Origin: Chryseobacterium gleum
Lineage (GTDB): Bacteria; Bacteroidota; Bacteroidia; Flavobacteriales_D; Sanyastnellaceae
DNA: 64,000 nucleotides
Assembly: GCA_945881835.1 (NCBI GenBank)
Contig: CAMCVP010000003.1
Coordinates: 62,001-126,000, forward strand
Direction of reading: 5' to 3'
Position numbers and translations under genes: made by a program. Positions 1 through 64,000 of this stretch are shown here, piece after piece. Each line of letters begins with the position of its first letter. The first letter of the stretch is position 1. The notes beneath the pieces were generated by a model that did no database searches, was not told where the DNA came from, and saw only the letters and a list, made by a program, of their open reading frames with translations.

Positions 1-1556
1 ACGGCACGCATGCTGCGGAAAAAATTGCGGAGCACTTCAACACAACAGTGGTCATGTTCGCTTGTCCGTATGCCTTAGAGAAATCGGAATGGAAGGGTGT
101 GAATTCTTTCGTTGTCGCTTATCAGCCCGACGATTTAACGCAACAAGTAACAGCAGATGCCATATGTGGCGTTATTTCTTTTCAAGGAAAATTACCTGTT
201 TCTGTTGGAACGAAATTCAAAGAGGGGCAAGGCAAGGTTTTTCAAACCGCAGGAAGAATGCGTTATTTGAAGCCTTCTCAAACGGGATGGTTCAGTTTCG
301 TGACGAGCAGTGCTCAAACAAACGGGAACAGCAGTGTTTATGTGGAAGACATGATGGCGAATGCCCCAACGGAAGTTTCAGGAACAGAAACAAATTTATT
401 CTCGAAGGTCGATGAGATTGTAAAGGAAGGATTGGATCAAGGTGCTTACCCGGGATGCCGCGTTTTAATCGCGAAAGACGGCGTTATTCTTTACAACAAG
501 AGTTTTGGATACTTAGACAAGGCGAAGACACAGAAAGTGTCTGAAAACTCGATATACGACCTTGCTTCGGTGACAAAGATGCTTTCGACGACGATGGCAT
601 TGATGAAATTGGTAGATGAAGGAAAGATAGATGTGGAAAAAACCATTGGCGAATACATTGATTTTCCTGAAGGACATCCGCATGCAAAGATGCAGCTGAA
701 GCGCATGTTGTCGCATACTGCCGGACTTCCGGCTTGGAAGGATTTCACCAACTTAACGGTGAATGGAGGAGAGTGGGACGGCAACTGCTTATCGAAGGAA
801 CATACCGATAAATGTAGCAATCCGGTTTGTGCAGATATGTGGACAACCAAGGAAATGACCGATTCGATTTACAATGAAATTCTAGAGGTGAAGTTGAATC
901 CAGATCAAGGCTATTTGTACAGTGATTTGGGTTATTACTACTACAAGAAAATGATCGAAAAAATTACGGGAGTGCCTTTGGATTTCTATGTTTCAGAATC
1001 GTTCTATAAGCCAATGGGGTTGCGTTCTATGGGTTACAATCCGCAAGCGAATTGGCCGGTTAAGATGATTGCGGAAACGGAAACGGATTCAAAATGGAGA
1101 CGTCAGGCGGTTCGTGGATATGTGCACGATCAAGGGGCGGCTCTAATGGGAGGAGTTGCCGGGCACGCAGGTTTATTCGGCAACGCCAACGACTGCGCTG
1201 CGTTAATGCAAATGTGTTTGAACGACGGGCAATATGGAACAAATGAATTCTTTCACCATGAAACCATGGATTTGTTTACAGCCCGTCATTTCAAAGACAA
1301 CAGAAGAGGTTTGGGATTTGATAAACCTGGATTCACGAAATGGAGCGGAGCAACAGGACCTTCAGCAAGCGACGAGAGCTTTGGTCATTCCGGATTCACA
1401 GGAACGCTTTGTTGGGCAGACCCAGCAAACGGAACAGTATTCGTTTTCTTAAGCAATCGCAATTGCCCGAGTTCTGAAAACTGGAAGATTAACGACTTAC
1501 GTATTCGTCCTAGAATTCAAGAAGAAATTTACAAGTTGTTTCCTGTTAAACCGTAG
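1..1556 (+). CDS. C-terminal part of GH3-type beta-N-acetylglucosaminidase / serine beta-lactamase-like hydrolase fusion (5' truncated by window)
   Basis: Frame is open to base 3 (GTHAAEKIAEHFNTTVVM...). Beta-lactamase-like motifs SVTKM and YSDLGYYY and a C-terminal HSGFTGT are present. Confidence 0.8.
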   Translation, partial: GTHAAEKIAEHFNTTVVMFACPYALEKSEWKGVNSFVVAYQPDDLTQQVTADAICGVISFQGKLPVSVGTKFKEGQGKVFQTAGRMRYLKPSQTGWFSFVTSSAQTNGNSSVYVEDMMANAPTEVSGTETNLFSKVDEIVKEGLDQGAYPGCRVLIAKDGVILYNKSFGYLDKAKTQKVSENSIYDLASVTKMLSTTMALMKLVDEGKIDVEKTIGEYIDFPEGHPHAKMQLKRMLSHTAGLPAWKDFTNLTVNGGEWDGNCLSKEHTDKCSNPVCADMWTTKEMTDSIYNEILEVKLNPDQGYLYSDLGYYYYKKMIEKITGVPLDFYVSESFYKPMGLRSMGYNPQANWPVKMIAETETDSKWRRQAVRGYVHDQGAALMGGVAGHAGLFGNANDCAALMQMCLNDGQYGTNEFFHHETMDLFTARHFKDNRRGLGFDKPGFTKWSGATGPSASDESFGHSGFTGTLCWADPANGTVFVFLSNRNCPSSENWKINDLRIRPRIQEEIYKLFPVKP

Positions 1557-1589
1557 TACTTTTGCAATGGAGTTCTGCTCCCTTGCACT

Positions 1590-2723
1590 ATGGAAAAAAA
1601 ATTGAAGATTGGTATTGTGTGCTACCCAACATTCGGAGGTAGTGGTGTGGTTGCAACCGAGTTGGGAAAGGCACTTGCGGAAAAAGGACATGAGATTCAT
1701 TTCATCACTTATTCGCAGCCCGTTCGTCTTGGATCTTTAAGGAAAAATGTGCGCTATCACGAAGTTAACGTAAGTGATTACCCGTTGTTTTTATATCCAC
1801 CTTACGAACTAGTTCTAGCAAGTAAAATGGTAGATGTTGCGAAGCACGAAGGACTAGATCTTCTGCATGTGCATTACGCTATTCCGCATGCAAGTGCCGC
1901 ATACATGGCGAAGCAAATATTGAAAAGAGAAGGCATCAATTTACCAGTTATCACTACACTTCACGGCACCGATATAACCTTGTTGGGAAGAGACGCTTCC
2001 TTCGAACCCGTAATCTCTTTCGCTATCAATGAAAGCGACGCAGTTACTGCTGTTTCGCAAAGTTTGAGAACAGATACCTATAAACTTTTTGGAATTAACA
2101 TAGACATCGAAGTCATTCCCAATTTCTTAAATCCCACCCCAATAAACGGAGATGTTGTGCGCGAAATTCGTGAAGAATACGCGCCAAACGGAACTCCAAT
2201 GCTTATCCATATTTCGAACTTCCGTCCGGTCAAACGTGTGATGGATGTTATGGAAATTTACAAGCGAGTGAATGAATTGAAGCCTTCCATTTTGATCATG
2301 GTGGGAGACGGTCCGGATCGCTCAAAGGCAGAGCAATTTGCCCGAGACAATCACTTAAACCATGTTGTTTTTGTTGGAAATGTGAAGAATCCAATGGAGC
2401 TTTTATCAGCGGCAGATGTGATGCTTCTTCCATCTGAATCTGAAAGTTTTGGTTTGGCTGCACTAGAAGCCATGGCAAGCGGAGTGCCCGTTGTATCGAG
2501 CAATGCGGGAGGTTTGCCCGAGTTGAATAGACACGGTGTTTCTGGTTTGATGAGTAATGTTGGCGATGTAGATGAAATGGCGAAACAAGTCTTTTACCTC
2601 ATTGAAAAAGAAGAACGTTTAATGAAATTTAAAGATCAAGCAAGAGAAAGAGCCAGTGCGTTTTCACTTGAGGCTGTGCTTCCCTTGTATGAAAAACTAT
2701 ACGATAAAGTGTTGAAGTCATGA
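1590..2723 (+). CDS. bshA: N-acetyl-alpha-D-glucosaminyl L-malate synthase BshA (GT4 family)
   Basis: [41 protein letters not shown] plus GT4 motif [22 protein letters not shown]. Confidence 0.9.
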
Positions 2724-3286
2724 ATAAGACAGCCCCTCAATTCATAGGAAAGCGCATTCAGGTTGTGCGAGAAAAAGAGCAGCTTACCATAACCATTTCG
2801 CAAAGTGTAGAACGATGGCAAGAAGCGCTGCTTTACACGTGGCTCATGGCTTGGACGTTTTGCGGCGGTGTATTTATCTATTCGTTATTCACCTCACCAA
2901 ATGGCGGAGAGCAAATCTTCTTTTTAATCTCAACGGCCTTGTGGTCCTTTTTCTTTTATCGCACATTGAAAGTGCTAATGTGGAGAAAATCTGGAAGGGA
3001 AATATTGGTATTTAAAAAAGGTGAAATGACACTTCAAAACGCCTTTGGAAATCGCGGTAAAATAGAAAAGTTTAATCTTGAAAAAATAAAGCAATTGGGC
3101 ACCGTTAAGCAAGACGAAAATTCATTCTTTTATTTTATGGACGATAGCTTCTGGATTATGGGCGGAGAGCGCTTAGGCTTCGTTTACAATCGTTCGAAAA
3201 TTCGCTTTGGAAAGCAGTTGAATCCACGCGATGCGCAAACGCTACTTCGTAGTGTTGACAGCGCTGTTAAGGGGTATTCGGCTTAA
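2720..3286 (+). CDS. hypothetical membrane protein
   Basis: ORF overlaps the bshA stop (ATGA). Two hydrophobic segments near the N-terminus. Confidence 0.65.
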
Positions 3287-3803
3287 AGATTAGCGCTCCT
3301 GAATTAATGCAATAACGCAGTCCGGTAGGAGGTGGTCCGTCAGGAAAAACGTGGCCCAAATGACCACCACATTTACTGCACATAACTTCCGTTCTAACCA
3401 TGCCGTAGGAGGTGTCTTTATCTTCTGAAATTACCAACTCATTAATTGGCTTGAAATAGCTCGGCCATCCACATCCGCTGTCGAATTTCGAATCGGATTG
3501 AAACAACTCTTGTCCGCATGCTGCGCAGCTGTATGTTCCAATGTCATGATGGTCCCAAAACTCACCAGTAAACGCACGCTCAGTGCCCTTCTCGCGCAGA
3601 ATACGGAATTGCTCAGGTGAGAGTTCTTTCTTCCATTCTTCTTCAGTTTTAACTACCTGTGGGACCATACTACTTGGGGTGCTTTGATTTTGTTTTTGTT
3701 GTGAACAGCTCGCTAAACTTATAACTGCTGCAATGCTAAACGAAACTAATTTTCTCATGGTTGAACAACACGTTTTTTCTAAAATTATTTTCTGAGGTAT
3801 CAA
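3267..3803 (-). CDS. msrB: peptide-methionine (R)-S-oxide reductase, lipoprotein form
   Basis: CxxC pairs, [11 protein letters not shown] and [12 protein letters not shown]-terminal lipobox-like LASCS. Confidence 0.9.
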
Positions 3804-6568
3804 GAATTTAATGCGTCAGCAGTATACGATTTTGTTTTCAAGAATGCGTCGAAAGGACCGCAGTACAAAATGTTTCCGCCTTTCTCTCCGCCTTCAGGAC
3901 CAATGTCCACAATCCAATCTGCACAGCGCATAACATCCGTATGATGCTCAATCGCAATAACAGTATGTCCTTGCGCAAGCAATGCTTGAAACGTAATCAT
4001 CAACTTCTGTACATCGTGAAAATGCAAGCCTGTAGTAGGCTCATCAAAAATGAAAAGTGTATGCGGTTGATTCGGCCCTTTAATAAGGAAAGAAGCCAAT
4101 TTAATACGTTGTGCTTCTCCACCCGAAAGAGTGCTGTTGCTCTGTCCAAGCTTAACGTAATCAAGGCCTACAGCCTTAAGCGGCGTTAGTTTTTGAACGA
4201 TATGTTTGGCAGAAGTTGAAGTGTCCTCTCCGAAAAATTCAATGGCTTCATCAACAGTTAAATCCAGCACATCAGCAATGTTTTTTCCGCGGTATTGAAC
4301 GTCTAGAACTTCTTCTTTAAATCGCTTTCCTTTACACGTTTCACAAACCAATTCTACATCGGCCATAAACTGCATCTCAATCGTCTGAATCCCTTCACCC
4401 TCGCAGGTGTCACATCTTCCTCCAGTGACGTTGAACGAGAAAAAAGCTGGCTTCATGTTGCGTTGTTTTGCCAACGGTTGTGAAGTGAATAATGCACGAA
4501 TATCATCGTAGATTTTTAAGTAAGTCGCAGGGTTGGAACGACTACTTTTTCCAATCGGATTTTGATCAACAAATTCCAATGCTTTTATGGAAGAAATACT
4601 CCCGGAAAGTTCGCTGTAATTTGAACTGTTTTCTGCAATTCCGTTCAATGCATTTTGAAGGGAAGGGTAGAGCACACTTTTGATTAACGTACTTTTTCCA
4701 GACCCGCTAACTCCAGTAATCACGCTGAATGCGTGAAGTGGAATGTCAATACTCACATTTCCTAAATTGTGGAGATTCACATCTTTCAACGATACGAAGT
4801 CGTTGAGTTTCTTCTTCGTTTTTTCAATGTAAATTTTCTTATCTCCGCGCAAGTAATCTGCGGTTAATGTCTTGCCTTTTTTCTCAAGATCTTTGGCCAA
4901 TCCTTCGAACACAATTTCGCCTCCCTTGGCACCCGCTTCCGGACCAATATCAATGATGTAATCGGCGTTGCGAATAATTTCTTCTTCGTGTTCAACCACG
5001 ATTACGGTGTTTCCCTGGTCGCGAAGATTCTTCAAAACTTCGAGCAAACGTTTGCTGTCTCGAGGGTGTAATCCAATGCTCGGTTCGTCAAGAATATACA
5101 TAGATCCTACCAACGCACTTCCTAGGCTGGTTGCGAGATGTATGCGTTGTGCTTCACCGCCACTGAGCGTATTTGAAAGGCGATTCAAGGTGAGGTATTC
5201 CAGTCCAACTTCGCACAAAAAACGAAGTCTGTTTTTTATTTCTAAAAGAATTCTTTTCGCAACCGATTCGTCGTGTTTGCTCAATGAAAGCGTTTCGAAA
5301 AAGTTCAACGATTTATGCAACGGAAGAAGCATTAATTCAGACACCGAAGTGTTTGCAATCTTCACATAATTCGCTTCTTTTTTTAAGCGCGTTCCGTTAC
5401 ATTCAGGACACGCCGTTCTTCCGCGATAGCGAGAGAGTAAAACACGATTTTGAATCTTATACGTCTCCGCTTCAAGGTATTTGAAGAAGGTGTTTATTCC
5501 ATGAAAATGTGTGCATCCTTCCCAAATAATTTTCTTCTGAAGGGTAGACATATCGCGGTAAGGCGTGTGAATGGGAATGTCGGCTTTCTTCGCATTGCGA
5601 ATCAAATCGTCTTTCCAACCACTTAACTTATCACCCTTCCAACAAGCAATGCAATCTTGGTAAATCGAAAGATTTTCATTCGGAATAACCAGCTTCGAAT
5701 CGATACCTATAATGCTTCCAAATCCTTCGCATGTTTTGCATGCACCTACGGGGTTGTTGAAGGAAAATAAATTCAACGAAGGTTCTTCGAAAACAACCCC
5801 GTCTTCTTCCAATTGATTGGCGAAGAATTCATATTTCTTTTTGTCTGGAAAGAAAAGTGCACAATGCCCGTGTCCCAATGAAAACGCAAGATCTACGCTA
5901 TCTCCCAAACGAGAGGCTTCCAACTCATCGTCTTTCGACATGCGGTCAATGAGCAAGTAATAGATGTGTTTGGAAGAGTATTCCGCATCTTGAATTTCAA
6001 TGAATTCATTGTTGTAAACAAGTCTGCTAAACCCTTGCGCCAACAAGGTTTCTTTTCCGATTTGAAACGAGGTTTCTGATTCTATTTTAAGCGGACAAAT
6101 AATAGCAAAGCGCGTTTCATTTTTCAAATTGAAAATCGCATTTACGACATCTGAGGTGTTGTTCTTCGTTATCGCTTTGCCTGTGGAAGGTGAGTAGGTA
6201 ATACCAATTCGCGCATAAAGAAGTTTAATGTAATCGTAGATCTCAGTTGAAGTTCCAACCGTAGATCGCGAACTTCTTCCGGTTACTTTCTGTTCAATGG
6301 CAACAGCCGGACTAATACCTATAATTGAATCTACATCTGGTTTGTCAAATCGACCCAAGAACTGACGCGCGTATGAAGAGAGACTTTCGACATATCGTCT
6401 TTGTCCTTCTGCAAAAAGTGTGTTGAAAGCTAAACTACTTTTTCCTGAACCACTCAGTCCTGTTAGCACTACCAGCTTGTTTCTTGGGATAGATACAGAA
6501 ACGTTTTTCAAATTGTGCACGCGTGCACCCTTAATAATGATGTGGGTTTTATGATTCTCGTTCTTCAC
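3800..6568 (-). CDS. uvrA: excinuclease ABC subunit A
   Basis: [70 protein letters not shown]. Confidence 0.97.
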
Positions 6569-6794
6569 GTTTTTCTTGTTGAAGTGTCAAAGGTATTACC
6601 TCTTCAATCACATTATTGTTCATTGGTAGGAAAGAAAAAAAAGTAAAAATTTATTTGCTATTTGTAAAAATATATACTATATTCGTTTTCAAGATGCCGA
6701 AAGAAGGACATCGGAATAATAAAAATCACATTCAGCGCCTATAGAATATAACACTACTTTTTTTCAGTTCTAAATTAAGTTGAACCATTTAAAA

Positions 6795-6801
6795 AAGGAG
6801 G
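6795..6801 (+). promoter_or_regulatory. Shine-Dalgarno sequence AAGGAGG
   Basis: AAGGAGG-ccgtt-ATG, 5-nt spacing to the sigma factor start. Confidence 0.7.
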
Positions 6802-6806
6802 CCGTT

Positions 6807-7391
6807 ATGCGCTTATCACTCGAATCAGATCGCCAATTGGTATCCATGTACATGCATGGTAACGAACCCGCATTCCGTGAGTTAATGTCTCGTTACAAGT
6901 CGAAGGTGTTTGGAAAAATTTACATGTTCGTTCGCGACCGCGAATTGGCTAACGATTTATTTCAAGACACTTTTTTAAAAGCTGTGCAAGCCCTGAAAGA
7001 CGGTCAGTACAACGAAGAAGGTAAATTCTCTGCTTGGATAATGCGTATTGCACACAACTTGTGCATCGATCATTTCCGCAACAACAAGAAAATGCCCATC
7101 CAGCGTGCTACCGATAAGTACGATCCACTTGACTTCGTTCAAGAAACGTCGAAGAACGTTGAGAAGCAAGTGATTCAAAAGGAAGTAACCAAAGAAGTGC
7201 GTCAATTAATAGGCATGCTTCCTACAGAGCAACGCGAGATTGTTATGATGCGAATTGTTTACGACATGAGCTTCAAGGAAATTGCAGATCACTTGAACAT
7301 TAGCATCAACACGGCTTTGGGAAGAATGCGCTATGCGTTAATTAACCTTCGCAAGCACATTGAAAAGCACAACATTAAGTTGGTGATTTAA
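6807..7391 (+). CDS. RNA polymerase sigma factor, sigma-70/ECF type
   Basis: MRLSLESDRQLVSMYMHGNEPAFRELMSRYKSKV... with region 2 (NDLFQDTFLKA) and region 4 HTH. The ATG at 6807 is preceded by AAGGAGG (6795-6801); the ORF track's TTG at 6780 is less likely. Confidence 0.9.
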   Translation: MRLSLESDRQLVSMYMHGNEPAFRELMSRYKSKVFGKIYMFVRDRELANDLFQDTFLKAVQALKDGQYNEEGKFSAWIMRIAHNLCIDHFRNNKKMPIQRATDKYDPLDFVQETSKNVEKQVIQKEVTKEVRQLIGMLPTEQREIVMMRIVYDMSFKEIADHLNISINTALGRMRYALINLRKHIEKHNIKLVI

Positions 7392-7457
7392 AAAAGATTA
7401 CTGCAAGGGCAATATCGAAAGAAAGGGTTGCGTTAAGCCTAAAAATTAAACGCGCCT

Positions 7458-7568
7458 ATGCAAGATTTTACCCTTCAAGATTTAGTAGCTTTTATGGAGT
7501 CGGAAGAGATTATTCTTTCAGCATACGAACAGCTGCAACCGGTTACCAAAAGTTATATTTGGAACTAA
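7458..7568 (+). CDS. small protein, 36 aa (MQDFTLQDLVAFMESEEIILSAYEQLQPVTKSYIWN)
   Basis: Short ORF between the sigma factor gene and a strong terminator; not in the ORF track because of its length. Confidence 0.5.
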   Translation: MQDFTLQDLVAFMESEEIILSAYEQLQPVTKSYIWN

Positions 7569-7570
7569 TG

Positions 7571-7597
7571 AAAAAGCCACTCTCGAGTGGCTTTTTT
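7571..7597 (+). terminator. Rho-independent terminator
   Basis: AAAAAGCCACT-CTCG-AGTGGCTTTTTT, 11-bp perfect stem. Confidence 0.85.
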
Positions 7598-7615
7598 CTT
7601 GTTTACTTTTGCCGC

Positions 7616-8776
7616 ATGAAACTGCATCGCCTTTTATCCGTTTTGCTCATTAGCGCTGCTTTTCTGAATGCTTGTTCAAATGGAAATCAACCCACCGTTG
7701 ACTCTGTTATCTTTCAACCCAAATACGCCAAAGGTTTTCGCGTGGTGAAAATTGGAAATGATACCCTGATTCAGTTCCTGTCTCATTCTGATTCTCCTAC
7801 TGTTTCTCCTACTGTTTCTCATTCTGTTTCCGATTCTCCTACTGTTTCTCATTCTGTTTCTCTTTCCAAAATCAATCCGGAGCGAATCGCCCTTCTCAGC
7901 ACCACACATTCCTATTTCATCAATGCCCTAGATGGAATGAAGAACGTATGCGGAGTAACCTACGCAGACCGCATTCAGCTTGGAAATCTTCAATTACAAA
8001 TTGCAAGCGGAAAGACACAAAACCTCACCGAGAACGGCGATGTTAGTATGGAAGAATTACTCTTGCTGAATCCATCTGTTCTGTTCAGTGTTCCTTTCGA
8101 ATCAACACCCTATCAATCGAAACTACCGCAATGCACAGTAATTCCAACTACGGAATATCTAGAAGAACATCCGCTTGGAAAGGCAGAGTGGATCTATGTT
8201 TTTGGATATGTCCTTCGGAAGGATGTTTTGGCGAGGGAGTTGTTTTTGGAAATTGAAAGCGCATACATAGGTGCTGCGCAAGGTCATGCTGAAGGTGCTT
8301 CGCAAGGACCTTCCGTAGGACCTTCCGTAGGACCTTCGGTAGACCTTCCGTCAGGACCTTCTGTAAGACCTAGAATTTTCTTTGCTGCCAACAACGGCAG
8401 CGACTGGACCGTGGCGAATAACCAATCGTATTGGGCCATATTGCTGAAAGATGCGGGTGCGGAATATTTGGGGGCGACGAATGACAAAGGGAATTTGAAT
8501 TTCGACAAAGAGCGCATGTTGTTCGCGTTGAATGAAGCCGATGCGTATGGCGAGTTGGTGTATTTTCCGAATACATCCAACGTTTCACTTTCACAGTTGC
8601 ATCCGGAATTCACGCAGAGCGGTCCTTTTCAACATAAAAAATTATTTTTCTGCAATGCCGCAGACAATGGCTTTTTCGATAAAGCACTACTAGAGCCGCA
8701 CATACTACTTCAAGAATTGAAAATGGTATTGATCGATTCAACCTTTTCAGGAAACTACTTTCAACACACACATTAG
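7616..8776 (+). CDS. ABC transporter periplasmic substrate-binding lipoprotein (iron-siderophore/cobalamin BtuF-like)
   Basis: Lipobox FLNACSNG from the ATG at 7616. ERIALLSTTHSYFINALDG resembles the N-lobe start of the family. Two repeat arrays lie within the gene. Confidence 0.7.
   Translation: MKLHRLLSVLLISAAFLNACSNGNQPTVDSVIFQPKYAKGFRVVKIGNDTLIQFLSHSDSPTVSPTVSHSVSDSPTVSHSVSLSKINPERIALLSTTHSYFINALDGMKNVCGVTYADRIQLGNLQLQIASGKTQNLTENGDVSMEELLLLNPSVLFSVPFESTPYQSKLPQCTVIPTTEYLEEHPLGKAEWIYVFGYVLRKDVLARELFLEIESAYIGAAQGHAEGASQGPSVGPSVGPSVDLPSGPSVRPRIFFAANNGSDWTVANNQSYWAILLKDAGAEYLGATNDKGNLNFDKERMLFALNEADAYGELVYFPNTSNVSLSQLHPEFTQSGPFQHKKLFFCNAADNGFFDKALLEPHILLQELKMVLIDSTFSGNYFQHTH
7772..7861 (+). 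repeat. In-gene 12-bp tandem array, spacer about tttct plus 7-mers (CATTCTG, CCTACTG, GATTCTC)
   Basis: CAGTTCCTG tct CATTCTG attct CCTACTG tttct CCTACTG tttct CATTCTG tttcc GATTCT CCTACTG tttct CATTCTG tttct. Confidence 0.85.
8273..8371 (+). repeat. In-gene mini-hairpin array with spacers aaggt then cct
   Basis: GCTGCGC aaggt CATGCTG aaggt GCTTCGC aaggacct TCCGTAGGA cct TCCGTAGGA cct TCGGTAGA cct TCCGTCAGGA cct TCTGTAAGA cct. Every variable block is an inverted repeat. Confidence 0.9.
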
Positions 8777-8801
8777 AACACGCAATACTTAACTTTGCCG
8801 C

Positions 8802-10442
8802 ATGGACTCGAAAGAATTGGAATTCAACAAAAACGAAGACAAAATGCTTCAGCGCATTGCTGACCTTCAACGCAGATTGAAAAAGATCTACGAAGGTGGA
8901 GGGAAGAAGCGCATGGAGAAGGAGCACGAAAAAGGAAAGATGACCGCGCGTGAGCGAGTTGATTACCTTTTGGATAAAGATACTGAACGCATTGAAGTGG
9001 GTGCTTTCGCAGGCGATGGCATGTACGAAGAACATGGCGGTTGTCCGGCTGGTGGAGTAGTGGTGGTGATGGGATACGTTTCGAAGAAGCTATGCTTGGT
9101 TGTTGCGAACGACGCTACGGTGAAGGCGGGTGCCTGGTTTCCAATTACAGGAAAGAAGAACCTTCGTGCGCAAGAGATTGCCATGGAGAATCACATTCCC
9201 ATTATTTATTTGGTAGATAGCGCTGGGGTTTACTTGCCTATGCAAGATGAAATTTTCCCCGACAAAGAACACTTCGGACGAATTTTCAGAAACAATGCGC
9301 GCATGAGCAGCATGGGCATTCCGCAATACGCTGCCGTTATGGGAAGCTGCGTTGCGGGTGGAGCCTACTTGCCGATTATGAGCGACGAAGCGCTAATTGT
9401 AGACAAGACCGGAAGCATCTTCCTTGCAGGTTCATACTTGGTGAAAGCTGCTATTGGCGAGGAAGTCGACAACGAAACACTCGGCGGTGCAACAACGCAT
9501 TGCGAGATCAGTGGGGTGACAGACTACAAAGCGTTGAACGACAAAGACGCATTAGATACCTTGAAGAAATTATTGAGTCAGCAAGGAAAAACCAGCAAAG
9601 ACGCAGGTTTCGATCGCATTGCTCCTGTTATGCCGAAACGCAAGGTAGAAGATATGTTGGGAATTCTTCCAACCGATAGGACCACTTCTTACGAGGTGCG
9701 CGAGATGATTGAGTGCTTGGTAGATAACAGCGAATACACGGAATACAAGGCTGAATACGGAAAGAGCATCGTGTGTGCTTACGGTCGCATCAACGGTTGG
9801 TCAGTTGGAATTGTGGCCAATCAGCGCGAGGTGATTAAAAGCAAAAAAGACGGCATTCAGTTCGGTGGAGTAATTTATAGCGACAGTGCCGATAAGGCAG
9901 CGCGATTCATCATGAACTGCAATCAGAAAAACATTCCGTTGGTCTTCCTTCAAGACGTAACAGGTTTTATGGTTGGAAGTAAAAGTGAACACGGCGGAAT
10001 TATTAAAGACGGAGCGAAGTTGGTGAATGCACAAGCCAACAGTGTTGTGCCGAAGTTCACCATTATCATGGGTAACAGTTACGGCGCGGGCAATTACGCT
10101 ATGTGCGGAAAAGCATACGACCCTCGATTGATTGTAGGTTGGCCAACAGCTCAAGTTGCAGTAATGGGTGGTGCGCAAGCTGCGAAGGTGTTGCTTCAGA
10201 TTGAAGTGGCATCTTTGAAAGCAAAGGGTGAAACCATTACACCTGAGCGCGAAGCAGAAATGTTCAATCGCATTAAGTCGAAATACGACGAGCAAACCTC
10301 TCCGTATTATGCCGCTTCTCGCTTGTGGTTAGACGCTGTTATTGATCCGGTGGATACGCGCAAGTGGATAAGCCTAGGCTTGGAAGCCGCATCGAATGCA
10401 CCCGCTGAGCGCGCTTATTCGGTTGGAGTTCTTCAAACATGA
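8802..10442 (+). CDS. acyl-CoA carboxylase beta (carboxyltransferase) subunit
   Basis: Carboxyltransferase family: MTARERVDYLLD, YLVDSAGVYLPMQDEIFPDKEHFGRIFRN, GGAQAAKVL. Confidence 0.92.
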   Translation: MDSKELEFNKNEDKMLQRIADLQRRLKKIYEGGGKKRMEKEHEKGKMTARERVDYLLDKDTERIEVGAFAGDGMYEEHGGCPAGGVVVVMGYVSKKLCLVVANDATVKAGAWFPITGKKNLRAQEIAMENHIPIIYLVDSAGVYLPMQDEIFPDKEHFGRIFRNNARMSSMGIPQYAAVMGSCVAGGAYLPIMSDEALIVDKTGSIFLAGSYLVKAAIGEEVDNETLGGATTHCEISGVTDYKALNDKDALDTLKKLLSQQGKTSKDAGFDRIAPVMPKRKVEDMLGILPTDRTTSYEVREMIECLVDNSEYTEYKAEYGKSIVCAYGRINGWSVGIVANQREVIKSKKDGIQFGGVIYSDSADKAARFIMNCNQKNIPLVFLQDVTGFMVGSKSEHGGIIKDGAKLVNAQANSVVPKFTIIMGNSYGAGNYAMCGKAYDPRLIVGWPTAQVAVMGGAQAAKVLLQIEVASLKAKGETITPEREAEMFNRIKSKYDEQTSPYYAASRLWLDAVIDPVDTRKWISLGLEAASNAPAERAYSVGVLQT

Positions 10443-12049
10443 AAAGGAAGTTAGCTTATTTTTTTTCGGGTGAAGGGAAATGGCTTCGCCGGGTCTTGCT
10501 TGCAGCTGCCGTTGTGCGCCTCATTGCCGCAATTTTTTCGGAAGGGTATATCATGTCCGACGACCATTTCTTGGCCGTAGAACCGGTTTCATCATGGGTG
10601 AGCGGAGAGAACTATCACAACTGGTATCCGAATTCCTACAATGAAACCGATCATGCGCAGCCCTTCAGCTACGCCTATTATTTTTTGAATTTCGTAATCC
10701 TGAAGTTTTGTGCTGTAATTGGAATTCAGAATCCGTTTATCCAAGCCTTTGTTCTTCGAATAGTCCATGCCGCCCTAAGTTTATGGGGCGTTTACTTATT
10801 TGTGAAACTCGCTGAACGACTCATTTCATCGGTCACCTGGCGCATGCATGCCATTTGGTTATGGGTTTTCGGAGGAGTAGTCACGGTATTCAGCGTTCAT
10901 CAATTGGTTGAAACAGCCTGCATACCTTTTGTGTTGTTGGCTTATTTGTATGTATTGAAGTATTTCGAAAAGGATCGAGTAGGGGCAATCATCATTGCTG
11001 CCTTGGCATTTTCTGTTTCGGTTGGAATGCGATACCAATTGGTATTCTTTCCACTCACATTAGGATTCTATTTGTTGTGGAAACGAATGTGGAGTGGGGC
11101 AGTGCTCTTCGGAATTTTCTTCACTCTCGGTTTTGCATTGACCCAAATAGACAATCTCTTGTTCTGGCACAAACCCATTTACCAGCATTTACTCGATTAC
11201 CAGGCCTACAACGCCACCCACTTCGCCGATTACCCGAGCAATGTTTTTTCATACCTGGCTTTAATCACGTATTACATCTTTCCAGTTGTAACAATTGTTT
11301 TTCTATTATCCCTTCGCCGAAGGCATTCGTCCGCAGGACATTCGTCTCCGACATTCGTTGCTCCGCAACATTCTTCCAAAGGTGCTTCGCAAGTGGTGCC
11401 AATTCTAATTGGAACTATTGTTTTTATTGGATTTCATTTATTGTTTCCGAATCGACAAGAGAGATTCTTGCTGCCAGCAGTGCCATTCCTGCTGTTGTTA
11501 ATGATGAAAGCAATCTCCAAACGCTATTCGTGCTCTGCACCCTCGCACGAAGTGCCCTCGTCTGCAAGACCCTCGTCCGTTGGACCCTCGCGCGTAGCGC
11601 ACACAGCCATGCGCCTCTCCATCTACCTCTCCGCCATCTACACCGTCAGTTATTCCTTCTACATTCCTAAATCAAAATATCTCGAAGCATCGAAAGCACT
11701 ATATGAACGCGGCGACTTTCAAAATGTGGTAATTGATAATTGGAAAGGAGAAGAGTCTGTGTGGTTGCCGATGCATTATGTAGGGAAATTCACGCATCCG
11801 TTTTCAATGACTTCTATTAAGACAATGGATCAATTAAAGCAGCAGATTGCACATCAGCCATTCTTTGATTCCAAACGACTTCCAGCGCCTGTCCCCAATT
11901 ACCTTATTATTTGGGGTAAGGAGGAGGCTTATCCTCGGGCGAGAGCCTACGAGCAAGCGGGATTTGCAATTCGTCGTATCTCACCTGTGAATTCAGAGAA
12001 GGAATGCGGCTTTGTGTTGTATTCTCTTCGACTTGCAGCGGAGATTTAA
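10439..12049 (+). CDS. multi-TM glycosyltransferase (GPI mannosyltransferase / GT22-like)
   Basis: Many hydrophobic helices and HLLFPNRQERFLLPAVPFL, typical of GT22. Two repeat arrays encode hydrophilic loops. Confidence 0.75.
   Translation: MKRKLAYFFSGEGKWLRRVLLAAAVVRLIAAIFSEGYIMSDDHFLAVEPVSSWVSGENYHNWYPNSYNETDHAQPFSYAYYFLNFVILKFCAVIGIQNPFIQAFVLRIVHAALSLWGVYLFVKLAERLISSVTWRMHAIWLWVFGGVVTVFSVHQLVETACIPFVLLAYLYVLKYFEKDRVGAIIIAALAFSVSVGMRYQLVFFPLTLGFYLLWKRMWSGAVLFGIFFTLGFALTQIDNLLFWHKPIYQHLLDYQAYNATHFADYPSNVFSYLALITYYIFPVVTIVFLLSLRRRHSSAGHSSPTFVAPQHSSKGASQVVPILIGTIVFIGFHLLFPNRQERFLLPAVPFLLLLMMKAISKRYSCSAPSHEVPSSARPSSVGPSRVAHTAMRLSIYLSAIYTVSYSFYIPKSKYLEASKALYERGDFQNVVIDNWKGEESVWLPMHYVGKFTHPFSMTSIKTMDQLKQQIAHQPFFDSKRLPAPVPNYLIIWGKEEAYPRARAYEQAGFAIRRISPVNSEKECGFVLYSLRLAAEI
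11311..11393 (+). repeat. In-gene mini-hairpin array, spacer cattcg
   Basis: CCTTCGCCGAAGG cattcg TCCGCAGGA cattcg TCTCCGA cattcg TTGCTCCGCAA cattctt CCAAAGG tg CTTCGCAAG. Confidence 0.9.
11531..11599 (+). repeat. In-gene mini-hairpin array, 15-bp period, spacer ccctcg
   Basis: TGCTCTGCA ccctcg CACGAAGTG ccctcg TCTGCAAGA ccctcg TCCGTTGGA ccctcg CGCGTAGCG. Five different 3-bp stems, all perfect. Confidence 0.95.
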
Positions 12050-12227
12050 TGTTTTTCCGATTTTTTTTATCGATTAAAAAGTTGAAAAACAGTCACTTGG
12101 TTTTTCCTTCCAAGAAATTTAAAAAAAAATAACTAACACGGGCATCTTGATAAGATAATTTCGTCTTATTATTGCTAACGCTGTTTTTCAGCAAAAACCT
12201 AATCAAATTATTAACTAATCTAAACTT

Positions 12228-15200
12228 ATGAACCGTATTTTACGTTCTCAGTTGCCGCAAAGTCCCACGGATTTAGCGGTGTTCGACACTACCACGGGTT
12301 CGTCTCCAGGACGAGCACGTGGAGGATTCCTAAAGAATTTTGGGATTCCATTACTTTCTATGTTGTTCGTGCTGATGCTCAGTGTGACTGGTTATGGACA
12401 ATTGTTGTCTAACTATGCCTTCACTTCTACTGCAGGAACATACACCGCAATTTCTGGTGGTACTCAAGCTGTTGCAGGTGCATCAGATTCAGGTACTTCA
12501 GGAGGAACTGCATTGGGAATAGGTTTCAGTTTCGTTTATAACGGAACAACCTACACACAGTTCAGCGTTTCTGCAAACGGTTGGATTCGTTTAGGTGCTA
12601 CTACAGCAACTACAGGATCTACACCGATCAGTTCACCAACAGGACCTTCTATCGCATTGTTTGCGCGTGACGGTAAGACTGGTGGCGCTGTTACATACTT
12701 GGTTGAGGGCGTTGCTCCAAACCGTGTATTAACCGTGCAGTTCCCGAACTTCAACGTTTATTGGAACTCAACTGCGAATACGTTGGACATGCAAGTGAAG
12801 TTATACGAAACGACCAATGTTGTTCAAATCGTATACGGGGCATCTGCAAGTTTAACAACTTACACAGGTCAAGTAGGTTTAGGTTGGACAGCGAATACCA
12901 ACTACAATAACAGAACGACTACAACTAACTGGGCGGCAACAACTGCAGGTACTGCGAACAACGCAACTGTAACGTTGGCACCGGGTGTTACTCCAACAAG
13001 CGGATTAACTTACACTTGGACACCTCCTTTCCCTTGTGCTTCAGCACCAGCAGCACCAGTAGCTTCTTTAACAGGAGCTTCTTCTATTTGTGCTGGCTTT
13101 ACAAAAGCAATGAGTGCAACTGGTTTTACTTCTGGTCAAACAGGGTTAACAGTGCAATGGCAAACTTCAACGGATAACGTGAATTTCACAGATATCAGTG
13201 GAGCTACTGCAGCAACCTATACTACTCCGGCAATGGCTGCGGGTACTTATTACTACCGAGTGAACAGTACATGTTCAAACACGTTGGAAGTTACTTCTTC
13301 TAACGTTGTAACTTTAACGGTTAATGCGCTTCCTGTGGTTGCTATTACAGCTCCAAACGGTGGAGCAATATGCGGTGCGCAGACTTTATCTGCTTCGGGT
13401 GCATCTACTTATGTTTGGACTCCAGCGAATTCTTTGAGCGCAGGTTCTGGTACAAGTGTATTGTATACAGGAACCACTTCTTTGACTGTTAACGTATCTG
13501 GAACAGATGCGAACGGTTGCGTGGGAACTTCTTCACAAGCGATTACTTACACAGCTCCTACGGCAATTACTGTTACAAGCTCAGTTCCTACATTCTGCGG
13601 AGTTGGGGGTACAAGTACCTTAACTGCTACTTCGGGTGTTGCATACGATTATGCATGGTCTGTATTAGAGTCTGGAACATTATCTGCATCTACAGGTGCT
13701 ACAACAGATTTCACCATTGCACAAACATCTTCTGTTCGTGTAGTTGGTACTGATCTTGTTTCTGGATGTAATGCATACACTGATTACAGTGTGGGTGTTT
13801 ATCCATTGCCATCTGCTACAGTTACGACAACTGCTTCTGGGGTTTGTCCAGGTACGCCTGCAACTATCAACTCAGGATTAAGCGCAGGTAACTTCTCTGT
13901 AACTTCTATTCCTTACGTTCCTTTCACTGTTCCTGCAACTGCTTCAACATTGGTGCAAAACGGAACGGCTACTCCAGCATTGTCTGGTGGATCTTTGGAT
14001 GATGGTGGGTGGGGAAACATTCCGATTGGGTTTAACTTTAACTTCTTCGGAACGTCATTCAACACAATTGCTGCTGGTACTAACGGTTTGTTAATGTTCG
14101 GTGCCGTACCTGGTTATGGTACAGGAGCAGGACAATTAGGACAATACACATTCAACACAACAGGTGGTGTATTCCCTAACGTTAACAATCCTGGAAACGT
14201 TATTGCCTTAATGGCAGGTGACCAGTATTTCACAGGTGCTACCAACACGGGTTCTATCAAATATTGGGTAGAGGGTGTTGCACCTAACCGTCGTTTTGTT
14301 ATTCTTTACAATAACGTACCACGTTGTTGTTCTGCAACAGGGTTGGCCTTTACTGCTTATGCTGTATTGTACGAAACTTTGGGTATGGTTGATATTCATA
14401 TTTTGAATAGCGCTCAAACCAGTTCAAACACTGTTGGATTGCAAGACGGAACAAAGACTATTGGTGCAACTGCTCCAGGACGTCAAAACTTTACCACTCC
14501 GATCACAACTCCAGAAGCTTGGCGCTTTGCACCACCTGCTAACTACTTAACAACATGGTCTGCAACTGACGCGAATGGAACAACTGGTTTGACTACCAAT
14601 GTTGACGGTTCTACCATCAACGTGATTAACGGATTCAGTGCTACTGTTGCTCCTTTGTTGACGACTACCTACTCAATTTCATACGCTAACGCAACAACAG
14701 GATGTTCAAATTCTGCTACTCCTGCGACAGTGACTATGTTGGTATTGGGTAACGTTGCTCCACAAGGTGTTACAACGACTTCTACCGTAACAACGGCTTG
14801 TCCTGGTGCTAACATTCCATTGGCTACTTCTTACACAGGTTCTTTGGACGGATTAACGTTCCAATGGCAAGTGTCTACAGATGGTGGTGCTAACTGGACA
14901 GATATTGCTGGTGCAACTTCAGCTACTTACACTGCTACGCAATCAGTGGCTTCTTCTTACCAAGTAGGAATTGCTTCTTGCGGTGGAACAGTTACATATA
15001 GCACTCCAGTTGCAATTGCTTTGACTGGATTTATCGATTGTTATTGCTCAACTTCGTTCTTCTCTACTGCTGATGAAGAAATCACGAATGTTACAGTAGC
15101 GACTTTGAACAATTCTTCTACATGTGCAACGGTGGCTCCAGGTCCTGGATCTGCTCTTAATACATATAGCAACTACACCTCTGGTGCGGGCGCTCCTGCT

Positions 15201-18200
15201 GCTCCAGCATTGGTTCAAGGCGCATCTGTTTCAGGTGCTGTAACTATCGGATCTTGCGGAACATTTAACTACACCTCTGGTGCTGCAATCTTCATCGATT
15301 ACAACCAAAACGGTTTGTTCACAGATGCAGGTGAAATGGTATGGAACAATGGTACTTTGTCGAACATCAACTGTGTTCCTGCAACGACCTTGACTTTCTC
15401 ATTCACTGTGCCTGGAACTGCAACTCCTGGTTTGACACGCATGCGTGTTATGAATGCTGAAAACATTGCTGGTAGTGCAATGAATCCTTGTGGTGCTTAT
15501 GGATACGGAGAAACTGAGGATTACTTGGTTCAAATCTTGGGTCCTTGTGCTCCTGGTACATTCTTCCCGCCATTGGCGATAGTTGAAGATACTGATGCAA
15601 CTGTTTGTGGAACACAAACTTCTGGTATCCAAGTTTTAGATTTGAATGGTATTGCAACTCCTGTTTATTTGTGGTATGATGCTCCAGTAGGTGGAAACTT
15701 ATTGTCTATGTCATCTGCTAACATTTACAACCCAGGTGTTATTTCTGCAACAACTTCTTATTATGTTGCAACCAACACGGGTACATGTATCACTGAGCGT
15801 TTCCCTGCAACAATCAACTGGGTTGCTCCTCCATCAATCACATTGACGAACAGCAATCCAGCTTCTTGTGGAACAACGTCAACTGCTACTGACCTTGCAG
15901 CTTCTAGCTCAAACACTGGTTATGCATACACTTGGAACGCAACACCTGTTGCTGGTTCAGGAATTACTGCAGGAACAACTGGCGCATCTATTGCTGCTGT
16001 TACTCCAACCATTAACGGAGTTTATACTTACACTGCGACTGCAGTTGATGCAACTTCTGGTTGTACAACTTCAGGAACCACCACTGTAGGTTTCTACGCT
16101 CCATTGACAGGTACTGCTACTGTAACACAACCATTGGTTTGTGGCGGTAACGGTTCTGTAAACTTTGGTGTTATTGGATCAGGTACTGTATTCGCTAATG
16201 ATTTCTCAAGTGCTACATTGAACCCAGCTCAAGCTGAGTTGTGTAACAATGCGGTAATCACTGGTGGTAAATTACAATTGACCGCTCCTGTTAACTCTCA
16301 AAAAGGTGGTATCTTAATTACGAACACAACAGGTGTTGCTACGAACGATTTCCAAATCGATTTCGATTTGATTACAACTGCTGGTACTACTCCTCCTGCA
16401 GACGGATTTAGCTATAGCTACGGTCCAGATGTAGTATGTATGCCAACTCCAGTTGGAACTGTTGTAGACAATACTGTTGTAGGTGTTGGTGCTGCTAACC
16501 CTGAGAACGGTTCTGGTTCAGGTATCCGTCTTTCTTTCGACGCATACACCAATGGTGTTAACGTAAACGGTATCTACTTAATGTACAACTGTCCTCGTAT
16601 TAACCCATCATCTGCCTTGACTCCAGCTGAAGGTTTGTATTATTATGCAAACAACACGTCATGGATTGGTGGTGCAAACACTCACGTGACTATCACAATC
16701 AATGCACTTGGACAAATGTCTATGTGGTTGGCTGGAACACAAGTGTTGAACAACGCTGCTCTTCCTGCAGGTTATTTAACTGCAGACAAGTCTACTTGGA
16801 AGCATGCTTTCGCAGCTCGTACGGGTGGATTAAACCAAGGTCACTTCATTGACAACTTGGACATTCACTACAACAACTTCTACGAATACTCTGTAGACAA
16901 CGGTGCTACTTGGACAACAGCTTCTCCAGTTGCAGTTCCTGCTCCGTCTACTGTTCAAAGTGTTGCTCGTTATGTAATTACTCCAAGTTGTTCTGTTAAC
17001 TTAGGAACTGCTGCGGTTGAATTCCCAGTTGCTGCTCCAACAGCAGTTACAGGTGGTTCTACTTGCTTGAACGGTACTACTTTAAACGTGAGTGCTTTCG
17101 GTCTTCCAAACGGAGGTCAAACGGCTACTTATTCTTTCGGTACTAACTTGTCTTCAGGTATTGGTACTGCTTTCGGTGGTGCGGGTGTTGCTCCTTCAAT
17201 TCAGGGTAACCCAATCACCATTAGCTTGCCAGCAGGTGCTATTGTAACAAATGCTCAGTTGGTGTTAACTAACGTAACATCATTCTATATGGGTGAGTTA
17301 CAAGTTGCATTGTCAGGTGCTGTAACTTTGGGTACTACTCAAGTGTTTACGAACTTCCCTGCATCTGGTGCAACTGGAAGTATTACATTAACTCCAAGCT
17401 CTATTGTTAACGGTACTGTTAACGTTTTGTTGGGAGAGTCTTATGACGATGGAGGAACAGATGCAACTGCAGCTGATATTAGCTTGGTTATTACCTACAG
17501 TCTTCCAGCAGATCCATCTTGGTTTGATAACTCAGTGGCGTCTGCAGGTTCATTCGTAGCAACTGCAACTACACTTAACGTTGTTGGAACATCAATTCTT
17601 CCTTCAACTGCATCATCTGTTACTTCTACAGCTTACGCTGCAAACGTTGTAACCAACGGTGCTTCTACTTGTTATTCTGCAACTGTACCAGCTGCAGTAA
17701 CTGTTGGTCAGCCATTGACTGTAGCAGTTGCTGCTTCTGCTCCAATTACTCAAACGTTCACTTTAGCTACAGCTTACACTGCTGCTCCTGGTGCCGTTCA
17801 AACAGTAACTGGAACAATTGCTATTCCTGCTGGAGCTACTGTAACAGGTACTGTTCTTCAAGTGAACGGTGTTACTTCTACTTCAGGTACATGGGGTAGC
17901 GATGTTACAATTGCTATGTCTGGTGCTTCTACTGTGGCTAGCCAAGTGGTCTCTAATGCTATAGGTCAATTGACGAATGCAGGTCCGATTACTTACACAG
18001 GTTCTAACGTTGTTGCCCCAGGTGGTGATGTATTCGTAACTATTTCACACAATTATTCTTTCGGTGGTCCAATGGAATTCGGAAGTATTGCTGTATTGGT
18101 TACTTACACGGCTCCTGTTACAGGAAGCGTTTGTCCTGGTACTCCAGTAACATTGAATGCAACAACAACGGGTGGTGGATCTAATCCAACATACCAATGG

Positions 18201-21104
18201 AACTTGAACGGTGCACCAATCGCGGGCGCTACTTCAGCTTCTTACGTTGCAACTCCAGTTGCTGCTACTGATTCATACACTGCAACTGTTATCGACGATT
18301 GTAACCCTGCTGGAATTACTTCAGCTGGATATTCACAGCCATTGTTCACAGTAACTGCAGGTACTATCACTGGTCCAGCTGCTATCTTAGTGAATGACTT
18401 CACAGTTCCAATTCCTGGTGCAGGTACTTGGGCTATTGCTGGTCAAAACGATGGTAGTGGTATCCAATGGGCGTTCGGAACTGTTTCTACAGGACCATTC
18501 GCAACAATTGCTGGTGGCGTTAACGCTAACCAGACATTGTATGCTACAGGTGGAGCGGGTCTAATTTACTTAACTGCTACAACTACAACAACTGACGGAT
18601 GTTCTATCCAAGCAAACGTTGTAACTGTAACATTGGGTAACGCTATCGACACTCCATGTACAGCGCGTCCTGTAACTGTTGGTGACCAAACTGGTCTTGT
18701 GTTCTCTACAGCTGCTGCAACAAACGACGCCGGCGAGGTAACTCCTCCAGCTAATGGTTGTACAGTTCAAGACGGATGGTGTACTTCTTCATTGAATGGT
18801 ACAGTATGGTTTAGTTTTGTTGCTCCTGCTTCAGGACACGTAAGTGTTCTTGCTCCAGGATGGGATAACCAATTGGCTATCTACAGCGCTACAAACTGTG
18901 CTGACTACTCAACGTTCACATTAATCAATGCAAACGATGATGATGGAGGTAACCAAGGAGGTCTTATTTTCAGTGCATTCCTTTCTGATGTTAAATGTCT
19001 TGTACCAGGTACTACCTATTACATCCAATTGGATGGATACGGTGGAATTGGAACTTCATCATTGACGATCACTGATCTAGGGAACATTGCTCCATCATTG
19101 CAATTCACTCCAACCAACATCGCAATCAACAACGCGACAGGTGTGTGTGGTGCTAATGCAACATGGGCTGCTCCATCGGCAGCTGATGATCAAGGTTGCG
19201 TAGTTGTAACTTCAACACACAACAGTGGTGATTTATTCCCAATCGGTGCAACAACAGTAACTTACACTGCTACTGATGCTCAAGGATTGACTGCAACATC
19301 TTCATTCACTGTAACAGTGACTGACAATGAATTGCCAACAATCACAGCTCCTGCTGCCGTAACTGTAACTGCTGCATTGAACGCTTGTACTTCAACTGCT
19401 ACACTTGGTTCAGCTACAACTGCTGACAACTGTGGTGTTGCAACTTCAACGAACGATGCTCCTGCTACATTCCCAATCGGTAACACCACTGTTACTTACA
19501 CTGTAACTGACGTTAACGGAAACGTTGCAACGGCTACACAAGTAGTAACTGTAGAAGTTAACCCAGCAAACATCTGGTATGTAGATGCTGACGGTGACAA
19601 CTACGGTGTTGCAGGTGCAACTGTAACTGCTTGTAGCCAACCAGTAGGTTATGCTGCAAACACAACAGATTGTAACGACGCTAACGCAAACGTTAACCCA
19701 GGTGAAATCGAAATTTGTGGAAACACGATCGATGACAACTGTAGCGGTACTGCAGATGAAGGTTGCTTAAACCCAGGTGAAAACCCAACTAACGCAACTT
19801 CTATGTCTACAAGCATTTGGCCGAACTGTAACGCAGTAAACGGTACACTTGTAAACGCTACTGCTTCTGGTTCTGCTCAAACCATTTGTTTAACAGGTGA
19901 AGACAAGTGGCACCAATTCGTTGCAACTTCTGAAGGTGTTAGTATCGTTGTTAACTCATCGGCTGCTGATATCGTAATTGAATTGCAAACGGCTGCTGGT
20001 GTTCTAGTAGCTCAAGAGAATGCAGTTTCAGGTCTTGGTGGTGAAATTTTGAACCACTACGGATTAACGGCAGGTCAAGTCTACAAAATCGGTGTACGTA
20101 ACTACAACAGTGCTCTTGGTACTGGTACTTACTCTATCTGTGCTAAAATGTTGAAGCGTGGTGGATGTGACTACGGTCCAGGTCCATACAGCTTGTGTCA
20201 GTACTTCAAGGCAACGTGGGCTGGTGCAGCTGGAACTAGCTACACATTCACTTACACAGGTTTAACAGGTCCTGCTGCTGGTAACGTATACACCCGCACT
20301 CAGAACTCAGATATCTGTGTATTGAGCAGCGTATTGCCAACTTTACCATACGGTTCTACTTACAGTGTATTAATCACTAACACATACACCTTGAATAACG
20401 GTGCTGGTGTTGCTGAAACTATTGCTGTACCTGGATTAGCTCCATGCTCAATGAGCACAGTAGCGCAACCAGTAACTGCTCTTCGTACTACTGACAGATG
20501 TACTGCTGGTCCACGTTTCCGTGGTTCTGTAGTTGCTTCTTTACCATGGGTATGTGGTGCAACCAACTGGCGTTGGGAATTCACTGAGTTAGACGCTCAA
20601 AGTAACCCAGTTGGTCTTCCAATTACTGTAAACAGAGGCGCAGCTTCTAACTACATTAACTTGGGTACAGTGTTGCAATTGCAATACGGTAAGACTTACT
20701 CTGTGCGTACAGCTCCAATCTTATCTTACACAGGAACAAACTACCAATGGGGTACTCCTTTCTGTATGAGCATTGTTGGAACTGCTGGTATGGTGGCTGA
20801 CGGAAGTCAAGCAAACAACCAAACAGTGAAAGTGGAAACAGCGAATGAAGTAAACATGAGCTTGTATCCAAACCCAACTCACGGTACAGATGTGAACATT
20901 AACCTTTCAGGTGTTGATTCAGACAACGTACAAATTCGCGTAGTAGATGCTATGGGTCGTCAAGTATGGAGCAACCGTTATTCAGTTAGCGGTGTGTTAA
21001 ATACTAACATCACATTCGAGCGTCCACTTGCAAACGGTTTGTACATGGTTGAAGCAATCTTCAACGGTGAAGTTCAAACACAACGCATGATGGTTCAAAA
21101 GTAA
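12228..21104 (+). CDS. 2958-aa secreted multidomain protein (lectin-like, GEVED-like, HYR, MopE-type metal-binding motif, T9SS C-terminal sorting domain)
   Basis: Signal-like segment FGIPLLSMLFVLMLSVTGYGQ; FIDYNQNGLFTDAGE...GYGETEDYLV; two HYR-like repeats; DADGDNYG...DCNDANANVNPGEIEICGNTIDDNCSGTADEGC; C-terminal NMSLYPNPT...RMMVQK. Confidence 0.9.
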   Translation: MNRILRSQLPQSPTDLAVFDTTTGSSPGRARGGFLKNFGIPLLSMLFVLMLSVTGYGQLLSNYAFTSTAGTYTAISGGTQAVAGASDSGTSGGTALGIGFSFVYNGTTYTQFSVSANGWIRLGATTATTGSTPISSPTGPSIALFARDGKTGGAVTYLVEGVAPNRVLTVQFPNFNVYWNSTANTLDMQVKLYETTNVVQIVYGASASLTTYTGQVGLGWTANTNYNNRTTTTNWAATTAGTANNATVTLAPGVTPTSGLTYTWTPPFPCASAPAAPVASLTGASSICAGFTKAMSATGFTSGQTGLTVQWQTSTDNVNFTDISGATAATYTTPAMAAGTYYYRVNSTCSNTLEVTSSNVVTLTVNALPVVAITAPNGGAICGAQTLSASGASTYVWTPANSLSAGSGTSVLYTGTTSLTVNVSGTDANGCVGTSSQAITYTAPTAITVTSSVPTFCGVGGTSTLTATSGVAYDYAWSVLESGTLSASTGATTDFTIAQTSSVRVVGTDLVSGCNAYTDYSVGVYPLPSATVTTTASGVCPGTPATINSGLSAGNFSVTSIPYVPFTVPATASTLVQNGTATPALSGGSLDDGGWGNIPIGFNFNFFGTSFNTIAAGTNGLLMFGAVPGYGTGAGQLGQYTFNTTGGVFPNVNNPGNVIALMAGDQYFTGATNTGSIKYWVEGVAPNRRFVILYNNVPRCCSATGLAFTAYAVLYETLGMVDIHILNSAQTSSNTVGLQDGTKTIGATAPGRQNFTTPITTPEAWRFAPPANYLTTWSATDANGTTGLTTNVDGSTINVINGFSATVAPLLTTTYSISYANATTGCSNSATPATVTMLVLGNVAPQGVTTTSTVTTACPGANIPLATSYTGSLDGLTFQWQVSTDGGANWTDIAGATSATYTATQSVASSYQVGIASCGGTVTYSTPVAIALTGFIDCYCSTSFFSTADEEITNVTVATLNNSSTCATVAPGPGSALNTYSNYTSGAGAPAAPALVQGASVSGAVTIGSCGTFNYTSGAAIFIDYNQNGLFTDAGEMVWNNGTLSNINCVPATTLTFSFTVPGTATPGLTRMRVMNAENIAGSAMNPCGAYGYGETEDYLVQILGPCAPGTFFPPLAIVEDTDATVCGTQTSGIQVLDLNGIATPVYLWYDAPVGGNLLSMSSANIYNPGVISATTSYYVATNTGTCITERFPATINWVAPPSITLTNSNPASCGTTSTATDLAASSSNTGYAYTWNATPVAGSGITAGTTGASIAAVTPTINGVYTYTATAVDATSGCTTSGTTTVGFYAPLTGTATVTQPLVCGGNGSVNFGVIGSGTVFANDFSSATLNPAQAELCNNAVITGGKLQLTAPVNSQKGGILITNTTGVATNDFQIDFDLITTAGTTPPADGFSYSYGPDVVCMPTPVGTVVDNTVVGVGAANPENGSGSGIRLSFDAYTNGVNVNGIYLMYNCPRINPSSALTPAEGLYYYANNTSWIGGANTHVTITINALGQMSMWLAGTQVLNNAALPAGYLTADKSTWKHAFAARTGGLNQGHFIDNLDIHYNNFYEYSVDNGATWTTASPVAVPAPSTVQSVARYVITPSCSVNLGTAAVEFPVAAPTAVTGGSTCLNGTTLNVSAFGLPNGGQTATYSFGTNLSSGIGTAFGGAGVAPSIQGNPITISLPAGAIVTNAQLVLTNVTSFYMGELQVALSGAVTLGTTQVFTNFPASGATGSITLTPSSIVNGTVNVLLGESYDDGGTDATAADISLVITYSLPADPSWFDNSVASAGSFVATATTLNVVGTSILPSTASSVTSTAYAANVVTNGASTCYSATVPAAVTVGQPLTVAVAASAPITQTFTLATAYTAAPGAVQTVTGTIAIPAGATVTGTVLQVNGVTSTSGTWGSDVTIAMSGASTVASQVVSNAIGQLTNAGPITYTGSNVVAPGGDVFVTISHNYSFGGPMEFGSIAVLVTYTAPVTGSVCPGTPVTLNATTTGGGSNPTYQWNLNGAPIAGATSASYVATPVAATDSYTATVIDDCNPAGITSAGYSQPLFTVTAGTITGPAAILVNDFTVPIPGAGTWAIAGQNDGSGIQWAFGTVSTGPFATIAGGVNANQTLYATGGAGLIYLTATTTTTDGCSIQANVVTVTLGNAIDTPCTARPVTVGDQTGLVFSTAAATNDAGEVTPPANGCTVQDGWCTSSLNGTVWFSFVAPASGHVSVLAPGWDNQLAIYSATNCADYSTFTLINANDDDGGNQGGLIFSAFLSDVKCLVPGTTYYIQLDGYGGIGTSSLTITDLGNIAPSLQFTPTNIAINNATGVCGANATWAAPSAADDQGCVVVTSTHNSGDLFPIGATTVTYTATDAQGLTATSSFTVTVTDNELPTITAPAAVTVTAALNACTSTATLGSATTADNCGVATSTNDAPATFPIGNTTVTYTVTDVNGNVATATQVVTVEVNPANIWYVDADGDNYGVAGATVTACSQPVGYAANTTDCNDANANVNPGEIEICGNTIDDNCSGTADEGCLNPGENPTNATSMSTSIWPNCNAVNGTLVNATASGSAQTICLTGEDKWHQFVATSEGVSIVVNSSAADIVIELQTAAGVLVAQENAVSGLGGEILNHYGLTAGQVYKIGVRNYNSALGTGTYSICAKMLKRGGCDYGPGPYSLCQYFKATWAGAAGTSYTFTYTGLTGPAAGNVYTRTQNSDICVLSSVLPTLPYGSTYSVLITNTYTLNNGAGVAETIAVPGLAPCSMSTVAQPVTALRTTDRCTAGPRFRGSVVASLPWVCGATNWRWEFTELDAQSNPVGLPITVNRGAASNYINLGTVLQLQYGKTYSVRTAPILSYTGTNYQWGTPFCMSIVGTAGMVADGSQANNQTVKVETANEVNMSLYPNPTHGTDVNINLSGVDSDNVQIRVVDAMGRQVWSNRYSVSGVLNTNITFERPLANGLYMVEAIFNGEVQTQRMMVQK

Positions 21105-21146
21105 TTTTAAGACTTGCTCTTAGAATTCGCTTAAACCAATAAGCTG

Positions 21147-21180
21147 AAAAGGCCTCCTTCGAAAGAAGGGGGCCTTTTTA
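21147..21180 (+). terminator. Rho-independent terminator
   Basis: AAAAGGCCTCCTTC-GAAA-GAAGGGGGCCTTTTT. Confidence 0.85.
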
Positions 21181-21238
21181 TTTTTAGGCAACTATTTGTT
21201 AATGTTTCGTCCTAACAAAGCCTTAACGAAAAGATTCT

Positions 21239-23983
21239 ATGTCAAAGAAAATAGTAGTTTTTGTCGCATTACTTTTTGTATTAAGCACCACAAGCGGCCA
21301 GGTTTTTCAGGATGTTACAGAGGCATACGGCATAGCTGTGCTCAACGCTTCCACTATGTATGGAACGGGTTCGAGTTGCTTCGATGTGAATGAAGACGGT
21401 TGGGACGACTTAACCGTTTGTATTGCCGGAGGAGCCGCACGATTATACATAAATAACCAAGGGGTTTTTCAGTTACATACGGCCTTTGAAAATATTTACG
21501 ATGCGAAGACATGCCTCTGGGGAGATTATGACGAAGACGGTGATAACGATTTATTCATCATCAAGCGTGACGGTCCTTCGCAGTTGTTTGTTCAAACCGA
21601 CAGTCTGGTATTTGTAAATCAAACTTCATCTTTGAACTTTCCTTTCAATGCTGCAAATAATTCTTTTGGTGCGGCATTAGGCGATTACAATAGAGATAGC
21701 TTTTTAGATATGTATGTTGCTAACTATAGCACAGCCGCTGTAGGAGGAATTAAGAGCACATTTTTAACCAACAATCAAAACGGAGGGTTTTCGAATAGTC
21801 CGCATGGCTACTACCGCAATCACTTTCAACCAACGTTTATTGATTTATCAAGAGATCGTTATCAAGACATATTTATAATAAACGACTTTCGAACCGGATC
21901 TGAATTATATACCCAAGATACTCAAGGAGTGTTAACCGACCAAACACCAAATGGCTCATTTGGATTGAGCGGAGCAATTTATTTAGACGCGATGTCAAAC
22001 TCGTGGTGTGATTATGACAACGACGCCGATTTGGATATGTACACCACAAATACCCCCACTCACGGGAATTTTTTATTTCAGAATAACGGAGCGAATAGTT
22101 TTTCAAACGTGGCCCCCGCCGCAGGTGCAGCGTTGTACAAGTGGTCGTGGAGTGCCTTGTGGTTCGATATAGAAAATGATGGTTGGAACGATTTAATTAT
22201 CGATGAACGCCACGTAAACATTCTGTTTATTAACCAATTTGGAAATCATGTTTTAAGAAACAACAACGGTATGTTCACGCTTGATAATACTACCGGTATT
22301 TCAGGACTGCCATACGGATATTTCACCTCTTCAAAAGGCGACTTCAACAATGATGGCCTTTACGATTTATACTTGGGAGCAGAGACAGGGCAGCAATCGC
22401 GCGTGTTTCAGAACAATACAGTGACTTCCAATAACTATGTGAAATGTAGGTTGAACGGAAGGTTAAGTAACAGAAATGGAGTAGGTACTTACATTGATTA
22501 CTATTTGAATGGATCGCATCGCGTTCACTACACCCAATTGGGTGAAAACTACCTTTGTCAAAATTCTCAGAACGTAATTTTTGGAATTGGAAATGCTGAA
22601 CAAATTGACTCTTTGAAATTAAGTTGGATCAGCGGAGTGGTGGATACCTACTATAATATTCCTGCCAATACAACGCATGTTTTTGTTGAAGGAGAAACAA
22701 TGCCGCAGATTCAAGCGTCGAAAGAATTTCTTTGTCCTACTGGCACAGATAACTTGGAACTGAGTATTCCTTATTGGCCCACACATGTGTGGGGGAATGG
22801 ATCAACTGCGGAAAGCATTACGGTTACAGCGCCCGGTACATACACAGTTACCGTTGGTACCGGATTCGGACATACCATTCAATTGAGCTATACGGTTGAA
22901 ATGGCCAATGCCGATGCCTTTGAAATTATGCGCACTCCTGTTTTGTGCGCAGGGGATAGCACAGGAACCATTGAAGTCGTGAACCTGAACACCAGTGAAA
23001 TTGTGTTTCAGCAAAGTGCGTTGCCAGCAGGCAATGTGGTATTTCCTTTGACCATTATCGAAGGATGCGTTATTCAGCAAGAAGTGTGGATCGATGAACC
23101 ATTACCATTTGTACTGATGGTCGATTCAATAAAGCCTGCTTGTTTTGAATTGAATAATGGATCTGCTGTTGTTCACGCTATTGATGGAACTGCTCCATAT
23201 ACAGGGTTCAATGAATTCGGAGCTTTAGCTTTGACAGATCTTTCAGCGGGAGTTTATGCTGACACCATTTTCGACTCTAACGGATGTCCTTCCACATATT
23301 CATTCGCCATCGCTGAAATTCCGCAGGCTATAATAGAAGTGACTTCTCCCAATTGGGTATGTGCAGGTGGGTGGGTAATTTTTGACGCAACTGTTTCTGG
23401 CATTGGAGACAATTATTTTTGGGATGTAATTGGGCCAGGGACAATTCTTGGTGCAGGCACTCAATCTTTCTCAGTCGTTGATTCACTCCTTTGCGTAACA
23501 AGCATGGATGTTACAATACAAGAAATTCAATCGCCTGCAATTACTGCAAATATTTTTTCAGAAAGTGCGTCGGGCTTAGGAAGTATCAATCTCGATGTTG
23601 TTGGAAATTATCCTCCGTATACCGCCAATTGGCAATCGGGATTTGTCGGATTGAATTACGCAGAATTGGCGCAAGGAAATTACGATGTCACGATTTCAGA
23701 TTCTCTCGGATGTACTGTGGATACTATGTTCACGGTCTTATTCGATTTCGTTGAGGAAGCAATTTTTACGAATGAATTTGTTGTCGATTGGAAGACGGGT
23801 GAATTGACATATACCGGAACCGAACGTTTATTCGGTATTGAAGTGTATAACGATTTAGGGCAACTCATTTGCACAAAGGCCACACTCGGAGCGAATGAGG
23901 TGATGCCGTTGAATGTGTCGGCACAGACTATTTACATTTCCTCTTCAAAAGGAAATTCAAGATCGAAAATTTTAATTCGATAG
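21239..23983 (+). CDS. FG-GAP/VCBS repeat and ASPIC/UnbV (CRTAC1-like) secreted protein
   Basis: Repeated DVNEDGWDDL / DYDEDGDNDLFI / DFNNDGLYDLYLG; RNGVGTYIDYYLNG...NVIFGIGNAEQIDSLKLSW; T9SS-like tail. Confidence 0.85.
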   Translation: MSKKIVVFVALLFVLSTTSGQVFQDVTEAYGIAVLNASTMYGTGSSCFDVNEDGWDDLTVCIAGGAARLYINNQGVFQLHTAFENIYDAKTCLWGDYDEDGDNDLFIIKRDGPSQLFVQTDSLVFVNQTSSLNFPFNAANNSFGAALGDYNRDSFLDMYVANYSTAAVGGIKSTFLTNNQNGGFSNSPHGYYRNHFQPTFIDLSRDRYQDIFIINDFRTGSELYTQDTQGVLTDQTPNGSFGLSGAIYLDAMSNSWCDYDNDADLDMYTTNTPTHGNFLFQNNGANSFSNVAPAAGAALYKWSWSALWFDIENDGWNDLIIDERHVNILFINQFGNHVLRNNNGMFTLDNTTGISGLPYGYFTSSKGDFNNDGLYDLYLGAETGQQSRVFQNNTVTSNNYVKCRLNGRLSNRNGVGTYIDYYLNGSHRVHYTQLGENYLCQNSQNVIFGIGNAEQIDSLKLSWISGVVDTYYNIPANTTHVFVEGETMPQIQASKEFLCPTGTDNLELSIPYWPTHVWGNGSTAESITVTAPGTYTVTVGTGFGHTIQLSYTVEMANADAFEIMRTPVLCAGDSTGTIEVVNLNTSEIVFQQSALPAGNVVFPLTIIEGCVIQQEVWIDEPLPFVLMVDSIKPACFELNNGSAVVHAIDGTAPYTGFNEFGALALTDLSAGVYADTIFDSNGCPSTYSFAIAEIPQAIIEVTSPNWVCAGGWVIFDATVSGIGDNYFWDVIGPGTILGAGTQSFSVVDSLLCVTSMDVTIQEIQSPAITANIFSESASGLGSINLDVVGNYPPYTANWQSGFVGLNYAELAQGNYDVTISDSLGCTVDTMFTVLFDFVEEAIFTNEFVVDWKTGELTYTGTERLFGIEVYNDLGQLICTKATLGANEVMPLNVSAQTIYISSSKGNSRSKILIR

Positions 23984-23987
23984 TATC

Positions 23988-24060
23988 GCGAAGCATCATC
24001 CTTCGAAGAAGGTCATCCCCGAAGTGGTCATCACAACGTGTTGTGTCATCCACGAAGTGG
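23988..24060. repeat. Mini-hairpin array between convergent genes, spacer tcat
   Basis: GCGAAGC atcat CCTTCGAAGAAGG tcat CCCCGAAGTGG tcat CACAACGTGTTGTG tcat CCACGAAGTGG. Confidence 0.9.
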
Positions 24061-24573
24061 TTGAGTTAAGTGGAAGAGCGCAATTCCCCCGCTGACTGCC
24101 ACATTCAAGCTGTGCTTGGTGCCGTGTTGTTCTATTTCAAGCGAGCCGGTAACGAGCTTGAGCACTTCCTCATCTACACCATTCACTTCATTGCCCAGAA
24201 CCAAAGCAATGGGCTTCTGCGAGTGAAAGGTGTGAAGAGCAACACTGTTATGCGTCTGCTCCAACGCCCACACTTCGTGTGAACCCTGTATCTCTAAAAC
24301 AGCCTCTTCAGTGTTGCTGAAATGCTTCCAGCTAACCGATTCCGTTGAACCCAACGCGGTCTTCAAGATCTCGCGGTGTGGAGGAATCGGAGTAATTCCG
24401 CAACAGTAAATCGCTTCAATGCGAAACGCATCGGCACTGCGGAATAGACTTCCGACATTCAACGCACTGCGGAAATTATCTAGGATTAAGACAATCGGAA
24501 ATTTTTCAGCGTGCTGAAATTCTTCAGCGTTCAAACGCTGAAGTTCATCCATACTTTTCTTCTCGAAACTCAT
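24046..24573 (-). CDS. TrmH/SpoU-family RNA methyltransferase
   Basis: ILDNFRSALNVGSLFRSADAF, IALVLGNEVNGV, LNVAVSGGIALF. Confidence 0.92.
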   Translation of the reverse strand: MSFEKKSMDELQRLNAEEFQHAEKFPIVLILDNFRSALNVGSLFRSADAFRIEAIYCCGITPIPPHREILKTALGSTESVSWKHFSNTEEAVLEIQGSHEVWALEQTHNSVALHTFHSQKPIALVLGNEVNGVDEEVLKLVTGSLEIEQHGTKHSLNVAVSGGIALFHLTQPLRG

Positions 24574-26354
24574 TCAACCGTAATGTAAAATGGAAGACGC
24601 GTCTGAATCTTTCCGCCGTTACTCAATTGACGAATGTCTTGATAATTCTTGAATCTGCTGCCGAGTAAACGCGATAGAATCGCGTCTTCCGATTTTCCAG
24701 AAATGTTATCGAAAAACTCTTCCAACGGATCAAGCATTTCAGGTAATTCAAGAATAGAATTCGAACCAACGCCAGCCTTCGCTGCAGCATAAGCAACAGC
24801 CTCGCGCAAGCCACCCATCTCGTCTACAAGCCCAATGGTTAAAGCATCTTCACCACTCCAAACACGGCCTTGACCAATGCTATCCACATAACTCTGAGAG
24901 ATGTTTCTTCCCAACGCAACCTTGCTTGTGAAGTCGTTGTAAATGTTGCTCACCATGACTTGCATAGCGCGCTTCTGAACGGTGTCCAATGGAGAAGTTA
25001 ACGTCATCATGTTCGCATGCTCATGCGTCTTGTAAGCATCGAAGGTGATGCCCAACTTATGATCTAGGAAGTTCTGTAGGTTCGGAATAATTCCAAACAC
25101 ACCAATAGATCCGGTAATGGTATTCGGCTGCGCGAAGATGCGGTCTGCTCCGCAAGCAATGTAATATCCGCCAGAGGCCGCGTAATCGCCCATGCTCACC
25201 ACAAACACCTTTCCGCTTTGCTTAATCAATTCCGTTTCCCTCCATATCACATCACTCGCTAATGCACTTCCTCCGGGAGAGTTCACACGCAGCACCACCG
25301 CCTTGATTCCTTCATCCAAACGCGCATCGCACAAGGCTTTCGCTATACGATCACTTCCAATGGTTTCATCGTCGCCCTTTCCACTTTCAATTCCACCAAT
25401 GGCATACACCACTGCCACTTGAGCAAGATCAGATGCTTTGTCTTCCAACTTCACAACATCTAAATAGCGCGAATAAGAAATGATTTCGTCTTCAATTTTT
25501 TTGTCGTTTTCCAATTTTCCTTTGTCTTTCAAACGAGCCGAAATCTTCGCTGCAATCTCATCTGGATAAAGCAATCCGTCTATCAACTTCGATTGAAGCA
25601 GCGTGTTGTTGTTAATGAATCGAAGGGAAGTGGCAGAAGCATTAAGTTCCTCTACAGAAACGCCGCGTTGAGCAGAAATCTTTTCGCACATGACCTTCCA
25701 AATATCATCAATGAACGTTGCCATTTGCAAACGGTTTTCATCTGACATGTGGTCGTAAATGAAAGGCTCTACGGCGCTTTTGAATTTGTTGTTCGGACCG
25801 CGGATCACCTGCGCTTCTATTTCCAAATTGTCTAACAACTTTTTATAGAACATCACTTCCGCGTTAAGTCCGTGCCAATCGAAAGTTCCTGTTGGATACA
25901 TGTACACTTCATTCGCAGCGCTCGCCAAGAAATAGCCCGCTTGCGAATAGCCTTCGCTGTAGGCGATTACCCATTTACCCGAAGACTTGAAGTCAAGAAT
26001 CGCGTTGTGAATTTCCAACAACATAGCAGGCGCGGCTTCAATTGCACCAATGTTCAAGTAAACGCCTTCAATGCGCTCATCGGTTTTCGCAAAGCGGAGC
26101 ACACGCTCTAATTCGCGCAAAGCAATGCGATTTTCAGCACCATCCAAGTTGAACGAAGGTGTGTCGAGTCCTCTTTCCGTAAATGAATTTTCGAGTGTTA
26201 TTTTCAGGATAGATTCATTCTCCATGGAGACATCTTCCCCAGAAGAAAAGGCTGCAACAATAGCAGCAATTATTCCGATGGTGATTAATGTTCCGATGAT
26301 GGAAGCAATGAAATTTCCCACGAGCGTGGCCCAAACGGTTTTCCAAAAAGTCAT
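24570..26354 (-). CDS. sppA: signal peptide peptidase SppA, 67K type
   Basis: VVLRVNSPGGSALASDVIWRE; GDYAASGGYYIACGADRIFAQPNTITGSIGVFG. Confidence 0.93.
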   Translation of the reverse strand: MTFWKTVWATLVGNFIASIIGTLITIGIIAAIVAAFSSGEDVSMENESILKITLENSFTERGLDTPSFNLDGAENRIALRELERVLRFAKTDERIEGVYLNIGAIEAAPAMLLEIHNAILDFKSSGKWVIAYSEGYSQAGYFLASAANEVYMYPTGTFDWHGLNAEVMFYKKLLDNLEIEAQVIRGPNNKFKSAVEPFIYDHMSDENRLQMATFIDDIWKVMCEKISAQRGVSVEELNASATSLRFINNNTLLQSKLIDGLLYPDEIAAKISARLKDKGKLENDKKIEDEIISYSRYLDVVKLEDKASDLAQVAVVYAIGGIESGKGDDETIGSDRIAKALCDARLDEGIKAVVLRVNSPGGSALASDVIWRETELIKQSGKVFVVSMGDYAASGGYYIACGADRIFAQPNTITGSIGVFGIIPNLQNFLDHKLGITFDAYKTHEHANMMTLTSPLDTVQKRAMQVMVSNIYNDFTSKVALGRNISQSYVDSIGQGRVWSGEDALTIGLVDEMGGLREAVAYAAAKAGVGSNSILELPEMLDPLEEFFDNISGKSEDAILSRLLGSRFKNYQDIRQLSNGGKIQTRLPFYITVE

Positions 26355-26422
26355 AATAAGTAATTTGAATTAAGACGCTGTTGCGCGCTCAAAGTTACGC
26401 AGGTGAGTTGTATTTTCGCTCT

Positions 26423-26905
26423 ATGGAAAAAATGAATCGCGTACTACTGAGCATTGGTGGAAATGAAGGCGACAGAGAAGCAAATTTGGAAGAGGCGCGT
26501 ATGTTTATTTCGTTCAACATGGGCGATATTGTAACGGTTTCTGAAGTGATCGAAACAGAAGCCTGGGGTATGCCCGAAGGCACAGAACCTTTCTTGAATC
26601 AACTCGTGGAAATTCAAACAGCACTCACACTTGAGAAGTTACATGCAGAGATTGTTGAGTTGGAAGAGTATTACGGAAGAACGCGCAAGGAAGGTGTTTA
26701 CTTGGATCGCGAGATGGATGTAGATGTTATCTTTTTCAATGACGAAATTGTGCGTGAAGGAAAAATTCAAGTGCCGCACGAACGCATGCATTTGCGTGAA
26801 TTTATTTTGAAGCCCTTGGCTGCAACTTGGCCAGAGTGGATTCATCCGGAATTGAAAATGAATGCTGCCCAATTGCTCGCTGAATTGAACAAGAAAGAAG
26901 ATTGA
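26423..26905 (+). CDS. folK: 2-amino-4-hydroxy-6-hydroxymethyldihydropteridine diphosphokinase
   Basis: LLSIGGNEGDREANLEEA; YGRTRKEGVYLDREMDVDVIFF; VPHERMHLREFILKPLA. Confidence 0.9.
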   Translation: MEKMNRVLLSIGGNEGDREANLEEARMFISFNMGDIVTVSEVIETEAWGMPEGTEPFLNQLVEIQTALTLEKLHAEIVELEEYYGRTRKEGVYLDREMDVDVIFFNDEIVREGKIQVPHERMHLREFILKPLAATWPEWIHPELKMNAAQLLAELNKKED

Positions 26906-27531
26906 CCAACTACACCGTCATAGAAGGCATTATTGGCGCGGGTAAAACCACGCTTGCGCAATTGTTGTCGACAGAGCACAATGCTCAATTGGTGTTGGAA
27001 GAATTCGCAGACAATGCCTTCCTTCCGAAGTTTTACGAAGAGCCGAAGCGTTATGCTTTCCCTTTGGAATTGAGTTTTCTTTCGGAACGTTTCGCGCAAT
27101 TGAAGAGTGTTTTTCAATCGCCCGATTTGTTTCAACCCAAAGTCATTGCCGATTATTTTTTACCGAAATGTCAAGTGTTCGCGAAGAATAATTTAGAGGA
27201 AGACGAGTACAAATTGTTTCTGCGTTTGTATGAAATCATGGAGAATTCTCTTCCGCAACCAGACCTCTTGGTGTATCTCTATATATCGCCAGAACAGGCG
27301 TTGCAGAATATAAAGAAACGTGGACGCTCATTCGAACAGAACATTACAGGAGAGTATTTAGAGAATATTCAGCAACAGTACTTGTCGTTCATACAACAAC
27401 ATCCCGAGTTAACGGTGCTCATGATTTCGAGCGACAAACTCGATTTTGTAGAACGAAAAGAAGATCTATTATTCTTGAATGAAACCATAGCGAAGAGCTA
27501 TGCACCCGGCATTCACAGAGTGGAGCCGTAA
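26902..27531 (+). CDS. deoxynucleoside kinase family protein
   Basis: P-loop YTVIEGIIGAGKTTLAQLL; LLVYLYISPEQALQNIKKRGRSFE. TTG start overlaps the folK stop (TTGA). Confidence 0.88.
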   Translation: MTNYTVIEGIIGAGKTTLAQLLSTEHNAQLVLEEFADNAFLPKFYEEPKRYAFPLELSFLSERFAQLKSVFQSPDLFQPKVIADYFLPKCQVFAKNNLEEDEYKLFLRLYEIMENSLPQPDLLVYLYISPEQALQNIKKRGRSFEQNITGEYLENIQQQYLSFIQQHPELTVLMISSDKLDFVERKEDLLFLNETIAKSYAPGIHRVEP

Positions 27532-27535
27532 GTCA

Positions 27536-28408
27536 TTACTTCTTGAGAACCTCGGCCATTTTAGCGCCAATCTCAGCAGGAGAATCTACTACGTGAATGC
27601 CACATTCGCGCATGATACGCTTTTTAGCAGAAGCACTTTCGTTTTCTCCAGATACAATAGCACCTGCGTGACCCATGGTTCTTCCTTTTGGAGCGGTTTC
27701 ACCAGCAATGAATCCAACAACTGGCTTGGTGCCGTGTTCTTTGATCCACATAGCAGCCTTAGGCTCAAGCTCACCACCGATTTCACCAATCATGATGATA
27801 CCGTGAGTTTCAGGGTCGTTCATTAATAATTGAACGGCTTCTAAAGTGGTAGTGCCAATGATTGGGTCACCACCAATTCCGATAGCAGTCGTTACACCTA
27901 AACCAGCTTTCGCAACTTGGTCAGCAGCTTCGTATGTTAATGTTCCTGATTTAGAAACGATACCCACATTTCCTTTTTTGAAAACGAAACCAGGCATGAT
28001 ACCCACTTTCGCTTCGCCTGCGGTAATGATACCTGGGCAGTTAGGGCCTATTAAAGTAGCACCGCGATCGGTAGCGTAGATTTTTGCTTTCACCATGTCT
28101 GCAACTGGGATACCTTCAGTAATTGTAACAATTACTTTAATACCTGCGGCAGCAGCTTCCATGATAGCGTCAGCAGCAAATGCTGGTGGAACGAAAATAA
28201 TGGTCACGTCTGCGCCCGTTGCAGTTACTGCATCGGCCACTGTGTTGAACACCGGACGGTCGAGGTGTGTTTGTCCACCTTTGTTCGGTGTAACACCACC
28301 AACAACGTTGGTTCCGTATTCAATCATTTGTGTTGCGTGGAATGTTCCTTCACTTCCAGTGAATCCTTGAACAATTACTTTCGAATCTTTGCTTACTAAA
28401 ACGCCCAT
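27536..28408 (-). CDS. sucD: succinate-CoA ligase subunit alpha
   Basis: [64 protein letters not shown]. Confidence 0.96.
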
Positions 28409-28487
28409 AAGGTTTAATTTTTTGCTCGTGCGAAATTAGTCATAATTTGGAAAGTTTAGTCGTTCTATTGCGGATTGTTTCTCATTT

Positions 28488-29867
28488 TTGCAGAACATGA
28501 ATGCAATTTCAAGAGAAGAGACGATCTGTGCCCTTTCTACACCGCAAGGAGTAGGCGGTATTGCGGTGGTTCGCGTAAGCGGAAAGGCGTCCTGGGAAAT
28601 AGTTGGAAAACTCTTCTCGAAGCCATTTCAACCCGAACAAAAACGCAAGGCGTTATTCGGATGCATTTTCGATGGGAAGGAAATTTTGGATGAAGTGGTG
28701 GTGACCTTGTTTCAAGGTCCGCATAGCTTCACGGGGGAAGACGTGGTTGAAATTGCTTGTCACGGGTCACGTTATGTTCAGCAGCGCATTTTGCAATTGC
28801 TGCAGGAAAGAGGATGTCGCATGGCCACACCAGGTGAGTACACCATGCGTGCCTACTTGAACGGAAGAATGGATTTGAGTAGGGCAGAGGCGGTTGGAGA
28901 TGTCATAGCGTCTGAAAGTGCTGCGGCGCATAAGCAGGCGGTTCATCAGATGCGCGGAGGATTTTCGAAAGAGATTGAATCGTTGCGCGAACGCTTGATT
29001 CATTTCGCATCGTTGTTGGAATTGGAATTGGATTTTTCAGAAGAAGATGTCGAGTTCGCCGATCGCACACAGTTATTCAATTTGTTGATTGAAATCTTGA
29101 AGGTTGTTGTTCAGTTGCGCGACAGTTTTCAGTTGGGCAATGCCATTAAGAATGGGGTTCCTGTTGCCATTGTAGGCGCCCCGAATGCGGGGAAGTCAAC
29201 GTTGTTGAATGCCTTGTTGAATGAGGAGCGCGCGATTGTGAGTGATATTGCAGGAACCACGCGTGATACGGTGGAAGAGGTGTTGAATGTGGAAGGCATT
29301 CAGTTCCGATTTATAGACACTGCTGGTATTCGCGAGACATCGGATACCATAGAGCAGCTGGGCATAGCGCGCAGCATGGAGAAAGTGGGGTTGGCGCAGT
29401 TGGTTTTGTTGTTGGTAGATGTGGTGAATACTTCGCAAGCGCAGATCGACGAGATGTTGGAATCGATACGTTCGCATGCTCGCATGGAAGCGAAGGTGTT
29501 GGTGGTCTTCAACAAGATCGATTCGAATCCGAATTTTGAATTGAAGGTGGAAGGCGCGGACACGTTGCGCATCTCGGCGAAAGAAGGTGCGGGCATATCA
29601 GAGTTACGCAATTGGTTGGTTGAAAGCTTCGCGCCTCAATTGAACGAAAGCGACACGGTTGTCACGAATGCGCGTCACCATGAATCTCTACGTCTCGCAT
29701 CCATTGCCCTCACGGAAGTCTTAACGGGCATGCAACAAGGCATCCCATCCGACCTCTTAAGCGTAGACATCCGCAAGACCCTATACCATCTTTCCGAAAT
29801 CACCGGCAACATCTCGGCTGATGATATTTTGCATTCGATATTTGGGAAGTTTTGTATTGGGAAGTAG
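28488..29867 (+). CDS. mnmE: tRNA uridine-5-carboxymethylaminomethyl(34) synthesis GTPase MnmE
   Basis: TICALSTPQGVGGIAVVRVSG; GAPNAGKSTLLNALL; C-terminal FGKFCIGK. Confidence 0.96.
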   Translation: MQNMNAISREETICALSTPQGVGGIAVVRVSGKASWEIVGKLFSKPFQPEQKRKALFGCIFDGKEILDEVVVTLFQGPHSFTGEDVVEIACHGSRYVQQRILQLLQERGCRMATPGEYTMRAYLNGRMDLSRAEAVGDVIASESAAAHKQAVHQMRGGFSKEIESLRERLIHFASLLELELDFSEEDVEFADRTQLFNLLIEILKVVVQLRDSFQLGNAIKNGVPVAIVGAPNAGKSTLLNALLNEERAIVSDIAGTTRDTVEEVLNVEGIQFRFIDTAGIRETSDTIEQLGIARSMEKVGLAQLVLLLVDVVNTSQAQIDEMLESIRSHARMEAKVLVVFNKIDSNPNFELKVEGADTLRISAKEGAGISELRNWLVESFAPQLNESDTVVTNARHHESLRLASIALTEVLTGMQQGIPSDLLSVDIRKTLYHLSEITGNISADDILHSIFGKFCIGK

Positions 29868-29881
29868 AGACAAGATATGGG

Positions 29882-29906
29882 ATTGTCGTTTCAGTGATGC
29901 GACAAT
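29882..29906. terminator. Hairpin downstream of mnmE, possible terminator
   Basis: ATTGTCG-N11-CGACAAT, with only a weak T-run after it. Confidence 0.3.
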
Positions 29907-29941
29907 TGGGATTTTCTCGTTCTAATAAAAATGTTGCATAT

Positions 29942-29970
29942 TATCTACATTTAATTTATATTTGTAGATA
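29942..29970. promoter_or_regulatory. Inverted repeat TATCTACA-N13-TGTAGATA upstream of hipB, candidate HipB operator
   Basis: Perfect 8-bp arms upstream of the hipB start; outer TATC/GATA resembles the E. coli HipB operator TATCC-N8-GGATA. Confidence 0.6.
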
Positions 29971-29985
29971 TTAATCAACGTTTCA

Positions 29986-30282
29986 ATGAAGTCAAAAAAA
30001 CAAACTCTTTTTCCAAAGCATCTTAAGATACTGGGTGTTTTAGGTGAGAATATTAAATTGGCTCGTAAAAGAAGGAAGCTGACTACTATCGAAGTTTCAG
30101 AACGCGCAGCAATAGATAGAACCACACTTTATCAAATTGAAAAGGGGAACCCTCGCGTTTCAATGGGCGCTTATTTTAATGTGTTGCGCGTTTTTGGTTT
30201 GCAGGATGATTTTTTGAAATTGGCTGCAGAAGACAAACAGGGAAGGGATATCCAAGATCTAGAACTTTTGGGAGGGAAATAA
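29986..30282 (+). CDS. hipB: HipB-like XRE-family antitoxin
   Basis: HTH: LGENIKLARKRRKLTTIEVSERAAIDRTTLYQIEKGNPRVSMGAYFNVLRVFGL; directly upstream of hipA. Confidence 0.85.
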   Translation: MKSKKQTLFPKHLKILGVLGENIKLARKRRKLTTIEVSERAAIDRTTLYQIEKGNPRVSMGAYFNVLRVFGLQDDFLKLAAEDKQGRDIQDLELLGGK

Positions 30283-30283
30283 A

Positions 30284-31534
30284 ATGGCAACAAGTAAAAT
30301 AGATATTCTGGTTTACGCAGACTGGTTGCATTTAAACGGGCCGAAGTTAATAGGAACGTTAGCAGCCCATCAAGCTAAGGGCAGAAAGACATTTAGTTTT
30401 AGTTACGATGAAAAATGGTTGGCAACAGAAAAGCAATTTTTATTTGATCCCGATATTACTTGGAATAAAGGACAACAATTCCCAATAGGAAAATTCAATT
30501 TTGGTGTTTTTAACGATTCGATGCCGGATACTTGGGGACGCACCTTAATGAAAAGAAGAGAGGCTCAAGCTGCCAAGGAAGAAAAAAGGGTTGCAAGAAA
30601 TCTTCACGATCTTGATTTCTTATTGGGTGTAAATGACGAAAGTAGAATGGGAGGCCTTCGGTTTAAGTTGCAAGAAAAAGAGCCCTTTTTAAATAATGAT
30701 AAGGCTAGGCCAACTCCACCGTGGTCTTCGATAAGAGAATTACAACATGGTATCTCGTTAATTGAATCAGATAAGGATAATAAGGAGGTCCGGAAATGGT
30801 TGAGTATCTTATTGGCTCCAGGCTCTTCCTTAGGTGGTGCAAGACCGAAAGCAAATATTGTAGATGAAAAAGGAAATTTATGGATAGCTAAATTTCCATC
30901 TAAAGAAGATACTATTGATAAAGCTGCTTGGGAGTTTCTGGCCTACAAGCTGGCTACTAAGGCGGGTGTTGAAATGGCTGAGTGTAAAATTGAAAAAATC
31001 TCGGGCAAGTATTTTACTTTTTTTACAAAACGATTTGACCGTATAAAAGATAAGAGGATTCACTTTGCTTCTGCCATGACAATGACCGGCAATAATGAAG
31101 AAACAATTAAAGAGAATCCTCCGAGCTATTTAGATATTGCAGAGTTCATACAGTTTAATGAATCAAACAACAAAAAGGAATTACACCAGTTGTGGAGACG
31201 AATGGTTTTTAATATCGCAATATCCAATACTGATGATCATTTAAGAAACCATGGTTTTATTCTGAATAAAACCGGTTGGCAATTATCTCCTGCGTTTGAT
31301 ATTAATCCTTCAATTGATAAAGATGGATTGTCGTTAAATATTGACTCAAACAATAATGCCTTAGATTTCGATTTGGCCAAAAGTGTTGGAGAGTACTTTC
31401 AATTAAAAGAAAAGGAAATGGATGCTATTATATCGGAAATTAAGAGTGTTGTGAAAAATTGGAAAATAGAGGCTGTAAAAATTGGAATTTCAAAAGCTGA
31501 AATTACGCTGATGAGTTCTGCGTTTAAATTTTAA
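30284..31534 (+). CDS. hipA: HipA-family serine/threonine kinase toxin, full length
   Basis: GSSLGGARPKANIVDEKGNLWIAKFPS; NIAISNTDDHLRNHGFIL; LSPAFDINPS. Confidence 0.9.
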   Translation: MATSKIDILVYADWLHLNGPKLIGTLAAHQAKGRKTFSFSYDEKWLATEKQFLFDPDITWNKGQQFPIGKFNFGVFNDSMPDTWGRTLMKRREAQAAKEEKRVARNLHDLDFLLGVNDESRMGGLRFKLQEKEPFLNNDKARPTPPWSSIRELQHGISLIESDKDNKEVRKWLSILLAPGSSLGGARPKANIVDEKGNLWIAKFPSKEDTIDKAAWEFLAYKLATKAGVEMAECKIEKISGKYFTFFTKRFDRIKDKRIHFASAMTMTGNNEETIKENPPSYLDIAEFIQFNESNNKKELHQLWRRMVFNIAISNTDDHLRNHGFILNKTGWQLSPAFDINPSIDKDGLSLNIDSNNNALDFDLAKSVGEYFQLKEKEMDAIISEIKSVVKNWKIEAVKIGISKAEITLMSSAFKF

Positions 31535-31593
31535 AACGATGTTTTTCATTTTGCCGAATCATAAATGTATGTTGAAATGATACTCAATTGTAA

Positions 31594-32199
31594 TCATTTA
31601 AAAAAAGCAGAGCGCATTTCCACTAATTCAGAACGTACATCGCCAACTGGTTCGGTCTTTAGTTTTTTTTCAATAGCTAAATAGGCATTCAACTGTTGCT
31701 CGAAATTAGGGCTTGCAATAATTTCGGAAAGCCATTCGGAAAAGTCCTTGAACTCAGCATCACTAAAATCGTAAAGCTGATTATTCAAGAGTGCGATAAT
31801 ATCTTTTGAACTTTTTTCGGTTGTGTGTGGTGAAAAATAATCTTGTTCTAGAAATTTTTCAATCAAGGATTCACTTCTCAAAATAGCCTGATACATTTTC
31901 TTCTCCGCTTCTTTGAGTTTACCATTTTTGAAGAGCGTAATGGACCATTCGAATAAAAAGAACGGGAACCCCATGTCATCATCGAAAGTTTTGTTAAACC
32001 AATTAAAGTATCTCAAAGCACCCTTATAGTCTTTTATCTTGATGTATAACTCGGGAGCCAAGTATCTTAATCCGCGGCTGTCGTCGTAATAACCTCCCCA
32101 GCGTCTTTTGTCCGCAGCGAGTGCCCGCTTTATTTTTACAATCTTATTTTGAATGCGTTCGATTTGTTTGGGTGTCATAGTTTCAAAATATTGAATCAA
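31594..32199 (-). CDS. hypothetical TPR-like protein, 20 bp downstream of hipT-like gene
   Basis: WGGYYDDSRGLRYLAPELYIKIKDYKGALRYFNWFNKTFDDDMGFPFFLFEWSITLFKNGKLKEAEKK; helical repeat character. Confidence 0.7.
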   Translation of the reverse strand: MIQYFETMTPKQIERIQNKIVKIKRALAADKRRWGGYYDDSRGLRYLAPELYIKIKDYKGALRYFNWFNKTFDDDMGFPFFLFEWSITLFKNGKLKEAEKKMYQAILRSESLIEKFLEQDYFSPHTTEKSSKDIIALLNNQLYDFSDAEFKDFSEWLSEIIASPNFEQQLNAYLAIEKKLKTEPVGDVRSELVEMRSAFFK

Positions 32200-32219
32200 A
32201 TATTAATAAGAAAGAGTCT

Positions 32220-33224
32220 CTACCGAATCAAATAATTTCTCTTCTTCTGATACATCATCAAGTATCCTCTCTTGTTCGCTTCTGATAAAAAGGAACGACC
32301 AATTAATGTTTCAATGAGTTGATGTTTCTCTAAATAGGGGAGCATGATTTTTTCAATGCGATTTTCTGAAACACCAATACGTTTGGCGAATTCAGTGAAA
32401 TCTGCTTTGCATGGATGATTGTTTTTCTTGTATTCCTCGCTTTTGAAATTGTCAGCAAAAAGCCCGTGGTCGAGTGCAAAATCAGAATCGTCAACATGCA
32501 TTTTAGTATTCAGCAAATCGTAAATTGGACTCAGGAGATAGTCGCCCATAGAAGATTCCAGTAACGAGAAGTTTTTCAAATGTGCATCGCCATTCGAAAA
32601 CAAAAAGTTGAATAACACAACTGAGAAATATTTTTCAATTTCAACGCGCCAAGCCGAAACGTGTTTTTGAATGAGCAGCCCAGCTTCCTCATAACTAAAT
32701 TCATATTTGAAATTAGGCCCAGCATTGTCATTCGTTCTTCCGGCCAATGTTGCGAAATCTTCCTTCCCCCATTTACTGCCATCGTCTTTTACATCAAAAC
32801 GTTTAGTAATGTAAGCAGGAGTGCCATTCTTAAAAAAGATCATGGCGTTTTCAGCTGTATTAATTCCAAACACTTGCTTGGCTATCTGCATAGTTAGATG
32901 TTCATTAGCAGGAACCTGATCGACATTTTTTAAATCTCGAGGAATCGGCTTCAGAATATAGGTTCCATGCTCACCTTCATGGGTTAAACGAAGCACATTC
33001 TTCTCCAATACGAAACTCAATTTTTCTTGAACACCCGAGATTGAAATGCGCTTACGATTTTCCATAAACTGTTCGGCCACATCTTCGTTTTGCTGCGGCT
33101 GATCGTATGGCAAAACATGACTTACTTTTTTTCCGTTGAAGAGATTACGAAGACATCCAGGACTGTAGGAAGAAAAATCTTCAGATAAAGTTCCTGGACA
33201 ATATTTTAGTTCGTGAATGTTCAT
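32220..33224 (-). CDS. hipT: HipT-like kinase (HipA C-terminal/core kinase domain)
   Basis: RISISGVQEKLSFVLE; FNFLFSNGDAHLKNFSLLE; LLSPIYDLLNT. Lacks the HipA N-subdomain 1. Confidence 0.85.
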   Translation of the reverse strand: MNIHELKYCPGTLSEDFSSYSPGCLRNLFNGKKVSHVLPYDQPQQNEDVAEQFMENRKRISISGVQEKLSFVLEKNVLRLTHEGEHGTYILKPIPRDLKNVDQVPANEHLTMQIAKQVFGINTAENAMIFFKNGTPAYITKRFDVKDDGSKWGKEDFATLAGRTNDNAGPNFKYEFSYEEAGLLIQKHVSAWRVEIEKYFSVVLFNFLFSNGDAHLKNFSLLESSMGDYLLSPIYDLLNTKMHVDDSDFALDHGLFADNFKSEEYKKNNHPCKADFTEFAKRIGVSENRIEKIMLPYLEKHQLIETLIGRSFLSEANKRGYLMMYQKKRNYLIR

Positions 33225-33550
33225 TTTGTAGCAATCGGTTTTACGTTAACAGCACCAACGGTATCGTATTGAGCCGTAGCTGCGAGCAGGCCGAAATTAT
33301 CGTTTTCGTCTATCCTCAACTGTAAGCTTTGTAGTTTTCTATTTACGCCCTCACTGAGCATGTTGAAGAAAAAGGGAAACAAGAATTCACTGGTGTATTC
33401 CTTTTGTGATTTGGGCAGGGTTAGGCTGACAGCAGGTTTGTTTTCATCCAAAAAATATTGGTCTTCATATCTGAAAACATAGTGTTTGCGATTTTCTTCA
33501 ATGAGCAATCCGGCCAAAATTCCTGAGCGGTATATTTCTAATGTGCGCAT
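33221..33550 (-). CDS. hipS: HipS-like protein (HipA N-subdomain 1)
   Basis: MRTLEIYRSGILAGLLIEENRKHYVFRYEDQYFL...PAVSLTLPKSQKEYTSEFLFPFFFNMLSEG; stop overlaps the hipT-like start. Confidence 0.85.
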   Translation of the reverse strand: MRTLEIYRSGILAGLLIEENRKHYVFRYEDQYFLDENKPAVSLTLPKSQKEYTSEFLFPFFFNMLSEGVNRKLQSLQLRIDENDNFGLLAATAQYDTVGAVNVKPIATK

Positions 33551-33554
33551 TCAA

Positions 33555-33764
33555 TTAGGGTTTCTTTTTTACTTGAAGGGTCAACTCCATTCCCAGTACA
33601 TCGGCCAATTTATTCAGCACGTCAATAGAAGGATTCCCCATTCCGTTTTCCAATTTGTACAATGTGTTTATGCTTATTTGAGCTAAATCAGCGAGATGAG
33701 GTTGGGTTATTCCCAATTCCTTCCGCCTGATTTTTATGGCTTCACCGAGGTTTGACACTAACAT
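33555..33764 (-). CDS. hipB: HipB-like XRE-family regulator
   Basis: LGEAIKIRRKELGITQPHLADLAQISINTLYKLENGMGNPSIDVLNKLADVLGMEL. Confidence 0.88.
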   Translation of the reverse strand: MLVSNLGEAIKIRRKELGITQPHLADLAQISINTLYKLENGMGNPSIDVLNKLADVLGMELTLQVKKKP

Positions 33765-33773
33765 TATAATGTG
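33760..33773. promoter_or_regulatory. Palindromic operator copy 1 (AACATTATAATGTG), over the hipB start codon
   Basis: ACATT-AT-AATGT; matches copies 2 and 3. Confidence 0.6.
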
Positions 33774-33818
33774 ATTTGAAAGTCAAAAGTATGAATTTCA
33801 ATTGAAACAAACAAGATA

Positions 33819-33836
33819 AACACATTTTAATGTGTT
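33819..33836. promoter_or_regulatory. Palindromic operator copy 2 (AACACATTTTAATGTGTT)
   Basis: 8-bp perfect arms, 2-nt centre; centre 61 bp from copy 1. Confidence 0.65.
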
Positions 33837-33881
33837 ATTCAGGTTAATATTGTGAGGTCTAGCTGTGAAAGTAGAAGAACT

Positions 33882-33895
33882 CACATTTTAGTGTG
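33882..33895. promoter_or_regulatory. Palindromic operator copy 3 (CACATTTTAGTGTG)
   Basis: Same consensus with one mismatch; centre 61 bp from copy 2. Confidence 0.55.
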
Positions 33896-33965
33896 GTTTT
33901 TAATTCGTCAGCGTATAGAAATTCCTGTTTAACCAAGGCTAATCAATTTCTCATTACATTTAGAC

Positions 33966-35096
33966 ATGAGATATTTAGTCCTTTTCCTCTTCTTGCCGTT
34001 TGTATCATTCGGACAGCAAACGGTTAACGAAACCATGATATACGATGGTATTACACGTAGTTATACCATTTACGTTCCTGCCAGTTATACTCCCGGTACA
34101 CCAGCGCCGATGGTGTTGAATTTTCATGGATATACCAGTTCTGCGTTTGAACAATTGTATTACGGCGATTTCCGCGCAATAGCCGATACAGCAGGTTTTC
34201 TAATCGTGGTTCCGAACGGAACGCTAGACGCAACGGGAGTGACATACTGGAATTCAGGTTGGGGTGGAACAGTGGACGATATTGGATTCACCAGCGCATT
34301 AATCGATGAAATGGCCGCAACTTATTCGGTGAATTTAGATCGTGTCTACAGCACAGGCATGTCAAACGGCGGTTTCATGAGTTACACGCTTGCTTGCTCA
34401 TTGAGTAATCGCATTGCAGCCATTGCTTCAGTCACTGGTTCAATGAATGTAGGTCAAGATCAAACCTGCAATGCACTACATCCAACGCCCGTGATGGAAA
34501 TTCATGGCACTGCAGATGCAACGGTTCCGTATGATGGAGGGACGTTTATGGAGGCTATTCCAAACGTGTTGTCATATTGGGTAAACTTCAACAATTGCAA
34601 TTCAAATCCGGTAGTTACCGATGTGCCAAATACGAATCTAACAGATGGATGCACTGCCGTTCATTACTTTTACGATGGAGGCGCCAACGGTGTTGATGTT
34701 GAACACTATAAAATCATTGATGGCGGACATACCTGGCCCGGTTCAATATTTACAATCGGTGTCACGAATAACGACTTCATTGCTTCAAAAAAAATATGGC
34801 AGTTCTTCTTGCAATACGACATCAACGGAAGAATTCAAGCAAACTCAGTTGCCGATTTGAATGCCGATAAGATTTCGATTTACCCAAATCCAACAACCGA
34901 TAAAATAGCCATTCAAGGATTTTCTCAAAAACTAACGGCTTCAAATTGCAGTTTGTTTTCTATTGAAGGCAAGCAGTTCAGCATTGATGTTCTGGAGAAC
35001 AACACCCTTGATACAAGCAACCTTGAAAGCGGGGTGTACTTTGTGCGTATCGCAACCCAAGAGGGGAGTTCTACTGTTCAGTTTGTGAAATTGTAA
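33966..35096 (+). CDS. polyhydroxybutyrate depolymerase-like (LpqC-type) esterase with T9SS C-terminal sorting domain
   Basis: APMVLNFHGYTSSAFEQ; VYSTGMSNGGFMSYTLAC; HTWPG; ISIYPNPTTDKIAI. Confidence 0.88.
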   Translation: MRYLVLFLFLPFVSFGQQTVNETMIYDGITRSYTIYVPASYTPGTPAPMVLNFHGYTSSAFEQLYYGDFRAIADTAGFLIVVPNGTLDATGVTYWNSGWGGTVDDIGFTSALIDEMAATYSVNLDRVYSTGMSNGGFMSYTLACSLSNRIAAIASVTGSMNVGQDQTCNALHPTPVMEIHGTADATVPYDGGTFMEAIPNVLSYWVNFNNCNSNPVVTDVPNTNLTDGCTAVHYFYDGGANGVDVEHYKIIDGGHTWPGSIFTIGVTNNDFIASKKIWQFFLQYDINGRIQANSVADLNADKISIYPNPTTDKIAIQGFSQKLTASNCSLFSIEGKQFSIDVLENNTLDTSNLESGVYFVRIATQEGSSTVQFVKL

Positions 35097-35137
35097 TTTT
35101 CCTTATTCTTCTGTTAATTTGTGCACTGGCACGAATT

Positions 35138-35845
35138 TCATTGAGGCATGAATTCACTTGCGTTTTTCCCTTCCCAAACGCCCACAAATTTGAAGGGTAT
35201 AAATCGAGCGAACATTTCTTCCTTGTACCAATTCAGTTTGCGGGTAAGTGCTACCACTTCGCGGTGTTTTGGATTTTTGTAGGCATAATCCATCATCTCT
35301 TTTTGTGTCTTCCAAATGCTAAGGGTTGCCTGCTGAATCAGCGGCCACTCGCCAACGCCAATGGATAAAACAAGGCCATCATAACTTTCTAAACTCTGAC
35401 TAACAGATCCCACGCGACTCCAAAAAGACAAAAGTTTTCTGAATCGAATGCGCGCTCTTGTCAAGACAATGATAGGCTTGTCAATTGCCAATTCTGCATT
35501 TTTTCGGAACGGTGTTTTGCCATCCCAAGAGCCGTGCACTTCAGCTGAATGCATGTAAACGGTCATGTGCTCACTGCTTCGTTCTTGATATTCCTTGAAG
35601 AAATTATTTCCAGTAAAAAAGGTTTCCGCTTGAATATCAGATTCCCAATTGCAAAGAAGAACATATGTCCCAAAATTTGGGATGGCGCTAAATCCATTTT
35701 TCGCACCTGAACCCAATATTTTGTAAAAGGATAGTCCATCTACATTTTTTAGCCGGTCAAGCCCAAGTTGCATTTGCTTAAATGCCCACCACTTGTTTGC
35801 AGATGTTTCTAATTTGAAAAAGGTGCTTGTCGTTACTTGACTCAT
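35138..35845 (-). CDS. spheroidene monooxygenase (CrtA)-like protein
   Basis: WWAFKQMQLG...LSFYKILGSGAKNGFSAIPNFGTYVLLCNWES; PIIVLTRARIRFRKLLSFW. Confidence 0.7.
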   Translation of the reverse strand: MSQVTTSTFFKLETSANKWWAFKQMQLGLDRLKNVDGLSFYKILGSGAKNGFSAIPNFGTYVLLCNWESDIQAETFFTGNNFFKEYQERSSEHMTVYMHSAEVHGSWDGKTPFRKNAELAIDKPIIVLTRARIRFRKLLSFWSRVGSVSQSLESYDGLVLSIGVGEWPLIQQATLSIWKTQKEMMDYAYKNPKHREVVALTRKLNWYKEEMFARFIPFKFVGVWEGKNASEFMPQ

Positions 35846-35940
35846 GGTGTTTTAAAGTAGTTTGAAAAAGAACCTCTTTCAATGAAAAATTTTCAAAGCT
35901 TTCTCTTTTCAAAAGTACAACTGGTCTTTAGCTTTGTGCT

Positions 35941-36702
35941 ATGAATTTTATTCTTGAACTCAAAGAAAAAAACGAAACGTTGTATTACTTCGGTCTACTT
36001 TGTTTGGGGTTTTCAATTATCTTCCTAGCACTCACGAAATTGTCTAGCACGCAGGTGTACAATGTTAGTGCGTGGTACAAGCCTTTCAAATTTGCTTTCT
36101 CGACATTCCTCTTTGCTTGGGCAATGGTATGGTATTGCTCGTATTTGCCCGATTTCAATATCACTCGATTCAATTGGGCCATCATCTTACTGCTCGGATT
36201 CGAAATAGTATACATCGCTATTCAAGCGGGAAGGGGACAGTTGTCGCACTACAATCAAACTTCTTCGTTCTATAGTTTTTTATACGGATGTATGGCCTTG
36301 GCCGCAACGCTGGTGACCATCTACACAACTTATGTTGGCATTCTCTTTTTCACGAACGACTTTCCTGAATTGCCCAACTATTATTTGTGGGCCATTCGCT
36401 TAGGAATTTTCATTTTCGTGATTTTTTCCTTTGAAGGATTCGTCATGGGTTCTCGCTTAACCCACACCATAGGCGGACCAGACGGTGAAGCCGGAATTCC
36501 GCTTTTGAACTGGAGCACCAAATATGGAGATCCTCGCATTGCCCATTTCATTGGCATGCATGCGCTTCAAGTTATTCCAATTGTTTCTTTTTATTTATTG
36601 AAAAATACCAAAGCAACGGTCATACTTACGTTGCTTTATTTCGCTTTGGCGGTGTTTACGTTGGTTCAGGCGTTGCAGGGTAAGTCTATGTTTGGGAAAT
36701 AA
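35941..36702 (+). CDS. hypothetical multi-TM membrane protein
   Basis: About seven hydrophobic segments; no confidently recognised family. Confidence 0.7.
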   Translation: MNFILELKEKNETLYYFGLLCLGFSIIFLALTKLSSTQVYNVSAWYKPFKFAFSTFLFAWAMVWYCSYLPDFNITRFNWAIILLLGFEIVYIAIQAGRGQLSHYNQTSSFYSFLYGCMALAATLVTIYTTYVGILFFTNDFPELPNYYLWAIRLGIFIFVIFSFEGFVMGSRLTHTIGGPDGEAGIPLLNWSTKYGDPRIAHFIGMHALQVIPIVSFYLLKNTKATVILTLLYFALAVFTLVQALQGKSMFGK

Positions 36703-36762
36703 CGCTGCGCGTTTCCGAACTTTTAGATTGCTTAATTGTTGCTTTGAGAAGAGTACACTTCT

Positions 36763-38235
36763 GTGCAAGAAATAAATGTGGTTTGGTTGAAGCGCGATTT
36801 GAGGTTCGTAGATCACGAGCCTCTTTTTCATGCGCAACAAGAACCACTTCCATTTGTAATTCTCTACATCTTTGAACCTTCGGTGATGAGTCATCACGAC
36901 TCCGATGTGCGACATTGGCGATTCGTTCACGAATCGCTGAAAGACTTGAATAAGCAGTTGGCTCCTTTCAACAAACACATTGAAATCTTTCACAACGAAG
37001 CGCAGGTTGTGTTCAATGCACTCGCTTCTTCCTTCCATATAAAAACCATTTTTTCTTCTGAAGAAATAGGGAACCTTTTAACCTTCGAACGCGACTTAAA
37101 CATGCAGTTGTTTTTCCATTCGAAAAATATTCAATGGTTAGAATTTCAAACGAACGGAGTCGTGCGTCGATTGAAGAATCGTCAGGAATGGCCAAAGTTG
37201 TGGGAGACAACCATGCGCAGTCCAGCAAGAAAAATTGAACTCAAGGAATTGAATAATTTCCAATTGAATGAAGAAGAATTTTCTTCTTTTCGTGGTGAAG
37301 AATTGCCTCTTGAAATAACTGAACGCAATCTGAATTTTCAGGAAGGTGGAGAGACATTGGCTTGGCGTTATTTGCAGAGTTTTCTTTCCGAACGAAGCGT
37401 AAACTACAGCAAACACATAAGCAGTCCTTCGCTCAGCAGAAGAGGCTGCAGCAGGCTTTCGCCCTACTTAGCTTATGGAAACATAAGTATGCGCGCGGTT
37501 TATCAATTCACCCTTCAACAGTATCCTTCTTCAACAAACAAACGTGCGCTTTCAAATTTCATTTCACGTCTGCATTGGCATTGCCACTTCATTCAAAAAT
37601 TTGAATCGGAATGTCGGTATGAAATAGAGAACATCAATCGCGCCTACAACGCCTTGGTTAAGCCGAAGAATGAAATGTATATAAAGGCTTGGCAGGATGG
37701 AATGACGGGCGTTCCGCTGGTAGACGCGTGTATGCGTTGTCTAAAGGAAACGGGATACATTAACTTCCGTATGCGCGCCATGGTGGTGTCGTTTTTCGTG
37801 TTCAACTTGTGGCAAGATTGGCAAGAGCTCCATTTTTTAGCGCGCATGTTTCTCGACTACGAGCCGGGCATTCACTATCCGCAATTGCAGATGCAAAGCG
37901 GAACCACAGGCATTAACACCATTCGCATTTACAATCCGATTAAGAACTCTGAATCGCACGATGCTCAAGGTCTCTTCATAAAGCAATGGATTCCTGAATT
38001 GCGAAACATTCCAGAAGCCTTTATTCACGAGCCTCACAAACTTTCGGTCATTGAGCAAGAAATGTACGGGTGTATTATTGGAAAAGATTATCCTGCACCC
38101 ATTGTCGATGTGGAAGAAACTCGGAAACACTCAAGCGAAATCGTTTGGAGTTTCAGAAAGAAAGATGAAGTGAAGGTGGAAGGAAAACGTATTTTGAAGA
38201 AGCATGTGAGTCGCACGAATCCGAAAAGAAAATAA
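36763..38235 (+). CDS. cryptochrome/photolyase family FAD-binding protein
   Basis: [69 protein letters not shown] start. Confidence 0.9.
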
Positions 38236-38238
38236 ATC

Positions 38239-38255
38239 AATAGATTCCATCTATT
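38239..38255. terminator. Hairpin AATAGAT-TCC-ATCTATT downstream of photolyase gene
   Basis: 7-bp perfect stem followed by a short T-rich stretch. Confidence 0.35.
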
Positions 38256-38276
38256 TTAGCATTCAGATTTTGAACA

Positions 38277-39053
38277 ATGAAATACATCTTTTCTTTTTTG
38301 ATATTCATAAGCTTGAATCAAGTTTTTGCAATTGATTCTTATCAAGCGAATGAATCACTTAACGTGCTTACATTATCTGGAATTAAACTTCGCGACAAGC
38401 CCGGAGGGACTGTTCTTCAGTCGATACCTTTTGCCTCAAAGGTGGTAACACTTGAACCCAAGAATAATAATTTCCCTGTGACCGTTGAAGGGATAAAAGG
38501 CTCTTGGGTAAAAGTGAACTTCAATGATAAAATTGGATATGTATTCGATGGGTTTTTATCGAGACTTCCAGCACCGAGTTTAACAGATGCCAATCTTCGC
38601 GCATATGTGAAGCGTGAATTCAAAGTCTTGAGTGAAGACCTTCCGCTTTCATATTTGGCCTACAGCGATCTTGGAGCCACTGGAAATACTGTTTTATTTC
38701 TGGAATGGAACGGACAAAAGTGCGCTTATGAGAATCATTTTTATTATGAAGGTGGTGGTGAAAATCTTTCTATTCCGGGTGTTTCAATGGAAGAAGCCTA
38801 TTTGCTTGTGCGCATTATTGAGCGCGATGCCTACGAATATGCATTAAAAGAAATGATTCATCCCGAGGATTTCGATAAGCGCCCTTACACAGAATTTGTG
38901 TTGAATGGTGTTTCCTACGAATCTGCCGAAGATGGCTCAAGTATAGAGAAAAATGATTTTTACTTGTGTGATTTAACTTCAGGATGCGACTACCAAGTGA
39001 CAATAAATAAGCACGAAAATTTTGTGCTCATCAACATCGGTGGCGGTTGTTAA
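38277..39053 (+). CDS. secreted SH3-domain protein
   Basis: Signal peptide, then GIKLRDKPGGTVLQSIPFASKV...GSWVKVNFNDKIGYVFDGFLSRL. Confidence 0.75.
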   Translation: MKYIFSFLIFISLNQVFAIDSYQANESLNVLTLSGIKLRDKPGGTVLQSIPFASKVVTLEPKNNNFPVTVEGIKGSWVKVNFNDKIGYVFDGFLSRLPAPSLTDANLRAYVKREFKVLSEDLPLSYLAYSDLGATGNTVLFLEWNGQKCAYENHFYYEGGGENLSIPGVSMEEAYLLVRIIERDAYEYALKEMIHPEDFDKRPYTEFVLNGVSYESAEDGSSIEKNDFYLCDLTSGCDYQVTINKHENFVLINIGGGC

Positions 39054-39066
39054 TTTTTTTATTTAA

Positions 39067-39789
39067 ATGGAAGATATCAGTTGGTTGTCGCGAACGAGTT
39101 TATTAATTGGAGAAGAAACCCTTCGCAAGTTGACCTCGAAGCATGTCATGGTAGTTGGAATGGGGGGCGTCGGATCCTTTGCCGCCGAGTTCATTGCCCG
39201 CTCGGGTATTGGTAAAATGACAATCATCGATGGAGATGTTGTTGATCCAACGAATCGAAATCGCCAACTTCCTGCTTTAGCAACCAACCACGGAGAATCA
39301 AAAGTGGAGATCATGGCTGAACGCATTCGTGCAATTAATCCGGAAATAGAATTGAAGGTGGTGAAGGAATTTGTTAATCCGACTATGGTTGAAGAGCAAT
39401 TGAAGAATCGTCCAGATTATATCATTGATGCCATCGACAGCATCACTCCCAAACTCACGTTTATTCGTCTCGCTTTCGAGAGTAAGATTCCTTTGGTAAG
39501 TAGCATGGGTGCAGGCGCGAAGTTAGATCCAACGAAACTTCAGGTCGTTGATATTTCAAAGACGTATAACTGTCCTTTCGCGCAGCAAATAAGAAAGAAT
39601 TTAAAATCTAGCGGTATTCGCAAAGGGGTGAAGGTGGTCTTCAGCCCCGAACTTCCAATAAAGGAAAGTCTAATGCTTACCGATGGAAAGAATTACAAGA
39701 AGTCGGCATACGGAACCATATCCTACATGCCGGCTACTTTCGGAAGCGTGGTCGCTTCTGTAGCAATCAGAGATTTAATGCAGGCTTAG
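39067..39789 (+). CDS. tcdA: tRNA threonylcarbamoyladenosine dehydratase (ThiF/E1-like, TcdA)
   Basis: VMVVGMGGVGSFAAEFIARSGIGKMTIIDGDVVDPTNRNRQLPA; DYIIDAIDSITPKLTFI. Confidence 0.9.
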   Translation: MEDISWLSRTSLLIGEETLRKLTSKHVMVVGMGGVGSFAAEFIARSGIGKMTIIDGDVVDPTNRNRQLPALATNHGESKVEIMAERIRAINPEIELKVVKEFVNPTMVEEQLKNRPDYIIDAIDSITPKLTFIRLAFESKIPLVSSMGAGAKLDPTKLQVVDISKTYNCPFAQQIRKNLKSSGIRKGVKVVFSPELPIKESLMLTDGKNYKKSAYGTISYMPATFGSVVASVAIRDLMQA

Positions 39790-39890
39790 TCGTACTTCGG
39801 CTTCTTGTCGCGCTTTTCAGCTTTCTTCTCTTTTGCAGTTTTGGTCGCAACTTTTTTTACTTCCTTTTTAACGTCTTTACCTTTTCCCAT
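39786..39890 (-). CDS. small lysine-rich protein, 34 aa (MGKGKDVKKEVKKVATKTAKEKKAEKRDKKPKYD)
   Basis: Intergenic ORF too short for the supplied track; convergent stop overlap (TTAG) with tcdA. Confidence 0.5.
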   Translation of the reverse strand: MGKGKDVKKEVKKVATKTAKEKKAEKRDKKPKYD

Positions 39891-39936
39891 GATATTGTAG
39901 TTTAAGTGTTAACGAACCGAATTTAAGGTGAAATTT

Positions 39937-40359
39937 TTACTTCAACTCAAAATCTTTGAAATCGAATCCAGGGCTTACTTGACAACCCACCAAACAAAAG
40001 TCTGATTCAGGAGCCAATCTCGCACCAAACCACGTGTTGGCTGGAACGACATGCTGAAGCACTTCGCCATTTAAAAGATCTTTTCCCAAGCGAGTAATCA
40101 TCTCATTTCCGTTAGTATCGAGTTCAATAATTTGCAATGTTTGTCCATCGTGGAAGTACCAAATCTCTTCGCTTTTTATGCGGTGCAGGGCAGAAGTTTG
40201 TCCTTTTTCAAGTAGGAAAAAAATGCTCGTGCAAATAGAGCGCTCCCCTTCGAAACCTTCAAACTGAAATGACTTTTCACTTCGGAAATTTTCTTTGTAA
40301 TAACCACCTTCGGGGTGAGGAAGCATTGCTAGTTTGTCTATGTATGTTTTTGCATTCAT
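39937..40359 (-). CDS. cupin-domain protein (DUF985-like)
   Basis: LAMLPHPEGGYYKENFRSE; TSIFFLLEKGQTSALHRIKSEEIWYFHDGQTL. Confidence 0.85.
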   Translation of the reverse strand: MNAKTYIDKLAMLPHPEGGYYKENFRSEKSFQFEGFEGERSICTSIFFLLEKGQTSALHRIKSEEIWYFHDGQTLQIIELDTNGNEMITRLGKDLLNGEVLQHVVPANTWFGARLAPESDFCLVGCQVSPGFDFKDFELK

Positions 40360-40374
40360 TGCTTAAAAGTATGA

Positions 40375-40404
40375 ATAAAAAAAGGGAGTCCGAAGACTCC
40401 CAAT
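40375..40404 (-). terminator. Rho-independent terminator of fasciclin gene
   Basis: Minus strand GGGAGTC-TTCG-GACTCCC followed by a T-run. Confidence 0.8.
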
Positions 40405-40426
40405 TTTCCTACCTTATCTAACCTAA

Positions 40427-41956
40427 TTATTCTTTGATGAAGTATACACGAGCTCCGTTTTGAACGAAGATGGTGTATACACCACTTGCGAATTCTGAAG
40501 TGTTAAATACAGTTTGCTTTCCGTTTAATTTTCCTTGAGCAACGATTTGTCCTGCTGCATTTACAACTTGAAATAATTCGTTGTTGTTGTCAGATGATTG
40601 TACAGTGATGTTGTTTGAACAAGGATTTGGGAATGCGCTAACATTCAAAGTTTGAAGTCCTTCTACCGATGCTGGAGGAAGAAGAACAGCGTCGATAACG
40701 TGAACAACTCCGTTCCATGCGTTTAAGTCTGCTGCAACGATGTTTGCATTGTTGATCATTGGTCCAGCCATAGGCAATGTGATCGTTGCATCATCTCCTT
40801 GCAACATGGTTACAACTTGTCCATCTACCAAATCAGCTGCAGCAATGGTTTCGCCTACAGCATGGTATAATAGAACGTTGGTTAAAGCTGTAGGGTTTGC
40901 CAACAACGAAGGAACCGTTCCTGCTGGAAGTGACGAGAACGCATCGTCAACTGGAGCAAATACAGTGAAGAAATATTCGTCTTCTAAAGTGGTCTGTAAA
41001 CCAGCAGCACCAATAGCAGTTTCTAAGATAGTATGTGCTGGTGAACCAGCGATGATTTCCATTACGTTATTCGCAATAATGCCAGGAGCAATAACCGCGT
41101 CAATTACGTGAACAACACCATTGTCGGTTACGATATCTGCAACTGTAACTTGTGCGTGATTAATGAATACGCTTCCGTTGATGAATGAAACGGTAACATC
41201 TACACCAGATAATGTTGTAATGGTCATACCGTCAGCCAAATCAGTAGACAATGCAGCAGATGGCACAACGTGGTATGTAAGGATGAAAGTCAATAATCCT
41301 GAAGGATCTGCAAGCAATGCGTCAATGATTGGTTGTGGAACCAAAGCAAAAGCAGCATCGGTTGGTGCGAATACAGTGAATGAACCTGGGCTGTCAAGTG
41401 CGCCATCCAAACCAGCTAAACCAACAACTGCCTCAAGGGTAGTGTGATCAGGTGATGCTACTATCACATCCCAAATAGAGTTTTGAAGTTGTGGAGCAGG
41501 TGGTAACAAAACGCCATCTGTAACGTGCAAAATGCCGTTGCTCACAACGATATCTGCTACAATCACTTGGTTTGTTCCATTGATGAAAACACCGTTGTTG
41601 ATTGTTACTGAAATATCTGAACCGTTTAACATGGTAGCAGTTTGACCGTCGAACAATTGTCCAGATGACACAGCAGCACCGTCAAGAACATGGTAAAGTA
41701 AAATGTCGGTCAATGCAGGAATATCAGCTAATAGAGCATCTACAGTGCCAGCAGGTAATGCAGCAAATGCAGCATCGGTTGGAGCAAAAACTGTGATTGG
41801 GTCTAATGTTCCCAATGCACCATCAAGGCCAGCAGCCAAAACAGCAGCTTCAAGGATAGTGTGATCAGGTGAATTTTGAATAACGTCAAAAGCAGTCTGA
41901 GCTTTTGTTGTTGTGAACCCTAGAATCATTGATAGGGCAAATAGAATTTTTTTCAT
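40427..41956 (-). CDS. fasciclin (FAS1) domain protein, three repeats, T9SS sorting tail
   Basis: Three TVFAPTDAAF / TVFAPVDDAF motifs; C-terminal LNVSAFPNPCSNNITV. Confidence 0.92.
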   Translation of the reverse strand: MKKILFALSMILGFTTTKAQTAFDVIQNSPDHTILEAAVLAAGLDGALGTLDPITVFAPTDAAFAALPAGTVDALLADIPALTDILLYHVLDGAAVSSGQLFDGQTATMLNGSDISVTINNGVFINGTNQVIVADIVVSNGILHVTDGVLLPPAPQLQNSIWDVIVASPDHTTLEAVVGLAGLDGALDSPGSFTVFAPTDAAFALVPQPIIDALLADPSGLLTFILTYHVVPSAALSTDLADGMTITTLSGVDVTVSFINGSVFINHAQVTVADIVTDNGVVHVIDAVIAPGIIANNVMEIIAGSPAHTILETAIGAAGLQTTLEDEYFFTVFAPVDDAFSSLPAGTVPSLLANPTALTNVLLYHAVGETIAAADLVDGQVVTMLQGDDATITLPMAGPMINNANIVAADLNAWNGVVHVIDAVLLPPASVEGLQTLNVSAFPNPCSNNITVQSSDNNNELFQVVNAAGQIVAQGKLNGKQTVFNTSEFASGVYTIFVQNGARVYFIKE

Positions 41957-42198
41957 TTGTTTAATATTTTGTCTTTAAGATTAAACAGAGTTAACTTGGG
42001 TTTGTTCAATCGCATCATTAAGAAATATGATATAAGTCAGTAAGGTGTTTTCTGTACAGCAAAAATGATTGGTTGAGATGTTGTCTTTTTTTGCTTAAAA
42101 TTTGAACTTGAAGAAAAAAATTAGACGGAGCCTGGTTATATGCGTTTTTTTTCTGATTAACTTTCGCAATAATTAATCATTTCCTAAGCGTTGTACAA

Positions 42199-43905
42199 AT
42201 GAAAAAATCCGTAAAAACAGGTCTTATAATCGGTAGTATTTCTCTGCTTCTTGGTCTAGCCGGTCTATTCTGGTATCTAGGAATGACAAACAACAAACAA
42301 CTCATTGCGAAAATTCCAAAAGACGCAGCAATGGTATTCAAAGCAGATTTGAAGAGCCTAGCAGACAAAGCCGAATTCAAAAAATGGAAGGAATTATCGA
42401 TGTTCGATGATATGAATGATGGCGATGGATTGTTTAAAGAAATTCTAGAAAATCCAAAAAAATGTGGTGTGAACTTTATGCAAAATGCATACGGATTCAT
42501 GAGCAAGGGCGATGAGGTATACGGTGGAATAATATTCGGAATCAAAGATGCAAAGGACTTTGAAGAAACGGTGAAAGAGATGGATAGTGACATAGAGGTT
42601 CAGAAGACTGACGGCATTTATACGGCCGAAGTAGATAAGAACGATGTTGCATTGGTGTGGGACAAGCATGTTGCCCTTTTATATTTTAGAAATGAAGACG
42701 ATGTATTGGAAAAGGCGAAGCAAGCCTTTTCTCAGGATGACGACATGAGTATGCTTGAAATGGACACCTACATGGAGTTTGAGTCTCTTGATGCCGATTT
42801 AGGTGTGTATATGAACATGAAGAAATTTCAAGAGTTTGCCTCTGAAATGGGGGGACAAGTTCAGGAACAATTCAAATCGTTGGAGAAGACAGAAAGTGTT
42901 GGAATGACCATGCTTTTTGAAGACCAACAATTGCTCATAGACGCAACATACTATCCGACTGAAGGTGCAACACTCGAGGAAATTTCAATGCTGAAGGAAG
43001 AAGGAATATCCGATGACTTAATCAAGCTTATTTCACCAACCAATCCAAAAGGATATTATGCGGCGAACATGAATCTCGACAAGATTCTAGGGCTTTATCC
43101 TCAAATAAATGAGGAAATGATGAAGGACGGATTTTCTCTGGATGAGTTCAAGAACAGTTTAAATGGGGAAATGACAATTTCTTTGATCGACGTTAAGAAT
43201 GTTCAGAAAATTCGCGAAGTAGCAGATTACGACAACTGGGAACCGAACGGATTTTATGACAATCCAGTTCCAATGAAGATGGACACAACATTTGAATTGT
43301 CTCCAATTTATAAAATCAACCTAGGGGTTAAGGATCGCGGAATTCTAGACAATATCATTGCAAAATTCGTGGCCAAGATGAATGAGCCAGTTGTGACCGA
43401 AGAAATTTTCGATGTGGAAGATTTAATGAAGCCGAGCTTTGACTCCTACATGACACCCTATGACAACTTAGGGGAAGAAATCGAAGAGCCGCAAGTGAAG
43501 CGTTACCAATACAATGGCTTGGAAGTTCTGGAATTGAAAGAGGAAGGATTCAAGTGGTACTATAAATACGATGGAAACTACATTTCAATTTCAAATGACG
43601 AATCCGCTTTTGCCTCTCAGAATTTTTCTTGGGATGAAGATGCTGAAGAAATGCTCAAGGATAAGGCGGGTTCAGGTTACATGGATTTGAACTACAAAAA
43701 CTATCCAGATATTGAAAGAGAGAACGCGAGATCCGTTCAAGAAGTAAAGAGCTTCTTAGAAATGTTAGATCACATGAAGTTCTCTTCAGATGGAACGTCC
43801 TTCCATTTTGAAATGAATTTCACCGACAGTCCAGATCACATTCTATGGCGCATGATGAAAACCATAGATGCCCATTTCTCAAAAGACAGAAGAGGCTACA
43901 ATTAA
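42199..43905 (+). CDS. hypothetical membrane-anchored protein (possibly DUF4836-like)
   Basis: N-terminal TM helix; LIAKIPKDAAMVFKADLKSLADKAEFKKWKEL. Confidence 0.6.
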   Translation: MKKSVKTGLIIGSISLLLGLAGLFWYLGMTNNKQLIAKIPKDAAMVFKADLKSLADKAEFKKWKELSMFDDMNDGDGLFKEILENPKKCGVNFMQNAYGFMSKGDEVYGGIIFGIKDAKDFEETVKEMDSDIEVQKTDGIYTAEVDKNDVALVWDKHVALLYFRNEDDVLEKAKQAFSQDDDMSMLEMDTYMEFESLDADLGVYMNMKKFQEFASEMGGQVQEQFKSLEKTESVGMTMLFEDQQLLIDATYYPTEGATLEEISMLKEEGISDDLIKLISPTNPKGYYAANMNLDKILGLYPQINEEMMKDGFSLDEFKNSLNGEMTISLIDVKNVQKIREVADYDNWEPNGFYDNPVPMKMDTTFELSPIYKINLGVKDRGILDNIIAKFVAKMNEPVVTEEIFDVEDLMKPSFDSYMTPYDNLGEEIEEPQVKRYQYNGLEVLELKEEGFKWYYKYDGNYISISNDESAFASQNFSWDEDAEEMLKDKAGSGYMDLNYKNYPDIERENARSVQEVKSFLEMLDHMKFSSDGTSFHFEMNFTDSPDHILWRMMKTIDAHFSKDRRGYN

Positions 43906-45380
43906 TTCGTGGAATAATTCACCACATCAATTTGTAAATTCCCATTGAGAGCTACAGTAATTTGTAGCTCTTTTTGTGTGGGGTAAAAACCAGTGATCTG
44001 AAGATTATTCAAAAGACCTTTCAATTTAACGCCAGGCATTAACTCTCCATTTAGTTGTTTTTCAATTTCAGTCTTAGCAGATTGAAGGGTAGGCGTTAAA
44101 TCAATGTTACACGCACTTTGAATGGTTTCGGTGAGTTTGGTTTGAAAGACATCGACTCCAGCGTTCATTAATACATGTTTCGACTTACTATCAATTTCAA
44201 TCGAACTAACACTCATTTTATTTGTTGAAGGGTCAATCTTCGGAGTAAGTGCTAAGAAGAATTTACAGTTCTTGTATTTCTTGAATCCCACTTTCATGTC
44301 GCACAAAACTTCCACTTGAATTTTCTGATTCCCCAATCCCGAAAGTGCGAGATTTTTCACGGTTATGCTTTTCTTCTGGTCATCGCTTGCAAAAGTGCTA
44401 CCAGCGGTCATTTCGTTCACTTTGGTGGAAAGACTTTCGTAGCTCGATTTAATTGGCATTTGAATAACAAAGCCCGAAGCCAAATCGTTTTGCACACTCA
44501 GCGGCGGTAGGGGGGGAATAGCTGCATTTTCATTTTTGTCTAAACTCATCACAGGAGTTGCGTCAATACCCAAGTTCACCTGAAGAATATTTCCATATCC
44601 ATACATAGGTCCTAATTTGAAATTAGAAGCATTAAAAGAGAGATAGCCATAGCCTGGAATTTCCATTTGACTATTCAGTTGCTTCCAGGCTTCATTCGCA
44701 TAACTTTTGAAATCAACTTTTAGACATTGCTGATCTATGTATTTACACACATCGAAAAGCGCAGGGCGCATGGCTTTCATAATTTCACCAGTCATGTCAA
44801 TCTTCAAAAATGTCATTTCACACGGATCCATTGGGTTTAATTTCGATAAGGAAGTGGACGTTATCAATTGGTAGTTTTGGTTCATGGAAAGGGTGGAAGA
44901 GAACTCGATTTCAACACGACGTTTCGTTTCGTTGCCGCTTCCACAAGAAAACGGAATACGCGGGTGAACGCAAGTTCCCCATACGCAACCCGTGCAATAA
45001 TTACCTTCAATGCCATACCACGCTTTTGTTCCAACAACGAATTTATTTCCGACTACATACCCATTTAGGTTTTCGCGGAACACATCGTACTTCGCTTGAG
45101 GACCGTCGCAAGCTCCGAATGAAGTGAAGTTCGGCCACTCTGGATTGCGGATAATGGGGGAAGAAGATTCGTTCGCGAATTTTAAAATTGGATCAATGGA
45201 AATATTGATGGGAATATTGATGTGTGAAACCCCTTGCGGCGGTCCCATCGGAATTTCAACCTCAGTCATTTCTGGAAGTGGAGCAGTAATTTTACATGAT
45301 ACAAGCATACTTGTAAAAGCAATAAATACAGTTAATGATCGGAGCATTTTTTTAGAAATCATAGATTGAAAAATTTTCAA
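43902..45380 (-). CDS. DUF4403-like lipoprotein
   Basis: Lipobox-like MLVSCK; SHINIPINISIDPILKFAN and repeated beta-rich segments. Confidence 0.6.
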   Translation of the reverse strand: MKIFQSMISKKMLRSLTVFIAFTSMLVSCKITAPLPEMTEVEIPMGPPQGVSHINIPINISIDPILKFANESSSPIIRNPEWPNFTSFGACDGPQAKYDVFRENLNGYVVGNKFVVGTKAWYGIEGNYCTGCVWGTCVHPRIPFSCGSGNETKRRVEIEFSSTLSMNQNYQLITSTSLSKLNPMDPCEMTFLKIDMTGEIMKAMRPALFDVCKYIDQQCLKVDFKSYANEAWKQLNSQMEIPGYGYLSFNASNFKLGPMYGYGNILQVNLGIDATPVMSLDKNENAAIPPLPPLSVQNDLASGFVIQMPIKSSYESLSTKVNEMTAGSTFASDDQKKSITVKNLALSGLGNQKIQVEVLCDMKVGFKKYKNCKFFLALTPKIDPSTNKMSVSSIEIDSKSKHVLMNAGVDVFQTKLTETIQSACNIDLTPTLQSAKTEIEKQLNGELMPGVKLKGLLNNLQITGFYPTQKELQITVALNGNLQIDVVNYSTN

Positions 45381-45429
45381 CGCAAAATTACTCGGAACAT
45401 TGGCTTATTTTCGCTTCAAATTATTAACT

Positions 45430-46521
45430 ATGAAATCACTTCGACTTATTCTCGTTTTATCGTTGTTTGCATTCTCGGGAAAAATCTTTTCTCAAGGAAT
45501 GCCTATTTCAGTAATTGTATCTAATGCAGATTGTGCGGTTACTGTCGCGGGAACTTATGTAGACTCAGTTACTGGTACTTCAGGTTCTTTTCAATTGTTT
45601 GCAGCAGATCCAGCTGGAACTTCCTTCATGGGAACAGTATCCATTAACGCACTAGGAGCAAATTACATCATTTCAGTTTGTGCAACAGATTGCAACGGAG
45701 TGACTAACTGCGCAACGGGTTCAATGGTTTTAGGAGCCGTGACTACCTTCAACATTGATATGGGTGGAAATGGCGGAGGAGTTGTAGACAATGACGGAGA
45801 CGGCTTCAACAGTTTTGCAGATTGTAACGATAACGACGCTAATATCAATGCGAACGCAACTGAAGTATGCGATGGTGTTGACAATAACTGCGACGGTGTT
45901 GTCGATGAAGGTTGCAACACAGGTGGATGCACCTTAGACATTGTTCTTGTTCCAGACTCATTAGATAATAGCCCATTTGTGGTTTATATCTATTTGGCAG
46001 GACTTCCAATGGGAGGATCTATCGTTTGGGATTTCGGTGATGGTGGAGTTGCAACTTCAACATTTCCAACTTGGGTATATACAAACCTAGGAACTTACAC
46101 GGTTTGTGCTACCTATGCAGATGCTAGCGGGTGCACAGCAACAGATTGCGTAACATTCACTGTTAACGCAGACGGGTCAACGACTCCAGGTGGAATTAAC
46201 ATGCAAGGCTTCACGTTGAACGTTGTTGGAACCCTACCAAGTCCAAACGCAGTAGCTGAATTTTCTTCAGCAAATGATTTTACAATCTATCCAAATCCAG
46301 TTACTGAATCAGCGACCATTCAATGGAACGCTACCTCAACTGAGCAAGGTAACTTAGATGTGTTCAATGCACAAGGACAATTGATTTCTACAGAGCGTTA
46401 CACGGTTTCTGCAGGAGCTCAACAAGTTCATTTGAATACACAATCACTTTCAGCAGGAATGTACATTGTACGCAGTGTTTCGAATGCTGGTGTAGTTCGT
46501 CAGACTACATTCATGAAATAA
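45430..46521 (+). CDS. secreted PKD/MopE-motif protein with T9SS C-terminal sorting domain
   Basis: DNDGDGFNSFADCNDNDANINANATEVCDGVDNNCDGVVDEGC; VWDFGDGGVATSTFPTWVYTNLGTYTVC; FTIYPNPVTESATIQW. Confidence 0.87.
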   Translation: MKSLRLILVLSLFAFSGKIFSQGMPISVIVSNADCAVTVAGTYVDSVTGTSGSFQLFAADPAGTSFMGTVSINALGANYIISVCATDCNGVTNCATGSMVLGAVTTFNIDMGGNGGGVVDNDGDGFNSFADCNDNDANINANATEVCDGVDNNCDGVVDEGCNTGGCTLDIVLVPDSLDNSPFVVYIYLAGLPMGGSIVWDFGDGGVATSTFPTWVYTNLGTYTVCATYADASGCTATDCVTFTVNADGSTTPGGINMQGFTLNVVGTLPSPNAVAEFSSANDFTIYPNPVTESATIQWNATSTEQGNLDVFNAQGQLISTERYTVSAGAQQVHLNTQSLSAGMYIVRSVSNAGVVRQTTFMK

Positions 46522-46540
46522 TCAGACTCCTGAAGTGTGA

Positions 46541-46571
46541 GAAAAAGGTCGACCGTTGGTCGGCCTTTTTC
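46541..46571 (+). terminator. Rho-independent terminator
   Basis: GAAAAAGGTCGACC-GTT-GGTCGGCCTTTTTC. Confidence 0.85.
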
Positions 46572-46609
46572 ATGTCTGAATGATTTGTATTAAGTTGTGA
46601 CTATAAATG

Positions 46610-46635
46610 AAAAGAGCCGCATATGCGGCTCTTTT
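46610..46635 (-). terminator. Palindromic terminator at end of rpoC transcript
   Basis: Perfect 26-bp palindrome AAAAGAGCCGCATATGCGGCTCTTTT. Confidence 0.8.
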
Positions 46636-46657
46636 AAGTTTTGAAGTAGGGAAGGTG

Positions 46658-49600
46658 TTATGCTTCTTCCACAGGGGCATTTGCACTGCGCTTCGCCATG
46701 ATGTTCACCAAGTCTTCGCTGTTGCCTACTAACATTTTTTGGAATCGACGTCCACCAGAACCCGCAGGAATTTGGTGACCAACGATAACGTTTTCTTTCA
46801 GTCCGTTCAAGAAGTCTGTTTTTCCTTGTACAGCTGCTTCGTTCAATACTTTCGTAGTCTCTTGGAACGATGCTGCAGAGATCCATGAATCTGTTTGCAA
46901 CGACGCTCTTGTGATACCTTGAAGTATTGGGCGGGCAGTAGCTGTAATGGCTTCACGAGATTCCATAACTGCTCTGTCTTTACGCTTCAACTCAGAGTTT
47001 TCAGTTCTGAATTGCAATGCAGTAATAACTTGACCTGCTAAGAATTTCTCAGAATCACCTGGCTCAGTAACAACAACTTTGTCGAATAACAAGTCGTTTT
47101 CATCAATGAACTCAGCTTTATCTACAGTGCTTCCTTGCAAGAAACGTGTATCACCGGCATCAAGAATTTCAACTTTGCGCATCATTTGACGAACAATAAC
47201 TTCGAAATGCTTGTCATTGATTTTCACACCTTGTAAACGGTATACCTCTTGAATTTCATTCACCAAGTATTCTTGAACTGCAGTTGGCCCTTGAATGTCT
47301 AGGATATCTCCAGGAGAGATAGCACCATCAGACAATTGCATTCCTGCACGAACGAAGTCACCATCTTGAACTAAGATGTGCTTAGCAAGGTTGATCAGAT
47401 ATTTCTTCTCTTCTCCAGTACGTGAGCGAAGGATAATCTCGCGGTTACCGCGTTTGATTTTTCCGTATTCAACAATTCCGTCGATTTCCGCAACGTTAGC
47501 TGGGTTAGATGGGTTACGTGCTTCGAACAATTCGGTCACACGTGGAAGACCACCGGTGATGTCACCACCACGACCCGCCATACGAGGGATCTTAGCAAGA
47601 ATACTTCCTTTGGTAGTTTTAACTCCGTTTTCAGTGTTCAAGTGAGCACCAACTGGAAGAGAGTAAACCTTAACCACTTCTTTGCCGCGAACGACTTCGA
47701 TACTTGGGTTTTTCTTCTTGTCTTTTGTTTCAATAATAATTTTCTCAGAGAATCCAGTTTGCTCATCGACTTCAGTCTTGAAGGTAATTCCTTCTTCAAT
47801 TGCGTCGAAGTTGATAGTTCCATCTTCCTCAGTGATGATAACACTGTTGAACGGATCGAACTCACAAATCACATCGTTCTTCTTAACGATATCGCCATTG
47901 TTTACATGTAGAACCGATCCGTAAGGAAGATTCATTGTAGCCATAGTGATACCTGTTTTCTCGTCGTTAATTTTCAATTCAGCAGAACGAGCAACAACGA
48001 CAGTAACTGTAACATTGTTTTCTTTTCTTTCAACTGTACGAAGATCTTCGATTTCAACGATACCAGGATATTTCGCTTTCAAATCAGAATCAATAGCCGA
48101 ACCAGACGCAGCACCACCCGTGTGGAACGTACGAAGAGTCAACTGTGTACCCGGCTCACCGATAGACTGCGCGGCAATAACACCAACAGCCAATCCTTCT
48201 TGAACCAAACGAGCAGAGGCAAGGTCACGACCGTAACACTTTGCACAAACTCCACGCTTGCTTTCGCAGGTTAATACAGAACGAATTTCCACTTCTTCAA
48301 TTCCAGCAGCTTCAATAGCATCTGCAATCTCTTCAGAAATTTCTTGAACCGCTTCAACAAGCAATTCATTTGTTTCTGGGTGGTATACATCATGAACTGA
48401 AGTTCTACCTAAGATACGATCGCGAAGGCTTTCTACAATTTCATCAGATTTCTTCAATGCAGTTGTATTCAATCCGCGAAGTGTACCACAGTCAACTTCG
48501 TTAATAATTACATCTTGCGCAACGTCAACCAAACGACGAGTTAAGTAACCCGCATCCGCCGTTTTCAATGCTGTATCGGCCAAACCTTTACGAGCACCGT
48601 GGGTAGAGATGAAGTACTCTAAGATCGACAAACCTTCTTTAAAGTTCGCCAAGATAGGGTTCTCAATCATGTCTTGTCCACCTGCAGCAGCGTTCTTCTG
48701 TGGCTTAGCCATCAGACCACGCATACCTGCTAACTGACGAATTTGTTCTTTCGATCCACGAGCTCCAGAATCATACATCATGTAGATGCTGTTGAATCCT
48801 TGTTGGTCTGTTTTCAAACGATCCATAAGGATGTTTGTCAAACGTGAGTTCGTATTCGTCCAAATGTCAATGATTTGGTTGTAACGTTCGTTGTTGGTAA
48901 TAAGACCCATGTTATAGTTCTCAAATACCTCAGCAACTTTATTTGTCGCTTCTCCAACAAGTTTTTCTTTCTCGTTAGGAACAACAACGTCTGTCAATTT
49001 AAACGACAATCCACCCTTGAATGCCCAATAGTATCCAAGATCTTTCATGTCATCTAAGAACTTCGCTGCACGAGCAATACCAACAATCTTAAGAATGTTT
49101 CCGATGATATCACGGAGAGCCTTCTTCGTCAATAATTGGTTAATGAATCCAACTTCAGGTGGAACAATTGCATTGAATAATACACGTCCAGCTGTTGTCT
49201 CAATAATGCTAGGCTCATCATTCATATCGTACCAACGTACTTTAATGAATGCATGCAAGTCTAATTGACCTTCGTTGAATGCGATAATAACTTCTTCTTT
49301 CGAATAGTAAGTTCTTCCTTCACCACGACAAGGCTTCTCGTCGGTACCCTCACGGCCTTTAGTAATGTAATAAAGACCCAAGACCATATCTTGTGATGGA
49401 ACCGTGATCGGTGCACCATTCGCAGGGTTAAGGATATTGTGAGAAGCTAACATCAATAATTGGGCTTCCAAAATTGCAGCACTTCCAAGTGGAACGTGAA
49501 CAGCCATTTGGTCACCATCAAAGTCAGCGTTGAATGCAGTACAAACAAGTGGATGAAGTTGAATTGCTTTTCCTTCAATTAATTTAGGTTGGAAAGACTG

Positions 49601-50956
49601 AATACCTAAACGGTGAAGGGTAGGAGCACGGTTCAACAACACTGGGTGACCTTTCAATACGTTCTCAAGGATATCCCAAACAATGGCTTCTTTTTTATCT
49701 ACGATCTTCTTTGCAGATTTAACCGTCTTTACAATACCACGCTCAATCATTTTGCGAATGATAAATGGTTTGAAAAGCTCAGCTGCCATATCTTTTGGCA
49801 ATCCACATTCGTGAAGTTTCAATTCTGGTCCAACAACAATTACCGAACGAGCAGAATAGTCAACACGCTTACCCAATAAGTTCTGACGGAAACGTCCTTG
49901 CTTTCCTTTCAATGAATCTGAAAGTGATTTAAGCGGACGGTTGCTTTCAGTCTTAACAGCAGAAGATTTACGGCTGTTATCGAACAATGAATCCACCGCT
50001 TCTTGAAGCATACGCTTCTCGTTACGCAAGATTACATCAGGTGCTTTAATTTCTAGTAGACGCTTAAGACGGTTGTTACGAATAATTACACGACGGTAAA
50101 GATCGTTCAAGTCAGATGTCGCGAAACGGCCACCATCCAATGGAACAAGTGGACGAAGTTCTGGTGGAATAACCGGAACCACACGAGTGATCATCCACTC
50201 AGGGCGGTTGATTACACGAGTATTCGCATCACGGAAGTTCTCAACAACACTCAAGCGCTTTAAAGCTTCGTTTTTACGTTGTTGTGAAGTTTCACGGTTT
50301 GCCTTGTCGCGCAATTCAAATGACAATGCATCTAAATCTAAACGAGCCAACAAATCATGAAGTGCTTCAGCACCCATTTTCGCTACGAATTTGTTTGGAT
50401 CTTTATCATCCAAGTACTGATTCTCACGTGGAAGTTGCTCTAGGATGTCCAAGTACTCTTCTTCTGTTAAGAATTGTCCGGCCTCCAATCCGCTACCTTC
50501 AGCATCTGTAACTGGACCAGCATTGATTACAACATAACGTTCGTAATAAATGATTTGATCTAATTTCTTTGAAGGCATACCTAAAAGGTATCCGATTTTA
50601 TTTGGAAGTGAACGGAAGTACCAAATGTGAGCTACCGGAACAGTAAGGGAAATGTGTCCCATACGTTCGCGACGAACTTTCTTTTCAGTAACCTCAACAC
50701 CACAACGGTCACAAACAATACCCTTGTAACGGATACGCTTGTACTTTCCGCAATGACATTCGTAGTCTTTAACAGGACCGAAAATCTTTTCACAGAAAAG
50801 ACCTTCGCGCTCTGGCTTATAGGTACGATAGTTAATGGTTTCCGGCTTCATTACCTCGCCAGAAGATCTCTCTAAGATCTCTTCTGGTGAAGCTAACGAG
50901 ATAGTGATTGATTTAAAATCACTGGTTGGTTTTGCTACTTTTTTTGCTTGAAGCAT
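46658..50956 (-). CDS. rpoC: DNA-directed RNA polymerase subunit beta'
   Basis: [15 protein letters not shown] catalytic motif; [24 protein letters not shown] zinc motif. Confidence 0.99.
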
Positions 50957-51007
50957 TTTGTGCAGTTTGAATGTCTATGTTAAAATTTCTTTTCGTTGTA
51001 TGTTGAA

Positions 51008-54000
51008 TTAATTCTGATTCAGATTAATGCTTAATCCTAATCCTCTTAATTCGTGTAACAATACATTGAACGATTCAGGAATACCAGGCTGTGGCATGGC
51101 ATCACCTTTAACAATCGCTTCGTACGTCTTCGCTCTTCCGATTACATCATCAGATTTAACAGTTAAGATTTCTTGAAGGATATTGGCAGCACCGTATGCT
51201 TCCAATGCCCAAACCTCCATCTCACCGAAACGTTGACCTCCGAATTGTGCTTTACCACCCAACGGTTGTTGTGTAATCAACGAGTATGGTCCGATTGAAC
51301 GTGCGTGCATCTTATCGTCAACCATGTGGCTTAGTTTGATCATGTATATCACACCAACAGTTGCTTGCTGCTCGAAACGAACACCAGTTCCTCCGTCGTA
51401 CAAGTACGTTACACCAAAGCGTGGAACACCTGCAGCATCGGTTTGATTAATGATATCATCCATTGATGCACCATCGAAAATAGGCGTTGCGAATGTCTGT
51501 CCAGTTTTTTGTCCAGCCCATCCTAAGATGGTTTCGTAAATCTGACCTAAGTTCATACGTGACGGTACCCCTAGTGGGTTCAACACGATATCTACTGTAG
51601 TTCCATCTTCCAAGAATGGCATGTCTTCATCGCGAACGATACGGGCAACAATACCTTTGTTACCGTGACGACCGGCCATCTTATCACCCACACGTAATTT
51701 ACGTTTTTGAGCAATATAAACTTTCGCCAATTTCACGATACCTGCTGGTAGTTCATCTCCAACCGTTAATTGGAATTTCATACGCTTGTATGAACCCAAC
51801 AATTCGTTGTGCTTCAAGTTGAAGTTGTGAACGCAACGACGAATAAGTGAATTCACTTTTTCATCTTTCGTCCAAGACTCTGTATTTACAACACTGTAAT
51901 CAATTGCTGAAAGAACTTTAGCATTGAACTTCGTTCCTTTTTTGATTTGCTCTTCTTTGAAGTAATTGAATACGCCTTGACAAGGAAGATCTTTAACGAT
52001 AGCTAAAATCTTGTCAACAAGAATCTTTTTCAATTCACCGTTGTCCTTATCGTGGTCTTTGTCTAAAGCTTCAAGAACTGCTTTATCTGCACTGTTTTTA
52101 GTTTTCTTTTCTTTAACTGTTCTGCTGAATAATTTCTTTCCAATTACAACACCTGTTGCACTTGGTGGAACTTTCAAAGAAGCATCTTTCACATCACCTG
52201 CGCGCTCACCGAAGATTGCACGAAGAAGTTTTTCTTCCGGTGTTGGATCTGTTTCTCCTTTCGGAGTGATTTTACCAATAAGAATATCTCCTTCTTTTAC
52301 TTCAGCACCAACACGAATTACTCCGTTTTCATCAAGATCGCGTGTAGCTTCTTCACTTACGTTAGGAATGTCTGAAGTCAATTCTTCAACACCACGTTTT
52401 GTATCACGCACTTCCGTGGTGTACTCATCGATGTGAATTGAAGTAAACCAGTCATCACGAACAACGCGCTCAGAAATAACGATAGCATCCTCGAAGTTGT
52501 AACCTTTCCAAGGCATGAAAGCCACTTTCAAGTTACGACCTAAAGCAAGTTCACCTTTTCGAGTTGCATATCCTTCAACGAGAATTTGACCAAGAGTAAC
52601 TTTGTCTCCTTTCTTCACCATAGGGCGAAGGTTGATACACATACTCTGGTTGGTCTTACCGAACTTACGAACGGTGTAAGACTTTGTAGCGCTATCGAAG
52701 CTAACCAATTCGTCGTCTTCGTTACGCTTGTATTTGATACGAATTTCTTCGCTATCTACATACTCAATCACACCATCTCCCTCTGCGGTAAGAAGAACAC
52801 GAGAATCTTTCGCAACGTATGCTTCCAATCCAGTACCAACGATAGGTGCTTCTGGACGAAGAAGTGGTACGGCTTGACGCATCATGTTCGATCCCATCAA
52901 CGCACGGTTAGCATCATCATGCTCCAAGAAAGGAATTAGTGATGCCGCGATAGAAGCGATTTGGTTTGGAGCAACGTCCATATAGGCAACAGCAGCAGGT
53001 GCAATAACAGGGAAGTCACCTTCCAAACGTGCTTTCACTTTTGTTCCTAAGAACTTACCTGAATCGTCGATGTCTGCAATCGCTTGAGCAATTACTTTAG
53101 AATCTTCGTCCTCAGCTGTAAGGTAAGTTACTCCGTTGTTGTTCATTGAAACTTTTCCATTTTCAACCTTGCGGTATGGAGTTTCGATGAAACCTAGTTT
53201 GTTAATTTTAGCATAAACGCAAAGAGAAGAAATCAAACCAATGTTTGGTCCTTCCGGAGTTTCAATTGTACACAAGCGACCGTAGTGGGTGTAGTGTACG
53301 TCACGAACCTCGAAACCTGCACGCTCACGCGAAAGTCCACCTGGACCAAGTGCCGACATACGGCGCTTGTGGGTAACTTCGGAAAGAGGATTTGTTTGGT
53401 CCATGAACTGAGAAAGCTGGTTTGTTCCGAAGAACGAGTTGATAACCGAGCTTAATGTTTTTGCGTTAATCAAGTCAATAGGAGTGAAGACCTCGTTATC
53501 ACGAACGTTCATACGCTCACGAATGGTACGAGCCATACGTGTCAAACCTACTGCGAATTGATTGTATAATTGCTCACCAACAGTACGAACACGACGGTTC
53601 GACAAGTGGTCAATATCATCTACGTCAGCCTTCGAGTTAACCAACTCGATTAAGTAACGAATGATGCTTAAGATATCGTCTTTAGTTAATGTACGTTGAT
53701 CAAGAGACATGTTCAATCCCAACTTGCGGTTGATACGGAAACGTCCTACTTCACCAAGGTCATAACGTTGTTCAGAGAAGAACAACTTGTCGATTACGCC
53801 ACGAGCTGTTTCCAAATCTGGTGGTTCAGCGTTACGCAATTGACGGTAGATATATTCAACCGCTTCTTTTTCAGAGTTGGTAGTATCTTTCTGAAGGGTA
53901 TTGTGAATCAGGGTGAAATCAGCAGCATTCGACTCTTCTTTGTGAAGAACGATTACTTTAGTTCCGCTTTCAACAATGATATCGATGTGTGCATCTTCAA

Positions 54001-54832
54001 GAACAACGTCACGATCAAGGATCAGTTCGTTACGTTCGATAGAAACTACTTCAGAAGTATCTTCATCTACGAAGTCTTCGATCCAAACTTTCAACACACG
54101 TGCTGCGAGTTTACGACCTACAACTTTTTTCAATCCAGCTTTAGAAACTTTCACTTCTTCAGCAAGGTTGAATATTTCAAGGATTTCACGATCACTTTCG
54201 AATCCGATAGCACGAAGTAGGGTAGTTACAGGTAACTTCTTCTTACGATCGATGTAAGCATACATAGCATTGTTGATGTCAGTAGCGAATTCAATCCAAG
54301 AGCCCTTGAATGGAATAATACGAGCTGAATACAACTTGGTGCCATTTGCATGGCGTGATTGACCGAAGAATACACCCGGCGAACGGTGCAATTGAGAAAC
54401 AATTACACGCTCAGCACCATTGATTACAAATGAACCTTGTGGAGTCATGTATGGAATGGTACCCAAGTATACGTCTTGCACGATGGTTTCGAAATCTTCG
54501 TGCTCTGGATCAGTACAATACAGTTTTAATTTTGCTTTAAGAGGAACGCTGTACGTTAGTCCGCGTTCGATACACTCTTCTATGGTATATCTCGGAGGGT
54601 CAATAAAGTAGTCTAAGAACTCCAACACGAACTGATTGCGCGTGTCTGTTATAGGGAAGTTCTCTGAGAATACCTTAAAAAGACCTTCTGAAACTCGGTT
54701 TTCAGGATTGGTTTCGAGTTGAAAAAACTCTTTAAACGAGGCTAGCTGAATTTCTAAGAAATCAGGATACTCGTAAAAATTTTTGGTAGATGAGTAGTTA
54801 ACTCGATCAGATATTTTCTTTAGCGTTGCCAA
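51008..54832 (-). CDS. rpoB: DNA-directed RNA polymerase subunit beta
   Basis: [60 protein letters not shown]. Confidence 0.99.
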
Positions 54833-54891
54833 AGTGTTTCGTTTTAGAGGTTATAAATCCTATGCACAAAAACTGACGATAAATCCGTCAT

Positions 54892-54932
54892 GAAAAAAAC
54901 AAGTTTAGGCCCACCCGAAGGTAAGGCCTAAA
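54892..54932 (-). terminator. Hairpin plus T-run between rplL and rpoB, candidate attenuator
   Basis: Minus strand GTTTAGGCC-N12-GGCCTAAAC then TTGTTTTTTT. Confidence 0.65.
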
Positions 54933-54953
54933 CTGAGGTTCAATGTCGTAGTC

Positions 54954-55325
54954 TTACTTGATTTCAACTTTTGCCCCTGCTTCTTCAAGTTGTGTTTTCA
55001 AGCCGTTTGCTTCGTCTTTAGTAACACCTTCTTTCAAAGGAGATGGAGCTTTGTCTACTACATCTTTAGCTTCTTTCAAGCCAAGACCAGTAAGATCTTT
55101 CACTAATTTAACTATTGCCAATTTGTTTGGACCTGCTTCAGTAAGAATTACATCGAAAGATGTTTGCTCTTCTGCAACTGCAGCACCTGCGCCAGGACCA
55201 GCCATAACAACTGCCGCAGCAGCTGGCTCAATTCCATAATCGTCTTTTAAAATGGTAGCTAATTCGTTAACTTCCTTAACGGTAAGATTAACGAGGCCTT
55301 CAGCCATTGCTTTCAAATCTGCCAT
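54954..55325 (-). CDS. rplL: 50S ribosomal protein L7/L12
   Basis: [38 protein letters not shown]. Confidence 0.98.
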
Positions 55326-55365
55326 TGTATTTGATATTAATCGTTTCTATTAAAATTGGAACATA

Positions 55366-55887
55366 TTAGGCGCTATGTTCCTCTTGCGCTTCTTGTTTTT
55401 CAGCATGGTTCAAAAGTGCAGAAATAACGTTGCGTGCAGGTGACTGCAACAATCCAATGATTTCGCCAACCAACTCTTCTTTGCTCTTCAGAGCAACAAG
55501 AGTGTCTAACTGATCATCGCCAACATATACATCTTCACGAATAAGCGCACCTTTAAGAGCAGGCTTATTTGTTCCTTTTCTGAAATCCTTAATCAAACGA
55601 GCTGGAACGTTTGCAACTTCTGCAATCATTACCGCTGTATTGCCTTTCAGCACAGGGTAAAGACCAGAAAAGTCAGTTCCTTCAACACGCTCCATCGCTT
55701 TCTTCAACAAGGTATTTTTTACCACGCGCATTTGCACGTTTTGTTTGAAGCATTCGCGACGAAGATTGCTGGTTGCCTCGGCGTTTAAGGAAACCGTGTC
55801 AGTGATATATAAAATGGGAGCATTGCTCAACATTTCCACTAACTCGGCGATTTCTGTGTTCTTTTGTTCTTTGTTCATAAAGTACAA
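55366..55887 (-). CDS. rplJ: 50S ribosomal protein L10
   Basis: L10 family pattern (RVVKNTLLKKAME) between rplL and rplA. Start is either MYF at 55887 or MNKEQKNTEI slightly downstream. Confidence 0.95.
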   Translation of the reverse strand: MYFMNKEQKNTEIAELVEMLSNAPILYITDTVSLNAEATSNLRRECFKQNVQMRVVKNTLLKKAMERVEGTDFSGLYPVLKGNTAVMIAEVANVPARLIKDFRKGTNKPALKGALIREDVYVGDDQLDTLVALKSKEELVGEIIGLLQSPARNVISALLNHAEKQEAQEEHSA

Positions 55888-55907
55888 TCCTCCGATTTAA
55901 CCAGCGA

Positions 55908-56600
55908 TTAGCTCACTGATTTGGTTTCAACTTGAACACTTGGACTCATAGTTGAAGATACATAAATGCTCTTCATATAAGTTCCTTTTGCAGCAGAAGG
56001 CTTCAATTTCACCAAAGTAGAAATTAATTCACTTGCATTTTCAGCCAGTTGGGTTGCGTCAAAAGACACACGACCAATACTTGCATGAACGATACCTGCT
56101 TTATCAACTTTAAAGTCGATATTACCAGCCTTCTTTTCTGTAACAGCTTTTCCAACATCCATCGTAACCGTACCGGTTTTTGGGTTAGGCATTAATCCGC
56201 GGGGTCCGAGGATTCTACCTAAAGCACCAACCTGTCCCATTACGCTAGGTGTGGTAATAATAACGTCAACGTCGGTCCATCCGCCCTTAATCTTGTCGAT
56301 GTATTCCGTTAATCCTACGTGGTCTGCGCCAGCAGCTCTAGCCTCTGCTTCCTTGTCAGGAGTACAAAGTACTAAAACGCGAACGTCTTTACCAGTTCCG
56401 TGAGGAAGTGATACAGTTCCACGAACCATTTGGTTGGATTTTTTCGGGTCTACTCCGAGGCGAACGGCAAGATCCACAGACGCGTCAAACTTTGTGCTTG
56501 TAATTTTCTTAACAAGCGACGCTGCTTCGGGCAAAGAGTACGTTTTTGTGTTATCGTACTGTGCCACTGCGGCTTTCATTTTTTTGCTGAGGGTTCCCAT
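55908..56600 (-). CDS. rplA: 50S ribosomal protein L1
   Basis: [45 protein letters not shown]. Confidence 0.98.
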
Positions 56601-56617
56601 TGCTTAATTACCTCTGA

Positions 56618-57055
56618 TTAAAAAGGGCGTTCACCGGTTACTTGTATACCCAGACTTCGTGCTGTACCAGCTACCATTGACATGGCAGACTCGACGGTAA
56701 AACAGTTTAAATCGGGCATTTTATCTTCTGCAATAGCTTTAACTTGTTCCCAAGTTACGCTACCCACTTTCTGACGGTTAGGTTCTGCAGCACCTTGCTT
56801 AGCTTTGGCGGCATCTAACAGTTGAACAGCGGCAGGAGCAGTCTTAATTACAAAGTCAAAGGATTTATCCTTGTACACAGTAATTAACACAGGGCACACT
56901 TTACCAGCTTTATCTTGCGTTCTAGCATTGAATTGCTTACAGAACTCCATGATGTTTACACCTTTAGAACCTAATGCAGGTCCTACTGGTGGTGCAGGGT
57001 TAGCGGCGCCTCCTTTGATTTGCAGCTTTACAAAACCAGCTACTTCTTTCGCCAT
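56618..57055 (-). CDS. rplK: 50S ribosomal protein L11
   Basis: [36 protein letters not shown]. Confidence 0.98.
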
Positions 57056-57141
57056 ATTACTTATTTTATTTATTTTGTTCCGGTGTCTAACGGGAAGCGA
57101 AGCGTAACCTTATAAGATTACGTTAAACACCAAAAGCGCGT

Positions 57142-57723
57142 TTATTCTTTTTCTACTTGCATGTAGCTCAACTCCACAGGAGTCTTGCGTCCAAAAATCT
57201 TAACACTAACAGTTAACTTCTTCTTGTCTTCGTTGATTTCCTCAACAATTGCACTGAAGTTATTGAAAGGCCCGTCGATAACTTTAACGTTTTCTCCAAC
57301 AACAAAAGGAATGTTCAATTCCTCCCCAGTTTCAGCTAACTCATCTACTTTTCCTAAAATACGATTCACCTCAGATAAGCGAAGTGCTATTGGCTCTCCT
57401 CTCTTCTCGGCTCCTAGAAATCCAATAACGTTAGTCACGTTACGAATAATGTGAGGCACCTCGCCGATGAGATTAGCTTCAATAAGCACATAACCTGGAA
57501 GGTAGCTACGTTCCTTGCTCACTTTCTTTCCATTGCGAATCTGGAATACTTTCTCAGTAGGAATGAGAACTTGACTTACGTAGTCTTGTAAACCACGTGC
57601 CTTAATCTCACTCTCAATGAATTCCTTAACTTTCTTCTCTTTCCCGCTAATGGCGCGAACCACGTACCACTTTTTTTCTATGTCGCTCATTATTCGAGTT
57701 GTTATGTTAGGCAATAAAATCAT
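57142..57723 (-). CDS. nusG: transcription termination/antitermination protein NusG
   Basis: KKWYVVRAISGKEKKVKEFIE; LPGYVLIEA; GPFNNFSAIVEEIN. Start probably at MSDIEKKW, just inside the ORF. Confidence 0.97.
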   Translation of the reverse strand: MILLPNITTRIMSDIEKKWYVVRAISGKEKKVKEFIESEIKARGLQDYVSQVLIPTEKVFQIRNGKKVSKERSYLPGYVLIEANLIGEVPHIIRNVTNVIGFLGAEKRGEPIALRLSEVNRILGKVDELAETGEELNIPFVVGENVKVIDGPFNNFSAIVEEINEDKKKLTVSVKIFGRKTPVELSYMQVEKE

Positions 57724-57904
57724 AAATCATCTTAATGATACCCTTGCCAAAAGCAAAGTCCATTAAGAAAATCAAAGCTCCCAATACTAAAATTGAAATG
57801 AATGTAAGTACCGTGCTTTCTTGCAATTCCTTCCAAGTAGGCCAAGTCACCTTGTTCATCAACTCATCGTATGATTCTTTCAAATATGTGATAATTGCTG
57901 CCAT
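57707..57904 (-). CDS. secE: preprotein translocase subunit SecE
   Basis: YLKESYDELMNKVTWPTWKELQESTVLTFISILVLGALIFLMD. Confidence 0.95.
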   Translation of the reverse strand: MAAIITYLKESYDELMNKVTWPTWKELQESTVLTFISILVLGALIFLMDFAFGKGIIKMIYDFIA

Positions 57905-57918
57905 AACTTTAATTTTCG

Positions 57919-57989
57919 CACGGGCGCCTGGACTCGAACCAAGATCAACGGTTTTGGAGACCGCTATTCTACCATTGAACTACGCCCGT
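57919..57989 (-). tRNA. tRNA-Trp (CCA)
   Basis: Minus strand ACGGGCG...CTCCAAA anticodon loop...GGTTCGAGTCC...CGCCCGT. Confidence 0.93.
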
Positions 57990-58010
57990 AAGGTTGTTTC
58001 TATAAATGTC

Positions 58011-58050
58011 AAAAGTGAAGACAGAAACTTATGCAGTTTCCGTCTTCACT
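58011..58050 (-). terminator. Terminator hairpin downstream of tuf
   Basis: AGTGAAGACAGAAACT-N5-AGTTTCCGTCTTCACT, 16-bp stem with one mismatch, TTTT on the minus strand. Confidence 0.75.
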
Positions 58051-58065
58051 ATGTTGTAATAAATA

Positions 58066-59253
58066 TTACTTAATGATATCAGTTACTTGTCCTGCACCAA
58101 CGGTACGGCCACCTTCGCGGATAGCGAAACGAAGACCTTTATCCATTGCGATAGGAGCAATTAACTTAACTGTGATAGATACGTTATCTCCAGGAAGTAC
58201 CATTTCGCGACCAGCATCAAGAGAAATTTCTCCTGTTACGTCAGTTGTACGGAAGTAGAACTGTGGACGGTATTTGTTATGGAATGGAGTGTGACGTCCA
58301 CCTTCTTCTTTCTTCAATACGTAGATCTCAGCTTTGAATTCAGTGTGAGGGTTGATTGAACCAGGAGCACAGATAACCATACCACGACGGATATCACTCT
58401 TCTCAATACCACGCAACAACAAACCAACGTTGTCACCAGCTTCTCCACGATCTAAGATCTTACGGAACATCTCAACTCCAGTACAAACTGACTTCAATTT
58501 TTCTTCGTTGAAACCAATGATGTCAACCTCGTTTCCAGTGTTGATAACACCACGCTCGATACGTCCAGTTGCAACAGTACCACGACCAGTGATTGTAAAT
58601 ACGTCTTCAACTGACATCAAGAAAGGCTTCTCAGTCTCACGAGGAGGGATTGGAATCCAAGAGTCAACTGCAGCCATCAATTCCATTACTGTAGCAACCC
58701 ATTTAGCATCTCCGTTTAATGCACCCAAAGCAGAACCTTGGATAACAGGAGTGTTGTCTCCATCGTATTCGTAGAATGAAAGTAATTCACGAATTTCCAT
58801 TTCAACTAACTCTAACAATTCTGGATCATCTACCATGTCAACTTTGTTCATGAATACCACGATACGTGGAACTCCTACTTGACGACCTAATAGAATGTGC
58901 TCACGAGTTTGTGGCATTGGACCATCTGTAGCTGCAACAACTAAGATAGCGCCATCCATTTGTGCAGCACCAGTAACCATGTTCTTCACGTAATCGGCGT
59001 GACCTGGACAGTCAACGTGAGCGTAGTGACGGTTTTCTGTAGCGTACTCAACGTGCGCAGTGTTAATGGTGATACCACGCTCTTTTTCTTCAGGAGCGTT
59101 GTCGATAGAAGCGAAATCACGCTTCTCTGCTAAACCAGCATTAGCCAAAACATTAGTGATGGCAGCGGTTAACGTAGTTTTACCGTGGTCTACGTGACCA
59201 ATAGTTCCAATGTTCACGTGGGGTTTGGAACGGTCAAATGATTCTTTAGCCAT
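58066..59253 (-). CDS. tuf: elongation factor Tu
   Basis: [70 protein letters not shown]. Confidence 0.99.
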
Positions 59254-59370
59254 TGGTTGTTTTTTTTGTGTTTTTTTATCGCTTTAATTTAATAGCCTTC
59301 TCTGTTTGTTCAATTGCAAGACTTAAATCACTTAGCACGTTTACGCTATTTAAAAGGAAACTACTCGTAG

Positions 59371-59442
<72 letters not shown>

Positions 59443-59456
59443 TGATGGGGAAGTAG

Positions 59457-59529
59457 AGCGGGAGACGAGGCTCGAACTCGCGACATTTAGCTTGGAAGGC
59501 TAATGCTCTACCAACTGAGCTACTCCCGC
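59457..59529 (-). tRNA. tRNA-Gly (TCC)
   Basis: Minus strand GCGGGAGTAGCTCAG...CTTCCAA loop...GTTCGAGCC...CTCCCGCT. Confidence 0.92.
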
Positions 59530-59573
59530 TTTTAAGTGACCGACAGTCAATCCACCCTATTAGCCGCAATGAG

Positions 59574-59656
59574 TGGGGAGAACAGGATTCGAACCTGTGA
59601 AGGTGTACACCAACAGATTTACAGTCTGTCCTCGTTGGCCGCTTGAGTATCTCCCC
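59574..59656 (-). tRNA. tRNA-Tyr (GTA)
   Basis: Minus strand GGGGAGATACTCAAGCGG...CTGTAAA loop, long variable arm, GGTTCGAATCC...TCTCCCCA. Confidence 0.92.
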
Positions 59657-59661
59657 TTTGG

Positions 59662-59735
59662 AGCCGGTGGAGGGATTCGAACCCCCGACCAGCTGATTAC
59701 AAATCAGCTGCTCTGGCCAGCTGAGCTACACCGGC
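59662..59735 (-). tRNA. tRNA-Thr (TGT)
   Basis: Minus strand GCCGGTGTAGCTCAG...TTTGTAA loop...GGTTCGAATCC...CACCGGCT. Confidence 0.92.
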
Positions 59736-59848
59736 GTAAAAAACGTTTTTAGTGATTCAAAGAACTACAACAAAACATACCTAATCCGTAAATTAGGGGT
59801 GCAAATGTAGTTATATTTTTGACATATCCAAACTCTAAAACATTTTTT

Positions 59849-60139
59849 TTACTGCTTTTCCTTATTTTTTTCAATCTGACGTTTGAGCGCATCTACACAC
59901 AAGTCCACAGATTCTTCAAATGTCTTGCATTGCTTTTTTGCAAACAACTCTGTTCCAGGGACTTTTAAAATTATTTCAGCGATTTTGTTCTCTTGCTCTT
60001 CGTTCTTGTCTATTCGCAAGATTATTTCAGCTTTATGTATGGCCGGATGAAACACACCTAACTTTTTTGTTTTCTCGTTTATAAATTCGGTCAACTTTAT
60101 GTCGGCGTCGAAATGAATGCTTTGAACTGTGATTTGCAT
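59849..60139 (-). CDS. hpf: ribosome hibernation-promoting factor, HPF/YfiA family
   Basis: MQITVQSIHFDADIKLTEFINEKTKKLGVFHPAIHKAEIIL; CKTFEESVDLCVDALKRQIEK. Confidence 0.92.
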   Translation of the reverse strand: MQITVQSIHFDADIKLTEFINEKTKKLGVFHPAIHKAEIILRIDKNEEQENKIAEIILKVPGTELFAKKQCKTFEESVDLCVDALKRQIEKNKEKQ

Positions 60140-60144
60140 AGCGA

Positions 60145-61035
60145 TTACATTTTAGGTGATTTATTTTCTCTTGGATGTAAATGAGCGTGGATTCTTTTTA
60201 ACCTGTCCGTACTCAAATGTGTGTAGACTTGCGTCGCCGCTAAATTAGCGTGTCCAAGTAATTCTTTAATGTGATTCAAGTCAGCTCCGTTGTTCAACAT
60301 GTGAGTCGCAAAACTGTGTCTTAATATGTGAGGACTTTTTTTCTTTTGAGTTGTAATTAACGCGAGTGATTGGGTTACTCGTCTGTAAAAGCTAGATCTG
60401 CTGAGTGCATTCCCCATGTCATTTTGAAACAACGCAGAATCTTTTTCGCGATTCTTCGAATTTGCCATATGAACTCTCAGTTTCATCACCATCTCTTCAT
60501 TAACGGGCACGTACCGCACTTTGTTTCGCTTGCCGAGAACTTTTATTTGTCCAATGCCAAAATCTACATCGCGATGTTTGAGTCCCATCATTTCGGAAAG
60601 ACGTATACCTGTTTCGTAAAACAATTGTAAAAGAAGAGAATTGATTTTTTCTTGAGGAAGTTCAGTATCTTCCAATCTATAGATATCAAGGCTCTGCTTT
60701 TCTTGAAGTGTTTCAGGCAAGCTTGATGGTCTTTTCGGTTTCGTTACGCCCTTGACTGGATTTGAACTAATTTCTTTCCTTCTTAACAAAAAACGAAACC
60801 AAGCGTTAAGTGATGAAAGCTTCCGATGAATACTTCTTTCAGAAATTCCTTTTAACATTAATTCACTTATCCAACTTCTCACATGAATGCTACTCACCAT
60901 ATTCGCATCTTTAATTTCAAATTGAACAAGCATAAACTCATCGAACTGCATAAGATCACTTCGATACGCAGAAACCGTATGCGTTGAAGAACGCTTTTCG
61001 CTGGTTAGATATTCAAGAAATGGAGTCGTATTCAC
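60145..61035 (-). CDS. xerC: tyrosine recombinase XerC-like
   Basis: LFYETGIRLSEMMGLKHRDVD; HILRHSFATHMLNNGADLNHIKELLGHANLAATQVYTH. Confidence 0.93.
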   Translation of the reverse strand: MNTTPFLEYLTSEKRSSTHTVSAYRSDLMQFDEFMLVQFEIKDANMVSSIHVRSWISELMLKGISERSIHRKLSSLNAWFRFLLRRKEISSNPVKGVTKPKRPSSLPETLQEKQSLDIYRLEDTELPQEKINSLLLQLFYETGIRLSEMMGLKHRDVDFGIGQIKVLGKRNKVRYVPVNEEMVMKLRVHMANSKNREKDSALFQNDMGNALSRSSFYRRVTQSLALITTQKKKSPHILRHSFATHMLNNGADLNHIKELLGHANLAATQVYTHLSTDRLKRIHAHLHPRENKSPKM

Positions 61036-61049
61036 TAGGTGAAAATAAA

Positions 61050-61076
61050 AAAGGTCTTGGATAACCCAAGACCTTT
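61050..61076 (-). terminator. Terminator downstream of rpsU
   Basis: AAAGGTCTTGG-ATAAC-CCAAGACCTTT, T-run on the minus strand. Confidence 0.85.
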
Positions 61077-61097
61077 CATAAATATTGTTTAATTCAA

Positions 61098-61292
61098 TTA
61101 AGAATTCTCTTCACGCTTCATTGCAGCAATGTAAACAGCATGTTTTATCTCGTCACGACGACGAACACTTTTCTTAGTGAATTGTTGACGAGCACGTAAT
61201 TCTTTAACAACACCAGTTCTTTCAAATTTCTTTTTGAACTTTTTAAGTGCCTTGTCGATGCTTTCGCCTTCTTTTACTGGAATAATTAACAT
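61098..61292 (-). CDS. rpsU: 30S ribosomal protein S21
   Basis: MLIIPVKEGESIDKALKKFKKKFERTGVVKELRARQQFTKKSVRRRDE. Confidence 0.97.
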   Translation of the reverse strand: MLIIPVKEGESIDKALKKFKKKFERTGVVKELRARQQFTKKSVRRRDEIKHAVYIAAMKREENS

Positions 61293-61351
61293 GTCTTTTC
61301 TGTTTCTTTAATTGGGCGACAAAAGTAGTGAACTTTTTTGATTCTCCAAAC

Positions 61352-62491
61352 TTATTTGAGAATTTCTCGAGAAATTACAAGTTTTTGAATTTCAGAAGTA
61401 CCTTCTCCGATGGTACATAACTTAGAGTCACGGTAAAATTTCTCAACCGGAAAGTCTTTCGTATATCCATATCCGCCGAATATTTGAACAGCTTCGGTCG
61501 ATACCCGAACAGCTACTTCAGAGGCATAATACTTCGCCATAGCAGATTCTTTCGTGAGTTTCTTTTTGTTGTTTTTCAAGTGCGCTGCTTGAAGTAAAAG
61601 CAGTTCCGCAGCCTCAATATCCGTGCTCATATCTGCAATTTTGAATGCGATGGCTTGAAATTGTGAAATTGGTTTTCCAAACTGCTCTCTTTCTTTGGAA
61701 TATTGAACAGCCGCATCATACGCGCCCTTTGCAATACCTAATGACAACGCTCCAATACTAATACGTCCGCCGTCTAATATTTTCATTGCCTGAACGAATC
61801 CATCGCCAATCTTTCCTAGGATCTGACTTTCGTGAATGCGGCAGTCTTCAAAGATTAATTCTGCTGTTTCAGAAGCTCGCATTCCCAATTTATTTTCTTT
61901 CTTACCTCCGCGGAAACCAGGGGTATCCCTTTCCACAATAAATGCAGTGATACCGTGAGAGTCGAGAAGGTCGCCTGTGCGCACAAGAACGACTGCAACT
62001 TCTCCGCTAATCCCATGCGTAATCCAGTTTTTCGTCCCATTGATTACCCAGTACTCGCCGTCTTTCACGGCTGTACACTTCATGCGCATAGCATCGGAAC
62101 CGGTATTGGCTTCGGTTAGCCCCCAAGCACCAATCCATTCTCCTGAAGCCAATTTCGGAAGATATTTCTGTTTTTGTTCTTCGTTACCGAATTCTAAAAT
62201 ATGATTTGTGCAAAGCGAATTGTGCGCTGCAACGCTTAAACCGATGGAACCGCAGACTCTTGAAATTTCAACAAGACATGATATGTATTCATAATATCCC
62301 AATCCTGCGCCGCCGTAAGCAGATGGAACCAATACACCCATTAGACCGAGTTCTCCCATTTTTCTGAATAATTCTTTCGGAAAAATTTGTTCTTCGTCCC
62401 AAAGCATGACGTTCGGTCTGATTTCTTTTTCAGCGAAATCACGCACCATTTGCGAGATCATTGCTTCGCTTTCTTCTTGTTTGAAGTTCAT
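61352..62491 (-). CDS. acyl-CoA dehydrogenase
   Basis: [79 protein letters not shown]. Confidence 0.95.
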
Positions 62492-62506
62492 GATGTAGTT
62501 TTTTTT

Positions 62507-63041
62507 TTAATACCGTGCAAAAGTATGGATGGTGGCGTTATTCAAACCAAGGAATTCTCTTCCTTTAAGAAAATTTAACTCCATAAGAAATGAAAAAGCC
62601 ACCAAATCAGCTCCAGTGCTCTTAATAAGTTGTGCAGCGGCGTTCGCGGTTCCGCCGGTGGCAAGTACATCGTCATGAAGAATTACGCGGTCACCCTGAT
62701 CAAATGAGAGTTTCTGAATTTCAATTTCAGCGTTTCCATATTCTAATGCATAAGATATTCCAGTTACGGCTCCTGGAAGTTTTCCTTTTTTGCGGATACA
62801 AACGAAGGGAATTCCAAGTTCAAGTGCCAACGGCATGCCCAAGAGAAAACCTCGGCTTTCCATAGCTACAAGAGCTGTTGGAGAGTATTCTAGCAAGTCT
62901 TTTGCCAATTCAGAAACGAGTTCTTTTACAAGTTTTGGATGGCGAAACAATGGAAGAATGTCTTTGAAAAGGATTCCTTCAATGGGGAAGTTAGGAGTGT
63001 CAATTATGAGTTCACGGACTCTTTCCTGTAGTGTTTGCATA
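62507..63041 (-). CDS. apt: adenine phosphoribosyltransferase
   Basis: IIDTPNFPIEGILFKDILPLF; ESRGFLLGMPLALELGIPFVCIRKKGKLPG; VILHDDVLATGGTANAAAQLI. Start at MQTLQERVRE preferred. Confidence 0.94.
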
Positions 63042-63671
63042 CGATTGAAAATCCTTCGCAAGATAAGGTTTTAATCGTTCTTTCGTTTCAACTTGAACAG
63101 CAATAATTTTCTCGAATTCTGCTTGATTTTTAATAGGTCCGTTGTTCTTTCTATACAAAACAACAGCCTTGGCCTCTTTGTAGCTTAAATAGGGGTGAAG
63201 GGCAAGCTCTTCCTCGGTTTTTGTATTAATACCTAAGGGTTGAATAATCGCGGTGTTCACTTGAATCAAAGAGTGAATTCGTTCGAAAATGTTTTCTGGA
63301 AAATGATAAATTTCTAACAATTGAAAGCTCGAGGAAAAACCTCCAAGTTGTTCACGATAAATGAGGATTTTCGAAATCAAATACCCTGGTATTTTCAATT
63401 GTAATAAATCACTTGAGTCAGCCGAATTGATTTCAACAGATTTTAGTTCAGTAGTTGAATTGTATTGATTGATCGGAATGTATACGCTATCCTTATGAGC
63501 TACGGAAAGCGAATCGTATTGAAGAATGATAGAACTGGTTGGGTAATAAAACGCAGCAATTTCCTTGTAGGTCAAATAACTTGCAGCCAGAGCAATCCAG
63601 ATGAAAATACTCATTCGTTGGTCTTTAGAAAGTAGCGCACTTTTCATGTTGTTTTTGTTTTCAAATTTCAA
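63012..63671 (-). CDS. helix-hairpin-helix (ComEA-like) protein
   Basis: SVEINSADSSDLLQLKIPGYLISKILIYREQLGGFSS and PLGINTKTEEELALHPYLSYKEAKAVVLYRKNNGPI HhH repeats. Confidence 0.82.
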   Translation of the reverse strand: MKFENKNNMKSALLSKDQRMSIFIWIALAASYLTYKEIAAFYYPTSSIILQYDSLSVAHKDSVYIPINQYNSTTELKSVEINSADSSDLLQLKIPGYLISKILIYREQLGGFSSSFQLLEIYHFPENIFERIHSLIQVNTAIIQPLGINTKTEEELALHPYLSYKEAKAVVLYRKNNGPIKNQAEFEKIIAVQVETKERLKPYLAKDFQSYANTTGKSP

Positions 63672-63818
63672 TATTGAAAATCACTTGTCGAAATTGTACT
63701 TATTGGAAAAGCGCATAATTTTCTAAGGATTAATTTCCGATTGTTTGAAAAAACAAGAAAATAGAAGGCTCATAACAGGAATGAAGTTATGTCTAAAATT
63801 CTAATATGAATGAATCAA

Positions 63819-64000
63819 CTAGCGCGAAAGGACGATATGTCCGTAAATAATTTCGTCGTCGCCAAATTGAGATTTGTATAAAATCTTGTACGAATAGGCT
63901 CCATTGGGCGCATAATAATCGCCACTCCGAACATTTCCAGTCCAAAAAAAGTTTTGTTTGTTTCCTTCAAAAACAACATCACCCCAACGGTTGAAAATTG
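63819..64000 (-). CDS. 3' end of gene with gliding-motility-associated (CHU_C-type) C-terminal domain, truncated by window
   Basis: Minus strand encodes IFNRWGDVVFEGNKQNFFWTGNVRSGDYYAPNGAYSYKILYKSQFGDDEIIYGHIVLSR-stop. Confidence 0.85.
   Translation of the reverse strand, partial: IFNRWGDVVFEGNKQNFFWTGNVRSGDYYAPNGAYSYKILYKSQFGDDEIIYGHIVLSR

Follow-up and report, generated by a model that had tools for sequence, protein, structure and literature searches.

The hairpin array behind the methyltransferase gene

In the window, by which we mean the whole 64,000-nucleotide stretch analysed, an array of five small hairpins spaced by TCAT lies between a gene for a surface protein and a convergent gene for an RNA methyltransferase, at positions 23987-24060 (Table 1). 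Read directly, the plus strand continues after the TAG at 23981-23983 as TAT CGCGAAGCA TCAT CCTTCGAAGAAGG TCAT CCCCGAAGTGG TCAT CACAACGTGTTGTG TCAT CCACGAAGTGG TT. This reading agrees with the first-pass annotation, which had placed five hairpins with TCAT spacers here, except in the composition of the first unit. A hairpin is present there, but rather than the GC.GAA.GC described earlier it is CGC.GAA.GCG, decayed in the window by a change of its last G to A; the sister species G010 (G-numbers denote genomes of the genus, and L-numbers sequence stretches) has the intact form, CGCGAAGCG TCAT.

Table 1. Genes and array elements at the methyltransferase site, in window coordinates
Feature	Position	Strand	Remarks
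Convergent FG-GAP/UnbV-ASPIC surface protein gene	21239-23983	+	Stop 3 bp before array
Unit 1, CGC.GAA.GC(A)	23987-23995	+	Decayed CGCGAAGCG; T before
TCAT linker	23996-23999	+	Between units 1 and 2
Unit 2, CCTTC.GAA.GAAGG	24000-24012	+	
TCAT linker	24013-24016	+	Between units 2 and 3
Unit 3, CCCC.GAA.GTGG	24017-24027	+	One mismatch; CCAC.GGA.GTGG in G010
TCAT linker	24028-24031	+	Between units 3 and 4
Unit 4, CACAAC.GT.GTTGTG	24032-24045	+	Commonest unit of the family
TCAT linker	24046-24049	+	Complement is the TGA of the minus-strand gene
Unit 5, CCAC.GAA.GTGG	24050-24060	+	3'-most, then T; kept in four species; minus strand encodes PLRG
SpoU/TrmH-type RNA methyltransferase gene	24046-24573	-	3' end within array
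Signal peptide peptidase SppA gene	24570-26354	-	Upstream of methyltransferase gene, overlaps its start

The window holds no TCAT-hairpin-TCA unit with a perfect stem of at least 4 bp other than the second and fourth units described here. Three perfect fixed-linker hairpins in a row did not occur in 20 local shuffles of the window, and the only Rfam matches above the gathering score were five tRNAs.

The array also reaches into the coding sequence. The methyltransferase reading frame ends ...HLTQPLRG*, with PLRG encoded by CCACTTCGTGG and the TGA supplied by the adjoining TCAT, so that the gene owes both its 3' end and its stop codon to the array, as had been proposed from the sequence. Comparison of methyltransferase C-termini gives the same picture: the tail HLT(Q/L)PLRG* is common to the four array carriers (G000, G006, G010 and G011), and the three array-free relatives end differently (HLTQS* in G012, HLTQPNIHSV* in G008 and HLSTCHHFKS* in G005). 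The arrays alter gene ends, the methyltransferase tail varying with the presence or absence of the array. At the same site the array-free G012 reads ATGAT^TGAGTTAA, against GTGG^TTGAGTTAA in the array species; this agrees with the general boundary rule, by which an array has a T directly ahead of its first hairpin and another directly behind its last.

Hairpin families across the genus

TCAT hairpin triplets number 72+92 in the whole genome, where the same pattern reversed gives 5+0. Genome-wide, TCATC-NN-CGAAG-NN-G matches at 21 places, in most of which the NN pairs are complementary. TCAT hairpin triplets occur in number in eight of the nine genomes of the genus, G005 being without them. Those relatives that have named records are MAGs of Flavobacteriales, and their sample names suggest that they come from lakes. 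Among the 199 genomes of the order that were searched, the arrays are limited to this genus; none was found in the roughly 195 others, where the matches listed were coding-like or simple repeats. Scans of viral contigs yielded no arrays, and plasmids gave only weak chance matches. We found no description of arrays of fixed-linker mini-hairpins in the literature searched.

We collected 62 nonredundant arrays with 462 units and 136 distinct hairpins. Stems are 3-6 bp and loops 2-3 nt, the latter being the only loop sizes that detection permitted; spacing by TCAT alone yields equal unit lengths. In a set of 433 units chosen by TCAT spacing alone, blind to pairing, 370 are perfect hairpins, where 94 are expected with re-dealt arms, and a further 32 have one mismatch. 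Among 49 distinct 11-nt units, 95.9% of cells are paired and 42 double changes are seen, with a covariation score of 0.611 against 0.172 for shuffled units (0/500) and at most 0.10 when the partners are slid. C-G accounts for almost every end pair and for the closing pair of 412 among the 462 units; the inner pairs vary freely. A T follows the last hairpin at 70 of 73 3' ends, and a T also precedes the first hairpin at 5' ends. A coding repeat and chance were both considered as the origin of the arrays and rejected on the reversed-pattern, re-dealt-arm and shuffle controls. What is conserved is the four-letter linker, the type of loop and the base pairing, with stem letters nearly free. Repeat families are usually defined by a consensus sequence, and with stem letters so free, sequence-based repeat finders would tend to overlook these arrays.

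TCAT is one linker of several. A search blind to the linker in 438 kb of the source genome returned 62 arrays with three or more perfect hairpins each. No such array came up in three shuffles, nor in 400 kb taken from ten further genera of the family. The 62 arrays fall into families with their own linker and stem ends, namely TCAT (C..G), TTGA (T..A), TCT (T..A) and ATTC (G..C), alongside a few CCTC and CCT linkers. Fifty-three of the 62 are intergenic, seven genic and two at stretch edges, in stretches mostly picked around TCAT arrays, whose array density is not the genome average. A CTTA-linked array of alternating hairpins, apparently of another linker type, was seen in the sister species G011 (L215:15865-15939).

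Arrays that contain units in both orientations have a constant polarity. All 23 of them, from three linker families, pass from reverse units to forward units (ATGA..TCAT in 11, TCAA..TTGA in 7 and AGA..TCT in 5), and the opposite order was not seen. On the outward strand, loops are predominantly GNA rather than TNC (45:3 for TCT, 44:7 for TTGA and 130:36 for TCAT). DNA mini-hairpins of extraordinary stability result when a GNA loop is combined with two or more G-C pairs, and CGCGAAGCG has itself been used as such a mini-hairpin (PMC4686876). From the outward-strand preference we infer that the relevant form is single-stranded DNA, and the arrays offer a natural test of how GNA-loop DNA mini-hairpins behave in cells. 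Four two-way TCAT arrays (L100:18493-18682, L106:12963-13215, L112:14248-14554 and L114:3898-4058) have a common core, CGCTCCGCGAAGCGG, at the turning point, in either orientation.

Turnover at array sites and the transcript-end question

Array sites differ between species in several ways. At one site the units number 1, 2, 2, 4, 5, 6 and 7 across seven species, a series that may reflect either growth or loss of units. The intergenic site L110:12840-12941, whose counterparts in relatives include stretches L175, L177, L178 and L181, carries TCAT arrays in G000, G007, G008 and G009, and ATTC arrays in G006, G010, G011 and G012. Elsewhere the outer sequence is constant between species and the units vary in number and kind. 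Changes of this sort could in principle arise passively, through slippage and recombination between TCAT linkers, with template-switching (quasi-palindrome correction) keeping the stems perfect and with no dedicated enzyme or function. Plain local amplification is seen at one site, where eight forward units in G000 are matched by many more in a sister species, CCGGAACGG alternating with CCACGCAGTGG, and mismatches on one side of a stem are found between sister species (CCCC..GTGG in G000 and CACAGC..GTTGTG in G010). However, a passive repeat leaves the fixed linker and the outward-strand GNA loops unexplained, as well as the constant divergence of two-way arrays and the recurrence of hairpin types at unrelated sites, and we consider this account somewhat unlikely. 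Alternatively, the arrays might resemble enteric BIMEs in serving as a platform to which a nucleoid protein, gyrase or a recombination protein binds: array sites are retained across species, and a fixed linker with variable, paired stems would suit a structure-reading protein. Since sites are also gained and lost, linker families have been swapped at L110:12840-12941, and no candidate protein was found, we regard such a platform as very unlikely.

The first-pass annotation had noted the absence of a U-tract terminator between the convergent genes, and indeed none is present at 23700-24300 on either strand. It had further suggested that the array serves as a bidirectional transcript end. An array that ends transcription, or shields 3' ends, between convergent genes in both directions would be compatible with that absence and with the intrinsic terminators found in array-free relatives at array sites (G012 at the methyltransferase site and G005 at another). 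Between tandem genes, too, arrays lie a median of 11.5 bp past the stop codon and 57 bp ahead of the next start (p 0.06), although this closeness to stop codons may reflect promoter avoidance only. In the 438 kb, with genes called by a simple script, arrays occupy 18 spaces between tandem genes, 9 between convergent genes and 7 between divergent genes, the last out of 50 divergent gene pairs. U-tract terminators are equally common with and without arrays, and neither a replacement of terminators by arrays nor a filling of convergent spacers reached a significant difference. The RNA folding of the methyltransferase-site array is ordinary relative to shuffled sequence (z -0.24 and -1.49), and the favoured loops are those that suit the chemistry of DNA mini-hairpins. 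Fold energy, whether of RNA or DNA, was dropped as support, its z-scores being ordinary under energy models that carry no GNA bonus. Like intrinsic terminators, the arrays are hairpins behind stop codons; unlike them, they lack a U-tract, have short stems and also lie between divergent genes. We consider a dedicated transcript-end role unlikely, and the data do not support it as the general function of the arrays.

A related proposal, that coding constraint shortens the stems inside genes, turned out to be weak. Mean stem length is 4.0 bp in intergenic arrays (283 units) and 3.6 bp in genic ones (18 units). Those arrays that lie inside genes of the window are, besides, of linker families other than TCAT.

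Likeness to REP elements and the nearby Y1 genes

The CGTC/GTAG REPs are small palindromic repeats whose base carries a tetranucleotide that does not pair; they are present in high copy, mainly intergenic, sometimes clustered and in some cases genic, and the CGTC REPs occur in Bacteroidetes without a known transposase (Di Nocera 2013, PMC3733652). The arrays resemble them as short palindromes with a tetranucleotide, in high copy and mainly intergenic (53 of 62 arrays). They differ in stem (3-6 bp, compared with 8-9 bp in CGTC REPs) and loop (2-3 nt, compared with 4-5 nt). REP families have a recognisable stem consensus, whereas the arrays have 136 hairpin types with both-sided changes of inner pairs. 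The arrays are also long, head-to-tail and built on several coexisting linkers, whereas head-to-tail arrangement is negligible in CGTC REPs. Nor do they bear the GTAG/CGTC tag: the TCAT linker follows the last G of the stem, and CGTC is seen only where the stem ends in CG. We rejected the idea that two-way arrays correspond to the commonest type of REP dimer, because REP dimers mostly have their tags outside and the arrays have linker ends inside in 23 of 23 cases. Small intergenic hairpins of organelles are likewise considered mobile; they belong to organelle DNA and are not known to form fixed-linker tandem arrays. In REPIN/BIME systems with TnpA_REP (RAYT), a tetranucleotide and hairpin are read as single-stranded DNA (PMC8266576), and some of the arrays likewise have Y1 genes nearby. 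By analogy, the arrays appear to work most like REP elements, yet they miss several features of REP membership.

The Y1 proteins near the arrays are unlike RAYT proteins (YIxxNP) and resemble subclass 1.2 (YIQNQKxHH). Y1 (PF01797) genes were found in G000 (two), G006, G007 and G011 (two), and also in several genera without arrays; G010, a genome 96% complete with 51 TCAT triplets, gave no match. The proteins of the genus carry DHVH, WQ and YIQNQKEHH or YIQNQKNHH and are encoded in one or two copies per genome, and those neighbouring arrays agree with TnpA_Y1 subclass 1.2 in DH[IV]H, WQ, YxxxQxxHH and low copy number. No REP partner has been reported for this subclass (PMC6006769).

Two types of Y1 locus lie close to arrays. 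At type A loci, two unrelated positions in two species, a TTGA array lies about 60-230 bp upstream in the same orientation (2/2), and at the type B locus ATTC arrays are present in two of four species (G000 and G011); the per-gene array backgrounds are 2.4% and 1.1%. TTGA or ATTC arrays just upstream of subclass 1.2-type Y1 genes were observed at L118:1329-1385, L119:2128-2200, L122:1175-1227 and L123:2038-2105. No Y1 gene adjoins a TCAT array, and none of 13 Y1 loci in other genera carries an array. The link, noticed after the fact, concerns TTGA and ATTC arrays and is absent for TCAT; within those bounds it is suggestive. The arrays offer a candidate substrate for subclass 1.2 Y1 proteins. 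The type A gene in G000 is flanked on both sides by repeated hairpin sequences resembling insertion-sequence ends, and from this arrangement it is possibly an insertion sequence within an array hot spot.

Together, these observations suggest that the arrays are an undescribed sort of repeated DNA that probably spreads itself; a purpose-built transcription stop is disfavoured. We give roughly even chances to the reading that the methyltransferase-site array is one of a set of genus-specific, tandem, REP-like mini-hairpin repeats of single-stranded DNA, possibly handled by Y1 (HUH) proteins. The units are short perfect palindromes with a 3-6 bp stem and a 2-3 nt loop, each joined to the next by the fixed linker. 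Single-stranded DNA would be the form recognised and copied, and an activity of HUH (Y1) type, or a similar one, would recognise linker plus hairpin. Units would be added or exchanged at TT positions in spacer DNA, in a REP-like spread, and the methyltransferase stop codon, with any effect on transcript ends, would be a by-product of where the repeat landed. A bolder form of this proposal, possible though doubtful, is a categorically new system of repeats that passes on mainly its shape. Several coexisting single-stranded DNA mini-hairpin families, all distinguished by a fixed linker and an end pair of their own, would then be extended outward from a core by an enzyme reading linker plus hairpin, perhaps a subclass 1.2 Y1 protein.

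Other repeats were seen within and beside genes. In the window, three AGG-linked hairpins (8272-8304) lie inside an open reading frame (7559-8776) that also codes for SPTVS and GPSV repeats. A second frame (10439-12049; 536 aa, with many hydrophobic stretches) contains an ATTC-linked array (11329-11369) and a CCTC-linked array (11545-11600), whose in-frame translations are stretches of the types HSSAG.. and PSxxx... Two array flanks, L115:3062-3117 and L110:12548-12608, are stretches of about 50 bp with matches at many places in the genomes of the genus.
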